Shown here piece after piece: positions 1 through 64,000 of a stretch of DNA of 64,000 nt (within the stretch, counting starts at the first letter, position 1; each line of letters begins with the position of its first letter). This DNA comes from Acidobacteriota bacterium (GTDB taxonomy: Bacteria; Acidobacteriota; Vicinamibacteria; Vicinamibacterales; 2-12-FULL-66-21), in NCBI GenBank assembly GCA_003222675.1, contig QHWT01000049.1, forward strand, positions 167,313-231,312. The letters run 5' to 3'. Both the position numbers and the translations under genes were made by a program. Below the pieces are notes generated by a model. The model had not been told where the DNA came from and ran no database searches. It saw only the letters and a list, made by a program, of their open reading frames with translations.

Positions 1-2
1 CA

Positions 3-743
3 ACTCGGACCTCAAACGACGAATGGACCGGCGACGACATTCTCCGGGAGATCGCGGACGCGCGTCCCGACGTCGGCATCGTCACGATCGCGTCCGAGCT
101 CGAGGGCGCGCTCGAGTTGATCGAGTCGCTGGTCGGTCACGGCCATCACGTGTCGCTCGGACATTCGGCCGCGTCATACGGGCAGGCGCTCGAGGGAATC
201 CGGGCAGGCGCGCGACAGGCAACACACCTTTTCAACCGCATGCCTCCCGTCCCCCATCGCGCACCCGGACTCGCGGGGGCGGTCCTCGAATCCGACGACG
301 TAATCGCGGAGCTGGTATGCGACGGCGTGCACGTGCATCCCGCGATGATGCGCGTGGCGGTCGCGGCGAAGCGTCCCGACCGAATCATGGCCATTACGGA
401 TGCAACCGCGGGTGCCGGCCTTCCGGCCGGATCGCGCACGCACATCGGCGGACGGCCCATTCGGATTGCCGACGCCGCCTACCTCGACGATGGGACCATC
501 GCCGGCAGCGTGCTGACGATGGACCGCGCGTTCGGAAAGCTGACGGCCGAGGTGGGACTCAGCCTGAGCGACGCAGCGGTGGTGTGCTCGACGACCCCCG
601 CGCGCGCGCTCGGCCTGCAGGGTTTCGGCGTGATTTCACAGGGGGCGATGGCCGACCTCGTCGTCCTCGACCGCGACTTCCGCGTCGTCCAGACGTGGAT
701 TGCGGGAACGCTCGCCTGGGGGGCACCGTCTACTCCGGTATGA
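3..743 (+). CDS. nagA: N-acetylglucosamine-6-phosphate deacetylase, C-terminal part
   Basis: This is the 3' part of a cytoplasmic amidohydrolase that removes the acetyl group from GlcNAc-6-phosphate in amino-sugar recycling. The open frame runs from the left edge with no start, so about a third of the protein is missing. Visible family motifs in order are GHSAA, ATHLFNRMPP, a DGVHVHP metal/substrate segment, ITDATAGAG with the catalytic Asp, GSVLTMD, and a closing ADLVVLDRD. The stop overlaps the next start (ATGA), so the two genes are probably co-transcribed. The assignment rests on motif order and is firm; the exact substrate is inferred from the family. Confidence 0.9.
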   Translation, partial: TRTSNDEWTGDDILREIADARPDVGIVTIASELEGALELIESLVGHGHHVSLGHSAASYGQALEGIRAGARQATHLFNRMPPVPHRAPGLAGAVLESDDVIAELVCDGVHVHPAMMRVAVAAKRPDRIMAITDATAGAGLPAGSRTHIGGRPIRIADAAYLDDGTIAGSVLTMDRAFGKLTAEVGLSLSDAAVVCSTTPARALGLQGFGVISQGAMADLVVLDRDFRVVQTWIAGTLAWGAPSTPV

Positions 744-1630
744 AATCTGTCCTCTCGGCCGTGGTCTGCACTTTGGCCGCCACTTTTGCGAGCGCCTGCG
801 TGGTGGTGGACTCGCAGGGGCACATCGTCCGCGAAGAAAAGCGGTTCACGGTTTCCGGCAGACCCGAGTTGCGGCTGACGACATTCGATGGCGCGATTGA
901 TATCCGGCCGGGCGACGGCCGCGACGTGGTCGTGGAGATCGAAAAGCGCGGGCCGACGAAGGAGACGGTCGAACGGCTGCAGGTCGAGGCGAAGCAGGAA
1001 GGCAACCGTATCGAGGTCGAAGTCAAGCGTCCTGCCGAGGGCGCCGTATTTTTCGGGATTGGCCATCACATGTCGCCCACCGCGAAGCTGATCGTCACGA
1101 TGCCGAAGGAAGGCGATGTCGTGGCGCGGAGCGGCGACGGGTCGATCCGCATCGAGAGCGTCCGCGGCCACCTCGAGCTCCGCACGGCGGACGGCAGCAT
1201 CCGCGCACGCGAGATCAGCGGAGACATACTGCTGGAAACGCACGACGGCTCAGTGGTGCTCGACGGCGTCGTCGGCGACATCGATCTCACGACCGGCGAC
1301 GGCAGCGTCAGCGTGTCGGGGAAGCCCGGCGCGTTGAAGCTGAAGACCGGCGACGGGTCCATCACGCTTCGCGCGGAAGCCGGAACTGTGATGAAGGACG
1401 ACTGGTCGGTGTCGACCGGAGACGGCGGCGTCACGCTGTTTCTGCCATCGGACTTTTCGGCCGACATCGACGCGCATACCGGCGACGGGACGATCCGGAG
1501 CGAGCTGGACGTGAACGCCGGCGGAGCCGGCGAGAGCGAGCGACGCACGCTGCGCGGGCGCCTCGGGTCCGGCGGCAAGATGCTGAAGATTCGAACCTCC
1601 GACGGCTCGATTCGCCTGAAGGTGAGCTGA
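740..1630 (+). CDS. DUF4097-family secreted/lipoprotein-like beta-helix protein
   Basis: This 296-residue protein starts with a hydrophobic signal-like segment ending in ASAC, a plausible lipobox with Cys at about residue 20. The remainder is a run of short beta-strand repeats carrying GDGS, TADGS or THDGS turns roughly every 15-25 residues, which is the signature of the DUF4097 (putative adhesin) fold. Its function is unknown, and such proteins are generally predicted to face the periplasm or outer membrane. The ATG overlaps the nagA stop, implying translational coupling. The longer frame that opens upstream is only a shadow of nagA. Confidence 0.85.
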   Translation: MKSVLSAVVCTLAATFASACVVVDSQGHIVREEKRFTVSGRPELRLTTFDGAIDIRPGDGRDVVVEIEKRGPTKETVERLQVEAKQEGNRIEVEVKRPAEGAVFFGIGHHMSPTAKLIVTMPKEGDVVARSGDGSIRIESVRGHLELRTADGSIRAREISGDILLETHDGSVVLDGVVGDIDLTTGDGSVSVSGKPGALKLKTGDGSITLRAEAGTVMKDDWSVSTGDGGVTLFLPSDFSADIDAHTGDGTIRSELDVNAGGAGESERRTLRGRLGSGGKMLKIRTSDGSIRLKVS

Positions 1631-1672
1631 CGGATTTGGTGATTTGGAGATTTGTGATTTGGTGATTGGCCG
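1631..1672. repeat. Short-word intergenic repeat (GATTTGGTGATTTG type)
   Basis: The gap between the DUF4097 gene and queC is filled with variants of ATTTGGTGATTTG. The same word recurs around 9765-9812 and 9890-9945, and inside btuF at 29343-29381, so it belongs to a dispersed repeat family in this genome. Confidence 0.75.
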
Positions 1673-2347
1673 TCAGCGAAGCGGGATCTGCTTGTAAGGC
1701 GTCGGGTCGTCCACGCCGGCTTCTCTGAACGCGTCGCGGCGCTCGCGGCATTTGCTGCAGCGGCCGCAGTGCAGTCCGCTCGCGGGCTGCATGCACGACA
1801 ACGTCAGCTCCAGCGGTGCATCCAGCGCGACGCCCTTCCTGATCACGTCAGCCTTGTGCAGCTTCGCAAATGGCGCTTCGATGTGAATCGGATGCGCGAG
1901 CCCCAGTGAGAGCGCGCGGGCCATCGCTTCGAAGAACTCAGGTGTCGCGTCGGGAAACGGATTGCCGGCGAGCGGCCCCATCAGCACGCGCGAGATGCCG
2001 GCGCGCGCCATGAACACCGCCGCCTTGGACAGAAGGATCACGTTGCGGCCGTCGATGAACACGTCTTCGTCCGGCGTATCGAATGCGGGCGGCTCTCCCC
2101 GAACCGCCCAATGCGTCGGCCTGAACACGTCGCGCATGTCGAACTGCAAATGGGCGATGGGATCCACCTGCGATGCGATTGAGGGGTGCGAGAGAAAGCG
2201 CGACGCCATCGCGCGTTCTTCTTCCTCCCACGCGAAACCGACGCTCACGTAGAGAGGCTGGACCCGGGACCCCCGTGCCGCGTCCGCAATCAGCACTGCG
2301 CTGTCGAGTCCTCCGGAGAAGAGCACCGCGGTATACTTTTCCGACAT
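1673..2347 (-). CDS. queC: 7-cyano-7-deazaguanine synthase
   Basis: QueC converts 7-carboxy-7-deazaguanine to preQ0 using ATP and ammonia, in the queuosine tRNA-modification pathway. The 224-residue protein has the PP-loop SGGLDS near residue 11, an FIDGRN segment in the middle, and a C-terminal zinc site. The zinc site is SCMQPASGLHCGRCSKC, with four cysteines. Length is normal for the family. The start codon shares the sequence CATG with the divergent queD start. QueE and later steps are not in the window. Confidence 0.95.
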   Translation of the reverse strand: MSEKYTAVLFSGGLDSAVLIADAARGSRVQPLYVSVGFAWEEEERAMASRFLSHPSIASQVDPIAHLQFDMRDVFRPTHWAVRGEPPAFDTPDEDVFIDGRNVILLSKAAVFMARAGISRVLMGPLAGNPFPDATPEFFEAMARALSLGLAHPIHIEAPFAKLHKADVIRKGVALDAPLELTLSCMQPASGLHCGRCSKCRERRDAFREAGVDDPTPYKQIPLR

Positions 2348-2747
2348 GTATCTCGTGACGAAGCGGATCGAGTTCTGCTACGGGCATCGCCTGCTCGACT
2401 ACGACGGCATCTGCAAGCACCCGCACGGCCACAACGCCTCCGTTGAAGTCGAGGTCCGCACGGACCGGCTCGACAACCGGAACATGGTGGCGGATTTCAG
2501 CGACATCAAACGCGTCATCAAAGGGTGGATCGATCGGGAGCTGGATCACAAGATGATCCTGCGGCGCGACGATCCACTCGTCGAGCCGCTGAAGACGCTC
2601 GGCGAGCCCATGTACTTGCTCGAGAGCAATCCGACCGTCGAGCGCCTCGCGAAGCTGATTTACGATAAGGGGCGCGAGCTCGGCGTCGATATCATCACCG
2701 TGAGGATCTGGGAGACGCCGACATCGTTTGCTTCATATTCCGCATAG
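2346..2747 (+). CDS. queD: 6-carboxy-5,6,7,8-tetrahydropterin synthase
   Basis: This 133-residue T-fold enzyme makes 6-carboxytetrahydropterin from dihydroneopterin triphosphate, an early queuosine step. Zinc-binding and catalytic elements are visible: FCYGHRL near the N-terminus and CKHPHGHN, which carries the catalytic Cys and two His ligands. A MVADF strand and a C-terminal VRIWETP follow, as in the family. It is divergent from queC with overlapping start codons, so any promoter for one gene must lie inside the other. Confidence 0.93.
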   Translation: MYLVTKRIEFCYGHRLLDYDGICKHPHGHNASVEVEVRTDRLDNRNMVADFSDIKRVIKGWIDRELDHKMILRRDDPLVEPLKTLGEPMYLLESNPTVERLAKLIYDKGRELGVDIITVRIWETPTSFASYSA

Positions 2748-2790
2748 CCGGTAGCCGGTAGCCAGTAACCCGTAGCCAGTAAGCAGGACA
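2747..2790. repeat. Short-word repeat (AGCCGGTAGCCAGTAA type)
   Basis: Directly after queD the sequence is built from variants of GTAGCC(A/G)GTA. The family word recurs at 3688-3765 and 21493-21522. Confidence 0.6.
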
Positions 2791-2849
2791 CGCTCAGCCT
2801 TGCCGTCCATCGGTACCGCGACGTTCCACTCACGGATCCGCAGGTCGTG

Positions 2850-3686
2850 ATGCACGCGCCGGTCACGATCAAGCGGGTCAGCGCTGTCGTTCAGGCCATG
2901 GGAGCGCTGCTGCTGTTCCTGCTCGGCGCGGCAACGTCGCCCGCGCAGGCGCAACAGCCCGCGCCCTCGCCGCCCGCCGAACCATTCCAGATCACGGACA
3001 ATTCTTTCCTCGTTGAAGAAGCCTTCAATCAGGAGCCGCGCATCTTTCAGAACATCGTCAACTGGTCGCGCGAGGATGGTGAGTGGTTCCTCTCATTCAC
3101 GCAGGAGTGGCCCCTGCCGGGCGTGCGTCACCAGTTGTCATACACCGTGCTCTTCAACGCGTCGAGCGAGGGAGAGGGCATGGGCGACTCGATGCTCAAT
3201 TACCGGCTGCAGGTGCTCGAGGAAGGACCCGGACGTCCCGCGTTCGCGCCCCGCGTGAGCGTGATCGTTCCAACCGCTCGCATCGACCGCTCGAGCGGCA
3301 TGCAGATCAACTTGCCCTTCAGCAAGCAGCGGAACGATTTCTATTTTCACTGGAATGGCGGGTTCACATGGCAGCATCGCGATAACCGCGCGAACCTCGT
3401 GTCGCCGAGCCTCGCGGCGAGCGCGATCTATCGCGCCGCGCCGATGCTGAATGTGATGCTCGAATCCGCGCTCGTGTTCCTCGAAACGGAGGTTGCTCCC
3501 GGGGTCACGCGTCAGACCGAGCGCAATCCCAGCTTCACGCTCTCGCCCGGCGTGCGCGGCGGCTGGAACATCACCGACGACAAGCAGATCATCATCGGCG
3601 CCGCCGTGCCGATCACATGGAGCGAGGGCTCGTCCAGCGCGGGGATCTTCGGGTATTTCTCGTATGAGTTGCCATTCAAGCGGTAG
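2850..3686 (+). CDS. Secreted protein, probable outer-membrane beta-barrel
   Basis: This 278-residue protein begins with a clear signal peptide: a hydrophobic stretch GALLLFLLGAA followed by an AQAQ cleavage region. The mature part consists of alternating aromatic/polar strands such as LSYTVLF, FYFHWNGGFTWQH and GIFGYFSYELPF and ends close to an aromatic residue, as in outer-membrane barrels. It resembles barrel proteins annotated as transporters or phenol-degradation MetA-like, but no specific function can be given. ATG at 2850 is preferred; GTG three bases earlier is possible. It stands alone between repeat-filled gaps. Confidence 0.7.
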   Translation: MHAPVTIKRVSAVVQAMGALLLFLLGAATSPAQAQQPAPSPPAEPFQITDNSFLVEEAFNQEPRIFQNIVNWSREDGEWFLSFTQEWPLPGVRHQLSYTVLFNASSEGEGMGDSMLNYRLQVLEEGPGRPAFAPRVSVIVPTARIDRSSGMQINLPFSKQRNDFYFHWNGGFTWQHRDNRANLVSPSLAASAIYRAAPMLNVMLESALVFLETEVAPGVTRQTERNPSFTLSPGVRGGWNITDDKQIIIGAAVPITWSEGSSSAGIFGYFSYELPFKR

Positions 3687-3687
3687 C

Positions 3688-3768
3688 CGGTTGCCAGCTA
3701 GCAGCTACCAGCTGCCAGCTCCCGGCCACTGATTACTGGCTACTGGCTACTGGCTACTGACTACCGCG
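3688..3768. repeat. Inverted short-word repeat between genes
   Basis: Words of the type AGCTACCAGCTGCCAGC on the left and CTGGCTACTGGCTAC on the right form complementary arms around a short centre. This is one example of the intergenic elements seen throughout the window. Confidence 0.65.
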
Positions 3769-3784
3769 GATCCATCGAGGTCGA

Positions 3785-4519
3785 ATGACGTCCTACGCGC
3801 GGCCGGACCTTGAAGCGTCGCTGTCGGACCCGGACCGGAAGCAACGGTACGTCCGCCGGTTGTTCTCCACGATTGCCGACCGCTACGACCTGGTTACCCG
3901 CGCGCTGTCGTACGGACGCGACGCGGCGTGGAAGAGGCGCCTGGTATCGCTGAGCGACGCTCGCCCGGGTACCCGCGCGCTGGACCTCGCGTGCGGCACG
4001 GGCGACATCGCCTTCGCGCTGCAGGGCCGGGGATGCCGGGTCGTCGCTGTCGACGTGACCGTACGCATGATTGAAATCGCCCGCCTGAAAGCCACCAAAT
4101 ATGTATCACCGATTACGTTTCTCGTGGGCGACATGATGGCGCTGCCGTTCCGCGACGCGACGTTCGATCTCGTGACCATCGGGTACGGCATCAGGAACGT
4201 CCCGCAGATTCCACCTGCCATCGGTGAGATCCGCCGGGTGCTCCGCCCTGGCGGCATCGTGCTGTCGCTCGATTTCGATCGACCTGCCTCGGCGCCGCTG
4301 CGATGGATCTATCTCGCGTATCTGACCCTCGTCGGCTCCGTTCTTGGTTGGATTCTTCACCGAGATCCGGACACGTACCGCTACATTCCGGAATCGATCA
4401 AAAGGTATCCCGGGGCCGCCAGTGTGTCGCGGCTCTTCGAGGCGGCAGGATTCATGGAATGTGCGGTTGTGCCGCTGCTTGGCGGGCTCATGGCCATCAA
4501 CACGGCGCGCCGACCTTGA
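3785..4519 (+). CDS. ubiE: Demethylmenaquinone methyltransferase (UbiE/MenG)
   Basis: This 244-residue SAM-dependent methyltransferase carries out the last methylation of menaquinone. It shows the family opener RLFSTIADRYD, SAM motif I LDLACGTGDIAF, motif II with DMMALPFRD, the diagnostic TIGYGIRNV, and EIRRVLRPGG. A C-terminal YIPESIKRYPG completes the UbiE pattern. Futalosine-pathway genes mqnD and mqnE lie at about 27.6 and 33.9 kb, so menaquinone (not ubiquinone) is the likely substrate. Confidence 0.93.
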   Translation: MTSYARPDLEASLSDPDRKQRYVRRLFSTIADRYDLVTRALSYGRDAAWKRRLVSLSDARPGTRALDLACGTGDIAFALQGRGCRVVAVDVTVRMIEIARLKATKYVSPITFLVGDMMALPFRDATFDLVTIGYGIRNVPQIPPAIGEIRRVLRPGGIVLSLDFDRPASAPLRWIYLAYLTLVGSVLGWILHRDPDTYRYIPESIKRYPGAASVSRLFEAAGFMECAVVPLLGGLMAINTARRP

Positions 4520-4577
4520 GCCCGGGATCGCAGGAATCAGCCCGGGTTCGCTTTATCCAACCTGTTACCATCGCGCC

Positions 4578-4973
4578 GTGGACCTCGACACGAGTCGGTG
4601 GTCGGGCGACGGCGCTTTCACCCAACTGCTCATCGATGCACTCGGCACCCTCGATGCTGTGCAACGCGTACGCGTAGAGGATGCGCCGGCCTCACGGGCG
4701 GATGCGGGGTTCAGCTTCATCAGCAACGAAATTTTCATCACATTCCGACGCCACGGGCTGCTCGGCGGGCGGCGTCCGCGAATGACGCTGGCTGGCTTGG
4801 AGTTCGCATTGGCCGCGCACACCGATATCGGCGCACCTGAATATGGCGATGCGGGCATGCTGCAGTATCTCCGTACAGAACGCATCGTGCCTCCTTTTCA
4901 GACACGCGGTTACAAACTTGTCGAGATGGTGCGCATTTATGCGGCGGCCGGCCGGAACCCCGGTAAAGCATGA
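4578..4973 (+). CDS. Hypothetical protein, 131 residues
   Basis: This is an uncharacterised small soluble protein; I do not recognise its family. The open frame is uninterrupted and has coding-like third-position GC. GTG at 4578 is chosen because it gives the N-terminus VDLDTSRWSGD; no strong ribosome binding site is visible. It contains an SFISNEIFITFRR strand-like segment, and there is no signal peptide or membrane helix. It sits between ubiE and the PilT-like gene. Confidence 0.5.
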   Translation: MDLDTSRWSGDGAFTQLLIDALGTLDAVQRVRVEDAPASRADAGFSFISNEIFITFRRHGLLGGRRPRMTLAGLEFALAAHTDIGAPEYGDAGMLQYLRTERIVPPFQTRGYKLVEMVRIYAAAGRNPGKA

Positions 4974-5009
4974 CAGACCGGGATCCGACATTTTGGTGGG
5001 AATAGTGGC

Positions 5010-8000
5010 GTGAACCTGCTCGATTCATTGCTCGACGCGATCGTCCGCCTGGACGGGGACGCGCTGGTCCTGCACGTCGGCGAGAAGCCGTACGTGGTGA
5101 CCACGTCGTCGGCCATGTGCGAGCACCGAGGTCCGCTCTTGTGGGGGCAGGTTGATTTGTCGTCGCGCGTGCTCACGTCCGAAGCCGTCCTCGGCATGCT
5201 CGGACAGATCATGCCGCTCGATCAGCGGCAGGCGCTCGAAGAGCTCGGCGCGGTCGAACATTATCTCGAGACCGAGAGGAGCAACGCGCGCTTCAGTGTG
5301 ATCGCGGCGCGCGCCGGCGACGACGTGTGGCTGGAGGTGCGGAAGCGTCCGAAGGCAGTGCCGGTCGCCGTCGCGCAACCGATCGTCGACGAACCCGCCG
5401 CCGCGGTCGAATCTGTCGTTACACCGCAAGAAACCGCGATCGTCGAAGCGCCGATCGAGCAGCCCATTCAAGCCGTCGTCGAGGAAGTGATCGCAGAGCC
5501 GATCGAAGAGCCCGCCTATCTCCACGACACCGCTCACGCGGTCGAGCAATCGCCGATTGCCGAATCGCCTGCCGTTGTGGACGGCGAGGAGATCGAAGAC
5601 GAGATTGCGTTCAACGCGCCCGCGCTCGCGATCGAAGTCGAGCGCAAGGCCTCCGAAGCGCCGTTCGAGATCGTTCACGAGGTCAACCAGGACGCTCCGA
5701 CGGATGCGGACGTCGATGAGCTGCTCGCGGCGAGCGCCGCCGCGTTATTGCGCAGTGCAGCACGCGCGGTGGCTCAGGATCCGCTGGACATCGGGGCAGG
5801 CGCGTGGCTGGAGCTTGAAGAACAGCGGGAGCCAGTCGCGATCGAACCCGAGCCCGAGTCGGTTGTCTCGGCCGAACCAGTCGTGATCGCGGAAGCGGCG
5901 CAGGCAGTTGTGCCGGAACCGATGGCCCTTGCGTCGCAGATGGAGTCGATCGCAATTGCGCCCGAGCTGGAGCTGCTGGCGATCGCGCTGAAGGTCGAAC
6001 ACGTTCCGGTGATCGCGGCGGTCGAGCCCGAACCGACTATGTTCGTCGACGCCCGCTTCGACGCGGAAATCGCGGAACCAATTGTCACGATGGTGCCGGA
6101 GCCTGAGCCGGTACTGATGAAGGCGGAGCCGGAGTTCGAAGCCGTCGCGTTCGCCGAGGAGTTCCTCTCCGAGGAGTTCCTGGGAGAGGAAACCGCCCAA
6201 GCCCTTGTGCGGCAACCCGAGCTGGTGCTGGTAGGCGCGGAGGCGGAGCTCGAGCCGGTCGCGTTCCCCGACGACTTCCGACTCGTGGCGCAGACCGCGG
6301 AAGCTTTTGTGGCGGAGCCGGTGGCGATTCAACCGGAGCCCGAAGCCGTCGCGGTCATCGCAGAAGCGCAGCGCGAGCTGTTTACATTCGCCGAAGGTTT
6401 CGGCTCTCTGCGGATAGACCGCCTGCCTTCGACAACGTTCGGGCCAGAGCCTTCGACGACACTTGGGCCACGAAGGGTGGAGGTCCCAGTGTTTCCGGAG
6501 CCCGTCGCGTTCGTGCGGGAGCCCGAGTCGTTGCTGGTGAATGCCGAGCCGGCATTCGACCCGATCGCGTTCGTCGAAGACTTGCCCGTAGAGGCGCGAG
6601 TCACAGAAACCATCGCGCCGGAGCGCCTCGAAATTGCGCCCGATCCAGACCGTGTTTCGGCGATCGCCGAGCCGGACATCGCACCCGTTCCGTTCGCGGG
6701 AGCCATAGAGTTTGTGCCGGAGCTCATCGACATCGCGCCGGAACCCGAGGCCGCCGAAATCTTTGCTGAAACCGAGCACGAGCCGGTTTACATTGATCCG
6801 GAGCCTGTGGCCCTAGTATTCGAGTCGGAACATGTGCGCGATGCTCCCGTGCCGATCGCAACGCCGCGCGAATCCGATCGACTGCCGGTGCTCGTCGGGC
6901 ACGAGCAACCCGTGATGGCATCAGTACCGCCCCGCGAGCCTGACATCCCGGTCGAACGCGCCGTCATCGTGCCGCTCGCGCGGCGTCCGGTTCGCCAGGC
7001 CGCGACGTCTTCAACCACCGCGCATCCCGAGCTGGATTTCTCGATTGACGAACTGCTGCGCGTCGCGGCGGCACGCGGCGCTTCGACCGTGTACCTCGTC
7101 GCGCAGTCGCGTCCGATGGTGCGCGCCGAGGGGGACATTAATGTTCTCGATATCGGCGTGGGGAGAACACTCGAGGAGAGCGACATCGCGCGGCTGATGC
7201 TGGATCTCGCGCCGGCCAGCGCGCGCGAGGCATGGCAGCGCGGCACCTCCGCCGAGTGGATGTGCGACGTCGCGGACGTGGGACGCGTCCGCTGCATGAC
7301 CTTCCGGGATCACCGTGGACCGGGACTGATCTTCCGCATGATTCCGCCGCAGGCGATCTCGGCGGATCAGCTCGGGCTGACGCATGAAGTCCAGGCGCTC
7401 TGCGCGCAATCCGACGGTCTCGTGCTGGTGACTGGCCCCCGCGCGAGTGGCAAGTCGACTCTGATGAGCGCCTTCGTCGACCTCATCAACCGCACCCGCA
7501 GCGATCACGTGATTACGATCGAGTCGCAGATCGGGTTCGTGCACGAGAGCCGCCGGTCGTTCGTCAGCCAGCGCGAAGAGCGCGCGGGGAGCGACGCGGT
7601 CGTCTCGGCAGTGCGCTCCGCGCTGCGCGAGGATCCGGACGTGCTGTTCATCGGTGATCTGTCTACTGCCGAAGTCGCGGCAGTCGCGGTCGACGCGGCC
7701 GAATCAGGACGCCTCGTGTTTGCGTCGCTGCCCGCAACTTCCACGGTTGCGGCCGTGGATCGCCTGCTCGAATTGCTGCCGGCCGACCGACCGCACGCGA
7801 GGGCATCGATTGCCGCATCGCTGCGCGGCGTTGTCGCCCAGGTGCTCGTCCGCCGTACGCGCGGCGGACGCATTGCCGCCCGCGAGGTGCTGTTGAATAC
7901 GGCGGCCGTGGCCGGCCTCATCCAGGAAGCGAAGACCGGCCAGCTTCCGCTTGCGATGGAAAGCGGCCGGCGCCACGGTATGATGCCGTTGAATGACGCG

Positions 8001-8132
8001 CTCACCGCGTTCGTGCGCGAGGGCATCGTGCACGTGACGGAGGCGTACAGGAAAGCGTTCGACAAGGAATCGCTGCTCGCCGCGCTGCGGCGCGAAGGCG
8101 TCGACACCTCGTTCGCGGAGAAGCTCGCCTGA
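5010..8132 (+). CDS. Giant PilT/GspE-like ATPase with two N-domains, a long EP-rich linker and degenerate catalytic motifs
   Basis: This 1040-residue protein has four visible parts. Residues 1-115 resemble the PilT N-terminal (PAS-like) domain. Residues about 118-665 are a low-complexity linker of repeated Val/Ile/Ala-Glu-Pro-Glu units. Residues about 670-790 are a second PilT-type N-domain. Residues about 795-1040 form the RecA-like secretion ATPase with Walker A GPRASGKS near 809. The Walker-B region reads VLFIGDLS where PilT proteins have a catalytic Glu (VGEMRD), and the His-box region reads FASLPATS with no His. ATPase activity is therefore uncertain. No other pilus genes are nearby. The GTG start is the first in frame. 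The stop overlaps the next start. Confidence 0.75.
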   Translation: MNLLDSLLDAIVRLDGDALVLHVGEKPYVVTTSSAMCEHRGPLLWGQVDLSSRVLTSEAVLGMLGQIMPLDQRQALEELGAVEHYLETERSNARFSVIAARAGDDVWLEVRKRPKAVPVAVAQPIVDEPAAAVESVVTPQETAIVEAPIEQPIQAVVEEVIAEPIEEPAYLHDTAHAVEQSPIAESPAVVDGEEIEDEIAFNAPALAIEVERKASEAPFEIVHEVNQDAPTDADVDELLAASAAALLRSAARAVAQDPLDIGAGAWLELEEQREPVAIEPEPESVVSAEPVVIAEAAQAVVPEPMALASQMESIAIAPELELLAIALKVEHVPVIAAVEPEPTMFVDARFDAEIAEPIVTMVPEPEPVLMKAEPEFEAVAFAEEFLSEEFLGEETAQALVRQPELVLVGAEAELEPVAFPDDFRLVAQTAEAFVAEPVAIQPEPEAVAVIAEAQRELFTFAEGFGSLRIDRLPSTTFGPEPSTTLGPRRVEVPVFPEPVAFVREPESLLVNAEPAFDPIAFVEDLPVEARVTETIAPERLEIAPDPDRVSAIAEPDIAPVPFAGAIEFVPELIDIAPEPEAAEIFAETEHEPVYIDPEPVALVFESEHVRDAPVPIATPRESDRLPVLVGHEQPVMASVPPREPDIPVERAVIVPLARRPVRQAATSSTTAHPELDFSIDELLRVAAARGASTVYLVAQSRPMVRAEGDINVLDIGVGRTLEESDIARLMLDLAPASAREAWQRGTSAEWMCDVADVGRVRCMTFRDHRGPGLIFRMIPPQAISADQLGLTHEVQALCAQSDGLVLVTGPRASGKSTLMSAFVDLINRTRSDHVITIESQIGFVHESRRSFVSQREERAGSDAVVSAVRSALREDPDVLFIGDLSTAEVAAVAVDAAESGRLVFASLPATSTVAAVDRLLELLPADRPHARASIAASLRGVVAQVLVRRTRGGRIAAREVLLNTAAVAGLIQEAKTGQLPLAMESGRRHGMMPLNDALTAFVREGIVHVTEAYRKAFDKESLLAALRREGVDTSFAEKLA

Positions 8133-8554
8133 TGGAAGTGTCGGACGTCCGGCGCCGCCTGCGCGGCGCCATCGAGGAGGCGAAGCGCCGCGGGGCGGAC
8201 CGCCGCGCGCGCGTCGACCAGGCGTCGCGCGAGTACGAACAGTTCCTTTTGGCCGTCGCCGTGCCGGCAACGCACACGCTCGCGCAGGCGCTCATCGGCG
8301 AAGGGCATCGTTTCAAGGTGCTGACGCCCGGACAAGCCGTCCGCCTCGCGGCGGAATTCTCTCCTGACGACTATCTCGAGATTTCGCTCGACACGGACGG
8401 CGACGTCGCGGCCGTGAAAGTACATGCGAGCCGCGGGCGCGGCCGGCGCAGCGTCGAAAAGGAGCGCGTCCTCAGCGGCCGCATCGGAGAGCTCACCGAG
8501 GAGGATGTCATCTCGGTACTGCTCGAGGAACTGATCCCCCTCATCGAGCGGTGA
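8132..8554 (+). CDS. Hypothetical protein coupled to the PilT-like ATPase
   Basis: This 140-residue hydrophilic protein has an Arg/Ala-rich helical N-terminus and an alpha/beta C-terminal half. Its ATG overlaps the ATPase stop (TGATG arrangement), so the two are translationally coupled and may act together. There is no signal peptide, no membrane segment and no family I can name. It ends with an acidic helix LLEELIPLIER. Confidence 0.6.
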   Translation: MEVSDVRRRLRGAIEEAKRRGADRRARVDQASREYEQFLLAVAVPATHTLAQALIGEGHRFKVLTPGQAVRLAAEFSPDDYLEISLDTDGDVAAVKVHASRGRGRRSVEKERVLSGRIGELTEEDVISVLLEELIPLIER

Positions 8555-8556
8555 TG

Positions 8557-8618
8557 CCTCGGTCTCAAGACCCGCCCGCAATCGGATTGTAGGGCGCCTC
8601 TTCAGAGGCGCCGGACGT
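8557..8618. repeat. Degenerate paired-hairpin element
   Basis: Two imperfect hairpins, GGTCTCAAGACC-like and GGCGCCTCTTCAGAGGCGCC, are separated by CGCAATCGGATTGTAG. This is the same layout as the clearer copy at 9828-9887. Confidence 0.6.
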
Positions 8619-8621
8619 TCA

Positions 8622-9763
8622 TCAAACACCAACCGCGCGCGCCTCGACGAGCGCGCGGACGTGTTCGCCGCTCAACCCGAGATCAGTGCGGAGAATCGAT
8701 CGCGTGTGCTGGCCGAGCGTCGGCGGCGCGCTGCGGATCGCCGGTGGCGTGTCAGACATCTTCACCGGATTCCCCAGCACGCGCAGGCGCCCGATCGTGG
8801 CGTGCGGCAGGTCGACGATCATGTCGCGCGCGTGGAGCTGCGGATCGGCGAGCGTCTCGAGCACGCTGCGCACGTCCACGACGCGAAGAGCGCCTGCAGC
8901 GCGGACCGGAGCGCGTCGTAATGCGCCACACGCGACGCGTTCGTGGCAAAGCGCGGATCCGTGGCAAGCTCCGGCTGTTTCAGCACCTCTGCCAGCCGCC
9001 TGAACTGATCGTCGTTCCCCACCGACAGCACGAAGTCGCCATCGGATGCCGTGAACGTGTCGTACGGCGCGATCGACGGATGCCGGTTGCCCATGCGCGC
9101 GGGAGTCGCGCCCGTCGCGAATGCGATAGCTGCCTGGTAGGTCAGCAGCGCAGCCACCGAGTCGAGCATCGCGACATCCACGCACTGGCCGCGACCCGTT
9201 CGCTCGCGCGCGTAGAGTGCGGCGAGAATGCCTTGCGCGGCAAACAGGCCGGTGGCGATGTCAGCGATCGCGATGCCCAGCCGGAACGGCGGACCATCCG
9301 CGTCGCCGGTAATGCTCATCAGGCCCCCTTCCGCCTGCATCATCGCGTCGTAGCCCGCCTCCGTCCGTCGTGGGCCCGTCTGACCGAACCCCGAGATCGA
9401 GCAATACACGAGCTGCGGATGGCTCTTCGTCACACTCGCTGCATCCAGCCCGAGGCGCGCCATCGTTCCGGGGCGAAAATTCTCCACGACGACATCCGCG
9501 CGTTCGAGCAGGGCGCGGACGATCCCGTGCGCCGCCTCGTGCTTCAAGTCGAGCGCGAGGCTTTCCTTGTTCCGATTGATGCTCAGGAAATACGCGCTCT
9601 CGTCCTGGACGAACGGCGGCCCCCACGCGCGCGTGTCGTCACCGCGGCCGGGCTGCTCGATCTTGATGACCCGGGCCCCCAGGTCGGCGAGCTGCATCGT
9701 GCAGTACGGCCCGGCCAGCACGCGGCTGAAATCAAGGACGGTCACGCCGTTGAGCGGAGTCAT
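8622..9763 (-). pseudogene. CaiB/BaiF-type CoA transferase (class III), internal deletion with frameshift
   Basis: The N-terminal frame (9763 down to about 8885) reads as a class III CoA transferase. It has GVTVLDFSRVLAGPY, the INRNKESLALDL segment, VVENFRPGTMARLGLD, ISGFGQTGP and QGILAALYARERTGRGQ. At about 8875-8885 the family-like sequence jumps to another frame, which continues as VDVRSVLETLADPQLHARDM to the stop at 8622. Roughly 15-20 residues normally present between the LFA and VDVRS segments are missing. As it stands the gene cannot make a full-length enzyme. The start chosen is ATG at 9763 (MTPLNGVTV). A sequencing or assembly error is the main alternative. Confidence 0.85.
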
Positions 9764-9764
9764 G

Positions 9765-9945
9765 TCGATTTGGTAATTTGGCGATTCCAGTGATTTGGTG
9801 ATTTGTGATCGGAGAGCGGCCAATGTTGCCGGGTCTGAAGACCCGGCCTACAATCGGATCGCAGGGCGGCTCTTCAGAGCCGCCGACGGCGAAATCACCA
9901 ATTACCAAATCACCAAATCACCAAATCACCAAATCACAAGATCAC
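9765..9945. repeat. Composite element: paired hairpins flanked by inverted GATTTGGTGATT arms
   Basis: Left arm (about 9768-9812) is made of GATTTGGTGATTTG words and right arm (about 9890-9945) of their complement, AAATCACCAAATCACC. Between them lie hairpin A (GCCGGGTCTGAAGACCCGGC, about 9831-9850) and hairpin B (GGCGGCTCTTCAGAGCCGCC, about 9867-9886). The whole fills the gap before the glutaredoxin-like gene. Confidence 0.75.
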
Positions 9946-9947
9946 CG

Positions 9948-10202
9948 ATGAAGATCGTCGTCTATTCCGGCGCGCATTGACGCGCGTGCGACATGGTGAA
10001 GGAGTTTCTTTCACGCGCAGGGCACACGTTTGAAACCAGGAACATCGAGGAAGACGATCAGGCCTATAGCGAGCTCCTGGCGCTTGGCGCGCGGTCGGTT
10101 CCAGTGACCCTGATCGGTGATCGCATGATTACCGGCTTCGATCAGGCGCAGCTCCGCTCCGCGCTTGCCGATGCCGGCGACCCACCGTCACGAGATCGCT
10201 GA
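9948..10202 (+). CDS. Probable selenocysteine-containing glutaredoxin-like protein (in-frame TGA at 9978)
   Basis: The frame reads MKIVVYSGAH-TGA-RACDMVKEFL and continues to a TGA stop at 10200-10202, giving 84 residues if the first TGA is decoded. The fold is glutaredoxin/NrdH-like: an N-terminal beta strand, the redox site, helix MVKEFLSRAG, then a cis-Pro loop SVPVT and a C-terminal GFD segment. The internal TGA falls exactly where the first Cys of the CxxC site should be, giving U-R-A-C. A stem-loop follows at 9982-10018. Sec-containing glutaredoxins are known in bacteria. The Sec machinery is not in the window. A nonsense mutation is the alternative. The 3' end overlaps hom on the other strand. 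Confidence 0.8.
9982..10018 (+). promoter_or_regulatory. Candidate bacterial SECIS stem-loop
   Basis: Directly after the TGA (9978-9980), GTGAAGGA (9996-10003) can pair with TCTTTCAC (10007-10014), including one G-U pair. This leaves an apical loop GTT that begins with G. A lower stem GCGC (9982-9985) with GCGC (10015-10018) encloses a left-hand bulge. The apical loop is 23 nt past the TGA, within the range usually reported for bacterial SECIS elements. Pairing was done by eye, not by a folding program. Confidence 0.6.
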
Positions 10203-11202
10203 GCAGCGCGTACGCGGTCTGCGTCAGGCCGCCGGCCAGCTGCGTCATCGCGATCTCGCCGAGCACGTCCGTCTGCAGGATGAGCGCGTTCGCCACGCCG
10301 CGCAGGCCGGCGAGCAAATCGCTTTCGGGTAACTCGATCGGCCGCACCGAGGTCGCCACGCCGCCGGCCGTGCGTTTTGCCGATGCCACCAGCCGCACGC
10401 GCGCACCGCGTCCCTTCGCCGCCATGGCCAGCCGTGCGGTCGTTTGCTCGATCCCTTCGCGATCCACGGCCTGGGGCGTCATGCGCGCGCGCATCAGCAC
10501 GTTCGCCAACGCGGCTGTCTTTGCCGCCGCATCCCATCCATCCACGTCCAGCGACGGATCTGCTTCCGCGATTCCGTCGGCCTGCATTCGCGCCAGGGCG
10601 CCGTCGAAGCTCTCGCCATCCTCGATGGCCGAGAGGATGTGGTTGGTCGTGCTGTTGATGACGCCGCGGAATCCAAGAATGTCGACGGCAGGCAACGTCT
10701 CTCGAACGAGATTGAAAATGGGGACGCCGTCCATGACCGCGCCTTCGAACAGGAACGACACCCCGCGATCCGCGGCAAGCGCGCTGAGTTCCTCGTACGC
10801 GAACGCGGCAGGGCCCTTGTTCGCCGTGACGACGTGGCACCCCGATTCGAGCGCCGCACGCACGTGATCGATCGCCGGCTGTCCCGCTGCGATGTCGAGC
10901 GTCGTCGTTTCCACGACGATCTTCAGCGGGCTGTCGCTGCCGGCGAGTCTGCGAATCACCCCGAAGCTGTCGGCGGGCGCCGCCGCGTCGGCGTCGAGCG
11001 CGTCCGATCCCTGCCGATCCGCCGCCGCCACGGCATCGATCCCCTGCGCGCGGAAGATGCAGCCGTTATGTGCGGTGGCGATACCGATGACGCGGCAATC
11101 GAGCTCGTAATCGAGCGCGAGCCAGTCGCGCCGCTCTTCGAGCAGCCTCGCGAACCTGCGTCCGACATGGCCGAAGCCGATGAGCGCGAGATCAGCGCGC
11201 AT
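10129..11202 (-). CDS. hom: Homoserine dehydrogenase
   Basis: This 357-residue enzyme reduces aspartate-semialdehyde to homoserine on the Thr/Met branch. It shows the NAD(P)-binding GFGHVGRRF at residues 9-17, the ETTTLD strand, VVTANKGP with the catalytic Lys, and the family signature FRGVINSTTNHIL. Downstream is a segment EADPSLDVDGWDAAAK, as in the family. There is no C-terminal ACT regulatory domain, so allosteric Thr control of the ACT type is not expected. Its last 74 bp overlap the glutaredoxin-like gene on the opposite strand. Its start overlaps the aminotransferase stop by 11 bp, suggesting an operon. Confidence 0.93.
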   Translation of the reverse strand: MRADLALIGFGHVGRRFARLLEERRDWLALDYELDCRVIGIATAHNGCIFRAQGIDAVAAADRQGSDALDADAAAPADSFGVIRRLAGSDSPLKIVVETTTLDIAAGQPAIDHVRAALESGCHVVTANKGPAAFAYEELSALAADRGVSFLFEGAVMDGVPIFNLVRETLPAVDILGFRGVINSTTNHILSAIEDGESFDGALARMQADGIAEADPSLDVDGWDAAAKTAALANVLMRARMTPQAVDREGIEQTTARLAMAAKGRGARVRLVASAKRTAGGVATSVRPIELPESDLLAGLRGVANALILQTDVLGEIAMTQLAGGLTQTAYALLSDLVTVGRRHRQARSGAAPDRSR

Positions 11203-12328
11203 GCGCCGTCACGGCGTCGAGGAACTCGCCGGCGACCGCCAGTGCGCGCGCGAGATACGTGGGATCGGATCCGAACCCGACCCGCACGTACCCGTCCATG
11301 TCGAAGTGATTGCCGGGCACGATGAGCACGCCCGCCTCGTCGCGCAGGCGCGACGTGAGCTCCGTCGAGGAGATGGCGTGCGGATATCGAATGAACGCGA
11401 TGGCTCCCGCTTCCGGCGGCACGTGAACCATGCCCTCACGCTGCTCGATCCATCGCCGGAGCACGGGATAGTTCGTCCGGATGATGCCGCGCGTCCGCGC
11501 GAGCAGCGTGGCCCGGCGCTCCGGCACGAGCGCCATGCGCGCGAGGCGGTCGTTGATCGCGCCGGGCGCGATCGTCGTGTAATCGTGAATGCCCCAGAGG
11601 TCCGCGATCAATTCCGGCGGCGCGACGATCCAGCCGATGCGCAGCCCGGGGAGGCCGTACGCCTTCGACAGACCGCTCGTGACGACCGCGCGCTCGTAGC
11701 GCCCCCACACGGTCGGCGTGTCGTCGGCCTCGCGTTCAGCGCCGCGGTAAATCTCGTCGCCGATGACCCATGCGCCGACGGATGACGCAGTGCGGCACAC
11801 CTCGTCGAGCGTTCCGGCGTCGAGCCGCGCGCCGGTCGGATTGTTCGGATTGCAGAGGAGGATCGCCCGTGTCTTGCGCGTGACGAGGCTGCGCAGTTCG
11901 TCGGTGTCTGCCGTCCATCCAGCGACGGCACCAGGCGCCTCCCTCAGCGGCCACGCACGTACATCTGCGCCGAGCGCGCGCGCGAGCCCGCGCGCCTGCA
12001 GGTAGTTCGGCGTCATGAACACCACCTGATCGCCCGGCTCCAGGAGGCGCATCAGGAGCACGCAATTCGCTTCGGACCCTCCATTTGTGATCTCGACGTG
12101 TTCGATCGTCGAGCCGGGATAGATCGATGCGATCAGCGTGCGGAGCTCGATCGTGCCGTTCGTCTGTGGGTAACCCAGCTCCTGCTCGAGCATGGCCACC
12201 TGCAGTTCCGGCGTGTTCACCAGGTCTGTGACGCGCAGCGGGTGCACGCCGCTTTCCGCCAGGTTCCAAGCGACCCGGTTCTCCCAGATCGATTGATATC
12301 GCTCGAGCGCAAACGTTTCGAGCTTCAT
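11192..12328 (-). CDS. PLP-dependent class I/II aminotransferase
   Basis: This 378-residue fold-type I aminotransferase has an ITNGGSEANCVLL cofactor segment, LCNPNNPTGA, a DEIYRG loop and the PLP lysine motif SGLSKAYGLPGLRIGW. The N-terminus FALERYQSIWENRVAWNL resembles a subgroup that includes amino-acid aminotransferases of unclear specificity. It is upstream of and overlaps hom, so a role in amino-acid metabolism is plausible, but the substrate is unknown. The start ATG is at 12328. Confidence 0.88.
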   Translation of the reverse strand: MKLETFALERYQSIWENRVAWNLAESGVHPLRVTDLVNTPELQVAMLEQELGYPQTNGTIELRTLIASIYPGSTIEHVEITNGGSEANCVLLMRLLEPGDQVVFMTPNYLQARGLARALGADVRAWPLREAPGAVAGWTADTDELRSLVTRKTRAILLCNPNNPTGARLDAGTLDEVCRTASSVGAWVIGDEIYRGAEREADDTPTVWGRYERAVVTSGLSKAYGLPGLRIGWIVAPPELIADLWGIHDYTTIAPGAINDRLARMALVPERRATLLARTRGIIRTNYPVLRRWIEQREGMVHVPPEAGAIAFIRYPHAISSTELTSRLRDEAGVLIVPGNHFDMDGYVRVGFGSDPTYLARALAVAGEFLDAVTAHAR

Positions 12329-12380
12329 GCCCGCCAGTGTAGTCGAAAACGCTCATGCGCTATCCTCTTGGACGACATTG

Positions 12381-13178
12381 ATGTCCACCGATCTCCTACC
12401 CGAGCTCGCGCTGATCCCGGGGGGCGAGTTCTTGATGGGTTCTGAAGATGCCGAGGAAGACGAGCGGCCGGTGCACGGCGTGCACATCGACGATTTCCTC
12501 ATGGGTGTCCAGCCCGTCACGAACGCGGACTATGCGCGCTTCGTCCGCGACACCGGCCATCGCGCGCCCGCGGTCTACGAGCTGCCGCTCGTTGTCACCG
12601 CCGGCGGCGCCGAGCGTGAGCGGTTGTTCCGTCACACAGGCGCGCTGTACGTGTGGGACGACGTGGACCCGCCGCACGGCCGCGCGGATCATCCGGTCAC
12701 GCTCGTGCGCTTCGATGATGCGGTGGCGTACTGCGCGTGGCTGTCCGCGTCGACCGGCCGGTTGTTCCGCCTGCCGACCGAGGCGGAATGGGAGAAGGCC
12801 TCACGCGGCGGCGTGGAGTCTAAACGGTATCCATGGGGCGATCGGCTCGATCAGAACATGTCGAACTTCCTTGTCGATCCGGCGTTGAAGTCGAGCCACG
12901 GCACGACGCCGTGCCGCCTCTATCCCCCCAATGCGTTCGGCTTGTTCGACATCGCCGGCAACGTATGGGAGTGGGTGCAGGATTGGTACGACCCGGGCTA
13001 CTACGCGATGTCTCCGGCGCGAAATCCCGTCGGGCCGCCGACCGGACACTTGCGCGTGTTGCGCGGCGGCGGATGGCTCGTCGCCGATGTCCGCATGCTG
13101 TCGTGCAGTCATCGTCACAAGGTGCCGCCCGATACGTACTCGTACGCGATTGGATTCAGGGTCGCCTGTCTGGCTTGA
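12381..13178 (+). CDS. SUMF1/formylglycine-generating-enzyme-fold protein
   Basis: This 265-residue protein has the FGE-sulfatase domain pattern: IPGGEFLMGS at the start, PVTNADYARFV, RLPTEAEWEKASRGG, YPWGD, NVWEWVQDWY, LRVLRGGGW and a terminal GFRVA. In true formylglycine-generating enzymes two cysteines follow the GGS(Y/F) segment. Here only the later one (LSCSH) is present, so sulfatase-activating chemistry is doubtful. ATG 12381 is chosen over an in-frame ATG at 12327, which would overlap the divergent aminotransferase start and add a non-conserved leader. Confidence 0.85.
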   Translation: MSTDLLPELALIPGGEFLMGSEDAEEDERPVHGVHIDDFLMGVQPVTNADYARFVRDTGHRAPAVYELPLVVTAGGAERERLFRHTGALYVWDDVDPPHGRADHPVTLVRFDDAVAYCAWLSASTGRLFRLPTEAEWEKASRGGVESKRYPWGDRLDQNMSNFLVDPALKSSHGTTPCRLYPPNAFGLFDIAGNVWEWVQDWYDPGYYAMSPARNPVGPPTGHLRVLRGGGWLVADVRMLSCSHRHKVPPDTYSYAIGFRVACLA

Positions 13179-13198
13179 TGAGGGCATTAGCGACAACG

Positions 13199-13500
13199 AG
13201 AGGGTTCTCGGGTTCCCGAGTTCCCCGGTTCCGGGTTCTGGTTCCAGAGGTTCCCGAGTTCTCGGTTCCACGGTTCACGGTTCACGGTTCACGGTTCATG
13301 GTTCACGGTTCATGGTTCACGGTTCACGGTTCACGGTTGTCGGTTGTCGGCCGGTTGCCGGTGCTTCTCCGTACTCGGTGCTCGGCACACTACTGGAAAC
13401 CGGAAGCGGAACCAGGAACCGGGAATCAGAACCAGGAATCAGAACCAGGAATCAGAACCAGGAACCGGAACCCAGAACCCAGAACCATTCGAACTAGGGA
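13199..13500. repeat. Long low-complexity inverted array of GGTTC / GAACC words
   Basis: The 13179-13572 gap contains no gene. Its left half is built of GGTTCCCGAGTTC and then GGTTCACGGTTCATGG units (about 13200-13345). Its right half is built of the complementary type GAACCAGGAATCAGAACC (about 13400-13500). The halves could pair into one very long imperfect hairpin around a unique centre near 13350-13395. Confidence 0.8.
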
Positions 13501-13572
13501 ACGAGAACTCTGGAACGCGGGAACCCCGGGAACAAGGGAACCCTCTCGTGATCGCAGGAGAATCTCGATGAG

Positions 13573-14241
13573 GTGCCCGCGCGCGCGCAAGTCGCCACAC
13601 CCGAGACGCCACAGCAACCTGTCGTGGTCACGACCGGGGAAGGCGTGGTGAAGCGTGCGCCGGATCGCGCGTGGGTCACGATCGCCGTCGAGAGCCGCGC
13701 GCGCTCGCCGCAGGAGGCGCAGCGCGCGAACGCAGAGGCGATGAAGGGGGTCATGGATCGTTTGAAGGCGTCGGGCATCCCGGCTGACGCGATCCAGACG
13801 ACGATGTTCGATCTGCAGCCGGAATTCGATTACGCGAACGGGAAGCAGACACTGCGCGACTACGTCGCGCGCAATCAGGTGCAGGTGAAAGTGGATGCGC
13901 TGGGGAAGCTCGGCGAGATCATCGCGTCCGCGGTGACGGGCGGCGCGACCAACATAAGCGGCGTACGATTCGATTTGCAGGACCGCGACGCGGCCGAGCG
14001 CGAGGCGCTCAGGGCCGCTGTGGCCGACGCGCGCAAGCGCGCTGACGCGGCCGTCCGCGGGGCGAACATGAACGTGGAACGCGTGGTGCGAATCGAGGAG
14101 CTACGTGAATTCTCGCCGCCGCAGCCGCGGCCGATGGCGATGGCAAGCGCCGGCATGGCCGAGCGGCAGGCGGCTGTGCCAATCGAAGCGGGGGAAATCG
14201 AAATCCGCGTGCGGGTTTTGCTGACAGCCGCAATCAGGTGA
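13573..14241 (+). CDS. SIMPL (DUF541) domain protein with damaged signal peptide
   Basis: The 222-residue frame begins GTG-CCC and reads VPARAQVAT, which looks like the end of a signal peptide. It then carries a SIMPL domain from VVVTTGEGVVKRAPDRAW to EIRVRVLL, with TTMFDLQPEFDY and a NISGVRFDL segment. These are normally periplasmic oxidative-stress or interaction proteins of unknown chemistry. A strong ribosome site and start (AGGAGAATCTCGATGAG, ATG at 13568) lie just upstream but in another frame. The hydrophobic core of the signal peptide therefore appears deleted. Whether the GTG start is used is uncertain. Confidence 0.75.
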   Translation: MPARAQVATPETPQQPVVVTTGEGVVKRAPDRAWVTIAVESRARSPQEAQRANAEAMKGVMDRLKASGIPADAIQTTMFDLQPEFDYANGKQTLRDYVARNQVQVKVDALGKLGEIIASAVTGGATNISGVRFDLQDRDAAEREALRAAVADARKRADAAVRGANMNVERVVRIEELREFSPPQPRPMAMASAGMAERQAAVPIEAGEIEIRVRVLLTAAIR

Positions 14242-14242
14242 G

Positions 14243-14353
14243 GGCTCAGGACTCATGGGTCATCGCCCCTGACGCCGGAGCTAAAGATCCGGCCTACCGA
14301 CGTACTGCGCTGTAGGGCGGACCTTCAGGTCCGCCGTTCCTGAATCCTGAGCC
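14243..14353. repeat. Composite paired-hairpin element with 9-bp terminal inverted repeats
   Basis: Outer ends are GGCTCAGGA (14243-14251) and TCCTGAGCC (14345-14353), a perfect inverted repeat. Inside are hairpin A (GCCGGAGCTAAAGATCCGGC) and hairpin B (GGCGGACCTTCAGGTCCGCC), joined by a linker containing GTACTGCGCTGTAG. The layout matches the element at 36874-37008. The rmuC stop codon lies inside it. Confidence 0.8.
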
Positions 14354-15606
14354 GCTTCATCAGCATCCTCGAACAGGCCCGCCAGCTCGGGCACCCCAAG
14401 GGCGCGCGGCGTGTGGTCGATCGTTTCGATGTCGGGGAGTTCCTCCGTCGCGGAGATCCCCTTGTCTTTCAGCCGCCGCGCCGTCACGAGGACGCGGCTT
14501 TCGAGCGTCCCGACGGCACTGTTGTATGCGGTAACCGACTTCGCGAGGCTCCGGCCTACGTTCTCGAAGTGCTCGGCGAGTTTCGCGATGCGCTCGTAAA
14601 GGTTCCTGCCCAGCTCGCTGATCTCCATCGCGTTCTGCGCGATCTTCTCCTGCTGCCATCCGTAGGTGATGGCGCGCAGGAGCGCGATGAGCGTCAACGG
14701 ACTTGCCAGCATGACGCCGCGCTTCATGCTGAATTCGAGCAGCGCGTTATCGTGCTGCAGCGCGGCGCTCAGCAGCGCTTCGCCAGGGACGAACATCACC
14801 ACGATGTCCGGGGCGGGCTGGAAATGGGCCCAGTACGTCTTGTTCGAGAGGCGAACAATGTGGTCCTTCACCTGCCGCGCGTGATCCTTGAGCTTTGCAT
14901 CCCGCGCGGCATCCTCCTCGCAGTCGTGCGCGTCGAGAAACGCGTTCAGCGGGACCTTTGCGTCGACCACGACGTTCTTGCCACCAGGCAGTCTGACGAT
15001 GACGTCAGGTGTCAGCCGACCGTTGTCGCCGTTGACCGATTCCTTCAGCTCGAAATGGCTACCCTCGAGCATGCCTGCCGCTTCGAGCACGCGTCGGAGC
15101 TGTAACTCTCCCCATTGACCGCGGATGTTCGGCGAGCGCAGCGCACGCGCGAGCCGCCCTGTCTCAGATTGGAGCGCGGTCTGTGCGGCAGTCAACGATC
15201 GAAGCTGCTCGGTGAGCCGCGCATGCGACGTGGCGCGCTCCCGGTCAACTTCCTGCAGCTTCGAATCGACCTTGCCGAGCGATTCCTTCAGCGGCTGAAC
15301 GAGCTCGCTGATGGCCTTCTGGCGGCCGTCCAGTTCGTTTGTCGCGGTGCGCTGGAACTCGCCGAGTTTCTCCCTGGCAAGATCGAGGAACCGCTGGTTA
15401 TTTCTGGCGAGCGCGTCGGCAGAGAGCGCGGCGAACGTGTCTTTCAATGTCTCGCCCCCCCGGTCGGCCGCCGCGAGCTTTTCCGACGCGGATTGCCGTT
15501 CGGCCTCGAGCAGGGCTTGGAGTCGCGTCGCGCGGCGCTCCGCCGTGAGCGCCCAGGCGCCCGCGGCGGCTAGAAGCGTTCCAAGAACGATCAATCCAAG
15601 GACCAC
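14281..15606 (-). CDS. rmuC: DNA recombination protein RmuC
   Basis: This 441-residue protein has an N-terminal membrane helix (VLGLIVLGTLLAAAGAW) and a coiled-coil region to about residue 150. The RmuC core follows, with IRGQWGELQLRRVLE, GRLTPDVIVRLPGGKNVVVDAK, DIVVMFVPGEA and ASPLTLIALLRAI. RmuC is thought to limit DNA inversions; the core resembles restriction-type nucleases. The last roughly 19 residues (from TADLKVRPTAQYVGRPDL) are encoded by the palindromic element at 14243-14353, so the tail is acquired rather than conserved. The start is GTG at 15606. Confidence 0.92.
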   Translation of the reverse strand: MVLGLIVLGTLLAAAGAWALTAERRATRLQALLEAERQSASEKLAAADRGGETLKDTFAALSADALARNNQRFLDLAREKLGEFQRTATNELDGRQKAISELVQPLKESLGKVDSKLQEVDRERATSHARLTEQLRSLTAAQTALQSETGRLARALRSPNIRGQWGELQLRRVLEAAGMLEGSHFELKESVNGDNGRLTPDVIVRLPGGKNVVVDAKVPLNAFLDAHDCEEDAARDAKLKDHARQVKDHIVRLSNKTYWAHFQPAPDIVVMFVPGEALLSAALQHDNALLEFSMKRGVMLASPLTLIALLRAITYGWQQEKIAQNAMEISELGRNLYERIAKLAEHFENVGRSLAKSVTAYNSAVGTLESRVLVTARRLKDKGISATEELPDIETIDHTPRALGVPELAGLFEDADEAAQDSGTADLKVRPTAQYVGRPDL

Positions 15607-15693
15607 GATGACCGAAGTTTAGGCGAAAGGTGGGCTAAGCTCAAGAGAAATAACGGTTGTCAGTTGGCGGTTGACTGTTCTCGGTTCCTTGAC

Positions 15694-15753
15694 TTGCCCC
15701 GCCGAAGCGGAGGCAGTAAAATAGGACCCTTCTGGTCGTAGTTAATGACCGGG
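15694..15753 (+). promoter_or_regulatory. Candidate SUF promoter and inverted-repeat operator
   Basis: TTGCCC (15694-15699) and TAAAAT (15717-15722) are spaced 17 bp apart as a possible sigma-70 promoter for the SUF operon. Just downstream, ACCC-N4-GGTC-N9-GACC-N1-GGGT (about 15726-15753) forms an inverted repeat where a repressor such as the cluster's Rrf2 protein could bind. The operator assignment is inference. Confidence 0.4.
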
Positions 15754-15763
15754 TAAGGCTCCG

Positions 15764-16090
15764 ATGCTCCAGATCAGCGAGAACGCCGCGAGACTCATCA
15801 AAAAAATGACCGCTCGAAACGGGGTGCCGGGTGGTGGGCTCCGTATCGGGATCAAGGCAGGCGGCTGTTCCGGGCTGAGCTACACGTTCGCCTGGGAGGC
15901 CGCGCCTCGCGACACCGATCACGTGTTCGACGGACCTGAAGGCGCGAAGGTATTCGTCGACCGCAAGAGTTATCAATTCATCAAGGGCACTACGCTCGAT
16001 TACGACACGAGCCTGGTGAGCAAAGGGTTCATCTTCAACAATCCCAACGCCAAGTCTTCCTGCGGCTGCGGGACGTCGTTCAGTGTGTGA
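15764..16090 (+). CDS. sufA: A-type iron-sulfur carrier (SufA/IscA/HesB family)
   Basis: This 108-residue A-type carrier is first in the SUF operon and would deliver Fe-S clusters to apoproteins. The three ligand cysteines are visible: AGGCSGLSY in the middle and SSCGCG near the C-terminus. The family strand KVFVDRKSYQFIKGTTLDY is also present. Length and spacing are standard. It is separated from sufB by 80 bp. Confidence 0.93.
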   Translation: MLQISENAARLIKKMTARNGVPGGGLRIGIKAGGCSGLSYTFAWEAAPRDTDHVFDGPEGAKVFVDRKSYQFIKGTTLDYDTSLVSKGFIFNNPNAKSSCGCGTSFSV

Positions 16091-16170
16091 TTCGCTCGCG
16101 CTCTTCGGGCGCTGGCTCGTTAGCCGCGCCGGGGCAAAACTTGCGGCGGCTTTAGGAATCGGTTCAGCAC

Positions 16171-17616
16171 ATGTCAACATCAACTGAAACCATCGAACAG
16201 CTCGCCAACCGCGAGTACAAGTACGGGTTCGTCACCGACGTCGAGAGCGAGACGATTCCCAAGGGTCTCAACGAGGAGATCGTCCGGCTGATTTCGGAGA
16301 AGAAGAACGAGCCCGAGTGGCTCCTCGAGTGGCGGCTCAAGGCGTTTCGCCTGTGGCTCACGATGAAGGAGCCCACATGGCAGAACGTCAAGTACGACCC
16401 GATCAACTATCAGGACATCGTGTACTACTCGGCGCCGAAGAAGAAGAAGGCGCTGAACAGCCTCGACGAAGTCGACCCCGAAGTGAAGCGAACGTTCGAC
16501 AAGCTCGGGATTCCCCTCGAAGAACAGAAGCTGCTCGCCGGCGTGGCTGTCGACGCGGTGTTCGACAGCGTCTCGGTCGCGACGACGTTCCGCGACAAGC
16601 TCGCGAAGATGGGCATCATCTTCATGTCGTTCTCGGAGGCGGTGCAGCACCATCCGGAGCTCGTGCGCAAGTATCTGGGCTCGGTCGTCCCGCACACCGA
16701 CAACTTCTTCGCGGCGCTCAACTCGGCGGTGTTCAGCGACGGCTCGTTCGTATACGTGCCCAAGGGCGTGCGCTGCCCGATGGAGCTGTCCACCTACTTC
16801 CGGATCAACGCGAAGGATACGGGGCAGTTCGAGCGAACGCTGATCATCGCCGACGAAGGGGCGTACGTCAGTTACCTCGAAGGCTGCACGGCGCCGATGC
16901 GCGATGAAAACCAGTTGCACGCCGCGGTCGTCGAGCTCATCGCCCACGACGACGCGACCATTAAGTACTCGACTATCCAGAACTGGTATCCCGGCGACAA
17001 GGAAGGCAAGGGCGGCATCTACAACTTCGTAACGAAGCGCGGCCTCTGCTCCGGGCGGCGCTCGAAGATCACGTGGACGCAGGTCGAGACCGGCTCCGCG
17101 ATCACGTGGAAATATCCCGGCTGCATCCTCCAGGGAGATGGCTCGATCGGCGAGTTCTACTCCGTCGCGACGACCAACAACTGGCAGCAGGCGGACACCG
17201 GCACGAAGATGATCCACCTGGGAAAGAACACCCGCAGCACGATCGTCTCGAAGGGAATCTCGGCGGGCCACGGCCAGAACACGTATCGCGGCCTCGTACG
17301 CGTCGGAAAGAACGCGAAGAACGCGCGCAACTACTCGCAGTGCGATTCACTGCTCATCGGCGACAAGTGCGGCGCACACACGTTCCCGTACCTGGAGATC
17401 CGGAATACCTCGGCAAGAGTGGAGCACGAGGCCTCGACGTCCAAGATCGGCGAGGACCAGATCTTCTATTGCCGCCAGCGGGGTCTCGCGCTGGAGGACG
17501 CCGTCAATATGATCGTCAGCGGTTTCTGTAAGCAAGTCTTTAGCGAGCTCCCGATGGAATTCGCCGTCGAGGCGCAGAAGCTTCTGAGTGTCAGCCTCGA
17601 AGGGTCGGTTGGTTGA
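16171..17616 (+). CDS. sufB: Fe-S cluster assembly scaffold SufB
   Basis: SufB forms the SufBC2D scaffold on which clusters are built. The 481-residue length is typical. Family features include [18 protein letters not shown] near the N-terminus, [19 protein letters not shown], the long beta-helix core with [19 protein letters not shown], and the C-terminal [17 protein letters not shown]. The segment [10 protein letters not shown] is also conserved. It is contiguous with sufC (stop and start adjacent). Confidence 0.97.
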
Positions 17617-18366
<750 letters not shown>

Positions 18367-18423
18367 GGCAGGCTGGAGGCTTCGGGCCTCAGGCTTCAAG
18401 ATGTACAGAGATTACGAAGATCG

Positions 18424-19758
18424 ATGACTCAGCTCGCAGAAAGACCTAAGCCGGTGCCCTTCTCGTCCGCGCTGGAACACCGTCCTCAGGGAGGGCCGCG
18501 CTGGCTCGAAGATCTGCGCGCGCGTGGCGCCGCGAGATTTACAGCGCTCGGGCTGCCGACGGTGCGCGACGAGGAGTGGCGCTTCACGAATGTCGCGCCC
18601 ATTGGCGCGATCGAGTTCACGCCGGCGGACCCCGTGTCGGGCGTGGCGGACCAGCTCGCGGGATTCGCGTACACTGACGCGCCCGTCCGTCTGGTGATCG
18701 TCAACGGCCGCTTCGATGCGACGCTCTCGCGGACGAAGGGACTGCCGGCGGGGGTGCGCACCGGCTCGCTCGCCTCGGCGATGACCGACCACGCCGATGT
18801 CGTGCAGCGGTACTTCGGGCAGCTCGCGGAGTTCACCAGCCGCAGCTTTGCGGCGCTCAACACCGCGTTCGTGCAGGACGGCGCGTATGTGTATCTGCCC
18901 GACAACGCGATCGTCGAGACGCCTATCCACATCGTGTTCGTCACGGGCGCCGAGGCGTCGAAGGTGATGGCGCATCCGCGCACGCTGATCGTCGCGGGCG
19001 CCGGGAGCCACGCGCGTATTGTCGAGAGTTATGTCGGCGCCGAAGGGCAAGTCTACTTTTCCAACGCTGTCTCCGAAGTGTTTGTCGGCGAGAACGCGAC
19101 GGTGGATCATTACAAGCTGCAGCAGGAATCGATCGAAGCGTTCCACGTCGCGAGCCTGCACGCGCACACGGAGCGCAGCGCGACGTTCTCGTCGCACTCG
19201 TTCTCGCTCGGGGGCAAACTCGTGCGCAACGACGCGTTCGCGATCCTCGACGGGGAAGGTGGCGAATGCACGCTGAACGGCCTCTACCTGGCGGACCGTG
19301 AGCGCCTGATCGATAACCACACGACGATCGATCATGCCAAGCCGCACTGCCCGAGCCACGAGATCTACAAGGGCATTCTCGGCGGCACGGCGCGCGCGAT
19401 TTTCAACGGCAAGATCATCGTCCGGCAGGACGCGCAGAAGACCGACGCGAAACAGACGAACCGGGCGCTGCTGCTCACCGACGGCGCGACGATCAATACC
19501 AAGCCGCAGCTCGAGATCTTCGCCGACGACGTGAAGTGCACGCACGGCGCGGCAATCGGGCAGCTGGACGAGGACGCGATCTTCTACCTGCGCGCGCGGG
19601 GCCTCTCGTTCGCGGAAGCGCGCGACATGCTGATCCATGCGTTCGCAGCGCAGATTCTCGAGCAGGTGAAGATCGAACCGCTGCGGCAGGCGCTCGAGGC
19701 GGAGCTCTTCGAACAACTCGCCCGCGACCTCGCCGAAGTCGACGGTGCACGGACGTGA
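18424..19758 (+). CDS. sufD: Fe-S assembly protein SufD
   Basis: SufD is the SufB paralogue in the scaffold complex. This 444-residue copy has an N-terminal helical domain (LEDLRARGAARFTALG, DEEWRFTNVAP) and a beta-helix core with the family signature LYLADRERLIDNHTTIDHA. The C-terminal region is KCTHGAAIGQLDEDAIFYLR, with the conserved ARGLSFAEARDMLIHAF. The 57-bp gap before it contains short GGCTTCAGG-type repeat words. Confidence 0.96.
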   Translation: MTQLAERPKPVPFSSALEHRPQGGPRWLEDLRARGAARFTALGLPTVRDEEWRFTNVAPIGAIEFTPADPVSGVADQLAGFAYTDAPVRLVIVNGRFDATLSRTKGLPAGVRTGSLASAMTDHADVVQRYFGQLAEFTSRSFAALNTAFVQDGAYVYLPDNAIVETPIHIVFVTGAEASKVMAHPRTLIVAGAGSHARIVESYVGAEGQVYFSNAVSEVFVGENATVDHYKLQQESIEAFHVASLHAHTERSATFSSHSFSLGGKLVRNDAFAILDGEGGECTLNGLYLADRERLIDNHTTIDHAKPHCPSHEIYKGILGGTARAIFNGKIIVRQDAQKTDAKQTNRALLLTDGATINTKPQLEIFADDVKCTHGAAIGQLDEDAIFYLRARGLSFAEARDMLIHAFAAQILEQVKIEPLRQALEAELFEQLARDLAEVDGART

Positions 19759-19760
19759 CG

Positions 19761-21050
19761 ATGGGGATTGCCGGCTCCGAAAGAGCCGGCCCACACGCGG
19801 GCACCGCGGACGCTTCAGGCTCCCCAGCCTCTTTTGATGTTCAGCGCATTCGCGCTGACTTTCCGATTCTTGCGCGAACCGTCAGAGGGAAGCCGCTCGT
19901 CTATCTCGATAATGCGGCGACGACGCAGAAGCCGCAGGCAGTTCTCGACGCGCTCACCGGGTACTACACCGGCCTCAACGCCAACGTGCATCGCGGCGTG
20001 CACGAGTTGAGCGAGCGCGCGACGGAGGCGTTCGACGCGGGGCGCGAGCGCGTGCAGGCGTTCTTCAACGCCGCCCACTCGCGGGAAATCGTTTTCACGC
20101 GGAACGCGACCGAGAGCATCAACCTCGTGGCATACGCGTTCGCGAAGCCGCGGTTGAAGCCGGGCGACGAAGTGCTCATCTCCGCGATGGAGCACCACTC
20201 CAACATCGTCCCGTGGCAGCTCGTGTGCGAGGCGACCGGCGCCACGCTGCGCGTCGCGCCGATTGACGATCGCGGAGAGCTCATCCTCGAGGCGTTCGAC
20301 CGATTGCTCGGACCGCGGACCCGGATTGTCGCGATCACGCACATGTCGAACGCCCTCGGCACGGTCAATCCCGTTGCCGAGATCGTGAGGCTCGCGCACG
20401 GCCGCGGCGTGCCGGTGCTGCTCGATGGATCGCAGGCGGCTTATCACATGCGCGTGGACGTGCAGGCGCTCGGCTGCGACTTCTACGCCGCAACCGGCCA
20501 CAAATTGTACGGCCCGACCGGCATCGGCGTGCTCTACGGGAAGACACAGCATTTCGAGGCGATGCCGCCGTTTCTCGGCGGGGGCGACATGATCAGCTCC
20601 GTCACGTTCGAGCGGAGCACCTGGAACGCGCTGCCGTTCAAGTTCGAAGCAGGCACGCCCCACATCGCCGGCGCGATCGGGCTGCACGCCGCGCTCGATT
20701 ATCTCGACAGCGTCGGCCGGGACGCCGTCGCGGAGCACGAACGCCAGCTGCTCGAATACGGAACGGAAGTCCTGTCGAGCGTCCCGGGCGTGCGCCTGAT
20801 CGGCACCGCCAGGCATAAGGCGAGCATCCTGTCGTTCGTGATGGACGGCGTGCACCCGCACGATATCGGCACGATCGTCGACCGCGAGGGAGTGGCGATC
20901 CGCACGGGACATCATTGCGCGCAGCCGGTGATGGAACGCTTCGGCGTCGCGGCGACCGCCCGTGCGTCGCTCGCCATGTATAACACGCGCGAAGAGATCG
21001 ACGTGCTGGGGCGCGCGCTCCACCGGGTCCGCGAGGTGTTCGGCTCGTGA
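19761..21050 (+). CDS. sufS: SufS-type cysteine desulfurase with repeat-encoded N-terminus
   Basis: This group II PLP cysteine desulfurase supplies sulfur to the SUF system. Markers are VYLDNAATTQKP, NVHRGVHELSERAT, AMEHHSNIVPWQ, the PLP lysine in ATGHKLYGPTGIG, and RTGHHCAQPVM with the catalytic Cys. The family usually begins near FDVQRIRADFPIL. Here about 25 extra residues precede it, and they are encoded partly by a hairpin (GCCGGCTC, CGAAA loop, GAGCCGGC at 19770-19790). No ATG, GTG or TTG lies in frame between 19761 and the conserved start. The stop overlaps the sufU start. Confidence 0.95.
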   Translation: MGIAGSERAGPHAGTADASGSPASFDVQRIRADFPILARTVRGKPLVYLDNAATTQKPQAVLDALTGYYTGLNANVHRGVHELSERATEAFDAGRERVQAFFNAAHSREIVFTRNATESINLVAYAFAKPRLKPGDEVLISAMEHHSNIVPWQLVCEATGATLRVAPIDDRGELILEAFDRLLGPRTRIVAITHMSNALGTVNPVAEIVRLAHGRGVPVLLDGSQAAYHMRVDVQALGCDFYAATGHKLYGPTGIGVLYGKTQHFEAMPPFLGGGDMISSVTFERSTWNALPFKFEAGTPHIAGAIGLHAALDYLDSVGRDAVAEHERQLLEYGTEVLSSVPGVRLIGTARHKASILSFVMDGVHPHDIGTIVDREGVAIRTGHHCAQPVMERFGVAATARASLAMYNTREEIDVLGRALHRVREVFGS

Positions 21051-21490
21051 CGGATTTGAACGATCTGTACCAAGAGGTCATCCTTGACCACAATCGGTGC
21101 CCGAGGAACTTCCATGCGATTGCCGACGCGACCCATCGCGCCGAGGGGTACAATCCGCTGTGTGGCGATCGCCTGACGCTGTATATGAAAGTGGACGGCG
21201 ACGTGATCGCGGACGTGGCATTCGAGGGCGCGGGCTGCGCCATCTCGAAGGCCTCGGCCTCGATGATGACCGACGCCCTGAAGGGACGCTCCGTCAGCGA
21301 GGCGCGCGCGCTGTTCGATCGCTTTCATCGCATGGTGACAATGCCGCCCGACAGGGCGGTCGAGGATCTCGGCAAGTTGTCGTCGCTCGCAGGCGTGCGC
21401 GATTTTCCCGTCCGCATCAAGTGCGCGAGCCTCGCGTGGCATACGTTCAAGGCCGCGCTCGAGCACGAGCAGCGCACCAGCACGGAATAG
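21047..21490 (+). CDS. sufU: SufU-type sulfur-transfer/scaffold protein
   Basis: This 147-residue SufU accepts sulfur from SufS. Zinc-site residues appear in NPLCGD, GAGCAISKAS and IKCASLAWHTF, and the start DLYQEVILDHNRCPRN is typical. The SufU-specific insertion around residues 85-105 (RFHRMVTMPPDRAVEDLG) distinguishes it from IscU. The GTG start overlaps the sufS stop, implying coupling. Confidence 0.93.
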   Translation: MTDLNDLYQEVILDHNRCPRNFHAIADATHRAEGYNPLCGDRLTLYMKVDGDVIADVAFEGAGCAISKASASMMTDALKGRSVSEARALFDRFHRMVTMPPDRAVEDLGKLSSLAGVRDFPVRIKCASLAWHTFKAALEHEQRTSTE

Positions 21491-21523
21491 CGCGTGGCTG
21501 GAAGCTGGTAGCTGGTAGCTGAT

Positions 21524-21919
21524 ATGAAACCTGTCCCGATGATCCCGCAGGAGCAGCCGCCGGCTGCCGACGCGACGCACGAGACCGACCATCTCGTGGC
21601 GGATCCGGCGAAGACGGGAGAGTTGCGCGAGCAGGTCCAGCAGGCGCTGAAGACGGTGTTCGACCCGGAGATCCCGGTGGACATCTGGGAGCTCGGGCTG
21701 ATCTACGACATGTTCGTGACCGCCGAGGGCGTGGCGGCGATCAAGATGACCCTCACGGCGCCGGCCTGTCCGGCGGCCCAGGTGCTGCCCGGGCAGGTGG
21801 CGGATGCCGCCCGCACGGTTCCCGGCATCACGGACGCAAAAGTGGATGTGGTGTGGGAACCGGCGTGGTCGAGGGACCGAATGTCCGACGTCGCGAGACT
21901 CCAACTCGGGATGTGGTAA
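21524..21919 (+). CDS. sufT: SUF-associated DUF59/MIP18-family protein (SufT)
   Basis: This 131-residue DUF59 protein is an Fe-S cluster maturation factor commonly found at the end of SUF operons. It has the family pattern ALKTVFDPEIPVDIWELGLIY, then KMTLTAPACPAAQVLPGQV with the conserved Cys, and VWEPAWSRDRMSDVARLQLG. The preceding 33-bp gap is made of GCTGGTAGCTG words. Its stop is followed immediately by the Rrf2 start. Confidence 0.92.
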   Translation: MKPVPMIPQEQPPAADATHETDHLVADPAKTGELREQVQQALKTVFDPEIPVDIWELGLIYDMFVTAEGVAAIKMTLTAPACPAAQVLPGQVADAARTVPGITDAKVDVVWEPAWSRDRMSDVARLQLGMW

Positions 21920-22367
21920 ATGCTCCGACTCTCTAAAAAAGCTGACTACGCGTTGATGGCAATGAAGCATCTTGCCGTCAGGACGGATGTTGCGTCGGCG
22001 AGCGCCCGCGAGATTGCCGAGCAGTACGACATCCCGATCGAGCTGATGGCCAAGGTGCTGCAGCAGCTCGCGCGGCGCGGCCTTCTCACGTCGCACCAGG
22101 GCACGCGCGGCGGCTACCAGCTGTCGAAGCCGACGACCGCGATTTCCGTCGCCGATATCATCCAGGCGATCGATGGTCCGCTCAGAGCAGTGCGAGCAGT
22201 TCATGAAGTGCAACGTGCGCGATCCACTCTGGCGCATCAAGGACCGGATCGTCGCGGCGCTGTCGACTTGTTCGCTCGCCGAGATTGCGTCCGACGCGCC
22301 GAGCGACCAAAGCGTCGTGCCGTTGTCGTTGACCCGCGGCACGACGCGTCCCGCCGCGGGAAGATAG
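21920..22367 (+). pseudogene. Rrf2-family (IscR-like) Fe-S regulator, frameshifted
   Basis: The N-terminal 90 residues form a clear Rrf2 winged helix: LRLSKKADYALMAMKHLA, the recognition region ELMAKVLQQLARRGLL and RGGYQLSKP, up to IIQAIDGPL. Family sequence then continues in a different frame from about 22176 as EQCEQFMKCNVRDPLW and ALSTCSLAEIA, ending at 22367. Two of three cluster-ligand cysteines (C-x5-C) are in the shifted part. The first, and about ten residues, are missing at about 22170-22176. This would be the operon's feedback repressor; here it is broken or mis-assembled. Confidence 0.85.
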
Positions 22368-22387
22368 AGATCACGGAGAGCCATGTA

Positions 22388-22471
22388 CTCAGAGGCCACG
22401 GAGGTCACGGAGCAATTTTTGTTTTCTTTTTTTCTGGTGGCGTAGTTCTCTGTGGCTCCGTGCCCTCTGAG
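22388..22471. repeat. Imperfect inverted repeat (CTCAGAGG...CACGGAG / CTCCGTG...CCTCTGAG)
   Basis: CTCAGAGG (22388-22395) and CCTCTGAG (22464-22471) are perfect complements. Inner CACGGAG and CTCCGTG segments also pair around a T-rich centre. It fills the gap before the second cysteine desulfurase and could act as a weak terminator or be a dispersed repeat. Confidence 0.6.
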
Positions 22472-22482
22472 TTTGGAAAGAC

Positions 22483-23652
22483 ATGACTCCGCGGCCTCTC
22501 TACCTCGATTACCACGCGACCACGCCCGTCGACCCTCGCGTCCTCGCCGAGATGCTGCCGTTCTTCTGCGAGCGCTTCGGCAACCCGGCCAGCCGCCAGC
22601 ACGCCTGGGGCTGGGATGCGGACAGGGCAGTCGACACCGCCCGCGCGCAGGTCGCCGCGCTCATCAACGCGACGCCGGCGGAAATCATTTTCACGAGCGG
22701 CGCCACCGAGTCGAACAATCTTGCGCTCAAGGGGGCGGCGGAGTCGCTGCGGGACCGCGGCCGTCACATCGTGACGGTTGCGACCGAGCACAAATCCGTT
22801 CTCGACGCGTGCAAGCGTCTCGGCACCTGCGGCTTCGAGGTCACGGTGCTCGCCGTGCAGGCCGATGGCCTCATCGATCTCGATCGGCTCCGCGGGGCGA
22901 TGACGCCGCAGACGATTCTCGTGTCGGTGATGGCCGCGAATAACGAGATCGGCACGCTGCAGTCGCTCGAGGCGATTGGTGCGATCGCGCACCAGCACGG
23001 TGCGCTGCTCCACACTGACGCCGCCCAGGCGGCCGGCAAGGTGCCGATCGATGTTCGCGCGATGAATATCGACCTGCTGTCGCTGACGGGCCACAAGCTG
23101 TACGGCCCGAAGGGCGCCGGCGCCCTTTTCGTTGCGAAGGCGAAGCCGAAGCTCACGCTTGCGCCGCAGATTGACGGCGGCGGCCACGAACACGGATTTC
23201 GATCCGGCACGCTCAACGTGCCGGGCATCGTCGGGCTCGGCCGGGCTACCGAGATTTGCAGAGAGGAGATGCCGGCCGAGAGCGCGCGGCTGCGCGGACT
23301 CCGCGATCGTCTTCTCGATGGATTGCGCGTGCGGCTCGGCGGCGTCACCGTCAACGGCACGCTCGAGCGGCGGCTGCCGCACAATCTGCACGTCAGCTTC
23401 GCGGGAGTGGAAGGGGAAGCGCTGCTGATGGCGATCGGCGATCTGGCGGTCTCGACCGGCTCAGCGTGCAGCTCAGGATCGCAGGCGCCATCGCATGTGC
23501 TCCAGGCGATTGGGGCCGTGCGGGAAGGCGGCGGCGCATCCATCCGCTTCGGTCTTGGCAGAAACACGACCGCCGAGGACGTCGACTATGCGATCGACCG
23601 CGTCGTGACCGTCGTCTCCTCGCTGCGAGGCGCGGTGGCCGGACCCACGTAA
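22483..23652 (+). CDS. iscS: IscS/NifS-type cysteine desulfurase
   Basis: This 389-residue group I desulfurase is a second sulfur donor beside SufS. It has YLDYHATTPVDPRV, TSGATESNNLALKG, TEHKSVLD, HTDAAQAAGK, the PLP lysine in LTGHKLYGPKGAGAL, and the active-site loop STGSACSSGSQAPSHVL. The loop marks the IscS-like group, in contrast to sufS nearby. It may serve thiolation as well as Fe-S assembly. Its final 67 bp overlap otsA on the opposite strand. Confidence 0.93.
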   Translation: MTPRPLYLDYHATTPVDPRVLAEMLPFFCERFGNPASRQHAWGWDADRAVDTARAQVAALINATPAEIIFTSGATESNNLALKGAAESLRDRGRHIVTVATEHKSVLDACKRLGTCGFEVTVLAVQADGLIDLDRLRGAMTPQTILVSVMAANNEIGTLQSLEAIGAIAHQHGALLHTDAAQAAGKVPIDVRAMNIDLLSLTGHKLYGPKGAGALFVAKAKPKLTLAPQIDGGGHEHGFRSGTLNVPGIVGLGRATEICREEMPAESARLRGLRDRLLDGLRVRLGGVTVNGTLERRLPHNLHVSFAGVEGEALLMAIGDLAVSTGSACSSGSQAPSHVLQAIGAVREGGGASIRFGLGRNTTAEDVDYAIDRVVTVVSSLRGAVAGPT

Positions 23653-25211
23653 ACGTCCCCGAATTGCTCCTCCTCTTGCGCCGAACGATACAGCGGCTCT
23701 GACGCGGGGGCGCTGCGGAGATTCGCGGCATCTTCCAGGATCCGGGTTCCCCAGCGGTCTGCATCCCATGCCTTGACCCGCGCGCGCATCAGCCGCATCC
23801 GGTGCTGCTGTTCCGCCGCGCTCATCGTGAGCGCCCGCGCGAGCGCGTTTGCGGTCTGTTCGACATCGTACGGGTTGACGATGACGGCATCCGTCAGTTC
23901 TTCTGATGCGCCGGCGAAAGCGCTCAATACCAGCACACCCCGCTCGTCGTCTCTTGCGCTCACGAACTCCTTCCCGACCAGGTTCATACCGTCGTGGAGG
24001 CTGCCGACGTAACAGACCTCCGCCGCGCGCAGCAGGCGGTACACCTCTCGCGGCTCCTCGTGTTCTTCGACCAGATGGACTGGGCGCCACGCCGCCGTCG
24101 CGAATCGGCGGTTGACGCGATCCACCAATGCGAGCACGCGCGCGCGCAGGTCGCGATATGGTGCGAGACGTGCGCGGCTTGGCTCCGCTGCCTGCACGAA
24201 CACGAGGGAATCGATGAACTCAGGGCACTGCTCGAGCAGCTGCTCGATGCAGAGGACCTTTTCTTCGATGCCCTTGGTGTAATCCATGCGATCGATGCCG
24301 ACGACGAGCCGGTCGGATTCGCGCAGGTTGAAACGCCGCCTGATCTCCCGCGCGCACGCATCAACGGAGCCGATCTCCGGCAGCCATGACGATGGCCACT
24401 GCACCGACGCGGGATACGTACGAACGCACGTGCGTCGTCCCGCGTGCGCGACCACCTGCCGCTTGCGATCGATCGCCGCCCCCAGCAGGCGTTCTGCGCT
24501 GTCCAGAAAATGCGTGCAGTCCTTCCGTGTCTGAAATCCAAGCAGGGTGCTGCCGAGCATGCCCTCGACGAGATACGCGGCCCATGGGCACATGTCGAGA
24601 TGTTCCGCGGCCGGCCACGGGATATGCCAGAACGCGACGATAGTGCTCGACGGAAGCTGCTGCCGAATCATCAATGGAGCGAGCGCGAAGTGATAATCCT
24701 GCACCAGGACGAGTGGTGGCTCGCTCTGCGCTTCATCGCATGCCGCCTCCGCGAAGCGGGCATTGATCGTCCAATACGTGTCGAAATCGGTGGAGCGAAA
24801 TCGGGGACGCACGTGCGCGCGATGACAGAGCGGCCACAATCCTTCGTTGGCGAACCCGTAGTAGTAGCCCTCTTCCTCGGCTGCATTCAGCCACACGCGG
24901 CGCAGGCGATACGCGGGATCCTCCGGCGGCACCATCACACCGTCCCACGCATCGACCACCAGCCGGTCCGCGGTACCGGAGCCGTGCGCGATCCACACGC
25001 CGCCAGACTTCTGGACGAGCGGTTCCGAGGCGGTGACCAGGCCACTCGTGGAGCGCTTCACGACGATCTCTCCGCCAGGGCCGTGCTCGTGTCTGAACGG
25101 TTCCCGGTTCGCGAGGACGATGACGCGTCCGGAGCCCGCCCACGGCGGGGTCGCGTCGTACGACCGGTGTTCGCTCAGCCCCGTGATGCCATCTGCTGTG
25201 AGCTCGTGCAT
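23586..25211 (-). CDS. otsA: Trehalose-6-phosphate synthase (GT20)
   Basis: This 541-residue GT20 enzyme makes trehalose-6-P from UDP-glucose and glucose-6-P. It shows VIVLANREPFRH, VQDYHFALAPLMIR, FWHIPWPAAEHL, GFQTRKDC, GIDRMDYTKGIEEK and HDGMNLVGKEFVSARDD, in family order. No OtsB phosphatase domain is fused and none is nearby. It is 50-60 residues longer than typical OtsA, with an extra leader and a tail that runs antisense into iscS. It ends in VTTRSIA. Confidence 0.93.
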   Translation of the reverse strand: MHELTADGITGLSEHRSYDATPPWAGSGRVIVLANREPFRHEHGPGGEIVVKRSTSGLVTASEPLVQKSGGVWIAHGSGTADRLVVDAWDGVMVPPEDPAYRLRRVWLNAAEEEGYYYGFANEGLWPLCHRAHVRPRFRSTDFDTYWTINARFAEAACDEAQSEPPLVLVQDYHFALAPLMIRQQLPSSTIVAFWHIPWPAAEHLDMCPWAAYLVEGMLGSTLLGFQTRKDCTHFLDSAERLLGAAIDRKRQVVAHAGRRTCVRTYPASVQWPSSWLPEIGSVDACAREIRRRFNLRESDRLVVGIDRMDYTKGIEEKVLCIEQLLEQCPEFIDSLVFVQAAEPSRARLAPYRDLRARVLALVDRVNRRFATAAWRPVHLVEEHEEPREVYRLLRAAEVCYVGSLHDGMNLVGKEFVSARDDERGVLVLSAFAGASEELTDAVIVNPYDVEQTANALARALTMSAAEQQHRMRLMRARVKAWDADRWGTRILEDAANLRSAPASEPLYRSAQEEEQFGDVYVGPATAPRSEETTVTTRSIA

Positions 25212-25321
25212 GAAGCGCTTCCTCCAAGGACCGCCCGTCCACGTCAGTAGACCGCACCGGGCACGCCCGCAGGAATCGGGCAGATAGGGGAGTTCTTCGG
25301 GAGATCACGGGGGAGTTAATG

Positions 25322-25402
25322 CCGAATGCCAAGGGCTGCCGGCTGAAGGCTAACGGCTGAAGACAGCCGGCTGAAAGGCTTAAGGCTGAAGGCTGAATCT
25401 GA
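25322..25402. repeat. Short-word repeat (GGCTGAAGGCTGAA type)
   Basis: The 317-bp gap 25212-25528 holds no gene. Its central part consists of GGCTGAA / GGCTTAAGGCTGAAGG words with one internal inverted copy. The rest is unremarkable and probably carries the promoter of the histidine kinase gene, but no convincing -35/-10 pair was found. Confidence 0.6.
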
Positions 25403-25528
25403 TGGCGCCGATCAGCACCTCTGCCGTTTCGCGCCTCTGCAGTTCCCCGGTATTCACGTTCGACCATTATCTGTGACTCCCATCTTCACCGGATGTCGGC
25501 CGCCCATCGCCACGATGTAGGCTGGGAC

Positions 25529-26899
25529 ATGAAATTCAGGACGTGGCCGGTGGCGGCGTTTGGCCTCGGCGGACTGCTCCTGCTCGTCTTTTTGTCGGTG
25601 ATGGCGACATCACGAAGGGCGCAGGAGATTTACACGCAGCTCGATCAGCTCGACACGCATCATCGAAACGTCGACGCGAAGCTGCGGCGCCTGCGCGCGG
25701 ATGTGCATCTGTCCGGCATCTTCGTGCGCGACTATCTCCTCGACACGGAACGCCAGCGCGCACCCGAGTACCGCGAGAAGCTCGGCGAGTTCCGCTCGAG
25801 CACTCTCGCGACCGTGTCAGAGCTCGCGGCGCTCGCACGCGGCGACGGCGCGAACGATGACCAGTTCGTCAGCCTCCAGGGCAAGCTGGAAGACTACTGG
25901 GAAGCGTTCGAGCCGCTCTTCGACTGGACGCCGGTGGAAAAGCAGAACCTCGCCGCCCCGTTCCTGCGCCGACAGGTGCTGCCGCGCCGCGACGCAGTGC
26001 TCGTGATCGCGCAGCAGATCGAAGACCTGAACAACGCGAACCTCGACTCGCAGCGCATCGAAGTGGATCGCCGTTATGAAGCGTTCCGCAACGATCTCCG
26101 CAAGCTGCTCTGGCAAACCCTTCTTCTTGGCCTCGTCGTTGCGGCAGTCGCGGTGTTTCGGCTGCGCGTGCTCGAAGGCCGGTCCGAAGCACAGCGTGAG
26201 ATTGCGGAAGATGCGGAGCGGCTGATGCGCCACCTGTCGCAGCAGCTCGTCGCAACGCAGGAAGACGAGCGAAAGAAGCTCTCGCGGGAGCTGCACGACC
26301 ATGTAGGGCAGCTGCTGACCGCGCTCCGGATGGAGCTCGGGCGGATCGATCGCGTGCGCGCGACCGGTGATAAGGCCATCGCTGGCGCAGTGGGCGAGTG
26401 CCGCCAGCTCGTGGACTACCTGGTTCACGTGGTGCGGGATCTCGCGCTCGGGCTGAGACCGACGATGCTGGATGACTTCGGTCTGCAGCCTGCGCTCGAG
26501 TGGCTCGTGCGCGACGTCAGCCGCCGGTCGACGCTCGACATCGACCTCCGCGTCAACGGCCACATCGACGCGCTCGAGGATCAATGCCGAACGTGCGTCT
26601 ACCGAGTTGTCCAGGAGGCGCTGACCAACTGCGTCCGGCACTCGGAGGCCTCCCGCGTGCAGATTACGATCAGCGGTACTTCCGACACGCTCGAGGTGTC
26701 GATTGTCGACGACGGGAATGGATTCGATCAGTTGCGGCACCGTGACGGGCTCGGCCTGCGCGGCATTGTCGAGCGTGTCAAAGAGCTGCACGGCACGGTA
26801 ACGGTCCTCAGCGCGCCGGATGCCGGCACCACGGTTTGCCTGTCGCTGCCGATTCGGACCACCCAGCTGGAGGATCATCTTGCGCGTGCTGCTGGCTGA
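25529..26899 (+). CDS. NarL-type sensor histidine kinase
   Basis: This 456-residue membrane kinase has two transmembrane segments (about residues 10-28 and 195-212). They flank a helical CHASE3/4-helix-like periplasmic domain. The HisKA_3 dimerisation region SRELHDHVGQLLTALRMEL contains the phospho-His. The ATPase end has VVQEALTNCVRHSEAS, VDDGNGFD and GLGLRGIVERV. ATG at 25529 is preferred over an in-frame ATG at 25493 because it begins just before the first membrane helix. It overlaps the response regulator gene. Confidence 0.9.
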   Translation: MKFRTWPVAAFGLGGLLLLVFLSVMATSRRAQEIYTQLDQLDTHHRNVDAKLRRLRADVHLSGIFVRDYLLDTERQRAPEYREKLGEFRSSTLATVSELAALARGDGANDDQFVSLQGKLEDYWEAFEPLFDWTPVEKQNLAAPFLRRQVLPRRDAVLVIAQQIEDLNNANLDSQRIEVDRRYEAFRNDLRKLLWQTLLLGLVVAAVAVFRLRVLEGRSEAQREIAEDAERLMRHLSQQLVATQEDERKKLSRELHDHVGQLLTALRMELGRIDRVRATGDKAIAGAVGECRQLVDYLVHVVRDLALGLRPTMLDDFGLQPALEWLVRDVSRRSTLDIDLRVNGHIDALEDQCRTCVYRVVQEALTNCVRHSEASRVQITISGTSDTLEVSIVDDGNGFDQLRHRDGLGLRGIVERVKELHGTVTVLSAPDAGTTVCLSLPIRTTQLEDHLARAAG

Positions 26900-27521
26900 C
26901 GATCACGGGATCGTCCGCCTCGGGCTCAAGAGCCTGCTCGAAAGTGAACCTGGCCTCAGCATCGTCGCTGAAGCAGCCGATGGCCTGGAGGCGCTCCGCC
27001 TGTGCGAGGAGCAGGCACCGGACACGCTCATCGTCGACATTGCCATGCCGAAGATGAACGGCATCGAGGTCGCCGCCCGCGTCCAGAAGCTCGCGCACCC
27101 GCCGAGAGTGATCATTCTCAGCATGCATGCCGACGAGTCATACATCCTGCGCGCGCTCGCCGCTGGCGCGCGCGCCTACTTGCTGAAGGACGCGACCGAC
27201 GAGGACCTGCTGCCCGCGATCCGATCCGTCGCGGCTGGGAAGCCATTTTTCAGCGGTGCGGTGACGGCCGTCCTCGTTGCGGATTACATGCGCCGGCTGC
27301 AGGCGCGGGGCCTCACCGATTCGTATCACCTGCTCACGCATCGAGAGAAGGAAGTGCTGCAGCTGCTGGCCGAAGGGCGATCGAACAAGGAGGTCGCCAG
27401 CGAACTCGATCTCGGATTGTCCACGGTCGAGACACACCGCGCGAATCTGATGCTCAAGCTGAACCTGCACAACACCGCGGAGATCGTGCTCTACGCCGTC
27501 CGCAAAGGGATCATCGTCTAA
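26880..27521 (+). CDS. NarL/FixJ-family response regulator
   Basis: This 213-residue regulator has a receiver with phospho-Asp in TLIVDIAMPKMNG and a C-terminal LuxR helix-turn-helix (LTHREKEVLQLLAEGRSNKEVA). The TTG at 26880 is chosen because GGAGG lies 6-7 bases upstream and the receiver strand LRVLLADDH starts there. It overlaps the kinase gene by 20 bp, so it is the kinase's cognate partner. Confidence 0.92.
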   Translation: MRVLLADDHGIVRLGLKSLLESEPGLSIVAEAADGLEALRLCEEQAPDTLIVDIAMPKMNGIEVAARVQKLAHPPRVIILSMHADESYILRALAAGARAYLLKDATDEDLLPAIRSVAAGKPFFSGAVTAVLVADYMRRLQARGLTDSYHLLTHREKEVLQLLAEGRSNKEVASELDLGLSTVETHRANLMLKLNLHNTAEIVLYAVRKGIIV

Positions 27522-27546
27522 CCTGACAGGTTGGTGGAAAGCCAGG

Positions 27547-27570
27547 CAGGCTGCGCTCTTCAGCAGCCTG
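27547..27570 (+). terminator. Hairpin after the two-component genes (repeat-type or attenuating)
   Basis: CAGGCTGC (27547-27554) pairs with GCAGCCTG (27563-27570) around GCTCTTCA. There is no U-tract, so it is not a strong Rho-independent terminator. The CTCTTCAG loop resembles hairpin B of the dispersed elements. Confidence 0.4.
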
Positions 27571-27595
27571 TAATCGTGTGCGATAGACTCTCGTG

Positions 27596-28429
27596 ATGGC
27601 TTCATCGAGAATCACCGTCGCGCACAGTCCCGATTCGGATGATGCCTTCATGTTTTACGGGCTGGCCAGCGGCGCCGTCGATACGGTTGGCATCGAGGTC
27701 GACCAGGTCCTCTCTGACATCGAGACGTTGAATCGTGCGGCCTTCGAAGGGAAGTACGAAGTCACCGCCGTCTCGTTTCATGCGTACGCGCACCTCGTCG
27801 ACAAGTATCAGTTGTTGCCGCACGGTGCCAGCATGGGCGACCGCTACGGTCCCATCGTGGTGACGAAGAAGAATGGCGTATCGGAAATCAAAGGACGGAA
27901 CATTGCCATCCCCGGCACGCTCACGACCGCATATCTTGCATTGCGGCTTTACCAGCCGTCATTCGACTACGTCGTCGTCCCATTCGACGAGATTCAGCAG
28001 TTCGTCCTGGCGGGCAACGCAGATGCGGGACTGCTGATTCATGAGGGACAGCTCACGTATGCGGATGAAGGATTGAAGAAGATCGTCGATCTCGGCGAGT
28101 GGTGGTCCAATCGCACGGGCGGACTGCCGCTTCCGCTCGGGGGGAACATCATCCGCCGCGATCTCGGTCCCGAGATGATCCGCAAGGTGTCAAAGCTGCT
28201 GCACGACAGCATTGCTTACGCGCTGTCGCACCGGAAGGAAGCCATCGATTACGCGCAGCAGTTCGGCCGCGGTCTCGACAAGGAGCGAACCGACAAATTC
28301 GTCGGCATGTACGTCAACGATCTCACGCTCGGTTACGGTGAACGGGGCCGGAAGGGGGTCGAGCGGCTGATGACGGAGGCGTTCGAGAAAGGGCTCATCC
28401 CGAGACCGGTACCCGTCGAATTCGCGTAA
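27596..28429 (+). CDS. mqnD: Menaquinone biosynthesis protein MqnD (1,4-dihydroxy-6-naphthoate synthase)
   Basis: This 277-residue periplasmic-binding-fold enzyme converts cyclic dehypoxanthinyl futalosine to dihydroxynaphthoate in the futalosine menaquinone route. It has the typical start TVAHSPDSDDAFMFYGL, VSFHAYAHL, IPGTLTTAYLALRL, and GLLIHEGQLTY. The C-terminal YVNDLTLGYGERG is also conserved. ATG 27596 is preferred to GTG 27593. mqnE is 5.4 kb away and separated by the B12 operon. Confidence 0.93.
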   Translation: MASSRITVAHSPDSDDAFMFYGLASGAVDTVGIEVDQVLSDIETLNRAAFEGKYEVTAVSFHAYAHLVDKYQLLPHGASMGDRYGPIVVTKKNGVSEIKGRNIAIPGTLTTAYLALRLYQPSFDYVVVPFDEIQQFVLAGNADAGLLIHEGQLTYADEGLKKIVDLGEWWSNRTGGLPLPLGGNIIRRDLGPEMIRKVSKLLHDSIAYALSHRKEAIDYAQQFGRGLDKERTDKFVGMYVNDLTLGYGERGRKGVERLMTEAFEKGLIPRPVPVEFA

Positions 28430-28520
28430 CGGTTCACGGTTCACGGTTCACGGTTCACGGTTCATGGTTCATGGTTCACGGTTCACGGTTCATGGTTCAT
28501 GGTTCATGGTTCAACGTTCA
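28430..28520. repeat. Tandem array of GGTTCACGGTTCATGG words
   Basis: About eleven near-exact 8-bp units GGTTCACG or GGTTCATG run head to tail between the convergent mqnD and btuF genes. The same word family makes up the array at 13257-13345. It is not a CRISPR because there are no spacers. Confidence 0.85.
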
Positions 28521-28559
28521 ATGAGCTTGCAGCATGAGCATTCAGCATTGACCACGGTT

Positions 28560-29447
28560 TCACCGAAATGCCTCCGGGTGCAGCGCTTGCGCCATCAGGC
28601 GTGTCCCCTCGGCCACGCGCGGTCCCGGAATGACGAGGCGGTCGTCGACGAGGAACATCACCCGATGGCGGCGGACGGCCGGTAACGAGCCGAGCGCGTC
28701 CCAGACGTGCGTTTCCGCTGCCTGGTCGGCGGGCGGGAGCGCGCTGTTGCTCGCGCGGATCTCGAGGATGGCCTCAGGCCGGCGTGCGATGATCTGTTCC
28801 GTGCTCGCCTGCACGGCCTGCTGCTTTACATCCGCGAACACGTTGATGCCACCGGCGATCGCGAGCATGTCGTCGAGGAAGCCGATCCCACCGCTCGCAT
28901 AGATACCCCGCAACGCGGCGCGCTCGTGTCCGAACACCAGCAACGTTCGCGGCTTCGATCGATTTTTTACGCGCGTGCGGATCTCGGCGAGGCCGCGCTC
29001 GAGAGACGCGGCGACATCCCTCGCGTGTCCGTCGTGGCCGGTGACATCGCCGAGCGCGCGAATCGTGGACGTCACATCGGCGAGTCCCGCGTGCGTGTAT
29101 TCGTAGGAGGCGATGCCCGCGCGCTGGAGCTGCTGTTTCAGATCCGTCTGGCTGGCGTAGATCAGCACCAGGTCGGGCTTCAGCGACAGAATGCGCTCGA
29201 CGTCGGGGTCCAGCAGGGCCCCGACCTTCGGCAGTTTGCTCACTTCCGGGGGAAACGTGTCGAAGCTGCCAACGCCGACAACCTGCGGCCCGGCGCCAAT
29301 CGCGAACAGGATCTCGGTCGCCGCAGGGATCACAGAGATGATGCGATTTGGTGATTTTGTGATCTGGTGATTTGGTGATTGCGCAGCGGCGCCGCACAAC
29401 ATCAACATCAGCGTGAGCGCGATCAGCGGTTTCTTATCAGCAACCAT
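28560..29447 (-). CDS. btuF: Cobalamin ABC transporter substrate-binding protein (BtuF-like)
   Basis: This 295-residue periplasmic binding protein has a signal peptide (LIALTLMLMLCGAAA). The BtuF pattern follows: RIISVIPAATEILFAIGAG, VVGVGSFD, DPDVERILSLKPDLVLI and TRTLLVFGHER-like strands. Just after the signal peptide the residues QSPNHQITKSPN are encoded by an ATTTGGTGATT repeat (29343-29381). This looks like an insertion tolerated at the mature N-terminus. It is last in the B12 operon and overlaps btuC by 25 bp. Confidence 0.9.
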   Translation of the reverse strand: MVADKKPLIALTLMLMLCGAAAQSPNHQITKSPNRIISVIPAATEILFAIGAGPQVVGVGSFDTFPPEVSKLPKVGALLDPDVERILSLKPDLVLIYASQTDLKQQLQRAGIASYEYTHAGLADVTSTIRALGDVTGHDGHARDVAASLERGLAEIRTRVKNRSKPRTLLVFGHERAALRGIYASGGIGFLDDMLAIAGGINVFADVKQQAVQASTEQIIARRPEAILEIRASNSALPPADQAAETHVWDALGSLPAVRRHRVMFLVDDRLVIPGPRVAEGTRLMAQALHPEAFR

Positions 29448-30424
29448 AGGAAGAATGGCCCTCCGATGAGCGCGGTGATGATGCCGACGGGGAGCTCCAC
29501 CGGCGCGAGCAGCGTGCGCGCGAGCAGGTCACAACCGACGAGGAACGCCCCGCCGAAGAGCGCCGCGGCCGGTAGGACGAGCCGATGATCCGGGCCGACG
29601 AGCAGGCGCACCAGGTGGGGGATGACGATGCCCACGAATCCAATCGGCCCGCCAACGGAAACGGCGGCTCCCGTGGCGAGCGATGCGCTGAAGAATGCGG
29701 CGCGCTGCGCGACGGCGACGTTCAGTCCGCGTGACTCGGCGCTGTCGGGGCCGAGCGACAACAGGTTCAGCGGCCGCGCGAGCCACGCGAACGCCCCAAA
29801 CGCGAGCACGCCCAGCGGGAGCGACGCGAGAAGCGGTTCGTAGCTGCTTACGTCGAGATCTCCCATCAGCCAGCGCAGTGTGCGATACGTATCCGCGAAG
29901 TCCGCGAAGTACTGCACGAACAGGATCATTGCCGAGAGAAACGCGTTGAGCGTCACGCCGGCGAGCAGCAGCACGTTCGTCGAAAGACCACGGTGCCTGG
30001 CCTGCGCGAGCGCGTAGACGATCGCGACCGCCGCAACCGATCCAGCAAACGACGCGGCCGGCACCGCCGAGATGCCGAAGGCCGTCAGCGCCCAGTCGAA
30101 CGTGATCGCGAGCATGGCACCGAGCGCCGCGCCGGCTGACACCCCGAGCGTGAACGGCGTCGCGAGCGGATTGCGCAGCAGTCCCTGAAACACGACGCCC
30201 GCGGCCGCGAGGCACGCACCGACCCACGCGCCGGCAAGCGTGCGCGGCAGCCGGGCGACGAAGAAGATCTGCGCGTCGGCGTTGTCGCCAAAGGGAATCG
30301 AGAAATCGAACACGCGGCGCAGGCTGATCGATGTGGACCCGACGAGCGGCGCGAGCACGATCGCGGCGAGCGCGAGCGCACCAAAGGCAGTCACGGTCCG
30401 CAGGAACCGTGTGCCAAGCGTCAT
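29423..30424 (-). CDS. btuC: FecCD/BtuC-family ABC permease
   Basis: This 333-residue permease has about nine to ten membrane helices. Family motifs include RLPRTLAGAWVGACLAAAG, GVSAGAALGA, GLNVAVAQRAAFF, GPIGFVGIVIPHLVRLLVGPDH and the closing PVGIITALIGGPFFLWLL. The start overlaps the btuD stop as ATGA. Context with the cobalamin riboswitch supports vitamin B12 as substrate rather than iron siderophores. Confidence 0.93.
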   Translation of the reverse strand: MTLGTRFLRTVTAFGALALAAIVLAPLVGSTSISLRRVFDFSIPFGDNADAQIFFVARLPRTLAGAWVGACLAAAGVVFQGLLRNPLATPFTLGVSAGAALGAMLAITFDWALTAFGISAVPAASFAGSVAAVAIVYALAQARHRGLSTNVLLLAGVTLNAFLSAMILFVQYFADFADTYRTLRWLMGDLDVSSYEPLLASLPLGVLAFGAFAWLARPLNLLSLGPDSAESRGLNVAVAQRAAFFSASLATGAAVSVGGPIGFVGIVIPHLVRLLVGPDHRLVLPAAALFGGAFLVGCDLLARTLLAPVELPVGIITALIGGPFFLWLLIRNR

Positions 30425-31257
30425 GCGCCCTCTCCGGTCGAGAGCCGACGGACAGGAACGATGATGCGATGGCCCGACGGGTGATTCATCACGTCGGCGT
30501 CCACGCCGTAGAGCCGCCGCACGTTGTCACGCGTCAGCACGTCCTCGATTCCGCCGGAGGCCAGCACGACTCCCTCACGCATCAGCACGAGCGTGCTGCA
30601 CAACGACGCCGCGAGGTTCAGATCGTGCGTCGATACGACGATGGCTACGCCGCGCTCGTCGTGCAGGCGTCGCAGCAGAGCCGCCACTTCGAGTTGATAT
30701 CCAAGATCGAGTGATGCCGTCGGCTCATCCAGCAGGAGGATACCGGGCACGGTTGATTCTTCCGCCTTCAGGCGGACGTCTCTGCGATCGACCTGCGCCA
30801 ACGCGGCGGCGATCACCACACGCTGCTTTTCACCGCCACTGAGCGTAGCGAACAAACGATTCTTCAGATTGAGCGTGCCGGTCGCGTCGAGCATTTCCTC
30901 GACGATCGAGACATCCCCGGGCCCCTCGATCTCGAACGGGCCGAGATGCGGATACCGTCCCATCATGGCGACTTCGAGCGCCGTGTAGTCGAACGCGAGG
31001 TGCGTCTCCTGCGGCACGACCGCCATGCGGCGCGCGAGCACGGCCCGCGAGAGTAGGGTCAGGAGCGTACCGTCGAGCGTGACGCTGCCGCGCTGCGGCT
31101 GCCGCGTTCCGGCGAGCAGCCGCAAGAGCGTCGTCTTGCCGGACCCGTTCGGACCCAGGATGCCGACGAAGCCGTCAGCCGGGACGTCGAGCGACACGCC
31201 GCGGACGACAGGCGTGCGCTCGTCGTAGGAGAACCACGCGTCAGCGGCTCGCAGCAA
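30421..31257 (-). CDS. btuD: B12-type ABC transporter ATPase with a repeat-encoded insertion
   Basis: This 278-residue ATPase has Walker A GPNGSGKTT near residue 35, the Q-loop PQETHLAFDY, signature LSGGEKQRV, Walker B ILLLDEPTASLD and STHDLNLA. Between the signature helix and Walker B there is an extra segment, VDRRDVRLKAEESTVPG. It is encoded by a palindrome (TCCGCCTTCAGGCGGA at 30761-30776) of the dispersed hairpin type. Homologues normally run from ALAQ straight into the Walker-B strand. The start is TTG at 31257, overlapping the receptor gene. Confidence 0.92.
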   Translation of the reverse strand: MLRAADAWFSYDERTPVVRGVSLDVPADGFVGILGPNGSGKTTLLRLLAGTRQPQRGSVTLDGTLLTLLSRAVLARRMAVVPQETHLAFDYTALEVAMMGRYPHLGPFEIEGPGDVSIVEEMLDATGTLNLKNRLFATLSGGEKQRVVIAAALAQVDRRDVRLKAEESTVPGILLLDEPTASLDLGYQLEVAALLRRLHDERGVAIVVSTHDLNLAASLCSTLVLMREGVVLASGGIEDVLTRDNVRRLYGVDADVMNHPSGHRIIVPVRRLSTGEGA

Positions 31258-33490
31258 TGCGCAAGCCCGCCATCGCCCCGCGACCGAGCGCGGGGAAGCC
31301 GAAGGCTTCCTCGTATCGCCGGTCGAACAGGTTTTCCACGCGTCCGAACAGCTCGACCTGCCGGATCAGCTTCCATGCGGCGCCGGCGTGCCACACGGCG
31401 AAGCCCGGTGCGACGAACAGACCGCCGAAGGCGCCGAGCGACGGTTCGACGTCGAGCACGCGCCCGCGGCCGCCGCCGCGGATCCATCCGGAGAGGCGTC
31501 CGTCCGAAGCGGCGAGATCCAGCGACCACTGATGGCGGGGGCGGCGAAGCAGCGCGTCTCCCGCCTTGAACGGTGGAGGCGCGGCGCCGCCATTGTCGAC
31601 GGCAAGAATGTCGCTGTCGAGGAAGGTGTAGCCGGCGCGCGCCTGCACGTCGAGCATCCCCACCCGCCCGCGCAGCGTCGATGCGAGCTCCAACCCGCGC
31701 GCGCGCGCGTTCGAGATGTTGTCGGTGCGAAAGTGGCTCGATTGCTGGAAGCGCCCGACGGCGACGATCAGGTCATCGAACGTGTTGCGGAACAGCGTCG
31801 CTGCGATCAGCGCGTGCCCGGACGCGAGCACCTGGTCGACGCCCGCCTCGACGCTGCGGCTCCTTTCCGGCTTCAGCGATGGATTGTCGGTGAAGGCAAT
31901 CTCGAACGCGTCGGGCGGACGAATCCCGCTTCCCGCGGACGCGCGCAGCTTCGTCGAACGCGCCGCGCCAGGGCGAACATACCAGGCGGCAGCGATCCGC
32001 GGGTTCGCCGAGACCACGCGATCAGAGTCAAACGCGGGACGAGAGCTGAACGGTTGCGAGATGCCCGCAAGTGGATCGCGCCGGATGTCTTCGACGCGAA
32101 GACCGGCCGTCACGAACACGCGATCGGCCGCGCTCCAGCGCCCTTCGCCGAAATAGCCGGCGATCGACCGGGTCACCGGAATCTCGGCGGAGGTGTCGTC
32201 CGTGATGAACGTGCTCGTCGCACGCTCGCGCTGGAATTCAACGCCGGCCGAGAGATCGAGCCCACGCCATATGCTGACATCCGATTGCGCCCGCGCCGAC
32301 CAGCGCTTCGATGAAGATTCCGATGCGCCGAACGGGCTCCGAAAGTCGCCATCGATGTTGTTCCACGTCAACTGCGCGTGCGTGCGCACCCGGGACCCCG
32401 AGGGCACCGTCCCTCCAATCGAGCCGATCCAGCGATCGTCCCGCCCGCGTGAGACAGGATCGATGCCTTCGAACGCGCCAACCGGATTCGAGCCGAACGC
32501 GCCGGGGAATCCGCGGTCATCGCTCTCGAAGCGCAGTTCGCCGCGAACCGACGCACCGCTGCCATGCCTCCATCCGCCGCTGGCACCCGCGCTCGTCCGC
32601 AGGTAATTGTCGTTGACAACCTTCGCGCCGGGCGCGAGACGCGTCCCGTTGAAGCCGTCACTGATAAGGCGCTCGACGCCCGCGCCCCACTCCCACGCGT
32701 TCCACGCGCCGGACGAAGAAGCGGCCGCGCGAGCTGTGCCGAAGCTCCCGCCTTCCAGCAACACGTCAGCGCGAATCGGTCCGCCGCTGCGCGTGACAAT
32801 GCGGACGACAGCCCCGATCGCGTTCGATCCGTAAAGGGCACTCTGCGGCCCGCGCACGATCTCGATCCGGTCGATATTGTCGGTCGACAGATGCGCGAAA
32901 TCGAAGCCGCCGCCGAACGCGTTCGCCTGCACGCCGTCGATGAACACGAGCGTGTAGTCCGATTCGCCGCCGCGCGGAAAGACGCTGGTCAATGCGCCCA
33001 TGCCGCCGCTGCGCGTGACGGTCAGTCCGGGGACCTCACGTAAGGCATCCGCGACCGTCATCAACTGGCGCGCGCGGAGCTCGGAGGCGGCGACGATCGT
33101 CACTGACGACGACGCCTGCGACAATGGCACGTCGACTTGCGCCGCCGACACCACGATCGATTCGGACACGGCGCTCAACTGCAGCCGTACCGTGCCCGCA
33201 TCGCGCGGCGCGCCGCCGGCCGTCAGATCGAGCGCGACCGGTGCCGCGGCGAACCCGTCGAGCGCCACGCGCAACTCGCAGCGTCCCGCGACGTCTGACG
33301 TTTTGAATCGGCCTTCCGCATCGGTGATCGCGGAGGCCGCGACAGACGATCCGCAGACGATGACAACCTGCGCCCCAGGCGCGGCGCGCGACTCGGGATC
33401 GACGACGCGTCCTTCGACGATCGAAGCGTCGGCACGCGCGATGAGGATTAGACTGAGGGCTGTAAAAAAGACGGACGTGCGGAAGAGCAC
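31241..33490 (-). CDS. btuB: TonB-dependent outer-membrane receptor, probably for cobalamin (BtuB-like)
   Basis: This 749-residue receptor starts at GTG 33490, behind AAAGGAGG (33502-33495), which supports this start over the longer frame. It has a signal peptide (FFTALSLILIARADA), a carboxypeptidase-regulatory-like domain (VEGRVVDPESRAAPGA), and a plug domain with TVADALREVPGLTVTRSGG and IDRIEIVRGPQSALYGSNA. The beta-barrel ends in FGRVENLFDRRYEEAFG and LRIAASR. First in the operon with BtuDCF and directly under a cobalamin riboswitch, it is most likely the B12 receptor. Confidence 0.9.
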   Translation of the reverse strand: MLFRTSVFFTALSLILIARADASIVEGRVVDPESRAAPGAQVVIVCGSSVAASAITDAEGRFKTSDVAGRCELRVALDGFAAAPVALDLTAGGAPRDAGTVRLQLSAVSESIVVSAAQVDVPLSQASSSVTIVAASELRARQLMTVADALREVPGLTVTRSGGMGALTSVFPRGGESDYTLVFIDGVQANAFGGGFDFAHLSTDNIDRIEIVRGPQSALYGSNAIGAVVRIVTRSGGPIRADVLLEGGSFGTARAAASSSGAWNAWEWGAGVERLISDGFNGTRLAPGAKVVNDNYLRTSAGASGGWRHGSGASVRGELRFESDDRGFPGAFGSNPVGAFEGIDPVSRGRDDRWIGSIGGTVPSGSRVRTHAQLTWNNIDGDFRSPFGASESSSKRWSARAQSDVSIWRGLDLSAGVEFQRERATSTFITDDTSAEIPVTRSIAGYFGEGRWSAADRVFVTAGLRVEDIRRDPLAGISQPFSSRPAFDSDRVVSANPRIAAAWYVRPGAARSTKLRASAGSGIRPPDAFEIAFTDNPSLKPERSRSVEAGVDQVLASGHALIAATLFRNTFDDLIVAVGRFQQSSHFRTDNISNARARGLELASTLRGRVGMLDVQARAGYTFLDSDILAVDNGGAAPPPFKAGDALLRRPRHQWSLDLAASDGRLSGWIRGGGRGRVLDVEPSLGAFGGLFVAPGFAVWHAGAAWKLIRQVELFGRVENLFDRRYEEAFGFPALGRGAMAGLRIAASR

Positions 33491-33542
33491 CGGGCCTCCT
33501 TTCGGCGTGCTCACGCGCCGATGGCTGAAATGAACGGGCCCG

Positions 33543-33790
33543 GGCGGCCAGGTATCCTGGCTTGCGGATCAGCGCGCGCATCCTCGGCCTTCCCATGATT
33601 GGCGGATCCCTGAGATCCTCTCGGGCGGATCGAAAGATCCGGTCGGCGGATCTAAAGATCCGCCCTACCTTTCACAGTGACTGCCGGTCGTACCGGCGTG
33701 AAGAATGGCGCTCCCCGCTTACAGTGGCGGCACCGCGTAGGCTTCGCACCCACTTCGCATGACCGCCGGGCATCAGGTGAATCATGTCGG
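33543..33790 (-). promoter_or_regulatory. Cobalamin (AdoCbl-type) riboswitch controlling the B12 uptake operon
   Basis: Read on the minus strand the leader contains CCCGGCGGTCATGCGAAGTG, GGTGCGAAGCC, then GCCGCCACTGTAAGCG (core, 33729-33714), a CACTGTG arm, ATGGGAAGGCC and the B12 box GCAAGCCAGGATACCTGGCC (33565-33546). These are the ordered conserved blocks of the cobalamin riboswitch. It lies immediately upstream of the TonB receptor and btuDCF and would reduce expression when cobalamin is plentiful. A repeat element sits in one peripheral arm. Confidence 0.88.
33601..33669. repeat. Hairpin repeat inserted inside the riboswitch
   Basis: Palindromes GGCGGATCTAAAGATCCGCC and GGATCGAAAGATCC plus a further GGATCC...GAGATCC arm lie between the CACTGTG and GGGAAGG blocks of the riboswitch. 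They match the dispersed paired-hairpin elements in stem size, TAAAGA/GAAAGA loop and the flanking CCCTAC. Confidence 0.8.
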
Positions 33791-33865
33791 TGCTCCGCGC
33801 AAGAGTGCGACGTGCTGGGTGCTCGGCGCACCGACGATCGACAAGTATACTAGTAACAGCGGCTC

Positions 33866-34984
33866 ATGCTGAACAGGGTTGAACGCGCAGGGCTGGGCGA
33901 TATCGCCGCGAAACTCGATGGCGGCGTTCGCTTGTGTCTCGATGACGGCGTGCGGTTGTTCGCGTGCCCGGATACGCTCGCGCTCGGATGGCTGGCGAAC
34001 CGTGAGCGCGAGAAGCGGCACGGCGCCCGGACGTACTACAACTTCAATATCCGCCTCGAAGCGACGAACGTCTGCGTCGCGAACTGCCTCTTCTGCTCGT
34101 TCGCGCGGCTCCGTCCGGGTGATCCCGGTTCCTACACGATGTCGCTCGAGCAGGCCTGGGACAAGCTGCGCCAACGCTCCGGCCAACCGCTTACCGAGGT
34201 CCACGTCGTCAACGGCTTGCACCCCGATTTGCCGTTCGACTACTACACGGAACTCCTGCGAGGGTTCAAACGCATCCGGCCCGACATCCATTTGAAGTGC
34301 TTTACGGCGGTAGAGATCGCGTTCTTCGCGGATCTCTATGCGAAGACCGACGAGCAGGTGCTGCGCGAGCTGCAGGATGCGGGTCTCGACTCGCTGCCGG
34401 GCGGCGGCGCAGAGATCTTCGCCGAGCGCGTGCGCAAGAAGATCTGCAACGACAAGTGCGGCACCGATCGGTATCTCGCGATTCATCGCCTCGCGCACGG
34501 CCTCGGCATGCGTTCCAATGTGACGATGCTGTACGGGCACATCGAGACGGCCGAGGAGCGTGTCGATCACATGTTGCGAACGCGCGCGCTGCAGGACGAG
34601 ACGGGCGGCCTGCAGGCGTTCATCCCGCTTGCGTTCCATCCCGACAACAACCAGATGCGGAAGCTGCCGGCGCCGAGCGCTGTCGACACGCTCCGCGTGC
34701 TCGCTGTCTCGCGGCTGATGCTCGAGAACATTCCGCACATCAAGGCGTTCTGGATCGCGACGGGCGTGGAGACCGCGCAGCTCGCGCTGTGGTTCGGCGC
34801 GGATGATCTCGACGGTACGGTGCAGGAAGAGCGGATCTATCACATGGCGGGATCGCCGACGCCCGAGGCGATGACGACCCGCGAAATCCGGCGCCTCATC
34901 CACACTGCCGGCCGCGAGCCGATCGAGCGCGACACGTTATACAACGTCATCGTCGGGCCCCAAGCCGACGCCGTCGCGTCATAA
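33866..34984 (+). CDS. mqnE: Aminofutalosine synthase (radical SAM)
   Basis: MqnE joins chorismate-derived enolpyruvyl-benzoate to SAM-derived adenosine to form aminofutalosine. The 372-residue protein has the radical-SAM cluster motif CVANCLFC near residue 70 and the preceding YYNFNIRLEATN. It also has VHVVNGLHPDLPFDYY, SLPGGGAEIF, MRSNVTMLYGHIET and HPDNNQM, all typical of MqnE/MqnC-type enzymes. It is transcribed divergently from the B12 operon leader. With mqnD and ubiE this supports a futalosine menaquinone pathway. Confidence 0.94.
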   Translation: MLNRVERAGLGDIAAKLDGGVRLCLDDGVRLFACPDTLALGWLANREREKRHGARTYYNFNIRLEATNVCVANCLFCSFARLRPGDPGSYTMSLEQAWDKLRQRSGQPLTEVHVVNGLHPDLPFDYYTELLRGFKRIRPDIHLKCFTAVEIAFFADLYAKTDEQVLRELQDAGLDSLPGGGAEIFAERVRKKICNDKCGTDRYLAIHRLAHGLGMRSNVTMLYGHIETAEERVDHMLRTRALQDETGGLQAFIPLAFHPDNNQMRKLPAPSAVDTLRVLAVSRLMLENIPHIKAFWIATGVETAQLALWFGADDLDGTVQEERIYHMAGSPTPEAMTTREIRRLIHTAGREPIERDTLYNVIVGPQADAVAS

Positions 34985-34991
34985 GGCGTAA

Positions 34992-35090
34992 CGTGCTGCC
35001 GGGTCTAAAGACCCGGCCTACAAATGAAGACCGGCAGATCGTGCCCCTGTAAGCCGGGTCTTTAGACCCGGCTTCGCCGGGTAGTACAAT
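34992..35090. repeat. Paired hairpin A elements in inverted orientation
   Basis: GCCGGGTCTAAAGACCCGGC (about 34999-35018) is followed about 35 bp later by GCCGGGTCTTTAGACCCGGC (about 35053-35072). They occupy the mqnE-nadA gap; the second ends about 30 bp before the nadA start. Confidence 0.8.
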
Positions 35091-35101
35091 CAAGAGCTGC
35101 G

Positions 35102-36238
35102 ATGGACATCCAACTGCTCACCCACGTTGAGAAGCAGAGCATCGGCGAGCGGCAACCGCTGCCCGATCGGTACCTCCGTCTGTCGGACGACGAAATGGAT
35201 GAGCGGATTGTCGCGGCGAAGGGCACGCTGGGCGAGCGGCTGGTCATCCTGGGTCATCACTATCAACGCGACGAGGTGATCAAGTTCGCGGATTTCACCG
35301 GTGACTCGCTGAAGCTCGCGCGCGCCGCGGCGAGCCGTGGCGCCGCGGAGTTCATCGTGTTCTGCGGCGTGCACTTCATGGCGGAAAGCGCTGACATCTT
35401 ACGCGGGCCGCATCAGAAGGTCGCGCTGCCGGACCTCGCCGCTGGATGCTCGATGGCGGACATGGCCGAGGAGGATCAGCTCGAGATCTGCTGGCGCGAG
35501 CTCGCCGAGCTCGGCGTCGACGTCAATGCCACCGTCCCCGTCACATACATCAATTCGTCGGCGGCCATCAAAGCGTTCTGCGGCAAGCACGGCGGGGTCG
35601 TCTGCACATCGACAAACGCGGCAGGCGTCATGTCATGGGCGTGGCAGAAAGGGGAGCGCCTCGTGATGCTGCCTGACCAGCATCTCGGGCGCAACACGGG
35701 CTACAAACTCGGCGTGCCGCTCAATCGCATGGCGGTCTGGGACCCGCACGAGATTGGCGGCGGTTTGACGGCCGAACAGACGAGGAACTCGACGCTGCTG
35801 CTGTGGAAAGGTCACTGCTCGGTGCACACGCGGTTCACCGGGCAGCAGATTGACGCGTTTCGGGCGAAGCACCCGGACGGCAAGGTGATCGCGCACCCCG
35901 AGTGCACGTTCGACGTCGTACAGGCGGCGGATCTCAGCGGGTCCACCGAGTTCATCATCGAGACGCTCCGCAAGAGTCCGAAGGGATCGGTGTGGGCGGT
36001 CGCGACCGAGATCCATCTCGTAAACCGTCTGATGCACGAGCTCGCGCCCGATCGCACGGTGGTCACGCTCGATCCATTCGGCTGCCTCTGCTCCACGATG
36101 TTCCGCGTCTCACCGAACCACCTGCTGTGGGTGCTCGAAGGCCTCGTAGAAGGAACGATCCACAATCAAATCATCGTGCCCGAGGAAACGAAGCGCTGGT
36201 CCAGGGTCGCGCTCGATCGGATGCTCGAGATTCGCTGA
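35102..36238 (+). CDS. nadA: Quinolinate synthase
   Basis: This 378-residue [4Fe-4S] enzyme condenses iminoaspartate with dihydroxyacetone phosphate in NAD synthesis. Features are [56 protein letters not shown], the HPECTFDVV ligand region and [12 protein letters not shown] with the last Cys. No nadB or nadC is nearby. It is followed 11 bp later by the superoxide dismutase gene. Confidence 0.95.
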
Positions 36239-36249
36239 AGGAGAGACAT

Positions 36250-36873
36250 ATGGCGGATGTTAAGGAAAGCGTGAAGGCACATTCAGTTCCCCCCCTTCCG
36301 TACGACTACAACGCGCTGGAGCCGCACATCGACGAACAGACGATGCGCATCCATCACGACAAGCACCACGCGGCGTACGTGAACAACCTCAACGCGGCAC
36401 TCGAAAAGCAACCCGAGCTGCAGAACAAGAGCGTCGAGGAATTGATCAAAGGCATCAACAGTGTGCCGGAAGCCATCCGGACCGCCGTCCGCAATAATGG
36501 CGGCGGGCACGTGAACCACACGATGTTCTGGGAGATCATGGGTCCGAAGAAAGGCGGCCAACCCACAGGCACGATCGCCGACGCGATCAAGTCGTCCTTC
36601 GGCAGCTTCGACACGTTCAAGACGCAGTTTGCAGACGCTGGTGTGAAGCGATTTGGCAGCGGCTGGGCCTGGCTGATCGACGCAGGTGGCAAGCTCGTCA
36701 TCGAGAGCACCGCGAATCAGGACAGTCCGCTGATGGAAGGGAAGAAGCCGGTGCTCGGCGTCGACGTGTGGGAGCACGCGTACTATTTGAAGTACCAGAA
36801 CCGCCGCCCCGACTACATCGCCGCGTGGTGGAACACGATCAACTGGGATGCGGTGAATAAGAGATTCAAGTAA
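36250..36873 (+). CDS. sodA: Fe/Mn superoxide dismutase
   Basis: This 207-residue dismutase removes superoxide in the cytoplasm. Metal ligands are visible: His in [13 protein letters not shown], His in [13 protein letters not shown], and Asp/His in [25 protein letters not shown] and an ANQDSPLM segment are Mn- or cambialistic-type features, so the metal is uncertain. ATG 36250 follows GGAGAG. It starts 11 bp after nadA; co-expression protects an oxygen-sensitive enzyme, which is a sensible pairing though inferred. Confidence 0.94.
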
Positions 36874-37008
36874 GGCTCGGGGATTCAGGACTCATGGCTC
36901 ATGCCGCCGGGTCTAAAGACCCGGCCTACGGTACACTGCGCTTGTAGGGCGGACCTTCAGGTCCGCCGTCATGAGCCACTATGAGCCGTGAGTCATAAGC
37001 CCCGAGCC
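36874..37008. repeat. Composite paired-hairpin element with 9-bp terminal inverted repeats
   Basis: Ends are GGCTCGGGG (36874-36882) and CCCCGAGCC (37000-37008). Arms carry GACTCATGGCTCATG and its imperfect complement. The core has hairpin A (CCGGGTCTAAAGACCCGG) and hairpin B (GGCGGACCTTCAGGTCCGCC), joined by TACGGTACACTGCGCTTGTAG. This is the clearest sister copy of the element at 14243-14353. Confidence 0.82.
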
Positions 37009-37029
37009 GATTCACTGTCGGGCGGTGCC

Positions 37030-38163
37030 TCAACGCGCCGCCCGTGTTGCGTACGCCGCAGCGTAGGCCTGCGCGTAATCGTCGATCATCCGGTCGACCG
37101 TGAAGCGCGCCACGACCAGGGCGCGGCCGTTCGCGGCGAGCCGGCGGCGCTGGCGCTCGTCACGCGCGAGCGCGAGCATCGCCCGCGAGAGACGCTCCGG
37201 ATCTCTTGCCGCGATGAGCATTCCGTTCTGGCCGTCGCTCACAACTTCCGGAGTTCCGCCAACGGCCGTGGCGATGACGGGGAGCTCCGCCGCCATGGCC
37301 TCCAGGATCGTCAGCGAGATGCCTTCGCTGACGGAGCTGTTGACGTAGACGTCGCACGCGGGCAGCAATCCACGCGCGTCGGCGCGGTAGCCCGCGAACA
37401 GCACGGCGTCAGTTAAACCCTGCTCCGCCGCGCGCCGCGCGAGCGCGTCGCGCTCCGGGCCGTCACCGACAATGAGCAGTCGCGCGCCGCTCACCTCCGA
37501 TCGAATCCTTGCAAACGCGTCGATCAGCGTGCCGAGGCCCTTGACGGCATGCAGGCGCGCGGCCGTGCCGAAGACAAGCGCATGCGGTGGAATGCGCAAT
37601 TCGGCGCGCGCCTTCCTTCGCTCGATCTCGCCGGGCCGCTTCCCGACGTCAATGCCGTTCGTGATGACGCCCACGCGCGCCGCTGGAAATCCCTCCGCCA
37701 GCATGTGACGGCGCAGGTCCTCCGACACGGCATAAATGGCGTGCGGCAGCGGCGCGAGCAGGGGATTGACGACCTTCCGCTTCAGTGACGGCGGGGTGTC
37801 GGCGTGCCGTCCGTGCTCGGTATAGATGACGCGCAGCGACGGGCGCAGCAGGCGCGCGAGCGAGCCGTACACGTAAGGCGAATACTGATGGCAGTGCAGC
37901 ACCTCGATGCCGTGCGCACGCGTCAGTTGGGCGATCGTGCGCGCGAGTGACGGCCGGAATCCCTGTTGCCGCCGCATGGCAATCACGCCGATGCCGCTCG
38001 CGTTCAGGGTCTCGGCGAGCGCGCCTGCCTCCTCGAGGCAGATGACGGTCATGCCGAAGGGGTCCACGAGCCTCTGCGACAGCTCAATCGCGAGCCGCTC
38101 CGCCCCGCCCGGACACAGCGTCAGCACCAGTTGCGCCACGCGCGGGTGTATGTCGCCGTGCAT
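37030..38163 (-). CDS. Group 1 (GT4-type) glycosyltransferase
   Basis: This GT-B glycosyltransferase has the N-terminal glycine-rich LTLCPGGAERLAIEL, a YTEHGRHAD loop, VGVITNGIDVGKR, the nucleotide-sugar site LLIVGDGPERDAL, and the catalytic SVSEGISLTILEAMAAELPVI Glu region. The start is set at ATG 38163 (MHGDIHPRVAQLV), giving 377 residues. The open frame continues to 38361, but the extra Arg-rich leader does not resemble the family. It is the outermost gene of the exopolysaccharide region. Confidence 0.85.
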   Translation of the reverse strand: MHGDIHPRVAQLVLTLCPGGAERLAIELSQRLVDPFGMTVICLEEAGALAETLNASGIGVIAMRRQQGFRPSLARTIAQLTRAHGIEVLHCHQYSPYVYGSLARLLRPSLRVIYTEHGRHADTPPSLKRKVVNPLLAPLPHAIYAVSEDLRRHMLAEGFPAARVGVITNGIDVGKRPGEIERRKARAELRIPPHALVFGTAARLHAVKGLGTLIDAFARIRSEVSGARLLIVGDGPERDALARRAAEQGLTDAVLFAGYRADARGLLPACDVYVNSSVSEGISLTILEAMAAELPVIATAVGGTPEVVSDGQNGMLIAARDPERLSRAMLALARDERQRRRLAANGRALVVARFTVDRMIDDYAQAYAAAYATRAAR

Positions 38164-38490
38164 TCGACGGACCTCGCTCGGTGGGCGTGACTGGGACCGA
38201 GGACGGTCACGGTCGAACACGAGTACCGGTTCATCCAGGGTGACGCGATTGACGCGATGGGGAACCATGTCCCCCGGCTGCCTCGCAAAGGACCCGCCAG
38301 CCCGGTCGAGACGGAACGCCACGTGCAGTTCCGAGGGCGCCGCCCGTTTTCCGGGCATCACCGAACCGCAATGTCGGCGTGCCGGATGACTTTAGTCGTC
38401 TTGCGCGCGCCACTTCTTCTCGAATGAGAAGCGAGCGTATCGCGATGCCCGGACGGGCGGCACATCTCTGGCGCCTCGACGCCTACACCC
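38164..38490. other. Divergent intergenic region
   Basis: These 327 bp separate two divergent glycosyltransferase genes. They contain an open frame continuous with the left gene but with no recognisable protein similarity. A small palindromic stretch TTCTTCTCGAATGAGAAG lies near 38420-38437. No clear promoter motif was identified. Confidence 0.4.
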
Positions 38491-39777
38491 GTGCGGAGGT
38501 TCGCTTTGCTTGTTCGCGGCCCGTTCCATCGGCTACCCGCGCGTCCGTCGATCCTGGCGATCACGAGCGAACTGCCGTGGCCGCTCGATCGCGGCGGACA
38601 CCTGCGCAGCTTTCACCTGCTGCGAGGGCTGGCCGCCGACTTCGACGTGCGCCTCGTCGCGCCAATCGAGCCGGGGCAGGAAGCGCTCGTGCCTGCGCTG
38701 TCGGCCGCCGGAATTCGCGTCTGCCCGGTGCGGGTGGGACCACGGCGCGCGCCGATCGAAACGCTTCGAGTATTCCGCGCGGCGCTGACGAGAGAACCGT
38801 ATGTGCTCTTCCGCCGTCACGATCGCGCGTCGGTCCGTCACACGGTGTCGGTGCAGGTCGCCATCAACCGTCCGGATCTTCTCTATCTCGATCACCTCGA
38901 CTCGGCATTGTATGCCGACACGTGCCGCGTGCCCGCGATTCTCGACGTTCACAACATCTATTCGGCGCTGGTGCGTCGCACGGCCGACGAACAGCCAAAC
39001 CCCATCGTGGGACAGTACCTGCGCGGCGAGGCGCGCCTCCTCGAGCGCGCCGAGCGCCGCGCCGCGACGCGCGCCGCGCTCGTGACGGCGGCGTCGGACG
39101 AAGACTGCGCGTATTACCAGGCATCGGGCGCTGGCCGCGTTGCGATGGTGGCCAACGGCGTGGATTGCGATGCGTACGCCGCGCTGCCGCTCATTCGCCA
39201 CTCGCGGCCGCCGGTGATTCTTTACGTGGGGACGATGTCGTGGGGACCGAACGTGGCGGCGGCAAAGTTCCTCGCACTCGACGTGCTGCCACGGATCCAG
39301 CTTCGTCTTCCCGACGCGCGACTTCGCATCATCGGACGAGATCCTCCTCCCGAGATTCGTGCGCTCGCAGAGCGGCCGAACATCGACGTGACGGGCGCGG
39401 TGCCTGACGTCGTGCCGCACCTCGGCGAGGCGCACGCGCTGGCGGTTCCGCTCGAATCAGGCGGCGGCACGCGCTTGAAGATCCTCGAGGCGTTCGCGGC
39501 GGGATTGCCCGTCGTCAGCACGCCGGTCGGCTGCGAAGGGCTGCGCGCCGAGCACGGCGTGCACCTGCTCGTCGCGCCGCGTGAGCGGATGGCGCAGGCG
39601 CTTGTCACCGTTCTGTCGAATCGCCTACTGGCGTACGGCCTTGCCGAACGCGCGCGCTCTCTCGTGCGCGATCACTACGACTGGCGCTCCATTGGAATGG
39701 TCGCGCGCCGCGAGGCGCGCGCTGTGCTGCGCTGCCGGTCTGCGGCACGCGAGCTTCAAATGCAGGACGCGGGATGA
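38491..39777 (+). CDS. Glycosyltransferase (GT4-type) of the exopolysaccharide cluster
   Basis: This 428-residue GT-B enzyme begins its domain with ITSELPWPLDRGGHLRSFHLL, as in the XrtA-associated sugar transferase group. It then has VANGVDCDAY, ILYVGTMSWGPNV, RIIGRDPPPEIR, NIDVTGAVPDV and the Glu-containing ESGGGTRLKILEAFAAGLPVV. GTG at 38491 is used, and the first 25 residues may be dispensable. The stop overlaps the next start (ATGA). Confidence 0.85.
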   Translation: MRRFALLVRGPFHRLPARPSILAITSELPWPLDRGGHLRSFHLLRGLAADFDVRLVAPIEPGQEALVPALSAAGIRVCPVRVGPRRAPIETLRVFRAALTREPYVLFRRHDRASVRHTVSVQVAINRPDLLYLDHLDSALYADTCRVPAILDVHNIYSALVRRTADEQPNPIVGQYLRGEARLLERAERRAATRAALVTAASDEDCAYYQASGAGRVAMVANGVDCDAYAALPLIRHSRPPVILYVGTMSWGPNVAAAKFLALDVLPRIQLRLPDARLRIIGRDPPPEIRALAERPNIDVTGAVPDVVPHLGEAHALAVPLESGGGTRLKILEAFAAGLPVVSTPVGCEGLRAEHGVHLLVAPRERMAQALVTVLSNRLLAYGLAERARSLVRDHYDWRSIGMVARREARAVLRCRSAARELQMQDAG

Positions 39778-40949
39778 TGCCGATTCGCGTGCTCGAGCTG
39801 CGCAGCGTCCTCGGACCGGGCGGGGGCCCGGAGAAGACGATCCTGTCGGGGGCCGCGCTGAGCGATCCGCGGATGTTCGAGATCACCGTCTGCTACCTGC
39901 GCGCCGCTGATGACGATCGCTGCGACATCCGCCGTCGCGCCGAAGAACTCGATCTCCGCTACATCGAGCTCCTGGAACGTTCGTCGGTCGATCCGGCGAT
40001 CTGGCCGCAACTCCAGCGTGTGGTCAGGCGTCACGGCATCCAGATCGTGCATGCGCACGACTACAAGACGGACCTCCTGGCGGTGCTGCTCGCGCGCAGG
40101 GAGGGCACGATCGCCATGGCCACAGCGCACGGCTGGACGGGGCACAGCCCGCGCGAACGCTACCTCTATTATCCCGCCGACAAGCGGCTGCTTCGCCGAT
40201 GCGATCGCGTTGTCGCAGTGTCGGGAGAGATCCGGTCGGAGCTGATTCGGTACGGCTGTCGCCCAAATCGCGTCGTGACGGTGCTCAACGGGATTGACGA
40301 TCAGCGGTTCAAGCGCAACCCGGCGGCTCGGCGCGCGGCGCGCGCGGCTCTGGGCCTCAAAGAGGTCGATTTGGCGATCGGCGCCGTGGGCCGCCTCGAG
40401 CCGCAGAAGCGCTTCGACCTGCTGATTCGGACGTTCGCCGAGGCGCGCCGGACACTGCCGAGCCTGCGTCTGTTCATCGCGGGCGACGGATCGCTGCGTC
40501 AGGAACTCGCGGCGCTGATCCGGACGCTCGATCTCGACGGCGTGTGCCGGTTGCTCGGGCACACACCGGATGTGATTGGCCTGCACCATGCGCTCGACCT
40601 GCTGGCCCAGTCGTCGGACTACGAGGGCACACCCAACGCGGTGCTCGAAGCCATGGCGCTCGAGACACCCGTGGTCGCGACGGCGGCCGGCGGCACCGCG
40701 GAATTGGTCACCGACGGCGTGCACGGGCGGGTCGTGCGCATCGGCGACCTCGCCGCGCTGACCGACGCGGTGGTCGGGGCGCTCACACGGCGCGCGGAAT
40801 CGCAGGCGCGCGCGAGGGCGGCCCGGCTGCGCATCGTCACCGAGCTGTCGTTCGGCGCGCGCCACGCGAAAATTGAAGCGCTCTATCGCGAGCTCGTGTC
40901 AGGCGGCACCGTCGTGCAGCGGCCGGCGGCGGAACTGACTTGTGCGTGA
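39774..40949 (+). CDS. Glycosyltransferase (GT4-type)
   Basis: This 391-residue GT-B transferase shows LRSVLGPGGGPEKTIL at the acceptor loop, HAHDYKTDLLA, VTVLNGIDDQRF, AVGRLEPQKRFDLLI, FIAGDGSLRQEL, and the donor-site QSSDYEGTPNAVLEAMALETPV. It overlaps the preceding gene by 4 bp and is followed 6 bp later by the next transferase. All are in one operon. Confidence 0.88.
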   Translation: MMPIRVLELRSVLGPGGGPEKTILSGAALSDPRMFEITVCYLRAADDDRCDIRRRAEELDLRYIELLERSSVDPAIWPQLQRVVRRHGIQIVHAHDYKTDLLAVLLARREGTIAMATAHGWTGHSPRERYLYYPADKRLLRRCDRVVAVSGEIRSELIRYGCRPNRVVTVLNGIDDQRFKRNPAARRAARAALGLKEVDLAIGAVGRLEPQKRFDLLIRTFAEARRTLPSLRLFIAGDGSLRQELAALIRTLDLDGVCRLLGHTPDVIGLHHALDLLAQSSDYEGTPNAVLEAMALETPVVATAAGGTAELVTDGVHGRVVRIGDLAALTDAVVGALTRRAESQARARAARLRIVTELSFGARHAKIEALYRELVSGGTVVQRPAAELTCA

Positions 40950-40955
40950 CCATCA

Positions 40956-42191
40956 ATGAACGTGCTGCTCCTCACGCACCGCTTGCCCTTCGCGCCGAAC
41001 CGCGGCGATCGGATCCGCGCCTATTACCTGCTCGAGGCGCTGACGCGCGAAGCGAACGTCGATCTCGTGTCGCTGGTCCACGATCGAGATGAGGCGTCAC
41101 AGGTTCATCTGCTGCAGGGTCGCGTTCGCAGCGTCACGATGGCGCGCGTCGGCCGCGCGCGCTCGTGGCTGCGGGCGGTCGCGGCGCTCGGCACGGGGCA
41201 GCCGTTGACGCACGCGCTGCTGGACGCGCCGGGATTCGATCGCGCGCTCGCCGACGTCACCGCGGAGCACCGACCCGACGTCGTGGTCGCCTTGTGCTCG
41301 AGCATGGCGCGATTTGTGCTGCGGCCGCCGCTCGATGAGCTGCCGCTGATCCTCGACCTGATCGATGTGGACTCGGAGAAGTGGCGGCAGATGGGAGCGT
41401 CCTCGCGCGGACCGCTCGGGTGGATATACCGTCGTGAGGCGCGCGTGCTCGGTCCATTCGAGTCCTTCGCGTCCCGCCGCGCGGCTGCGACGCTCGTCGT
41501 GAACGATCGCGAGCGGACAGCCCTCGAAGCGATTGCGCCGGATGCGCCGGTGCACGTTGTGCCGAACGGCATCGACGCGCTTCGATTCACGCCGCCGGCC
41601 TCGCCATCCGTGGAAGCGCAGGTGGTCTTCTGCGGCGTAATGGACTATGCGCCCAACGTTGACGGTGTGCTGTGGTTTGTCAAGCACGTGTGGCCCCGGG
41701 TGCGACAAGCGAATGCAAACGCGCGGCTCACGCTCGTGGGCGCGCGCCCGACGCCGGCCATTCGCGCGCTTTCTTCGGATTCATCGATCGAAGTCACGGG
41801 AACGGTGCCGGACGTACGGCCGTACTTGTGGCGCTCCGCCGTGTCGATTGCCCCATTGCTGATTGCGCGCGGGGTGCAGAACAAGGTGCTCGAAGCGCTG
41901 GCCGCGGGGCTTCCTTGTGTCGTCAGCGCGCCGGTGTTCGAAGGCGTGCCGCGGGCCGCGCGGCCAGGGTGCATCGAAGGCGAAACGCCGTCCGCGTTCG
42001 CGGCGTCAGTGATCCGGTTGCTCTCGATGCGGCCGCAGGAACGCCGCCGGCTCGCCAGCCAGGTGAACTTGTCGGAGCTGTCGTGGCGGGAGGCATTCGC
42101 CCCGCTCGGCGGTCTGCTCCATACTGTTGCCGGCCAGCCGGGCCCGCGGTTCGCGAATGGAGGAGCGCTGTTTCGTGAGTGCCGTGCATAG
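40956..42191 (+). CDS. XrtA/PEP-CTERM-associated sugar transferase (TIGR03087-like)
   Basis: This 411-residue GT-B enzyme begins LLTHRLPFAPNRGDRIRAYYLL, the diagnostic opener of the TIGR03087 family found beside exosortase-type exopolysaccharide loci. It continues with LILDLIDVDSEKW, VHVVPNGIDALRF, VVFCGVMDYAPNVDGV and IAPLLIARGVQNKVLEALA. The family link is recalled from motif pattern, not searched. Its 3' end overlaps the methyltransferase. Confidence 0.85.
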   Translation: MNVLLLTHRLPFAPNRGDRIRAYYLLEALTREANVDLVSLVHDRDEASQVHLLQGRVRSVTMARVGRARSWLRAVAALGTGQPLTHALLDAPGFDRALADVTAEHRPDVVVALCSSMARFVLRPPLDELPLILDLIDVDSEKWRQMGASSRGPLGWIYRREARVLGPFESFASRRAAATLVVNDRERTALEAIAPDAPVHVVPNGIDALRFTPPASPSVEAQVVFCGVMDYAPNVDGVLWFVKHVWPRVRQANANARLTLVGARPTPAIRALSSDSSIEVTGTVPDVRPYLWRSAVSIAPLLIARGVQNKVLEALAAGLPCVVSAPVFEGVPRAARPGCIEGETPSAFAASVIRLLSMRPQERRRLASQVNLSELSWREAFAPLGGLLHTVAGQPGPRFANGGALFRECRA

Positions 42192-43002
42192 TCCCGAAAG
42201 CGATCGCACATCGCGCAGCCAGGCGGCGCGCACGGCCTTGTTGTGGCAACTCGATAAGGTCTTCCCGGCGAATCCGCGCGCATTTCTCGATCCGGACGGC
42301 CAGACGCAGCGCTCGATGCATCGCGCGAACGGGGCCGCCGGGCGCTACCTCGCCGAGCTCGGCTCATCCGACGTCGACGTGCTGGACTTCGGGTGCGGGT
42401 GGGGCGGCGAGACACTATGGCTCGCGAATCACGCTCGTTCCGTCGTCGGCGTCGACATCGAGGCGGCGGCAATCGACCAGGCGAACCGAGCGCGCGCGGA
42501 GTCGGCCGTCACCAACTGCCGGTTCGTTCAGGCACGATCGGGCGTCCTTCCATTTGACGATCGCTCGTTCGACGCCGTGTTCTCGACGGACACGTTCGAG
42601 CACGTGATGGATCTCGACGCGGCCTTCAAGGAACTATTCCGTGTCCTCCGGCCGGGGGGCGTCGTGCTCTCGCGGTTCGGACCGCTGTTCTTCTCGCCGC
42701 AGGGCTATCATCTGTATTGGGCCTGCCAGGTCCCGTACGCGCATCTTCTGTGTGGACTGGACGCCGTGCTCGCGCTCCGTAACGCGCGATGCGACACACC
42801 TCGTGGGGCGGCGACGTGGCAGTCGCTCGGTCTGAATGCACGTCGTTTTCGCGACTACAAGGGCAGCGCGGCGGCCGCCGGATTCACGCTCGAACGCTTC
42901 GAGCGGATCCCCGTGCGGAGGCTGCGGTGGCTCGCGTCCATCCACGGGATAGGCGATCTCGTCACGTTTGGGATCGACTGTCGGCTTAGGCGCCCGCACT
43001 GA
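42175..43002 (+). CDS. Class I SAM-dependent methyltransferase
   Basis: This 275-residue methyltransferase has motif I VLDFGCGWGGETLWLA, motif II VVGVDIEAAAI, and a DAVFSTDTFEHVMD segment followed by LFRVLRPGGVVLSRFG. GTG at 42175 is preferred, with GGAGG about 10 bases upstream, and the gene overlaps the preceding transferase. It may methylate a sugar or polysaccharide intermediate, but the target is not known. It is the last gene before the convergent operon. Confidence 0.82.
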   Translation: MSAVHSPESDRTSRSQAARTALLWQLDKVFPANPRAFLDPDGQTQRSMHRANGAAGRYLAELGSSDVDVLDFGCGWGGETLWLANHARSVVGVDIEAAAIDQANRARAESAVTNCRFVQARSGVLPFDDRSFDAVFSTDTFEHVMDLDAAFKELFRVLRPGGVVLSRFGPLFFSPQGYHLYWACQVPYAHLLCGLDAVLALRNARCDTPRGAATWQSLGLNARRFRDYKGSAAAAGFTLERFERIPVRRLRWLASIHGIGDLVTFGIDCRLRRPH

Positions 43003-43075
43003 ACTGTGACTGTCACAGTTCTTCCCAGATCCGGACGCTTCCGGACGCCCGAAGTGTGACTGTCACCGTTTCTGA
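43002..43075. repeat. Two palindromic GTGACTGTCAC motifs between convergent operons
   Basis: AACTGTGACTGTCACAGTT (43002-43020) is a perfect 9-bp inverted repeat around a central T. A second, imperfect copy AAGTGTGACTGTCACCGTT lies at about 43053-43071. Between them TTCCGGACGCCCG words repeat. They may act as a bidirectional terminator without a U-tract or as a repeat family. Confidence 0.7.
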
Positions 43076-45652
43076 CTACCCCGCCGCGAGGACGGTTAGT
43101 AGGCGGGTCAGCAGCATCGCGCCGCGCGGCTTCAACCGCTCCAGCGCGCGGATTTTCTGCGGGATGAACACGGACGGCGGTGCATTCAAGTCGTGCATGT
43201 CGTTCGGCAGCTCTGGCGCACGATCGCCGGGATGCTCGAGAAAGTAGCCGTACATGAAGCCATGCGACAGCAGCAGGACGACCGGCCGCGTGCAACCGCG
43301 GGTGGGCATTCGCCTCAAAGCGGATATCGAGTACTCGAAGAAAAAGCGGGCGCGCTCCAGGAACGCGTGCCTCTCCGCGTCCGGCGCGTGACGCGCCGCC
43401 AGCAGGAAAATTTCCGCCTTGCGCATGTCCTGCGCCGCCCAGGTCTCTGTCGGGTACTCCAGGATCTCCGGCTTCTCCAGGAACGGATACTCTCGTGCCA
43501 GCATCCACCGCGCGTATCTGAGCAGGCTCGCACGCGCGTAGGCGTACGTTTCGTCGAGCTCGTTCCGCTCCACTTTGTAATCGAGGTACTTCGCCAGCGC
43601 TTCGAGCAGCGCCGTGTACGACCAGCGCCGCTCCGCATCGAGCAGCTGCCGAGCCTCGACATCGTCTTTCGGATGAATGCAGCGGCGAATCAGCTCCTCT
43701 GCCTTCTCCACGAACGCGTGATCACCGGACAGGCGATGTGCGTCGAGCAGCACGTTGATCGAGTGACCGGCGCCGCGCCCCGGCCCGTGATAGTCGGGCG
43801 TGCAGGTCGCGCTCGCGAGTCCCGTTGCGCCCGACGCGATCCACGCAAACGGGGTCGTCGCTCCATCGTCCATGGCCATGACCCAGCGGCCGAGCCCGAT
43901 AGCCGCTTCGAGAGACTGCTCGTTGCCGGTCAACAGGTAATGGAGCCGCAGGCCAGAGGCGTAGTTGTGCTCGTTCGACGGCCCGCCACCCGAGACGCCC
44001 TCGGCTGACGGATAGGAACGATGCGTCGACAGGCCCGCAGGCACGTAGTGATAGGTGTGCCAGAAGAGCCCGCCGTTGTACGCGCTCTTGTCCCTGGTCG
44101 TGTGATAGATATCGATGTCCACGACGTGCGCGGCGAGCTCCTCCATCTGCGTGAGCCAGCGCACGTCGGTCGATCGCATGAACTGGCACGCGAAGCCGGC
44201 AATCGCGTCGTACTGATTGTTGTAGTGCGACACGAACGGCTCGTCGGCGGCGTGGAAAGCGGCCTCGTGATCGGCGTAGATGTCGCCGAAATTCCTCCAG
44301 CCGTATTCGTCGATGATCTCCCGTTTGCGCTCGAACGCGTGCGGTCCGGTGACCGCGCTGGCGACGAGCTCGTCATACGCGCACATGCCATTCGCGTGCG
44401 ACGGCACGAGGTACGGAACCGCGCGCGCCGCGCAGTAATACGCTGCCGAACTGTGCCCCACGCGCGGCAGGCGTCCCCAGCGCACGGCATCCTTGCTCAA
44501 CGGATCGCGGCCGAACGCCAGGGTGAAACTGTGGGTTTTCTGCTCGCCCCCCTGAATCTCGTGCAGGTCCGCGTGCTGCCGCGGAAACAGGCCGAGCACA
44601 ACGGCGTTGTCGCGCGCCTCGAGCGACTTTGGAAAGTTCTGCCAGAATTGCTCCATCGTAACGGCGATGCGATCTCTTCCCCGCTCGAGTGTGATGACCG
44701 GCGTCGCTCTCTGGCCCGCCGCCGATTCCGACGCCGTGTTCAAGCGATAGCCACGGAAGCTCGTCGTGATGACACCGTTGCGATTTCGGTGGGTCGGACT
44801 GCGCCATTGTTCGCCGCCGCTCGAATCTTGATAGAGGTCGAGCGGTTGCGACATTCGTTCGATGGGCCGTTCGAGCTCCGGCGAGCAGGACACGTCGGCC
44901 GTCGGACCTTCAGAGAGCGCCGTCTCGAGTTCCACCGACTGCACATAGACCGAGCCCCGGTCGCCCAGTTCCCAGATGCCGCTCGGGTGCACCGCGGCGC
45001 GAGGGTTGCGCAGCGTCAGGGCGCAGCGTACGGCCGCCGAGCCCGCAAAAAAGTGCAGCCGCGCCTGGAGCCCCAGGAGGGGCCGGGTCCAGCTCGCAAT
45101 GGTGCCTTCGATCAACACGGTCGCCCTGAGCGGCCCGTGCTCGTCGACGACGACGCGCCGCACCTGGACACGGCACTGGCGTCCCGTCCCGTCCACAACG
45201 CGCAGTCCACTGCGCTCCCGATCGATGACCTCTCGCGCATCGATCGCTACGGACGCGAACGGGAACGGCCGATGAACCAGCATCGAGAATCGCGCGGCAC
45301 CCGTATCGACGAGCACGCCGCCACTCGTCTGCGTGAGCTCGATGCCCTTCGCGTCGGACATGCGCGACCCGGCGCCGACATTGAAGATCGTCGTGTCGTC
45401 GCGCGTCTGGAAATCGAGCAACGCCCACTTGACGGAGCCGTCGTGCCATCGCTCCAGTGCGCGGGCCTGTAACGGCACGCGCCGATCGCTTGCGTCGCGC
45501 AGGTTCAGCAGCGCCGCATCCGTCACCGCGCCGGGCGGAAAGGGAAGTCCGAGCGTGATCGGCTCGTGCGTCGCGTCGTGCAGCGCTTCGCCGGCACGAC
45601 GCCGCGTGAGGACGATTGGCACGCGCGACCACGTGCCAGCAGGCGCCGTCAT
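43076..45652 (-). CDS. YetA/rhamnogalacturonan-lyase-like large protein
   Basis: This 858-residue protein begins MTAPAGTWSRVPIVL and carries an N-terminal beta domain with PITLGLPFPPGAVTDAALL and LERWHDGSVKWALLDFQ. That resembles YetA and exo-rhamnogalacturonan-lyase-like proteins. The C-terminal half is an alpha/alpha-barrel type with GGLFWHTYHYVPAGL, GPSNEHNYASGLRLHYLLTG and WSYTALLEALAKYLDYK. No signal peptide is obvious. The ATG overlaps the FemAB stop, so it ends the exopolysaccharide operon. A polysaccharide-cleaving or -modifying role is plausible but unproven. Confidence 0.7.
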   Translation of the reverse strand: MTAPAGTWSRVPIVLTRRRAGEALHDATHEPITLGLPFPPGAVTDAALLNLRDASDRRVPLQARALERWHDGSVKWALLDFQTRDDTTIFNVGAGSRMSDAKGIELTQTSGGVLVDTGAARFSMLVHRPFPFASVAIDAREVIDRERSGLRVVDGTGRQCRVQVRRVVVDEHGPLRATVLIEGTIASWTRPLLGLQARLHFFAGSAAVRCALTLRNPRAAVHPSGIWELGDRGSVYVQSVELETALSEGPTADVSCSPELERPIERMSQPLDLYQDSSGGEQWRSPTHRNRNGVITTSFRGYRLNTASESAAGQRATPVITLERGRDRIAVTMEQFWQNFPKSLEARDNAVVLGLFPRQHADLHEIQGGEQKTHSFTLAFGRDPLSKDAVRWGRLPRVGHSSAAYYCAARAVPYLVPSHANGMCAYDELVASAVTGPHAFERKREIIDEYGWRNFGDIYADHEAAFHAADEPFVSHYNNQYDAIAGFACQFMRSTDVRWLTQMEELAAHVVDIDIYHTTRDKSAYNGGLFWHTYHYVPAGLSTHRSYPSAEGVSGGGPSNEHNYASGLRLHYLLTGNEQSLEAAIGLGRWVMAMDDGATTPFAWIASGATGLASATCTPDYHGPGRGAGHSINVLLDAHRLSGDHAFVEKAEELIRRCIHPKDDVEARQLLDAERRWSYTALLEALAKYLDYKVERNELDETYAYARASLLRYARWMLAREYPFLEKPEILEYPTETWAAQDMRKAEIFLLAARHAPDAERHAFLERARFFFEYSISALRRMPTRGCTRPVVLLLSHGFMYGYFLEHPGDRAPELPNDMHDLNAPPSVFIPQKIRALERLKPRGAMLLTRLLTVLAAG

Positions 45653-46701
45653 GGAATGGACCGGACGACGTGGGGTCCTATGAAGCTCGCGACGGGAAGC
45701 GGCAGCCGTTTCCACAACGCGATCGCGGTCTGCATCCGCGGATTTTTCGTGCTGTGGTCCGGAAGCGCGTCGGTCCCGTTCAGGCAGTACTCCCACCAGA
45801 GCTGCTCTGGGTGCGCGCCCCACTGCAGCTTGAAGAGATACGGACCTTCATCCGCGGTCGACCGTCCGAAGTCCAGCACCGCGTGCCCGGTACGAATGGC
45901 CTCGCGAATCACCGTCCAATAAAGAAGGTTATTCGGACAGAGATCGCGCCGCTCCTTCAGCGAAGAGGCCCATGGCATTTCCATCACCTGCCGATGGGTG
46001 TGCGTGATGCCGGCCGCTATGACCTCGGAACCAAGACGCACGAGAACGACGCGCACGCGCGACTCGACGTGCGCGCAGATCGCGTCGAAGAACCGCGGGC
46101 TGTAGACCGGCGTGCCGAGGTCGCGCATGTTGCGCGCGAACACGGCGTAGAACTCCGGCAGCAGTGACCGACCGCCGATTTCGGCTGTGAGACCGCTCTT
46201 TTCTGCCTTGCGAACCTGGTTTCTGACTTTCCGATCGAGGCCCTGCCAACACGCCTCTTCCGTCGATGGAAGATCCAGCAGCAACGTGACCTTGTGATCC
46301 TTCGCCGGCAGCGCGGGAAAGTGTCGGAGTCGATGCCGCAACTCGAGGTGCCGCGCGCCTCGACGCGACAGAAGCGACCTGGCCTCCAACAGCAGCGCCT
46401 CTGAAGCCTGATCATCGTCGGCGAGCACACCGCCGTAATTCACAAAGGGCAGCGAGACGGCAAACTTGCCGAAGAGCGTGGACCTGAACAGCACGACAGG
46501 CAGCACACCGACGACGTGCGGCTCGCGCCGCGCGACGAGATAGACCGCCTCGTGGCCAAAAGCCTGCTCGAAAACGTGCCGCCACGCCCACGCGTGGTAG
46601 CCGCTCGCGTCCGCATGTCGGTCGACGTACGCGTTCCATTCGGCGCCGTCGTCGGCGATCGAGACGGTAGTGCGCGCTTGCGCGGTTGTGATCGTCACCA
46701 T
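45649..46701 (-). CDS. FemAB-related GNAT-fold protein, XrtA/PEP-CTERM-associated type
   Basis: This 350-residue protein resembles the FemAB-like family linked to exosortase exopolysaccharide loci (TIGR03019-like). It has a start WNAYVDRHADASGYHAWAWR, FVNYGGVLADD, RKVRNQVRKAEKSGL, FYAVFARNMRDLGTPVY and a closing LDFGRSTADEGPYLFKLQWG. These proteins are thought to add an aminoacyl or acyl group, substrate unknown. It overlaps both neighbours by a few bases. Confidence 0.88.
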   Translation of the reverse strand: MVTITTAQARTTVSIADDGAEWNAYVDRHADASGYHAWAWRHVFEQAFGHEAVYLVARREPHVVGVLPVVLFRSTLFGKFAVSLPFVNYGGVLADDDQASEALLLEARSLLSRRGARHLELRHRLRHFPALPAKDHKVTLLLDLPSTEEACWQGLDRKVRNQVRKAEKSGLTAEIGGRSLLPEFYAVFARNMRDLGTPVYSPRFFDAICAHVESRVRVVLVRLGSEVIAAGITHTHRQVMEMPWASSLKERRDLCPNNLLYWTVIREAIRTGHAVLDFGRSTADEGPYLFKLQWGAHPEQLWWEYCLNGTDALPDHSTKNPRMQTAIALWKRLPLPVASFIGPHVVRSIP

Positions 46702-47594
46702 ACGTAGGGAAGGGCAAAGGCCAGTGCGGATGGCGCGTCTTCAACCGACGCCGGCAACATCACCTGCTCCATCGGGGCGAACTCGAAGTCGCGCAGCAAT
46801 TGCGTCAGCCGCGCTTCGGTCTCGCCGAGATTCCGGTAATGGCGGAACCGGCCGAGCGCGGACGTCATGAGCTTCGGTTGATCCGGATCGATTTCCCACG
46901 GGTGCAGGTAGAAGACGGCCGGCCGCTGCTCGTCGCGATTCAGGCGCTCGATGCCGCGTTTGGTCCACCAGTAGGGGAGGATCCGGAAATAGCCGCCGCC
47001 GCCGACCGGTAGGTTGTAAGGCCCGATGCGCACCGTCGATCCCGGCACTTCGACGATCGTGCCGTGGTCACGATGGATTGGATACGGGTGCCGCGGCGAA
47101 ATCGGGATGCCGTAACGATCGTGATGGATCGGAAAGATGCTCGCGTCGTACTGGAAGCCTTCCTCGATCAGGATATCGAGCGCCCACAACGAATGCGGCG
47201 TGATCGAGTAGCTCGGCGCGCGATAGCCTCGCACGGGCCGGCCCGCCATCGATTCGAGCGCGCCCTTGGACCGGCGGATGTCTTCCCTGAATGTGCGTGG
47301 CGTCAGGTCGTACACGAGCCGGTGCCCGTAGCCGTGAGACGCGATTTCGTGACCGAGCGCCGCCACACGCCCGACCAGCGCCGGATGGCGCTCGGCGACC
47401 CACCCAAGAATGAAGAACGTCGCCTTGATGCCCGCATCCTCGAACAGCGCGAGCAGGCGATCGGTGTTTCGCTCGACGCGGCTCTCGAGCGCCTCCCAAT
47501 GGCGTCGAGGGACCACACCGTCGAAGACGCTGACGTGGAAGTAGTCCTCCACGTCGATCGTCATGGCGTTGACAATCAGGGGCCGGGCCGACAT
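46695..47594 (-). CDS. Polysaccharide deacetylase, XrtA-associated type
   Basis: This 299-residue NodB-fold deacetylase resembles TIGR03006. It has AMTIDVEDYFHVSVFD with the catalytic Asp pair, ALGHEIASHGYGHRLVYDL with the zinc His residues, RGYRAPSYSITPHSLWALDIL, and FYLHPWEIDPDQPK. It would deacetylate the growing or finished exopolysaccharide; a cytoplasmic location is suggested because no signal peptide is present. Start and stop codons overlap both neighbours. Confidence 0.92.
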   Translation of the reverse strand: MSARPLIVNAMTIDVEDYFHVSVFDGVVPRRHWEALESRVERNTDRLLALFEDAGIKATFFILGWVAERHPALVGRVAALGHEIASHGYGHRLVYDLTPRTFREDIRRSKGALESMAGRPVRGYRAPSYSITPHSLWALDILIEEGFQYDASIFPIHHDRYGIPISPRHPYPIHRDHGTIVEVPGSTVRIGPYNLPVGGGGYFRILPYWWTKRGIERLNRDEQRPAVFYLHPWEIDPDQPKLMTSALGRFRHYRNLGETEARLTQLLRDFEFAPMEQVMLPASVEDAPSALAFALPYVW

Positions 47595-48973
47595 CAGCGT
47601 CCCCGGTGCAGAACGACCGTCTTTACGGTCTCGAAGATGATGAACAGGTCGAGCCGCAGCGACAGGTTCTTGATGTAGAAGAGATCGTGCTGCAGCTTCT
47701 CCATCGTGTCCTCGACGCTCGCGGTGTAGGTGTAGCGCACCTGCGCCCAGCCTGTGAGCCCGGGCTTCACGACGTGCCGCAGCTTGTAGAGAGGGATCTG
47801 CTTCGCGAGCTCCTGGACGAATTCCGGGCGCTCGGGTCTCGGCCCGACCAGGCTCATGTTCCCGATCAGGATGTTCCAGAGCTGCGGCAGCTCGTCGAGG
47901 CGCGTTCGCCGCAGGATGCTGCCGATCCGCGTGATGCGCGGATCACCGGGCGTCGACCATACGGCGCCGCTGTCGCGTTCCGCGTCGTTCCGCATCGATC
48001 GCAGTTTGTAGACGCGGAACACCCGGCCATTCCGTCCGACGCGCAGCTGGCTGTAGACCGCAGGGCCCGGTGACGTCAGCACGATGACCGCCGCGAGCGC
48101 GAGCAGGAGCGGCAGGCACACCACGAGCGCGACGGCGGCAATCACCACCTCGATCGCGCGCTTCGCGATGAGGACGGTCGCGCTCTTCCGAAATCCATTG
48201 GAGAAAATGAGCCAGCTCGGACGCAGGTTCTCGAGCGCGATCTTGCCGGTGCACTCCTCGTACACCGATGCGAGGTCCGCGAACGTGACCCCCTGGAGCT
48301 TCATCTCCAGCAGCTTGTCCATCGGCAGCTTGCCGCGCGCGTCCGCGAGGTTGACGACCACACGATCGACGGCATGCGCGCGCACGATGGCTGGAAGATC
48401 TTCGAAGGCGCCGAGCACTTGCGCGGCGCCGCCGTCGCCCGACTGCGCCTCGACGAACCCCACGATCTCCACGCCGTGATGGCTGCGCTCGGCCAGCTCC
48501 CGCTCGAAGTTGTGCGCGGTGGCGCTCCGTCCGATCAGCAGGAGCCGCTCGCGTGGACCGACCTGGGTCGATGCCCACCGGAATGCGGCGCGCCATCCGA
48601 GCAGCGATGCGCTGACGATCATGGCGGCCATCACGAACACGCCGCGCGCGACGATCAGGTCCGGGAACCACGCATAGAGCAGCGCAAGGATGATCGACGT
48701 GGCCCCAAGCGCCTTCAGCATCCGTACGGCCATCTGCCGCAGATCGCGCAGCAGCCGCGGGTCGTCGTAGAGATCGCCGTAATACAGGCAAATCTGGCAG
48801 ACGTAGCCGATGAGCAGCACCTTCGGCAGGATGTCGCCGACGGTCGCGAGCGACCAGCTCGCGCCAAGCACCAGATACGTGCTGACGGTCACCGCGGCCA
48901 TGATGAGCGCCGTCTCGGAGAGAATCAGCGCGCTCGAACGCCATGTGACCGACTGCATGAGCCCCTTCCCCAT
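47594..48973 (-). CDS. Undecaprenyl-phosphate sugar-1-phosphate transferase (polyprenyl glycosylphosphotransferase)
   Basis: This 459-residue membrane enzyme starts exopolysaccharide synthesis by loading a sugar-phosphate on the lipid carrier. It has four or five N-terminal membrane helices, then a CoA-binding-like domain ([14 protein letters not shown]). A further helix and the catalytic C-terminal domain follow, with [41 protein letters not shown] and PRPERPEFV. It resembles the exosortase-associated TIGR03013 group. The start at 48973 is 4 bp from the Wzc stop. Confidence 0.93.
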
Positions 48974-48976
48974 CGT

Positions 48977-51271
48977 CTACCTGCTCTTCCCGTATCCGCT
49001 CTTGGCGTAATAGCCGTAGTAGTCGTCGCCATAGCGACGCGAGGTGTCCGCACCGTTGAACACGACGCCCAGGATGCGCTCACGCCCCAGTGTGTCCACG
49101 GCGCGCTTGATGAGGTCGAAGGGACTATGTCCGGCACGCACTACGAGCAACGCGCCGTCCGCGATGCCGCCAAGCAGGCCCGCGTCCGGCAGCAGGCCAA
49201 TCGGCGGCGTGTCGATCAAGACCCAATCGAACTGCTCGCGCCCTTCCTTCACAATGCGCTGCATCGTTTCGGAGGTGAGCGCGCCAATCGGATCGGAATC
49301 GGGCCGCCCCGCCGGCAGCAGGAACAGCCGTGGCGCAACCGGCAACAGCTCCAGAGGCTTCGCCCCGTGCGAGTGCACGTACTCGTTCACGCCGCACGGA
49401 CTCTCGAGCTTGAAAATCGTGTGCAGCGTTGGCCGACGCAGGTCCGCGTCGATCAGCAGCACGCGCCGTTCGTACGATCGCGTCAACGTCAGCGCGAGAT
49501 TCGTTATCGTCAGGCTCTTGCCTTCACCGCTGATCGCGCTCGTGACCATGACGACGCGCATGCCGGTGTCCGCCTGCGCGTGATGCAGGATCGCGGCGAG
49601 CCGGCGGTACTGTTCGGTAGCGACCGGCAGCATGCCGGGCGCCGCCACTTTGCCCGTCAGCGCTGGATCGAACAGCTCCTCGGAAACGCCGATCGGGTTC
49701 TTCAGCGGAACGAACACTCCGATCTCTGCAGTCTCTGGCATCAGAACACCCGTTTCAGTAATCCGAGCCGCCACGAGCAGGAAGCCGCCCGTGAATGTGA
49801 ACGCGAGCCGCAGCATCCGGCGTCGCTTTTCGTCGATCGACTCCATGACCGGCAGCACCGCGAGCACCGGGATCTTGAGCGCCTCGAGCAGCTGCGATTC
49901 GGTGCGAAGAGATGTGTCGCGATACTCGAGCAACGCGGACACTGCCATTCCGAGCATGAGGCCGATGCCGATCGCCGTCAGATTCAGCTGGAGCCGCTTC
50001 GGGCTGAACGGCCGCTCGGGCACACGCGCAGGGTCCAGCACCTTGAACTGCTCGCCGACCTGCTGCTTCTCGAGGTTCGCCGCGATGTTCGAGTCTTCCT
50101 TCTTTGCGAGCAGAGACTCGTAGCCCTTCTTCAGGGTTTCGTAATCGCGCGTCAGCTCCGCCATCTCCGACTCACGCGTCGGTGCCGTTTCCACGCGCCG
50201 CTGATACTCGGCGATGGTGCCGCGCAGGCGGACGCTGTCCGCCTCTTTCCCCGCAATCTGGCGATCGAGTTTGTCGATCTCCGTCTGCGTCTCCCGCATG
50301 CGACGCACGACGACGTTATCGGCCACCTGCGGCGCGGCCGCCGATGCGGGTGCGTCGGAAGCCTTCGGCATCGCCACGCGCTCCGCTTCGAGCTGCGCCA
50401 CTCGGCGCTTCGCCGCGATCACGTCGGGATGTGTCGGCAGGAGCCGCCGCCCCAGCGTCGCCAGCTCGGTGCGCGCCGCGTCGAGCGGATCCGGCGTGCG
50501 ATCCGATGGATCCGCCGTCGCCGCCGCGGTCGCCGGATCGGCGCGCATGTCCGCCAGTCCCCTCTCGAGCACGAGCCGGCGATCGCGATCGCGGTTGAGC
50601 GACTCCGACAGCGACTGCAGCTGGATCTGCGTCGTCTGGATCACCTGCAGGTTGGACTGGAGCTGCGACGGGAGTTCGCCGATGTAACGGCGGCGATACT
50701 CCTCGAGCTTCTTCTCGCGGTCGATCAAGCGCAGCTTTGCGTCCTCCAGCTGCGATTCGAGAAACTGGTTCGTGCCCTCGGCGACCACCCGCCGATCACG
50801 CACGTTGCCGTCGATGAACATCGACGCCAGACGGGCGACGACCTTCATGGCGACGACGGGATCGCCTGACACGTAGCTGATCTTGAACGTGTCGTCCTTC
50901 ACTGGCGGATCGACATCGACTTCGGTCCGCATCCGCGCCACGACGTCTTCCATCGGGACCTGCTTGCGCTGCTCGGGATAGAGATCGAACTCGAGAATGA
51001 TCGGCTCGAGCATCGATCGGCTGAGGACCTGCTCTCTGATCGAGCGCAGCCGGTCTTCGATGCGGTTCGTGACCGTCGAGCGGATGTAGCTTTCGGGCAC
51101 GCGCTGCGGCACGACGAGGATCGTCGTCTCCGACTGATAGAGGTTCGGGAGCGATCGCGTGATCAGAAACGCGGCGATACCGAACACCAGAACCGGGCAG
51201 ATGAGCAGCCACTTGCGCCGGTTCACCGCGTCGAGAACGTCCTGCGGTGTGTACTTGTGGCCTGGAATCAT
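48977..51271 (-). CDS. wzc: Wzc-type chain-length determinant and tyrosine autokinase
   Basis: This 764-residue inner-membrane protein fuses a Wzz domain to a BY-kinase. The Wzz part has helix LLICPVLVFGIAAFLI, ILVVPQRVPESY, a coiled coil of about residues 180-420 and a second helix near 450. The kinase has Walker A SAISGEGKSLTITNLAL, Walker A' LLIDADLRRPTLH, and Walker B WVLIDTPP. It ends in the Tyr cluster YGDDYYGYYAKSGYG, which is autophosphorylated to control polymer length. It is coupled to the upstream barrel gene (ATGA). Confidence 0.95.
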   Translation of the reverse strand: MIPGHKYTPQDVLDAVNRRKWLLICPVLVFGIAAFLITRSLPNLYQSETTILVVPQRVPESYIRSTVTNRIEDRLRSIREQVLSRSMLEPIILEFDLYPEQRKQVPMEDVVARMRTEVDVDPPVKDDTFKISYVSGDPVVAMKVVARLASMFIDGNVRDRRVVAEGTNQFLESQLEDAKLRLIDREKKLEEYRRRYIGELPSQLQSNLQVIQTTQIQLQSLSESLNRDRDRRLVLERGLADMRADPATAAATADPSDRTPDPLDAARTELATLGRRLLPTHPDVIAAKRRVAQLEAERVAMPKASDAPASAAAPQVADNVVVRRMRETQTEIDKLDRQIAGKEADSVRLRGTIAEYQRRVETAPTRESEMAELTRDYETLKKGYESLLAKKEDSNIAANLEKQQVGEQFKVLDPARVPERPFSPKRLQLNLTAIGIGLMLGMAVSALLEYRDTSLRTESQLLEALKIPVLAVLPVMESIDEKRRRMLRLAFTFTGGFLLVAARITETGVLMPETAEIGVFVPLKNPIGVSEELFDPALTGKVAAPGMLPVATEQYRRLAAILHHAQADTGMRVVMVTSAISGEGKSLTITNLALTLTRSYERRVLLIDADLRRPTLHTIFKLESPCGVNEYVHSHGAKPLELLPVAPRLFLLPAGRPDSDPIGALTSETMQRIVKEGREQFDWVLIDTPPIGLLPDAGLLGGIADGALLVVRAGHSPFDLIKRAVDTLGRERILGVVFNGADTSRRYGDDYYGYYAKSGYGKSR

Positions 51272-52548
51272 AACTTCCCCGTCAGCGGCGCCCAGATGTC
51301 GAGGCCGAACCTCGTGCCGTGCTGCACGCGGCGGAATGGCACGTCCGGCGGCAGCGACACGCCGTCAGGGAACCGATGCTGGTAATAGAGGTGCTCGACA
51401 TAGAGCCGGAAGTGACGCCCGAGCGCGACCGAGGCCCGTCCTTCGGCGAGGTAGCTCACGTACCGCGACGAGGACCCGTTCAGATCGAAGTCGCCGAACG
51501 CGTACGAGCCGCGCATGCCGAGCGACGTGCGACGCCCGAGGAAGCCCCCGAGCGTAAAACCGGCGCTGTTACCGACGAACGGTTTCGGCAGCAGATCGGC
51601 CACCTGCAGTCCGCGATCGAAGGTAACGGCCGTCTGCCAGCTCCTGCCGATGCGATGAGCAAGCGTCGCGGAGCCGGCCGCGACGAAGCGGTGGCCGGTT
51701 TCGTTCGATGCGATGCTCGAGCCCGTGGTGAAGGTGACGCTCGTCCGGCGAGATGCGGTGAGCGACCGGTTCACGTCGATGCCGAGCGCAATGTCCTGCG
51801 CCACGATTCCGTTGCTGGTCCCCGCGCGCAGCATGCGCACGCCGTCGCCCACGCGCAACGCGATACCTTTCGCGAACTCGTAGGTGTAGGCGGCACCGGC
51901 CTGGTGGCTGGTCGGACCCGGCTGCCCCGACGTGTAAGTCGTCACACGGCCGTCATATCCGGCGGTCAGCAGGCCGCGCCGTCCAACCTGTCGCACGACA
52001 GACGCGCCGCCCGTGAAGGTCGTCGACGCGCTGGTCGCAACGGCCGCATCGGTCCCGCTGGACGTGTCCGTCGCGATCGGCAACCCGAGGATCTGATGAA
52101 ACGGGGTGTAGAGCAGACCGGTCGCGGCGCGCACGATAGTGCGGCGGCTCGCACGCAGTTCCATGCTCCCGTAGCCTGAATGCTCCGTCGTGGTGAGGCC
52201 GGTCAGCGGGTATACCCGCAGCGCGTTGCCCACGCTCCCGTTCAGCGTTGCAGTGCGCGTCTTACGCCGATACGAGAGTCCGGTTGTAAGGCCTGAATAG
52301 AATTGTCCGCCGTGCAGCGTCGTTTCATCGACGCCTTCTCCCTGGCGGGCGAGCGTCTGACCGCGCGCCTCGTACGTCGTCACGAGCAATTCGACTACCG
52401 GATGCGACGTGAGCGCAACGTCGGGGTCGGGCCCGAACAATCCGCGATAAATGCGCGACGGTTGATCGGCCGCCAGCAGCACCGTGCCGCCGGATCCGAT
52501 CGCGAGCAGCGCGCACGCGACGAGAAGGCCTTTCCCCAGCGTCTTCAT
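51268..52548 (-). CDS. Predicted outer-membrane beta-barrel of the exopolysaccharide operon
   Basis: This 426-residue protein has a signal peptide (LLVACALLAIGSGGTVLLAA). About a dozen or more amphipathic strands follow, for example FYSGLTTGLSYRRK, GLLTAGYDGRV, AGAAYTYEFAKGIALRVG and FRLYVEHLYYQHRF. It ends in DIWAPLTGKL. Position between Wza and Wzc suggests a secretion or anchoring barrel, as often seen in XrtA-type loci. No family is assigned with certainty. ATG 52548 is used rather than TTG 52551. Confidence 0.75.
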   Translation of the reverse strand: MKTLGKGLLVACALLAIGSGGTVLLAADQPSRIYRGLFGPDPDVALTSHPVVELLVTTYEARGQTLARQGEGVDETTLHGGQFYSGLTTGLSYRRKTRTATLNGSVGNALRVYPLTGLTTTEHSGYGSMELRASRRTIVRAATGLLYTPFHQILGLPIATDTSSGTDAAVATSASTTFTGGASVVRQVGRRGLLTAGYDGRVTTYTSGQPGPTSHQAGAAYTYEFAKGIALRVGDGVRMLRAGTSNGIVAQDIALGIDVNRSLTASRRTSVTFTTGSSIASNETGHRFVAAGSATLAHRIGRSWQTAVTFDRGLQVADLLPKPFVGNSAGFTLGGFLGRRTSLGMRGSYAFGDFDLNGSSSRYVSYLAEGRASVALGRHFRLYVEHLYYQHRFPDGVSLPPDVPFRRVQHGTRFGLDIWAPLTGKL

Positions 52549-52557
52549 CAATTCGAC

Positions 52558-53172
52558 CTAGGGAACGACGACCGTGTCGCCTGGCTTGAGCTCGACGTTC
52601 TGCTGCAGCTTCTTGCCGCGGACGACCGCGTTGTAGTCGAACGCGAGTTGCACCTGCTGTCCCGCCTCGGTCCGCATGATGACGATGCGATCGCGGCGCG
52701 CGTATTCCTTGAAGCCTCCCGCATTCGCAACGAGCTGCAGAACCGTCATCGGTCCTGTGAGGGTGTAGGCGCCGGCCTTCTCGACCTCGCCGGTGATGAA
52801 CACCTTGCGGCTGTTGATCTGCTTCACGACAACGGTCGCGTTCGGATCCTCGATGTAGTGCGACGCTTCTTCGTTGAGTCGAACGCGCAGCTCGTCGGGC
52901 GTCAGTCCGGCAGCCTGAATGTCATTCAGAAGCGGCGTGGTGATCTTCCCGTCCGGCCTCACCACCACATCACCCGAAATCGTCTTGTCGTTCCAGAACA
53001 GGATCGCGAGGACATCTTCCGGGCCGATGAGGTAGCCGGGGGGCGTCACCGCGACCGTGGATTCTGCGCCGCGCGGCCGCGCTTCAGCCTTGGAGGGCGA
53101 CGGCGCACTCTGCTGGGCCATCACCGACACAGAAAGGACGAACACGATTGCGGTCACTGCCAGTCGCTGCAT
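52558..53172 (-). CDS. wza: Polysaccharide export protein (Wza/OtnA family, short form)
   Basis: This 204-residue periplasmic/outer-membrane export protein has a signal peptide (LAVTAIVFVLSVSVMAQ) without a lipobox Cys. Its Poly_export domain begins GYLIGPEDVLAILFW and contains VVVRPDGKITTPLLNDIQ. A SLBB domain follows, with KVFITGEVEKAGAYTL. The protein ends PGDTVVVP. The short form with one SLBB domain matches exosortase-associated export proteins (TIGR03027-like). Confidence 0.92.
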   Translation of the reverse strand: MQRLAVTAIVFVLSVSVMAQQSAPSPSKAEARPRGAESTVAVTPPGYLIGPEDVLAILFWNDKTISGDVVVRPDGKITTPLLNDIQAAGLTPDELRVRLNEEASHYIEDPNATVVVKQINSRKVFITGEVEKAGAYTLTGPMTVLQLVANAGGFKEYARRDRIVIMRTEAGQQVQLAFDYNAVVRGKKLQQNVELKPGDTVVVP

Positions 53173-53190
53173 CTGTCGAATCCTCGTCGC

Positions 53191-54279
53191 TTACCGGTAC
53201 TGCTTGAACGGAAGCTGACAGTGGTGCTTCCGCAGGAAATTGAGGAAGCGCTTGTACTCGCCGGGCTCCATGTTGAACATGCGCGCGAGTACCTTGTAGT
53301 TGCCGCGCGACTCTTCGAGTCCCTTGCGGATGACGTCGCGGACGGTGCCGCGCGTAATCTCGCGATGGATGTAAAGCGGGTAGACCGTCGTCCAGAACGA
53401 TTCCTTGTCGGTCATCAGCCGGGAGAAGAGGTCGTCCGCAACGCTCCGCCGCCGTTCGACGAACGGTCGCTGTGCGTTCGCGCGCGGCGCGCGCACTTCC
53501 GGCGGCAGCGAATCGAGCTCGATGAGCTCTGAGTGCCCGACGACCACGAGCCTTTCGAGAACGTTCTGTAGCTGCCGCACGTTGCCAGGCCACGAGTACT
53601 GCGTCAGCGCCGCCATGGCCTCGGGCGTCACGGTGCAGACGTGGGGACGGCCGTTGTGCGTCACCATGCGCCCGAGGAAGAACTCGACCAGGCCGGCAAT
53701 GTCCTCGGCGCGTTCGCGCAGCGGCGGTACCGTCAGGTGAATCACGTTCAGCCGATAGAGCAGATCCTCGCGGAACTGTCCCTGCGCGATGAGCTGACGG
53801 AGATCGCGGTTCGTTGCCGCGATGACTCTCACGTCGACGCGCGTCTCCGCGCCGTCACCACCAACCTTCTGGAGCTCGCCGGTCTCGAGGAATCGAAGGA
53901 GGAGACCCTGCATCCGCAGCGTCATCTCTCCGATCTCGTCGAGAAACACGGTGCCGGTGTGCGCGAGCTCGAGTTTGCCCGGCTTGTCGCGGTAGGCGCC
54001 GGTGAAGCTCCCGCGGACGTGCCCGAACAGCTCTGATTCGAGAAGCGTCTCAGGAAGACCGGCGCAGTTCACCATGACGAAAGGGCGGTGGGCGCGTGGG
54101 CTGCGCGAGAAAATCTCCGTCGCCACCACTTCCTTCCCTACGCCGCTCTCACCGGTGATGAGGACCTTCACGTCCGATCGCGAGATGCGATCGACTTCCT
54201 CCATCAACCCGCGTATCACGCGGCTGGTGCCAATCAGTCGAGCCGAGGGTGGTATGCGTCGCATTGCTGTCAGGGCCAT
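53191..54279 (-). CDS. Receiver-less sigma-54-dependent activator (bEBP)
   Basis: This 362-residue AAA+ activator lies first in the exopolysaccharide operon. It has Walker A GESGVGKE, the sigma-54-contact loop GSFTGA, Walker B GTVFLDEIGEM, RLNVIHLTVPPLRER, and a WPGNVRQLQNVLERLV sensor II. There is no N-terminal receiver or GAF domain. The C-terminus is not an ordinary Fis helix-turn-helix: it carries GNYKVLARMFNMEPGEYKRF and LRKHHCQLPFKQYR, a segment shared with the paralogue at 55.8 kb. It probably controls the operon. Confidence 0.9.
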   Translation of the reverse strand: MALTAMRRIPPSARLIGTSRVIRGLMEEVDRISRSDVKVLITGESGVGKEVVATEIFSRSPRAHRPFVMVNCAGLPETLLESELFGHVRGSFTGAYRDKPGKLELAHTGTVFLDEIGEMTLRMQGLLLRFLETGELQKVGGDGAETRVDVRVIAATNRDLRQLIAQGQFREDLLYRLNVIHLTVPPLRERAEDIAGLVEFFLGRMVTHNGRPHVCTVTPEAMAALTQYSWPGNVRQLQNVLERLVVVGHSELIELDSLPPEVRAPRANAQRPFVERRRSVADDLFSRLMTDKESFWTTVYPLYIHREITRGTVRDVIRKGLEESRGNYKVLARMFNMEPGEYKRFLNFLRKHHCQLPFKQYR

Positions 54280-54413
54280 CAGTCAACCTGTTGACACCGA
54301 ACGACGGGTTTAACGGCCCCGCCGGCGTGACGCCGACGGTGGCCCGCAAAGTGTTCTTAGGTGTCGTGTGACACCGCGCAGTGCAAAGAAGTCGCCATCA
54401 ACAGGGATAACCC
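54280..54413. promoter_or_regulatory. Divergent control region between the activator and pseudo-receiver genes
   Basis: This 134-bp gap contains a strong hairpin CCGCCGGCGTGACGCCGACGG (about 54319-54339) and a small palindrome GGTGTCGTGTGACACC (54360-54375). A matching half-site TGTTGACACC lies at about 54290-54299. The repeated GACACC/GGTGTC words may be operators. No consensus sigma-54 -24/-12 element was found by eye. Confidence 0.4.
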
Positions 54414-55142
54414 ATGGAACCTCGTAACCCTATGTACCCGCAGGATTCTTCGGGAGATCAGATGCAATCCGGGGCTGATGTGGTGCCGGGGAATTCGCCG
54501 GCAGGAAGCCTCCCCGAAGATCAAAGATTGCGTCGCCGTGAAACTAAAGTCTTCCTTTCGACGACATGCGAAGACGATGTAAAGGCCGGCGCGGACGCGA
54601 GGGCGGGCGACCTCGCGAAAATCAGACGGCGAGGACGCCGTACCGCGCGAACGAGCGTGCTGCTCGTCCATTCGAATTCCGCGACGCTCGTCGCGCTTTC
54701 CGAGATGCTCCAGCGCGCGGGTTACCGCGTGCGCCGCGCTCCGTCGTTCGAGGAGGCGCGTATCGCGCTGGCCGCGCGCCCTGCATGCCTGGTCGCTGGT
54801 GTTCAGCTCGGCATCTTCAACGGCCTGCACCTGGTGCTCGACGGGCGGTCGAGCGATCCGCATCTGGCCGCGGTCGTGCTCGACGTGCGGCGGGATGTTG
54901 CGCTGAGGGCCGACGCGCAGCGGTTAGGCGCGGCGTACCTCGTCGAGCCACTGGAAGAGGGGCCGTTTCTCGCGCTGGTCTCCCAGCTGATAGCCGGAGC
55001 GAGGCCGGGCGGCACCACCGAGTTGTATCGGGATCGTCGCCAAAGCGACCGGCGCGTCGTCATTCTGCAGTTCGAGCCCGAACGGCGGCGGGCCGAGCGG
55101 CGTCGCGCAGCGCTCGCGCGAGGCGCGGGGGAAGGGATTTAA
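54414..55142 (+). CDS. Pseudo-receiver protein
   Basis: This 242-residue protein has a disordered N-terminus of about 80 residues. A receiver-like domain follows from SVLLVHSNSATLVALSEML to FLALVSQLI. In the phosphorylation strand the expected Asp is Gly (LVAGVQLGIFNGL), and the conserved Lys-Pro near the end is EP (LVEPLEEG). Phosphorylation is therefore unlikely. A basic, Arg-rich tail (RRQSDRR, RRRAERRR) may bind nucleic acid or partners. It sits between two receiver-less sigma-54 activators, so it may act in trans. The start ATG follows AGGG. Confidence 0.75.
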   Translation: MEPRNPMYPQDSSGDQMQSGADVVPGNSPAGSLPEDQRLRRRETKVFLSTTCEDDVKAGADARAGDLAKIRRRGRRTARTSVLLVHSNSATLVALSEMLQRAGYRVRRAPSFEEARIALAARPACLVAGVQLGIFNGLHLVLDGRSSDPHLAAVVLDVRRDVALRADAQRLGAAYLVEPLEEGPFLALVSQLIAGARPGGTTELYRDRRQSDRRVVILQFEPERRRAERRRAALARGAGEGI

Positions 55143-55830
55143 GCAGAGGTGCCGAACGTCGCGACGATCGTGCGGCGTTTCACGCCAACGCGTAATCGCA
55201 ATCCGCCGCGCGCGATTTGTGATCGCGGGCAAATGATATCGATTGCCTCCCTGCATCCGGGACTCACATTCTCGCTACCCGGACGTCGAGTACATCACCC
55301 TGCAAGGCGTCCATCTGGCCTCGTCTGCTACGCGCGAGATCGAGCCAATCGGGAAGTTCCTACCGAAGCGATCGACGCGGTCTCGTGACGATCAGCGCAC
55401 GTTCCTCGAATATCGCGACGATTACCAGTTTGAGCGGGGCCTCCGCTCCATATGGACATGGCAGACTCTCGAGGCCGACAGTGCGGACTTTAAGGCGCTG
55501 GCTGCGTGACTGTCGCGTCGTGAGCCACGCGAGCGGTCATCATTTAAGGAAATTTGTCGAGGATGAGGTGACATTTTCCGTCCATTAGGCAGAGGTGTGC
55601 GGCAAGAAGTGCCTCATTCCCGCACACCCGAAGGTACTTTCTTTCCGGAAGTGAACTTTTCGTGTTGACAAGAAAAAGCACAGCGGTAATGCTGCTTCCT
55701 CTCGACATCAGATTGATACCGTCCGACGCGCGAAACGCTCCGCGAGTAGCGTTTCTCTGTCGAGATGGTCGTTCGGTTGAAGAGCCCATTTTCGTGCTCC
55801 CAAGGCTTGCGTTCTGTCGGAGGGAATGTC
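55143..55830. other. 688-bp region without a recognisable gene
   Basis: GC content is lower than the surroundings. Short open frames exist at 55149-55388 and 55243-55509 but have no recognisable domains and no good start signals. A stem GGTGTGCGG (55595-55603) with CCGCACACC (55620-55628) encloses a 16-nt loop. The region probably holds the leader of the second activator, plus possible gene remnants or a small RNA. Confidence 0.5.
55665..55692 (+). promoter_or_regulatory. Candidate sigma-70 promoter for the second activator
   Basis: TTGACA (55665-55670) is a perfect -35 box. TAATGC (55687-55692) is a moderate -10 box at 16-bp spacing. They lie 140 bp upstream of the ATG at 55831. Confidence 0.5.
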
Positions 55831-56940
55831 ATGGACGTTACGCGCCACCTTGTAGGGATCAGTGACGCGACCAAAGCGCTGCAACAGGAACTGGAGGAAG
55901 CTGCACGTTCCGACGCGAAGGTGCTCATAACGGGCGAGAGCGGTGTAGGCAAGGAAATCGCGGGGCAGATGATCCATCATCGCAGCCCGCGGCGGCACGG
56001 GCCGCTGGTGACGATCAATTGCGCTGGTATGCCGGACTCGCTCCTCGAGTCGGAATTATTCGGCCACGTGCGCGGCAGCTTCACCGACGCGTACCGAGAC
56101 AAGCGAGGGTGGCTCGAACAGGCGGACGACGGAACGATCTTCATGGATGAAGTCGGCGAGATGAGCCTGCGCATGCAGGCGCTGCTCCTGCGCTTCCTGG
56201 AGACAGGCGAGATTCAGCGCATCGGCAGCGACCGCGCCTGCACACGCGTGAACGTCCGCGTTGTTTCCGCAACCAACCGGCGGCTGCTCGATCGGATCGC
56301 CGCGAACGAGTTCCGCGAGGACCTGTACTATCGGCTCAACGTGATTCAAATCGTGGTGCCGCCGCTTCGCGATCGTCGCGACGACGTGCCGGTGCTTGTG
56401 AATCACTTCCTCGAAATGTACACGAAGAGCCACAACACACGCCCGATGCAGGCCGCGCCGGAAACGCTCGCCTCGCTGGAGGCGTATCACTGGCCCGGCA
56501 ACGTGCGCGAGCTTAAGAACGTCATCGAGCGGATCGTGGTTCGCCAGCGCAAGTCGGTCGTCGCGCTCGACGACCTGCCGCCGGAGATTCTCTTGTGGAC
56601 CGGCAGCAAGCCGGCCGCCGCCGCGCCGGCCGCCGCGCCACAACCCGATCGCGTCGCGCTCATGTTCGATCGCGTCGTGAAGGGCGGCGAGGATTTCTGG
56701 ACGGCGATTCATGAGCCGTTCATGGCGCGAGACCTGACCCGCGAGGAGCTCCGCACCATCGTGTGCACCGGCCTGACGCACACGAAAGGAAACTACAAGC
56801 TGCTGGTCGATTTGTTCAACATGCCGCAGTCGGACTACCGCCGCTTCCTGAATTTCCTCCGCAAGTACGATTGCAACATGCCGTTCCAGCGTTTCCGGAT
56901 GCTGTCGACGCCGACGCAGGACGTGCAGCGATCCGCCTGA
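55831..56940 (+). CDS. Receiver-less sigma-54-type activator with altered GAFTGA loop
   Basis: This 369-residue AAA+ paralogue of the activator at 53.2 kb starts at ATG 55831 behind GGAGGG. It keeps Walker A GESGVGKE, Walker B GTIFMDEVGEM, RLNVIQIVVPPLRDR and WPGNVRELKNVIERIV. The sigma-54-contact loop, however, reads GSFTDA instead of GSFTGA/GAFTGA. A Pro/Ala linker leads to the shared C-terminal segment GNYKLLVDLFNMPQSDYRRF and LRKYDCNMPFQRFR. The substitution may block sigma-54 activation and make it a regulator of its paralogue. Confidence 0.88.
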   Translation: MDVTRHLVGISDATKALQQELEEAARSDAKVLITGESGVGKEIAGQMIHHRSPRRHGPLVTINCAGMPDSLLESELFGHVRGSFTDAYRDKRGWLEQADDGTIFMDEVGEMSLRMQALLLRFLETGEIQRIGSDRACTRVNVRVVSATNRRLLDRIAANEFREDLYYRLNVIQIVVPPLRDRRDDVPVLVNHFLEMYTKSHNTRPMQAAPETLASLEAYHWPGNVRELKNVIERIVVRQRKSVVALDDLPPEILLWTGSKPAAAAPAAAPQPDRVALMFDRVVKGGEDFWTAIHEPFMARDLTREELRTIVCTGLTHTKGNYKLLVDLFNMPQSDYRRFLNFLRKYDCNMPFQRFRMLSTPTQDVQRSA

Positions 56941-56964
56941 CCTCAAGCTTGGAATCACAAAAAA

Positions 56965-56986
56965 GCCCGCTCTCGCGGGCTTTTTT
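56965..56986. terminator. Rho-independent terminator (bidirectional)
   Basis: GCCCGC-TCTC-GCGGGC (56965-56980) is followed by six T and preceded by six A. It can therefore stop transcription of the activator gene on the plus strand and of the giant surface-protein gene on the minus strand. Confidence 0.93.
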
Positions 56987-57088
56987 GTGTACTCAGTCTG
57001 ACTCACGGCTCACGATCCAGGCTGGCTCGTGGCTGGGTGCCCTAGGCCGTCCTGTGACTTGAGCGCCTTATCCGTGAACCCTTGAGCC

Positions 57089-60000
57089 TTATTGCAAGGC
57101 GCCCAGCACCTCGCAGATCGTCAGATTGAACCGATCGGTTGCCGGCGCGGTGTCGTTGATCGTGACCACCGTGCCGCTCTGCGCAATCAGCCCATTCTGC
57201 CGCTGGACCCAGAACGTGTCGCCATCGGTCGCGAAGAACTGGAACACGATCGACTGATTCGCACCGACGGTCCGGTCGAGCGCCTGGTCCCAATCGCTGC
57301 CGACGCCAATCACCAGCGAGTTCGCGCGCGTGGTGGTCAGCGATGCTGTGGGTGCACCGGACAACGAATTGTTGCTGCCCGTTGCGCCGATGGCGCCGGA
57401 CCCGTTCGTGCCCGTCGTGTCCACGTTCTTGAACGATGTCACCGTGATCGACGCGGCCACTCCTTGCGACAGTGTGGCGCGCGCCGTCAGGTTCGTGACC
57501 GTACTTGCCGCGAACGCGCGCCAAATCTCCGCCGAGCCGAGCTGCGCGTTGGTCCGCCTGACGAGGGTCCACGTCAGCCCGGTGCTCGTGATGCCGGTCA
57601 CCGTCGTTGCCCCCGTGGTGACGTTGTCGGCCGAGATGAACGCGAGGAGCAGCTCGTTACCAGCCGTCGTCGAGAAGGCCGGGCTGGTGATCGTCGTGGA
57701 CCGCGTGGAGCGTCCCAGCGACACGTTCGCGTCAACGCTGATCGGCGCAATGGTCGTGACGCCGGTGAAGTTGATGCCGGTCACGTTGGTGCCGTTGACG
57801 GTGACGCTCTGGTTCACCGGCGTGAAGCTCGCGCCCGCTTTCGCAGGCGTGACGGTGTAAGTGCCGTTCGACAGGCCGCTGAACGAGTAGTTGCCCGATG
57901 CGTCCGCGGTCGTGGTCAGCGCAACTCCGCCCAGTGTCACGGTCGCGCCAGCACCGACCGACGCGGGGGTGATGGTGCCGGATATCGTCCAGGTCGGAAT
58001 CGCCTGCGCGACGAAGTTCACGCCAGTCACGTTGGCGCCGGTCACGGTGACCGCCTGGTTCGGCGGCGTCATCGTGAACCCGCTCTTGACCGGCGTAATC
58101 GTGTACTGACCGTCGACCAGGCCGGTGAACGAGTAATTGCCCAAGACGTCCGCGGTCACGCTCCTCGTCGCACCACCGGTCATGTTCACCGTCGCAGCAC
58201 TGCCGCCAGTGATCGTGCCGGACAGCGTAAAGGTCGGCGGCGCACCTGTAAAGTTGACGCCCGTCACGCTCACGCCGCCCACCGTCACTGCCCGGCTCGC
58301 TGGCGTGAACGTGAAGCCGCCGCTCTTTGCCGGCGTCACCGTGTAGGATCCGCTGGCAATCCCACTGAACGTGTAATTGCCAGAGGCGTCCGCGGTGACC
58401 ACGGCGTTTGCCGCCCCACTCAGTGTCACGGTTGCGCCCGCGCCGATGGAGGCGGGCGTGATCGTGCCGGTGATCACCACCGCCTGCGCAGTGAAGTTCA
58501 CGCCGCTGACGTTGGCGCTCGCGATGGTGACGGCCTGGTTCGCCGGCGAGAACGTGAACCCGCTCTTTACCGGCGTCAAGGTGTAGCTGCCGTTCGCCAG
58601 GCCCGAGATCGTGTAGTTCCCTGCCGCATCAGCCGTGGTCGAGGCCGCGGCGGCCCCTGTCAGATTGATGGTCGTGCCGCCGCCACCCGCAATTGTTCCC
58701 GAGACGCTGAACGTCGGAACCGGCTGACCGCTGAAATCGGCGGCCGTTACGCTCGAGCCCGCCACCGTGACGGCACGGCTGGCCGGCGTGAACGTAAAGC
58801 CGCTCTTTGCTGCGGTTACCGTATACGAGCCGTCCGTGATTCCGCTGAACGAATAGGCGCCTGATGCGTCGGCCGTCACAACCGCGCTGGCCGCGCCGCT
58901 CAACGTAACGGTCGCGCCACTGCCGATCGATGCCGGTGTAATCGTGCCGCTGATGACGACTGGCACTGCGCTGAAGTCGGCAACCGCACTCGCCCCCGCG
59001 ATCGTAACGGCGGCGCTCGCTGGCGCCAACGTGAAGCCCGTCTTGACCGGTGTTACCGTGTAGTTGCCGTCGAGCAGGCCCGTGAAGCTGTAGTGGCCCG
59101 CGGCGTCCGCCGTCGTGGTCGCGGCAGCCGCCCCACTCAGGTTGACCGTGGCGCCAGCGCCGCCCGAGATCGTGCCGGACACATTGAACGTCGGTATCGC
59201 CTGGCCAGTGAAGTTCACGCCGGTCACGTTGGCGCGCGCCACTCCGATCGAGCGGTTTGCCGGCGTGAAGGTGAAGCCGCTCTTCGACGGCGTGATGGTA
59301 TAGGCACCGTCGAGCATGCCGCTGAACGAATAGTTGCCCGACGCGTCAGTCGTGGTGACCGCACTGGCCGCCCCACTCAACGTCACGGTCGCGCCGCTGC
59401 CGATCGCGGCGGGCGAGATCGTGCCGCTGATTGTCACCGCTTGCGCCGTGAAATTGGCCCCGGTCACGCTACTGCCTGCGATCGTGACCGGTTGGCTGGC
59501 CGGATTGAACGTGCACCCGTTCCTGGCGGCCTCGACGGTATAGGAGCCGTTCGACAGCCCGCTGAACGCGTAATTGCCCGAGCCATCCGCAACCGCGGTC
59601 GCCGTTACTGCGCCGCTCAGCGTCAGCGTCGCCCCGGTGCAGCCCGCCACCGGCGCGATCTGCCCGGAGACGGTTGCACCGGCCGTGGTGAAGCTCGAGG
59701 CCGGCGATCCCGTCACCGGCTGCACTGCGGTATTGGCGGCCGCATCACTCGAGCTCACCCGATAGAAATATGGCGTGTTGGGCGCAAGCGACGCGACCGA
59801 AAGGTTGTGCGACGTAACGCCTGTCGCGTTGCTGACAGACGAGATCAACTGCGCCGGATCGGTTCCGTAGGTGATCCGCGAATCCGACAGTTCATTCGTC
59901 GTCCACGTGACGAGCGCCGTGTTGAGGCTGGGCGAGGCGATCACATTGGTGATCGTCGGAGCCGTCGTGTCAGCCCCATACGTCACCGCATAAACGCCCG

Positions 60001-63000
60001 CGCCAGCGGGGAAGATCGCGTAGGCGATACCTTTGATCGTCTGCGTCGTGAACGTCACTGGCGCGCCGTTCAGCGTGACGTTATTGATCGGGGAGATGCC
60101 CACGCTGGCGGGCACCATCGCCTGCAGACCGGTCGCTCCGGCTCCCACCCCGATCGTGAACGACAGAACGTTGGCGCTCCAGCCAATCGACGAAAACGTC
60201 GAGCTGTTGCGCCCGTCGAGCCAGTCGAGCATCTGCTTTGCCGCGATGACCGGAACGCCACGCGCCTTTGCCGACGCGACGATGGCCGCCGAACCCGTCG
60301 CTCCTTCGGAGGGATTGAAGTCCGTGTGCATGTTCGCGGTGACCGTGCCGTAATAGCCCAGCGGACCGAGCGCGTTGTCGAGCAGTGTGTTGATGGTGCT
60401 CGTGTAGGTCTGTCCGGATTCATCCGTCATTTGCGTGGGCGCCTGGTACACGTCAATCACCTGCCCGGTCGACGTCGCGAACCGCATCGGCATGCCGGAG
60501 CCGGTGAAGAGTCCTGGGCGGTCCTGCACCCAGGTCGAGGGCCAGTAGTAATAGCTCGTGTCGAGGCGGATCCCGCTGTTCAACTCCACCTGGGGCTGTG
60601 TTGCGTAATCGCTCCAGACGATGCAGTGCATGCGGTTCGTCGCAGGCGCGGGCACGTGCGGATAGGCGCCGGAGAACTGCGTCAGCTGCGTGTTGTAGAA
60701 GCTCGCCAGCGTCGCCGGCGTCCAGTCGCCGCAGTTCGTGTTGAGGTGCAGCGCGACTTCGAAGCCTTGCGCCACGTAGTTCGCGGCGCCCGTATCGGGC
60801 AGCGGCGTATTCGAGAAGATGTACGACGTGCCGCGGATGCACTCCCAGTTCGCGACCGAGCAGCCGACGGGGCTGTTCGCAAGATACGTATCGAAGCGAC
60901 CCGCCGTCCCGCCATTCGCATGATCGTCGCCGGTCATGATGACGACCGCCTTCAGCATGCGCGGGTAGTACCAGAAGCGCGGCAGCGGTTTCTTGTTCGC
61001 GTTCGCCTTCAGGATGATGTTCCAGAGCAGCCGCTGCTGCTCGTCAGCCTGTGGAATCGCCACCTTCGAAAAGTCAATCCAGTCCGGCTGCACGTCGCCG
61101 GCTTTGGCGCCGAAGTACAGATCGTCGCTGCGGATCGGCGCCTGCGCATCGCGCTCCTGGCCGGACCACGCGGGGTTGCCTTGCCTCGTCTGCACGACCG
61201 ACCGCGCGAGGTCATACGTGAACGCGGCCGCCGTGCCGCTGCCGACCTGCTTCATCGTGACAGCCGGATTGACGGTCGCGGCCGTAGCCGTCGAGTACAG
61301 CGTGGCCACCGCCGTGGCGCCATTCAGCGTGTATCGATCCGCTGTGCCATGGAACTGGATCGTCTCACCGACAATGCCCGCACCAGGAGAAGACGCGGTG
61401 TTCACGAGCAGGTACGCGTTCGCAAGCGTGGACGCCGCGTCGGTCAGACCCAGCAGGCCCGCCAGTTGTTTGTCCGGCCGCATGGCGATCAGGTTGCCGC
61501 CGGCCGTCACCCAGTCGGTGAACATCGAGACCTGCGCGGCGGTGAGCGGCGTGTCGCCGAGGACGACGAGGTCGTATCCGCCGAGCGTCGCGCTCGTCAC
61601 CGTCGAGAGATCGGCGGTTGCGAAAGCGTTGAGACCTTCAGTCCGCAGAATCTCCGCGTAGTACGTGGAATGCGGATTACCTGCCGAGGTCACGACCAGC
61701 ACGGGACCGCCAGGGCCCTGCGTCGGCGGCGGCGGCGGCGGGGCGGCCGTGGTGAACGTCCACGAATAGTCGCTCGCGATCGCATTGCCAGCCGCGTCTT
61801 TGACCCCGGCTTTCACGACGGCCGTGTAGAGAACGGAGTTGCCAAGCGCCGCCGACGGCGTCAGCGTCGCGGTTCTCGAGCCTGCGTCATAGGACACGGT
61901 GGCGGGCACGGCGCTGCCGCTTGGATTCCGGAGCAGGAACGACGTTGTCGTAATCGTCGTGCTGTTGAGCGGCTCGTTGAAGGTTGCCGTGACCGTCGTG
62001 TTCGTGCGCACACCGGACACATTCGGCGGCGGTGTCACCATCGAAACGGCCGGCGGGGTCGTGTCCGGCGCGGTCGTTGTATTGAATACGACGTCGACGA
62101 AGTACGCCTCACCGATAAACGTGTTCGTCGGGAAGACGCTCGTCGTGCCGTAGGCGTAGACGCCGTTCGCCCCGTCGACGCCGCTGCGCAGCCCGTGCAG
62201 TGGCGGCGTGTCGAGGCCGGCATTGGTGAAGTAGTTGTCCGGACCGGGGTAGTGACCGTTCGGCGCATGATAGGAGATCACGTAGGTCGTGTTCGCGGCG
62301 ATTGCGATCGGCGTCGCGAACGCGACTTCCTGCCAACCCGATGCGGTCTCGTTTGCGAAGGTCGTCACTCCGAGCTGCGTCCCGGTGCTCGACCACAAGC
62401 GCGCCGCGTGCGTCCCCGTATTGAGAGCGCCTTTGTAGAACCGCGCGCCCATGATGAAGCCCGCCACGTCCGAGCGGAACTTCGTCCCGAGCTCCACCGA
62501 GCTCGGATCGCCATCGTCGACCGGCGTGGGCACCGCGGTCGACGGCCAGATGCTGCACGGGCAGACGACCGGCGGCGGAGGCGTCGCCCAGGTCGTGAAC
62601 GTCCATGTCACGGTCGCCGCCATCGCGTTTCCTGCGGCGTCCTTGACGCGCGGATCCGTCGTGCCTCCTTTTACCGTCGCGACATACGTGCTGCCCAGCT
62701 GCAGCGACGACACGGGCTTGAGCGTGCCGACGCGAGTGGTCGAGTCGTAGGTGACGGTGGCGCTGATCATCACGCCAGAGTTGTCCTTCAGCTCGAACGT
62801 GCCAGGGGCGGCGGAGCCTTCCTTCCCGGAGTTACTCGCCGAGATCGTCGCCGGGTCCATCGCCTCGTTGAATGTCGCGGTGATCGGGGCCGCGGGGTCG
62901 ACATTCGTGGCGGCAGCAACGGGAACCGTGGTCGTGATCGTCGGCGGCGTCGTATCGACCGGCGCTGTCGTGGTGAACACGACGTCTGCCCAGTAATTCT

Positions 63001-64000
63001 CGGAGTTGAACGTCTGGTTCGGGAAGGCAGACGATCCGGTGTAGACGTAGACGCCATTGGCGCCGTCAACACCGTCGCGCAGGGCGTGCAGCGGCGGGTT
63101 GTCGACCGCGGCCGTAAAGTACGGATCGGTCCCGGTGTAGTGTCCGTTTGGCGCGAAGTACGATACGACGTAGGTCGTGTTCGCGGTCACCGGAACGGCC
63201 GACGAGAAGTTCGCCTGCTGCCAGCCCGATGCGGTCTCGCCGCTGAACGCGACGCTCGCGAGGAGCGTCCCCGTGCTGGTCCAGAGACTCCCGATGTGGT
63301 TGCCTACGTTCGCGCTGCCCTTGTAGAACCGCACGCCCGTGATGTAGCCGTTGATCTCGGCGCGGAACTTCGTGCCGAGCTCGACAGACGCAGGGTCGCC
63401 GTCATCGATCGGCGCGGGCGGCACCACCGCCGACGCCCAGATGCTGCACGGGCAGGTGCGCGTCCCCGCCACGCTGACCGCCACGCCGGCCGACGGCGTT
63501 TCCATGTTGCCGGTGTCGTCGTAACCGCGACTCCTGATCGTCACGGTGCCGCTGCCGGACACGACCCAGTTGAACGACCAGCTCGTCGTGCCCGTTGCGG
63601 GACGCCAGGTGGCGCCGTTGTCCACTGACACTTCCACGCCGGACACAATCCCGCCGCCCGCATCGGTGGCGGTTCCTGTAATCGTCACGGCGCTGCCTGC
63701 GGTGACGTTGGCGCCGTTAGCCGGAGACGTAATCGTCGACGTGGGAGCGAGCGCGTCTGTCGAGAGGGAAGCGCCGACCAGCCCCGCCTGCAACGTGGTT
63801 GGCTGAACCCCCATGTCGGCGAAGAGGTTCACCGTCGCCTGCTTCATGCGTACATCGGCGGCGGTGCCCGCGCGATCGTGATTCGCGTCGAGGCCCCAGG
63901 CCCACTGTACGGTGCCGGCGCCGAAGACCAGCGCACCGCTCGCGTGGCGATACAAGGTCAGGCTGTGCGTCACGGTACCGGGACCAAAGGTCGATCCAAA
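57089..64000 (-). CDS. Giant multi-domain secreted protein, C-terminal part (5' end outside window)
   Basis: The frame is open to the right edge, so the true start lies outside. About 2300 residues are visible. In order they are an Ig-like domain, DUF4082 domain 1 (ELGTKFRAEINGYITGVRFY), a bacterial Ig/SbsA-like domain, DUF4082 domain 2, another Ig-like domain, and a glutamine-amidotransferase/ThuA-like domain (VLVVTSAGNPHSTYYAEIL). Next are a polysaccharide-deacetylase-like region (LKAVVIMTGDDHANGG, VALHLNTNCGDW), a fibronectin type III domain, eight roughly 80-residue CNA-B/carboxypeptidase-regulatory-like repeats, and a C-terminal beta domain ending TICEVLGALQ. No PEP-CTERM or LPxTG sorting signal is present. 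It is probably a surface or secreted carbohydrate-active protein; the enzyme activity is unproven. Confidence 0.85.
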   Translation of the reverse strand, partial: FGSTFGPGTVTHSLTLYRHASGALVFGAGTVQWAWGLDANHDRAGTAADVRMKQATVNLFADMGVQPTTLQAGLVGASLSTDALAPTSTITSPANGANVTAGSAVTITGTATDAGGGIVSGVEVSVDNGATWRPATGTTSWSFNWVVSGSGTVTIRSRGYDDTGNMETPSAGVAVSVAGTRTCPCSIWASAVVPPAPIDDGDPASVELGTKFRAEINGYITGVRFYKGSANVGNHIGSLWTSTGTLLASVAFSGETASGWQQANFSSAVPVTANTTYVVSYFAPNGHYTGTDPYFTAAVDNPPLHALRDGVDGANGVYVYTGSSAFPNQTFNSENYWADVVFTTTAPVDTTPPTITTTVPVAAATNVDPAAPITATFNEAMDPATISASNSGKEGSAAPGTFELKDNSGVMISATVTYDSTTRVGTLKPVSSLQLGSTYVATVKGGTTDPRVKDAAGNAMAATVTWTFTTWATPPPPVVCPCSIWPSTAVPTPVDDGDPSSVELGTKFRSDVAGFIMGARFYKGALNTGTHAARLWSSTGTQLGVTTFANETASGWQEVAFATPIAIAANTTYVISYHAPNGHYPGPDNYFTNAGLDTPPLHGLRSGVDGANGVYAYGTTSVFPTNTFIGEAYFVDVVFNTTTAPDTTPPAVSMVTPPPNVSGVRTNTTVTATFNEPLNSTTITTTSFLLRNPSGSAVPATVSYDAGSRTATLTPSAALGNSVLYTAVVKAGVKDAAGNAIASDYSWTFTTAAPPPPPPTQGPGGPVLVVTSAGNPHSTYYAEILRTEGLNAFATADLSTVTSATLGGYDLVVLGDTPLTAAQVSMFTDWVTAGGNLIAMRPDKQLAGLLGLTDAASTLANAYLLVNTASSPGAGIVGETIQFHGTADRYTLNGATAVATLYSTATAATVNPAVTMKQVGSGTAAAFTYDLARSVVQTRQGNPAWSGQERDAQAPIRSDDLYFGAKAGDVQPDWIDFSKVAIPQADEQQRLLWNIILKANANKKPLPRFWYYPRMLKAVVIMTGDDHANGGTAGRFDTYLANSPVGCSVANWECIRGTSYIFSNTPLPDTGAANYVAQGFEVALHLNTNCGDWTPATLASFYNTQLTQFSGAYPHVPAPATNRMHCIVWSDYATQPQVELNSGIRLDTSYYYWPSTWVQDRPGLFTGSGMPMRFATSTGQVIDVYQAPTQMTDESGQTYTSTINTLLDNALGPLGYYGTVTANMHTDFNPSEGATGSAAIVASAKARGVPVIAAKQMLDWLDGRNSSTFSSIGWSANVLSFTIGVGAGATGLQAMVPASVGISPINNVTLNGAPVTFTTQTIKGIAYAIFPAGAGVYAVTYGADTTAPTITNVIASPSLNTALVTWTTNELSDSRITYGTDPAQLISSVSNATGVTSHNLSVASLAPNTPYFYRVSSSDAAANTAVQPVTGSPASSFTTAGATVSGQIAPVAGCTGATLTLSGAVTATAVADGSGNYAFSGLSNGSYTVEAARNGCTFNPASQPVTIAGSSVTGANFTAQAVTISGTISPAAIGSGATVTLSGAASAVTTTDASGNYSFSGMLDGAYTITPSKSGFTFTPANRSIGVARANVTGVNFTGQAIPTFNVSGTISGGAGATVNLSGAAAATTTADAAGHYSFTGLLDGNYTVTPVKTGFTLAPASAAVTIAGASAVADFSAVPVVISGTITPASIGSGATVTLSGAASAVVTADASGAYSFSGITDGSYTVTAAKSGFTFTPASRAVTVAGSSVTAADFSGQPVPTFSVSGTIAGGGGTTINLTGAAAASTTADAAGNYTISGLANGSYTLTPVKSGFTFSPANQAVTIASANVSGVNFTAQAVVITGTITPASIGAGATVTLSGAANAVVTADASGNYTFSGIASGSYTVTPAKSGGFTFTPASRAVTVGGVSVTGVNFTGAPPTFTLSGTITGGSAATVNMTGGATRSVTADVLGNYSFTGLVDGQYTITPVKSGFTMTPPNQAVTVTGANVTGVNFVAQAIPTWTISGTITPASVGAGATVTLGGVALTTTADASGNYSFSGLSNGTYTVTPAKAGASFTPVNQSVTVNGTNVTGINFTGVTTIAPISVDANVSLGRSTRSTTITSPAFSTTAGNELLLAFISADNVTTGATTVTGITSTGLTWTLVRRTNAQLGSAEIWRAFAASTVTNLTARATLSQGVAASITVTSFKNVDTTGTNGSGAIGATGSNNSLSGAPTASLTTTRANSLVIGVGSDWDQALDRTVGANQSIVFQFFATDGDTFWVQRQNGLIAQSGTVVTINDTAPATDRFNLTICEVLGALQ
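57750..59700 (-). repeat. Eight 240-bp tandem coding repeats
   Basis: Units encode VSGTI...GATVTLSG...TTADASGNYSFSGL followed by YTVTPAKSGFTFTP and VNFTGQ. Two sub-types tend to alternate: one with ITPASIGxGATVTLSG and one with ISGGxGATVNLSG. This suggests expansion by duplication of a two-unit block. Confidence 0.85.

Follow-up and report, generated by a model that had tools for sequence, protein, structure and literature searches.

Does an in-frame TGA early in a small redoxin gene of a soil-type acidobacterium encode selenocysteine (Sec), or does it end the protein? The gene lies on the forward strand at 9948-10202 of the 64,000-nucleotide stretch of Acidobacteriota DNA that we analysed (the window, to which all positions refer). 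It starts at ATG 9948, meets TGA at codon 11 (9978-9980), and stays open in frame for another 73 codons to a terminal TGA at 10200-10202, so that an ORF finder breaks it in two. With Sec at codon 11, the 84-residue translation begins MKIVVYSGAHURACDMVKEFLSRAG, making Sec the first residue of a UxxC site whose second, resolving Cys is the TGC at 9987-9989. An earlier reading made from the sequence only had noted that the TGA stands where the first Cys of a CxxC motif belongs, that glutaredoxin-like sequence continues for about 73 residues beyond it, and that the gene would be read through with Sec. The first two observations hold in the 9948-10202 frame, which matches Pfam Glutaredoxin (PF00462) over residues 3-61 with E 9.1e-12 and a score of 45.4 bits, the cut-off being 22.9, and the third is supported by conservation in 38 genomes, a SECIS element, the Sec machinery, and Cys-containing homologues. 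The codon 11 UGA is thus almost certainly recoded as Sec, and we put at about 95% the probability that the locus encodes a UxxC selenoprotein of glutaredoxin/NrdH-like type, with SECIS-driven decoding as the whole explanation.

The strongest of this evidence is comparative. Searching 193 genomes of the window's class and aligning each TGA-containing orthologue, we detected 38 orthologues, with TGA in the identical column in 38/38 and the Cys at U+3 (Cys14 in the window protein) kept in every one. A scan of genome contigs with the alignment as query gave matches whose named assemblies include Acidobacteria, Vicinamibacterales, and Luteitalea metagenome-assembled genomes (MAGs). The closest orthologue, from the same genus, encodes a protein 87% identical and has the same TGA, past which 18 codons differ synonymously between the two genes and 9 change the amino acid, a ratio indicating purifying selection on the frame beyond the TGA. 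Because the codon is shared by this relative and by all 38 orthologues, it is not a chance occurrence. The sequence-only reading had named a nonsense mutation as the case that would overturn it; such a glutaredoxin pseudogene, created by mutation or sequencing error at codon 11 and not read through, would fit the split ORF, the lack of a Shine-Dalgarno sequence in the window copy, and the decayed look of one relative (L039). It is nevertheless very improbable and is rejected on the conservation of the TGA across 38 genomes, to which the conserved open frame past it, a covarying SECIS, and complete Sec machinery in the genome can be added.

A Cys beneath the TGA had been proposed as a sign of Sec, and Cys is what aligns there in a Clostridia homologue (L083, TGC), a Syntrophomonadaceae homologue (L091, TGT), and the in-class paralogues L061-L063. 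Farther relatives with Sec were found in MAGs of Bacillota, Chloroflexi, and Tectomicrobia. The class tally stands at 38 Sec orthologues, 0 Cys orthologues seen, and 1 apparently decayed Arg copy. In this last copy, L039, CGA replaces the Sec TGA and the downstream, C-terminal frame differs; its genome (G040) has selA and selB matches, and the copy appears to reflect either a recent loss or an assembly error. A further locus, labelled Woeseiaceae by its submitter (L078), was considered as a transfer to gammaproteobacteria, which we did not accept because its gene neighbourhood and protein are the same as those of L026 from the window's class (G156). Separately, two class genomes carry a second, distant glutaredoxin-like frame in which a TGA would encode the first residue of UMFC (L064:1513-1584 and L065:1630-1701), followed downstream by GTGAAGGAGTTCCTTCGC or ACGAAGGAGTTCCTTCGC; these frames are possibly a second Sec-glutaredoxin family.

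Just 3' of the UGA, the forward strand contains a predicted bacterial SECIS stem-loop at 9996-10014, GUGAAGGA-GUU-UCUUUCAC, with 8-bp arms (9996-10003 and 10007-10014) that start 15 nt past the UGA. Its GUU apical loop (10004-10006) lies 23 nt past the UGA, exactly where a loop starting with G had been described from the letters. The published bacterial SECIS (bSECIS) model specifies an upper stem of 4-16 bp, a loop of 3-9 nt with G in its first two positions, a distance of 16-37 nt from the UGA, and a minimum free energy (MFE) <= -7.5 kcal/mol (PMC13188914). The window element agrees with all of these (8 bp, GUU, 23 nt, and -16.9 kcal/mol for the 48-nt segment holding the stem-loop), and its TGA-plus-SECIS pattern, with 3 mismatches tolerated, occurs once in the 7.16-Mb genome, at 9978. 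An Rfam search returned no SECIS family and matches at chance level only.

Folding energy by itself sets the window copy apart only modestly (z of about -1.8 to -1.9); the case for the SECIS is carried by comparison among relatives. In 39 sequences from 38 genomes, 97.4% of cells are paired in the stem, and two stem pairs have changed in a compensatory way, A-U becoming G-C or C-G (11 cells). The covariation score was reached by 0 of 500 shuffles, a control that ignores relatedness, and pairing falls to 31-68% when the partner is shifted by 1-3 columns. Codon usage points to synonymous constraint as well: across the first 29 TGA loci the stem codons are nearly fixed (GTG 29/29, TCA 29/29, CTT 28/29, GAG 28/28), Leu and Ser outside the stem of the same genes are mostly CTG/CTC and AGC/TCG, respectively, and GC3 for the same residues is 44% within the stem versus 81% elsewhere in the genes. 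Among the Cys forms, L083 is without the stem (GUGAAGGAGUUUCUCAGCC) and L091 retains GTGAAAGAGTTTCTTTCA, as might be expected after a recent change from Sec to Cys.

The sequence-only reading had also predicted selA, selB, selC, and selD elsewhere in the genome, and we detected the full set. The window genome (7.16 Mb, 99.9% complete, 3.9% contamination) has selA (443 bits), selB (335 bits), a tRNA-Sec (61.4 bits) that ARAGORN reports as tRNA-SeC with anticodon TCA (UCA), and selD (L049, G000:C36:78330-79259; 344 bits). The last has an in-frame TGA in its active site, CAG-U-ASK, and SelD is likely itself a selenoprotein. A weak second SelA-like match in a 465-codon frame (L002, G000:C33:464-1225; 51.5 bits) is probably another PLP enzyme. 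SelA and SelB also occur in the genus relative (G001), and SelA was found in 37/38 genomes with the Sec-redoxin versus 122/155 others (Fisher p = 0.003, with phylogeny ignored), the sole Sec-redoxin genome without a match being 57% complete. This machinery also bears on the idea that suppression or an altered genetic code places some residue other than Sec, such as Cys or Trp, at the UGA. Nothing specific favours that idea, and with tRNA-Sec, selA/B/D, and a SECIS all present, and with TGA serving as the terminator of the redoxin gene and several orthologues, we regard it as exceedingly improbable. For recoding as Sec, we infer from sequence, structure, and conservation that UGA 9978-9980 would be decoded by Sec-tRNA(UCA) on SelB, with the stem-loop at 9996-10014 acting as the recoding signal.

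One more alternative is an independent downstream gene of 69 aa that begins at ATG 9993-9995 and is without the active site. That ATG is present in the window, but the codon is GAG in G001 and non-ATG in most relatives, so this start is not conserved; the shorter protein would moreover lack two conserved features, the Cys/Sec site and the beta strand at the N-terminus, and we give this possibility almost no weight. In the window copy of the Sec-containing frame, ATG 9948 is not preceded by an evident Shine-Dalgarno sequence; a short tandem repeat occupies that place, and expression may therefore be weak. Because relative L004 has GGAGGAGG in the same upstream place without the repeat insert, the redoxin gene of the window may have lost its ribosome-binding site to the insert. 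The repeats at 9767-9946 form an inverted pair, each member built of 8-nt units (GATTTGGTGATTTG... and five steps of AAATCACC) that flanks a short stretch immediately 5' of the redoxin ATG. The sequence GATTTGGTGATTT also occurs at 1633 and 29345, with 0.01 occurrences expected.

Most orthologous loci place the redoxin between a divergent family III CoA-transferase gene and a convergent homoserine dehydrogenase gene, with aminotransferase and FGE-sulfatase-like genes farther out, and we treat this conserved co-location as a lead rather than as a function. In the window, the family III CoA-transferase (Pfam PF02515) lies on the reverse strand at 8622-9764, and its frame is broken near 8873-8876. 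A tblastn search with an intact relative recovered it in two pieces, whereas in the genus relative (L067) a single frame covers the gene; the split is either a real frameshift or an assembly error. The homoserine dehydrogenase gene (Pfam PF00742) occupies the reverse strand at 10129-11202 and overlaps the 3' part of the redoxin frame by 74 nt, which may add constraint on that part.

What kind of protein this gene would encode is indicated by several comparisons. An AlphaFold2 model (pLDDT 88.5) has the glutaredoxin/thioredoxin (Grx/NrdH) fold, the conserved Pro (P52) is invariant in both protein alignments, and a CxxC-type site is present. The solved structures closest to the model are cGrx1 (7c10; TM 0.82 by query length, rmsd 0.8 A), BC3987, and NrdH, and cGrx1 (7c10/7c12) is also the best PDB match by sequence. 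NCBIfam models ranked YruB-like, NrdH-like, Grx3, and Uxx-star, all under their curated cut-offs, including TIGR02196 (YruB family, 62.2 bits against 88.55), TIGR02194 (NrdH, 50.4 against 85.75), and Uxx-star NF041212 (37.4 against 66). The original description as glutaredoxin-like stands for fold and family, with one refinement: a search of the window genome for glutathione synthetase GshB (PF02955) detected none, with an E. coli control giving a match. A GCS2 ligase is present. We accordingly use 'glutaredoxin' as the name of a fold and family, with glutathione use not implied.

The protein is very probably a dithiol-disulfide oxidoreductase. By analogy with glutaredoxin and thioredoxin chemistry, Sec11 would be the attacking residue of the U-R-A-C site and would become linked to the substrate through a selenenylsulfide or mixed bond, Cys14 would resolve that bond, and a cellular reductant would then restore the reduced redoxin. 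Because no glutathione synthetase was found in the window genome, thioredoxin reductase or a non-glutathione small thiol is the more likely reductant, with a route linked to thioredoxin reductase somewhat favoured. We tentatively suggest, as a possibility rather than an expectation, that the class has a redoxin lineage that is almost obligatorily Sec-containing and glutathione-independent, with a dedicated partner unlike the Sec-MsrA reported for the Clostridium Sec-glutaredoxin. Why a thiol redoxin in this class retains Sec so strictly, and what its reductant is, are the questions that these genes raise.

With this locus, an environmental class of acidobacteria, represented here mostly by metagenome-assembled genomes, gains a Sec protein with good support, one whose gene ordinary ORF callers truncate at the TGA. 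Its unusually uniform SECIS, natural compensatory variants, and Cys relatives with and without SECIS-like codons also offer a test set for SelB recognition. The nearest known system is cGrx1 (7c10/7c12), which we take to be the Sec-glutaredoxin of Clostridium oremlandii. The native protein is reportedly a UxxC selenoprotein (Kim et al. 2011). The window protein resembles it in fold (TM 0.82, rmsd 0.8 A), in sequence (36-37% identity), and in the position of the dithiol site, and differs in having U-R-A-C where cGrx1 has x-PHC. Both MsrA genes that we found in the window genome are without an internal stop, so the pairing of Sec-Grx with Sec-MsrA reported for Clostridium is not reproduced. NrdH-redoxin and YruB proteins are the best curated sequence relatives and have a similar fold (1h75, 4fiw), though the window protein falls below both cut-offs; to our knowledge, these two families have Cys and not Sec. 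Uxx-star proteins (NF041212 and its subfamilies) are likewise small and glutaredoxin-like with Sec at the same place, but the window protein lies under their cut-off and retains the second Cys at U+3.

Sec-glutaredoxins are included in a 2026 review, which, in the portion concerned with them, cites Kim et al. 2011 under a title reporting the Sec-MsrA partner (PMC13188914). UxxC Sec-glutaredoxins had been reported in 2005 and 2006 from Geobacter, Alkaliphilus, and the Sargasso Sea metagenome (PMC1088965, PMC1794560). As presented in excerpts of those reports, they share with the window protein a small size, the UxxC site, and a downstream bacterial SECIS, and they belong to other lineages, the same excerpts describing neither a Vicinamibacterial branch nor its gene neighbourhood. 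Our literature search, which covered mainly open-access papers, likewise found no description of such a branch. Judged from these sequence comparisons, the window protein would belong to a kind known since 2005, the Sec-glutaredoxins, and what appears to be new is a class-wide, nearly Sec-only Vicinamibacterial branch of it.
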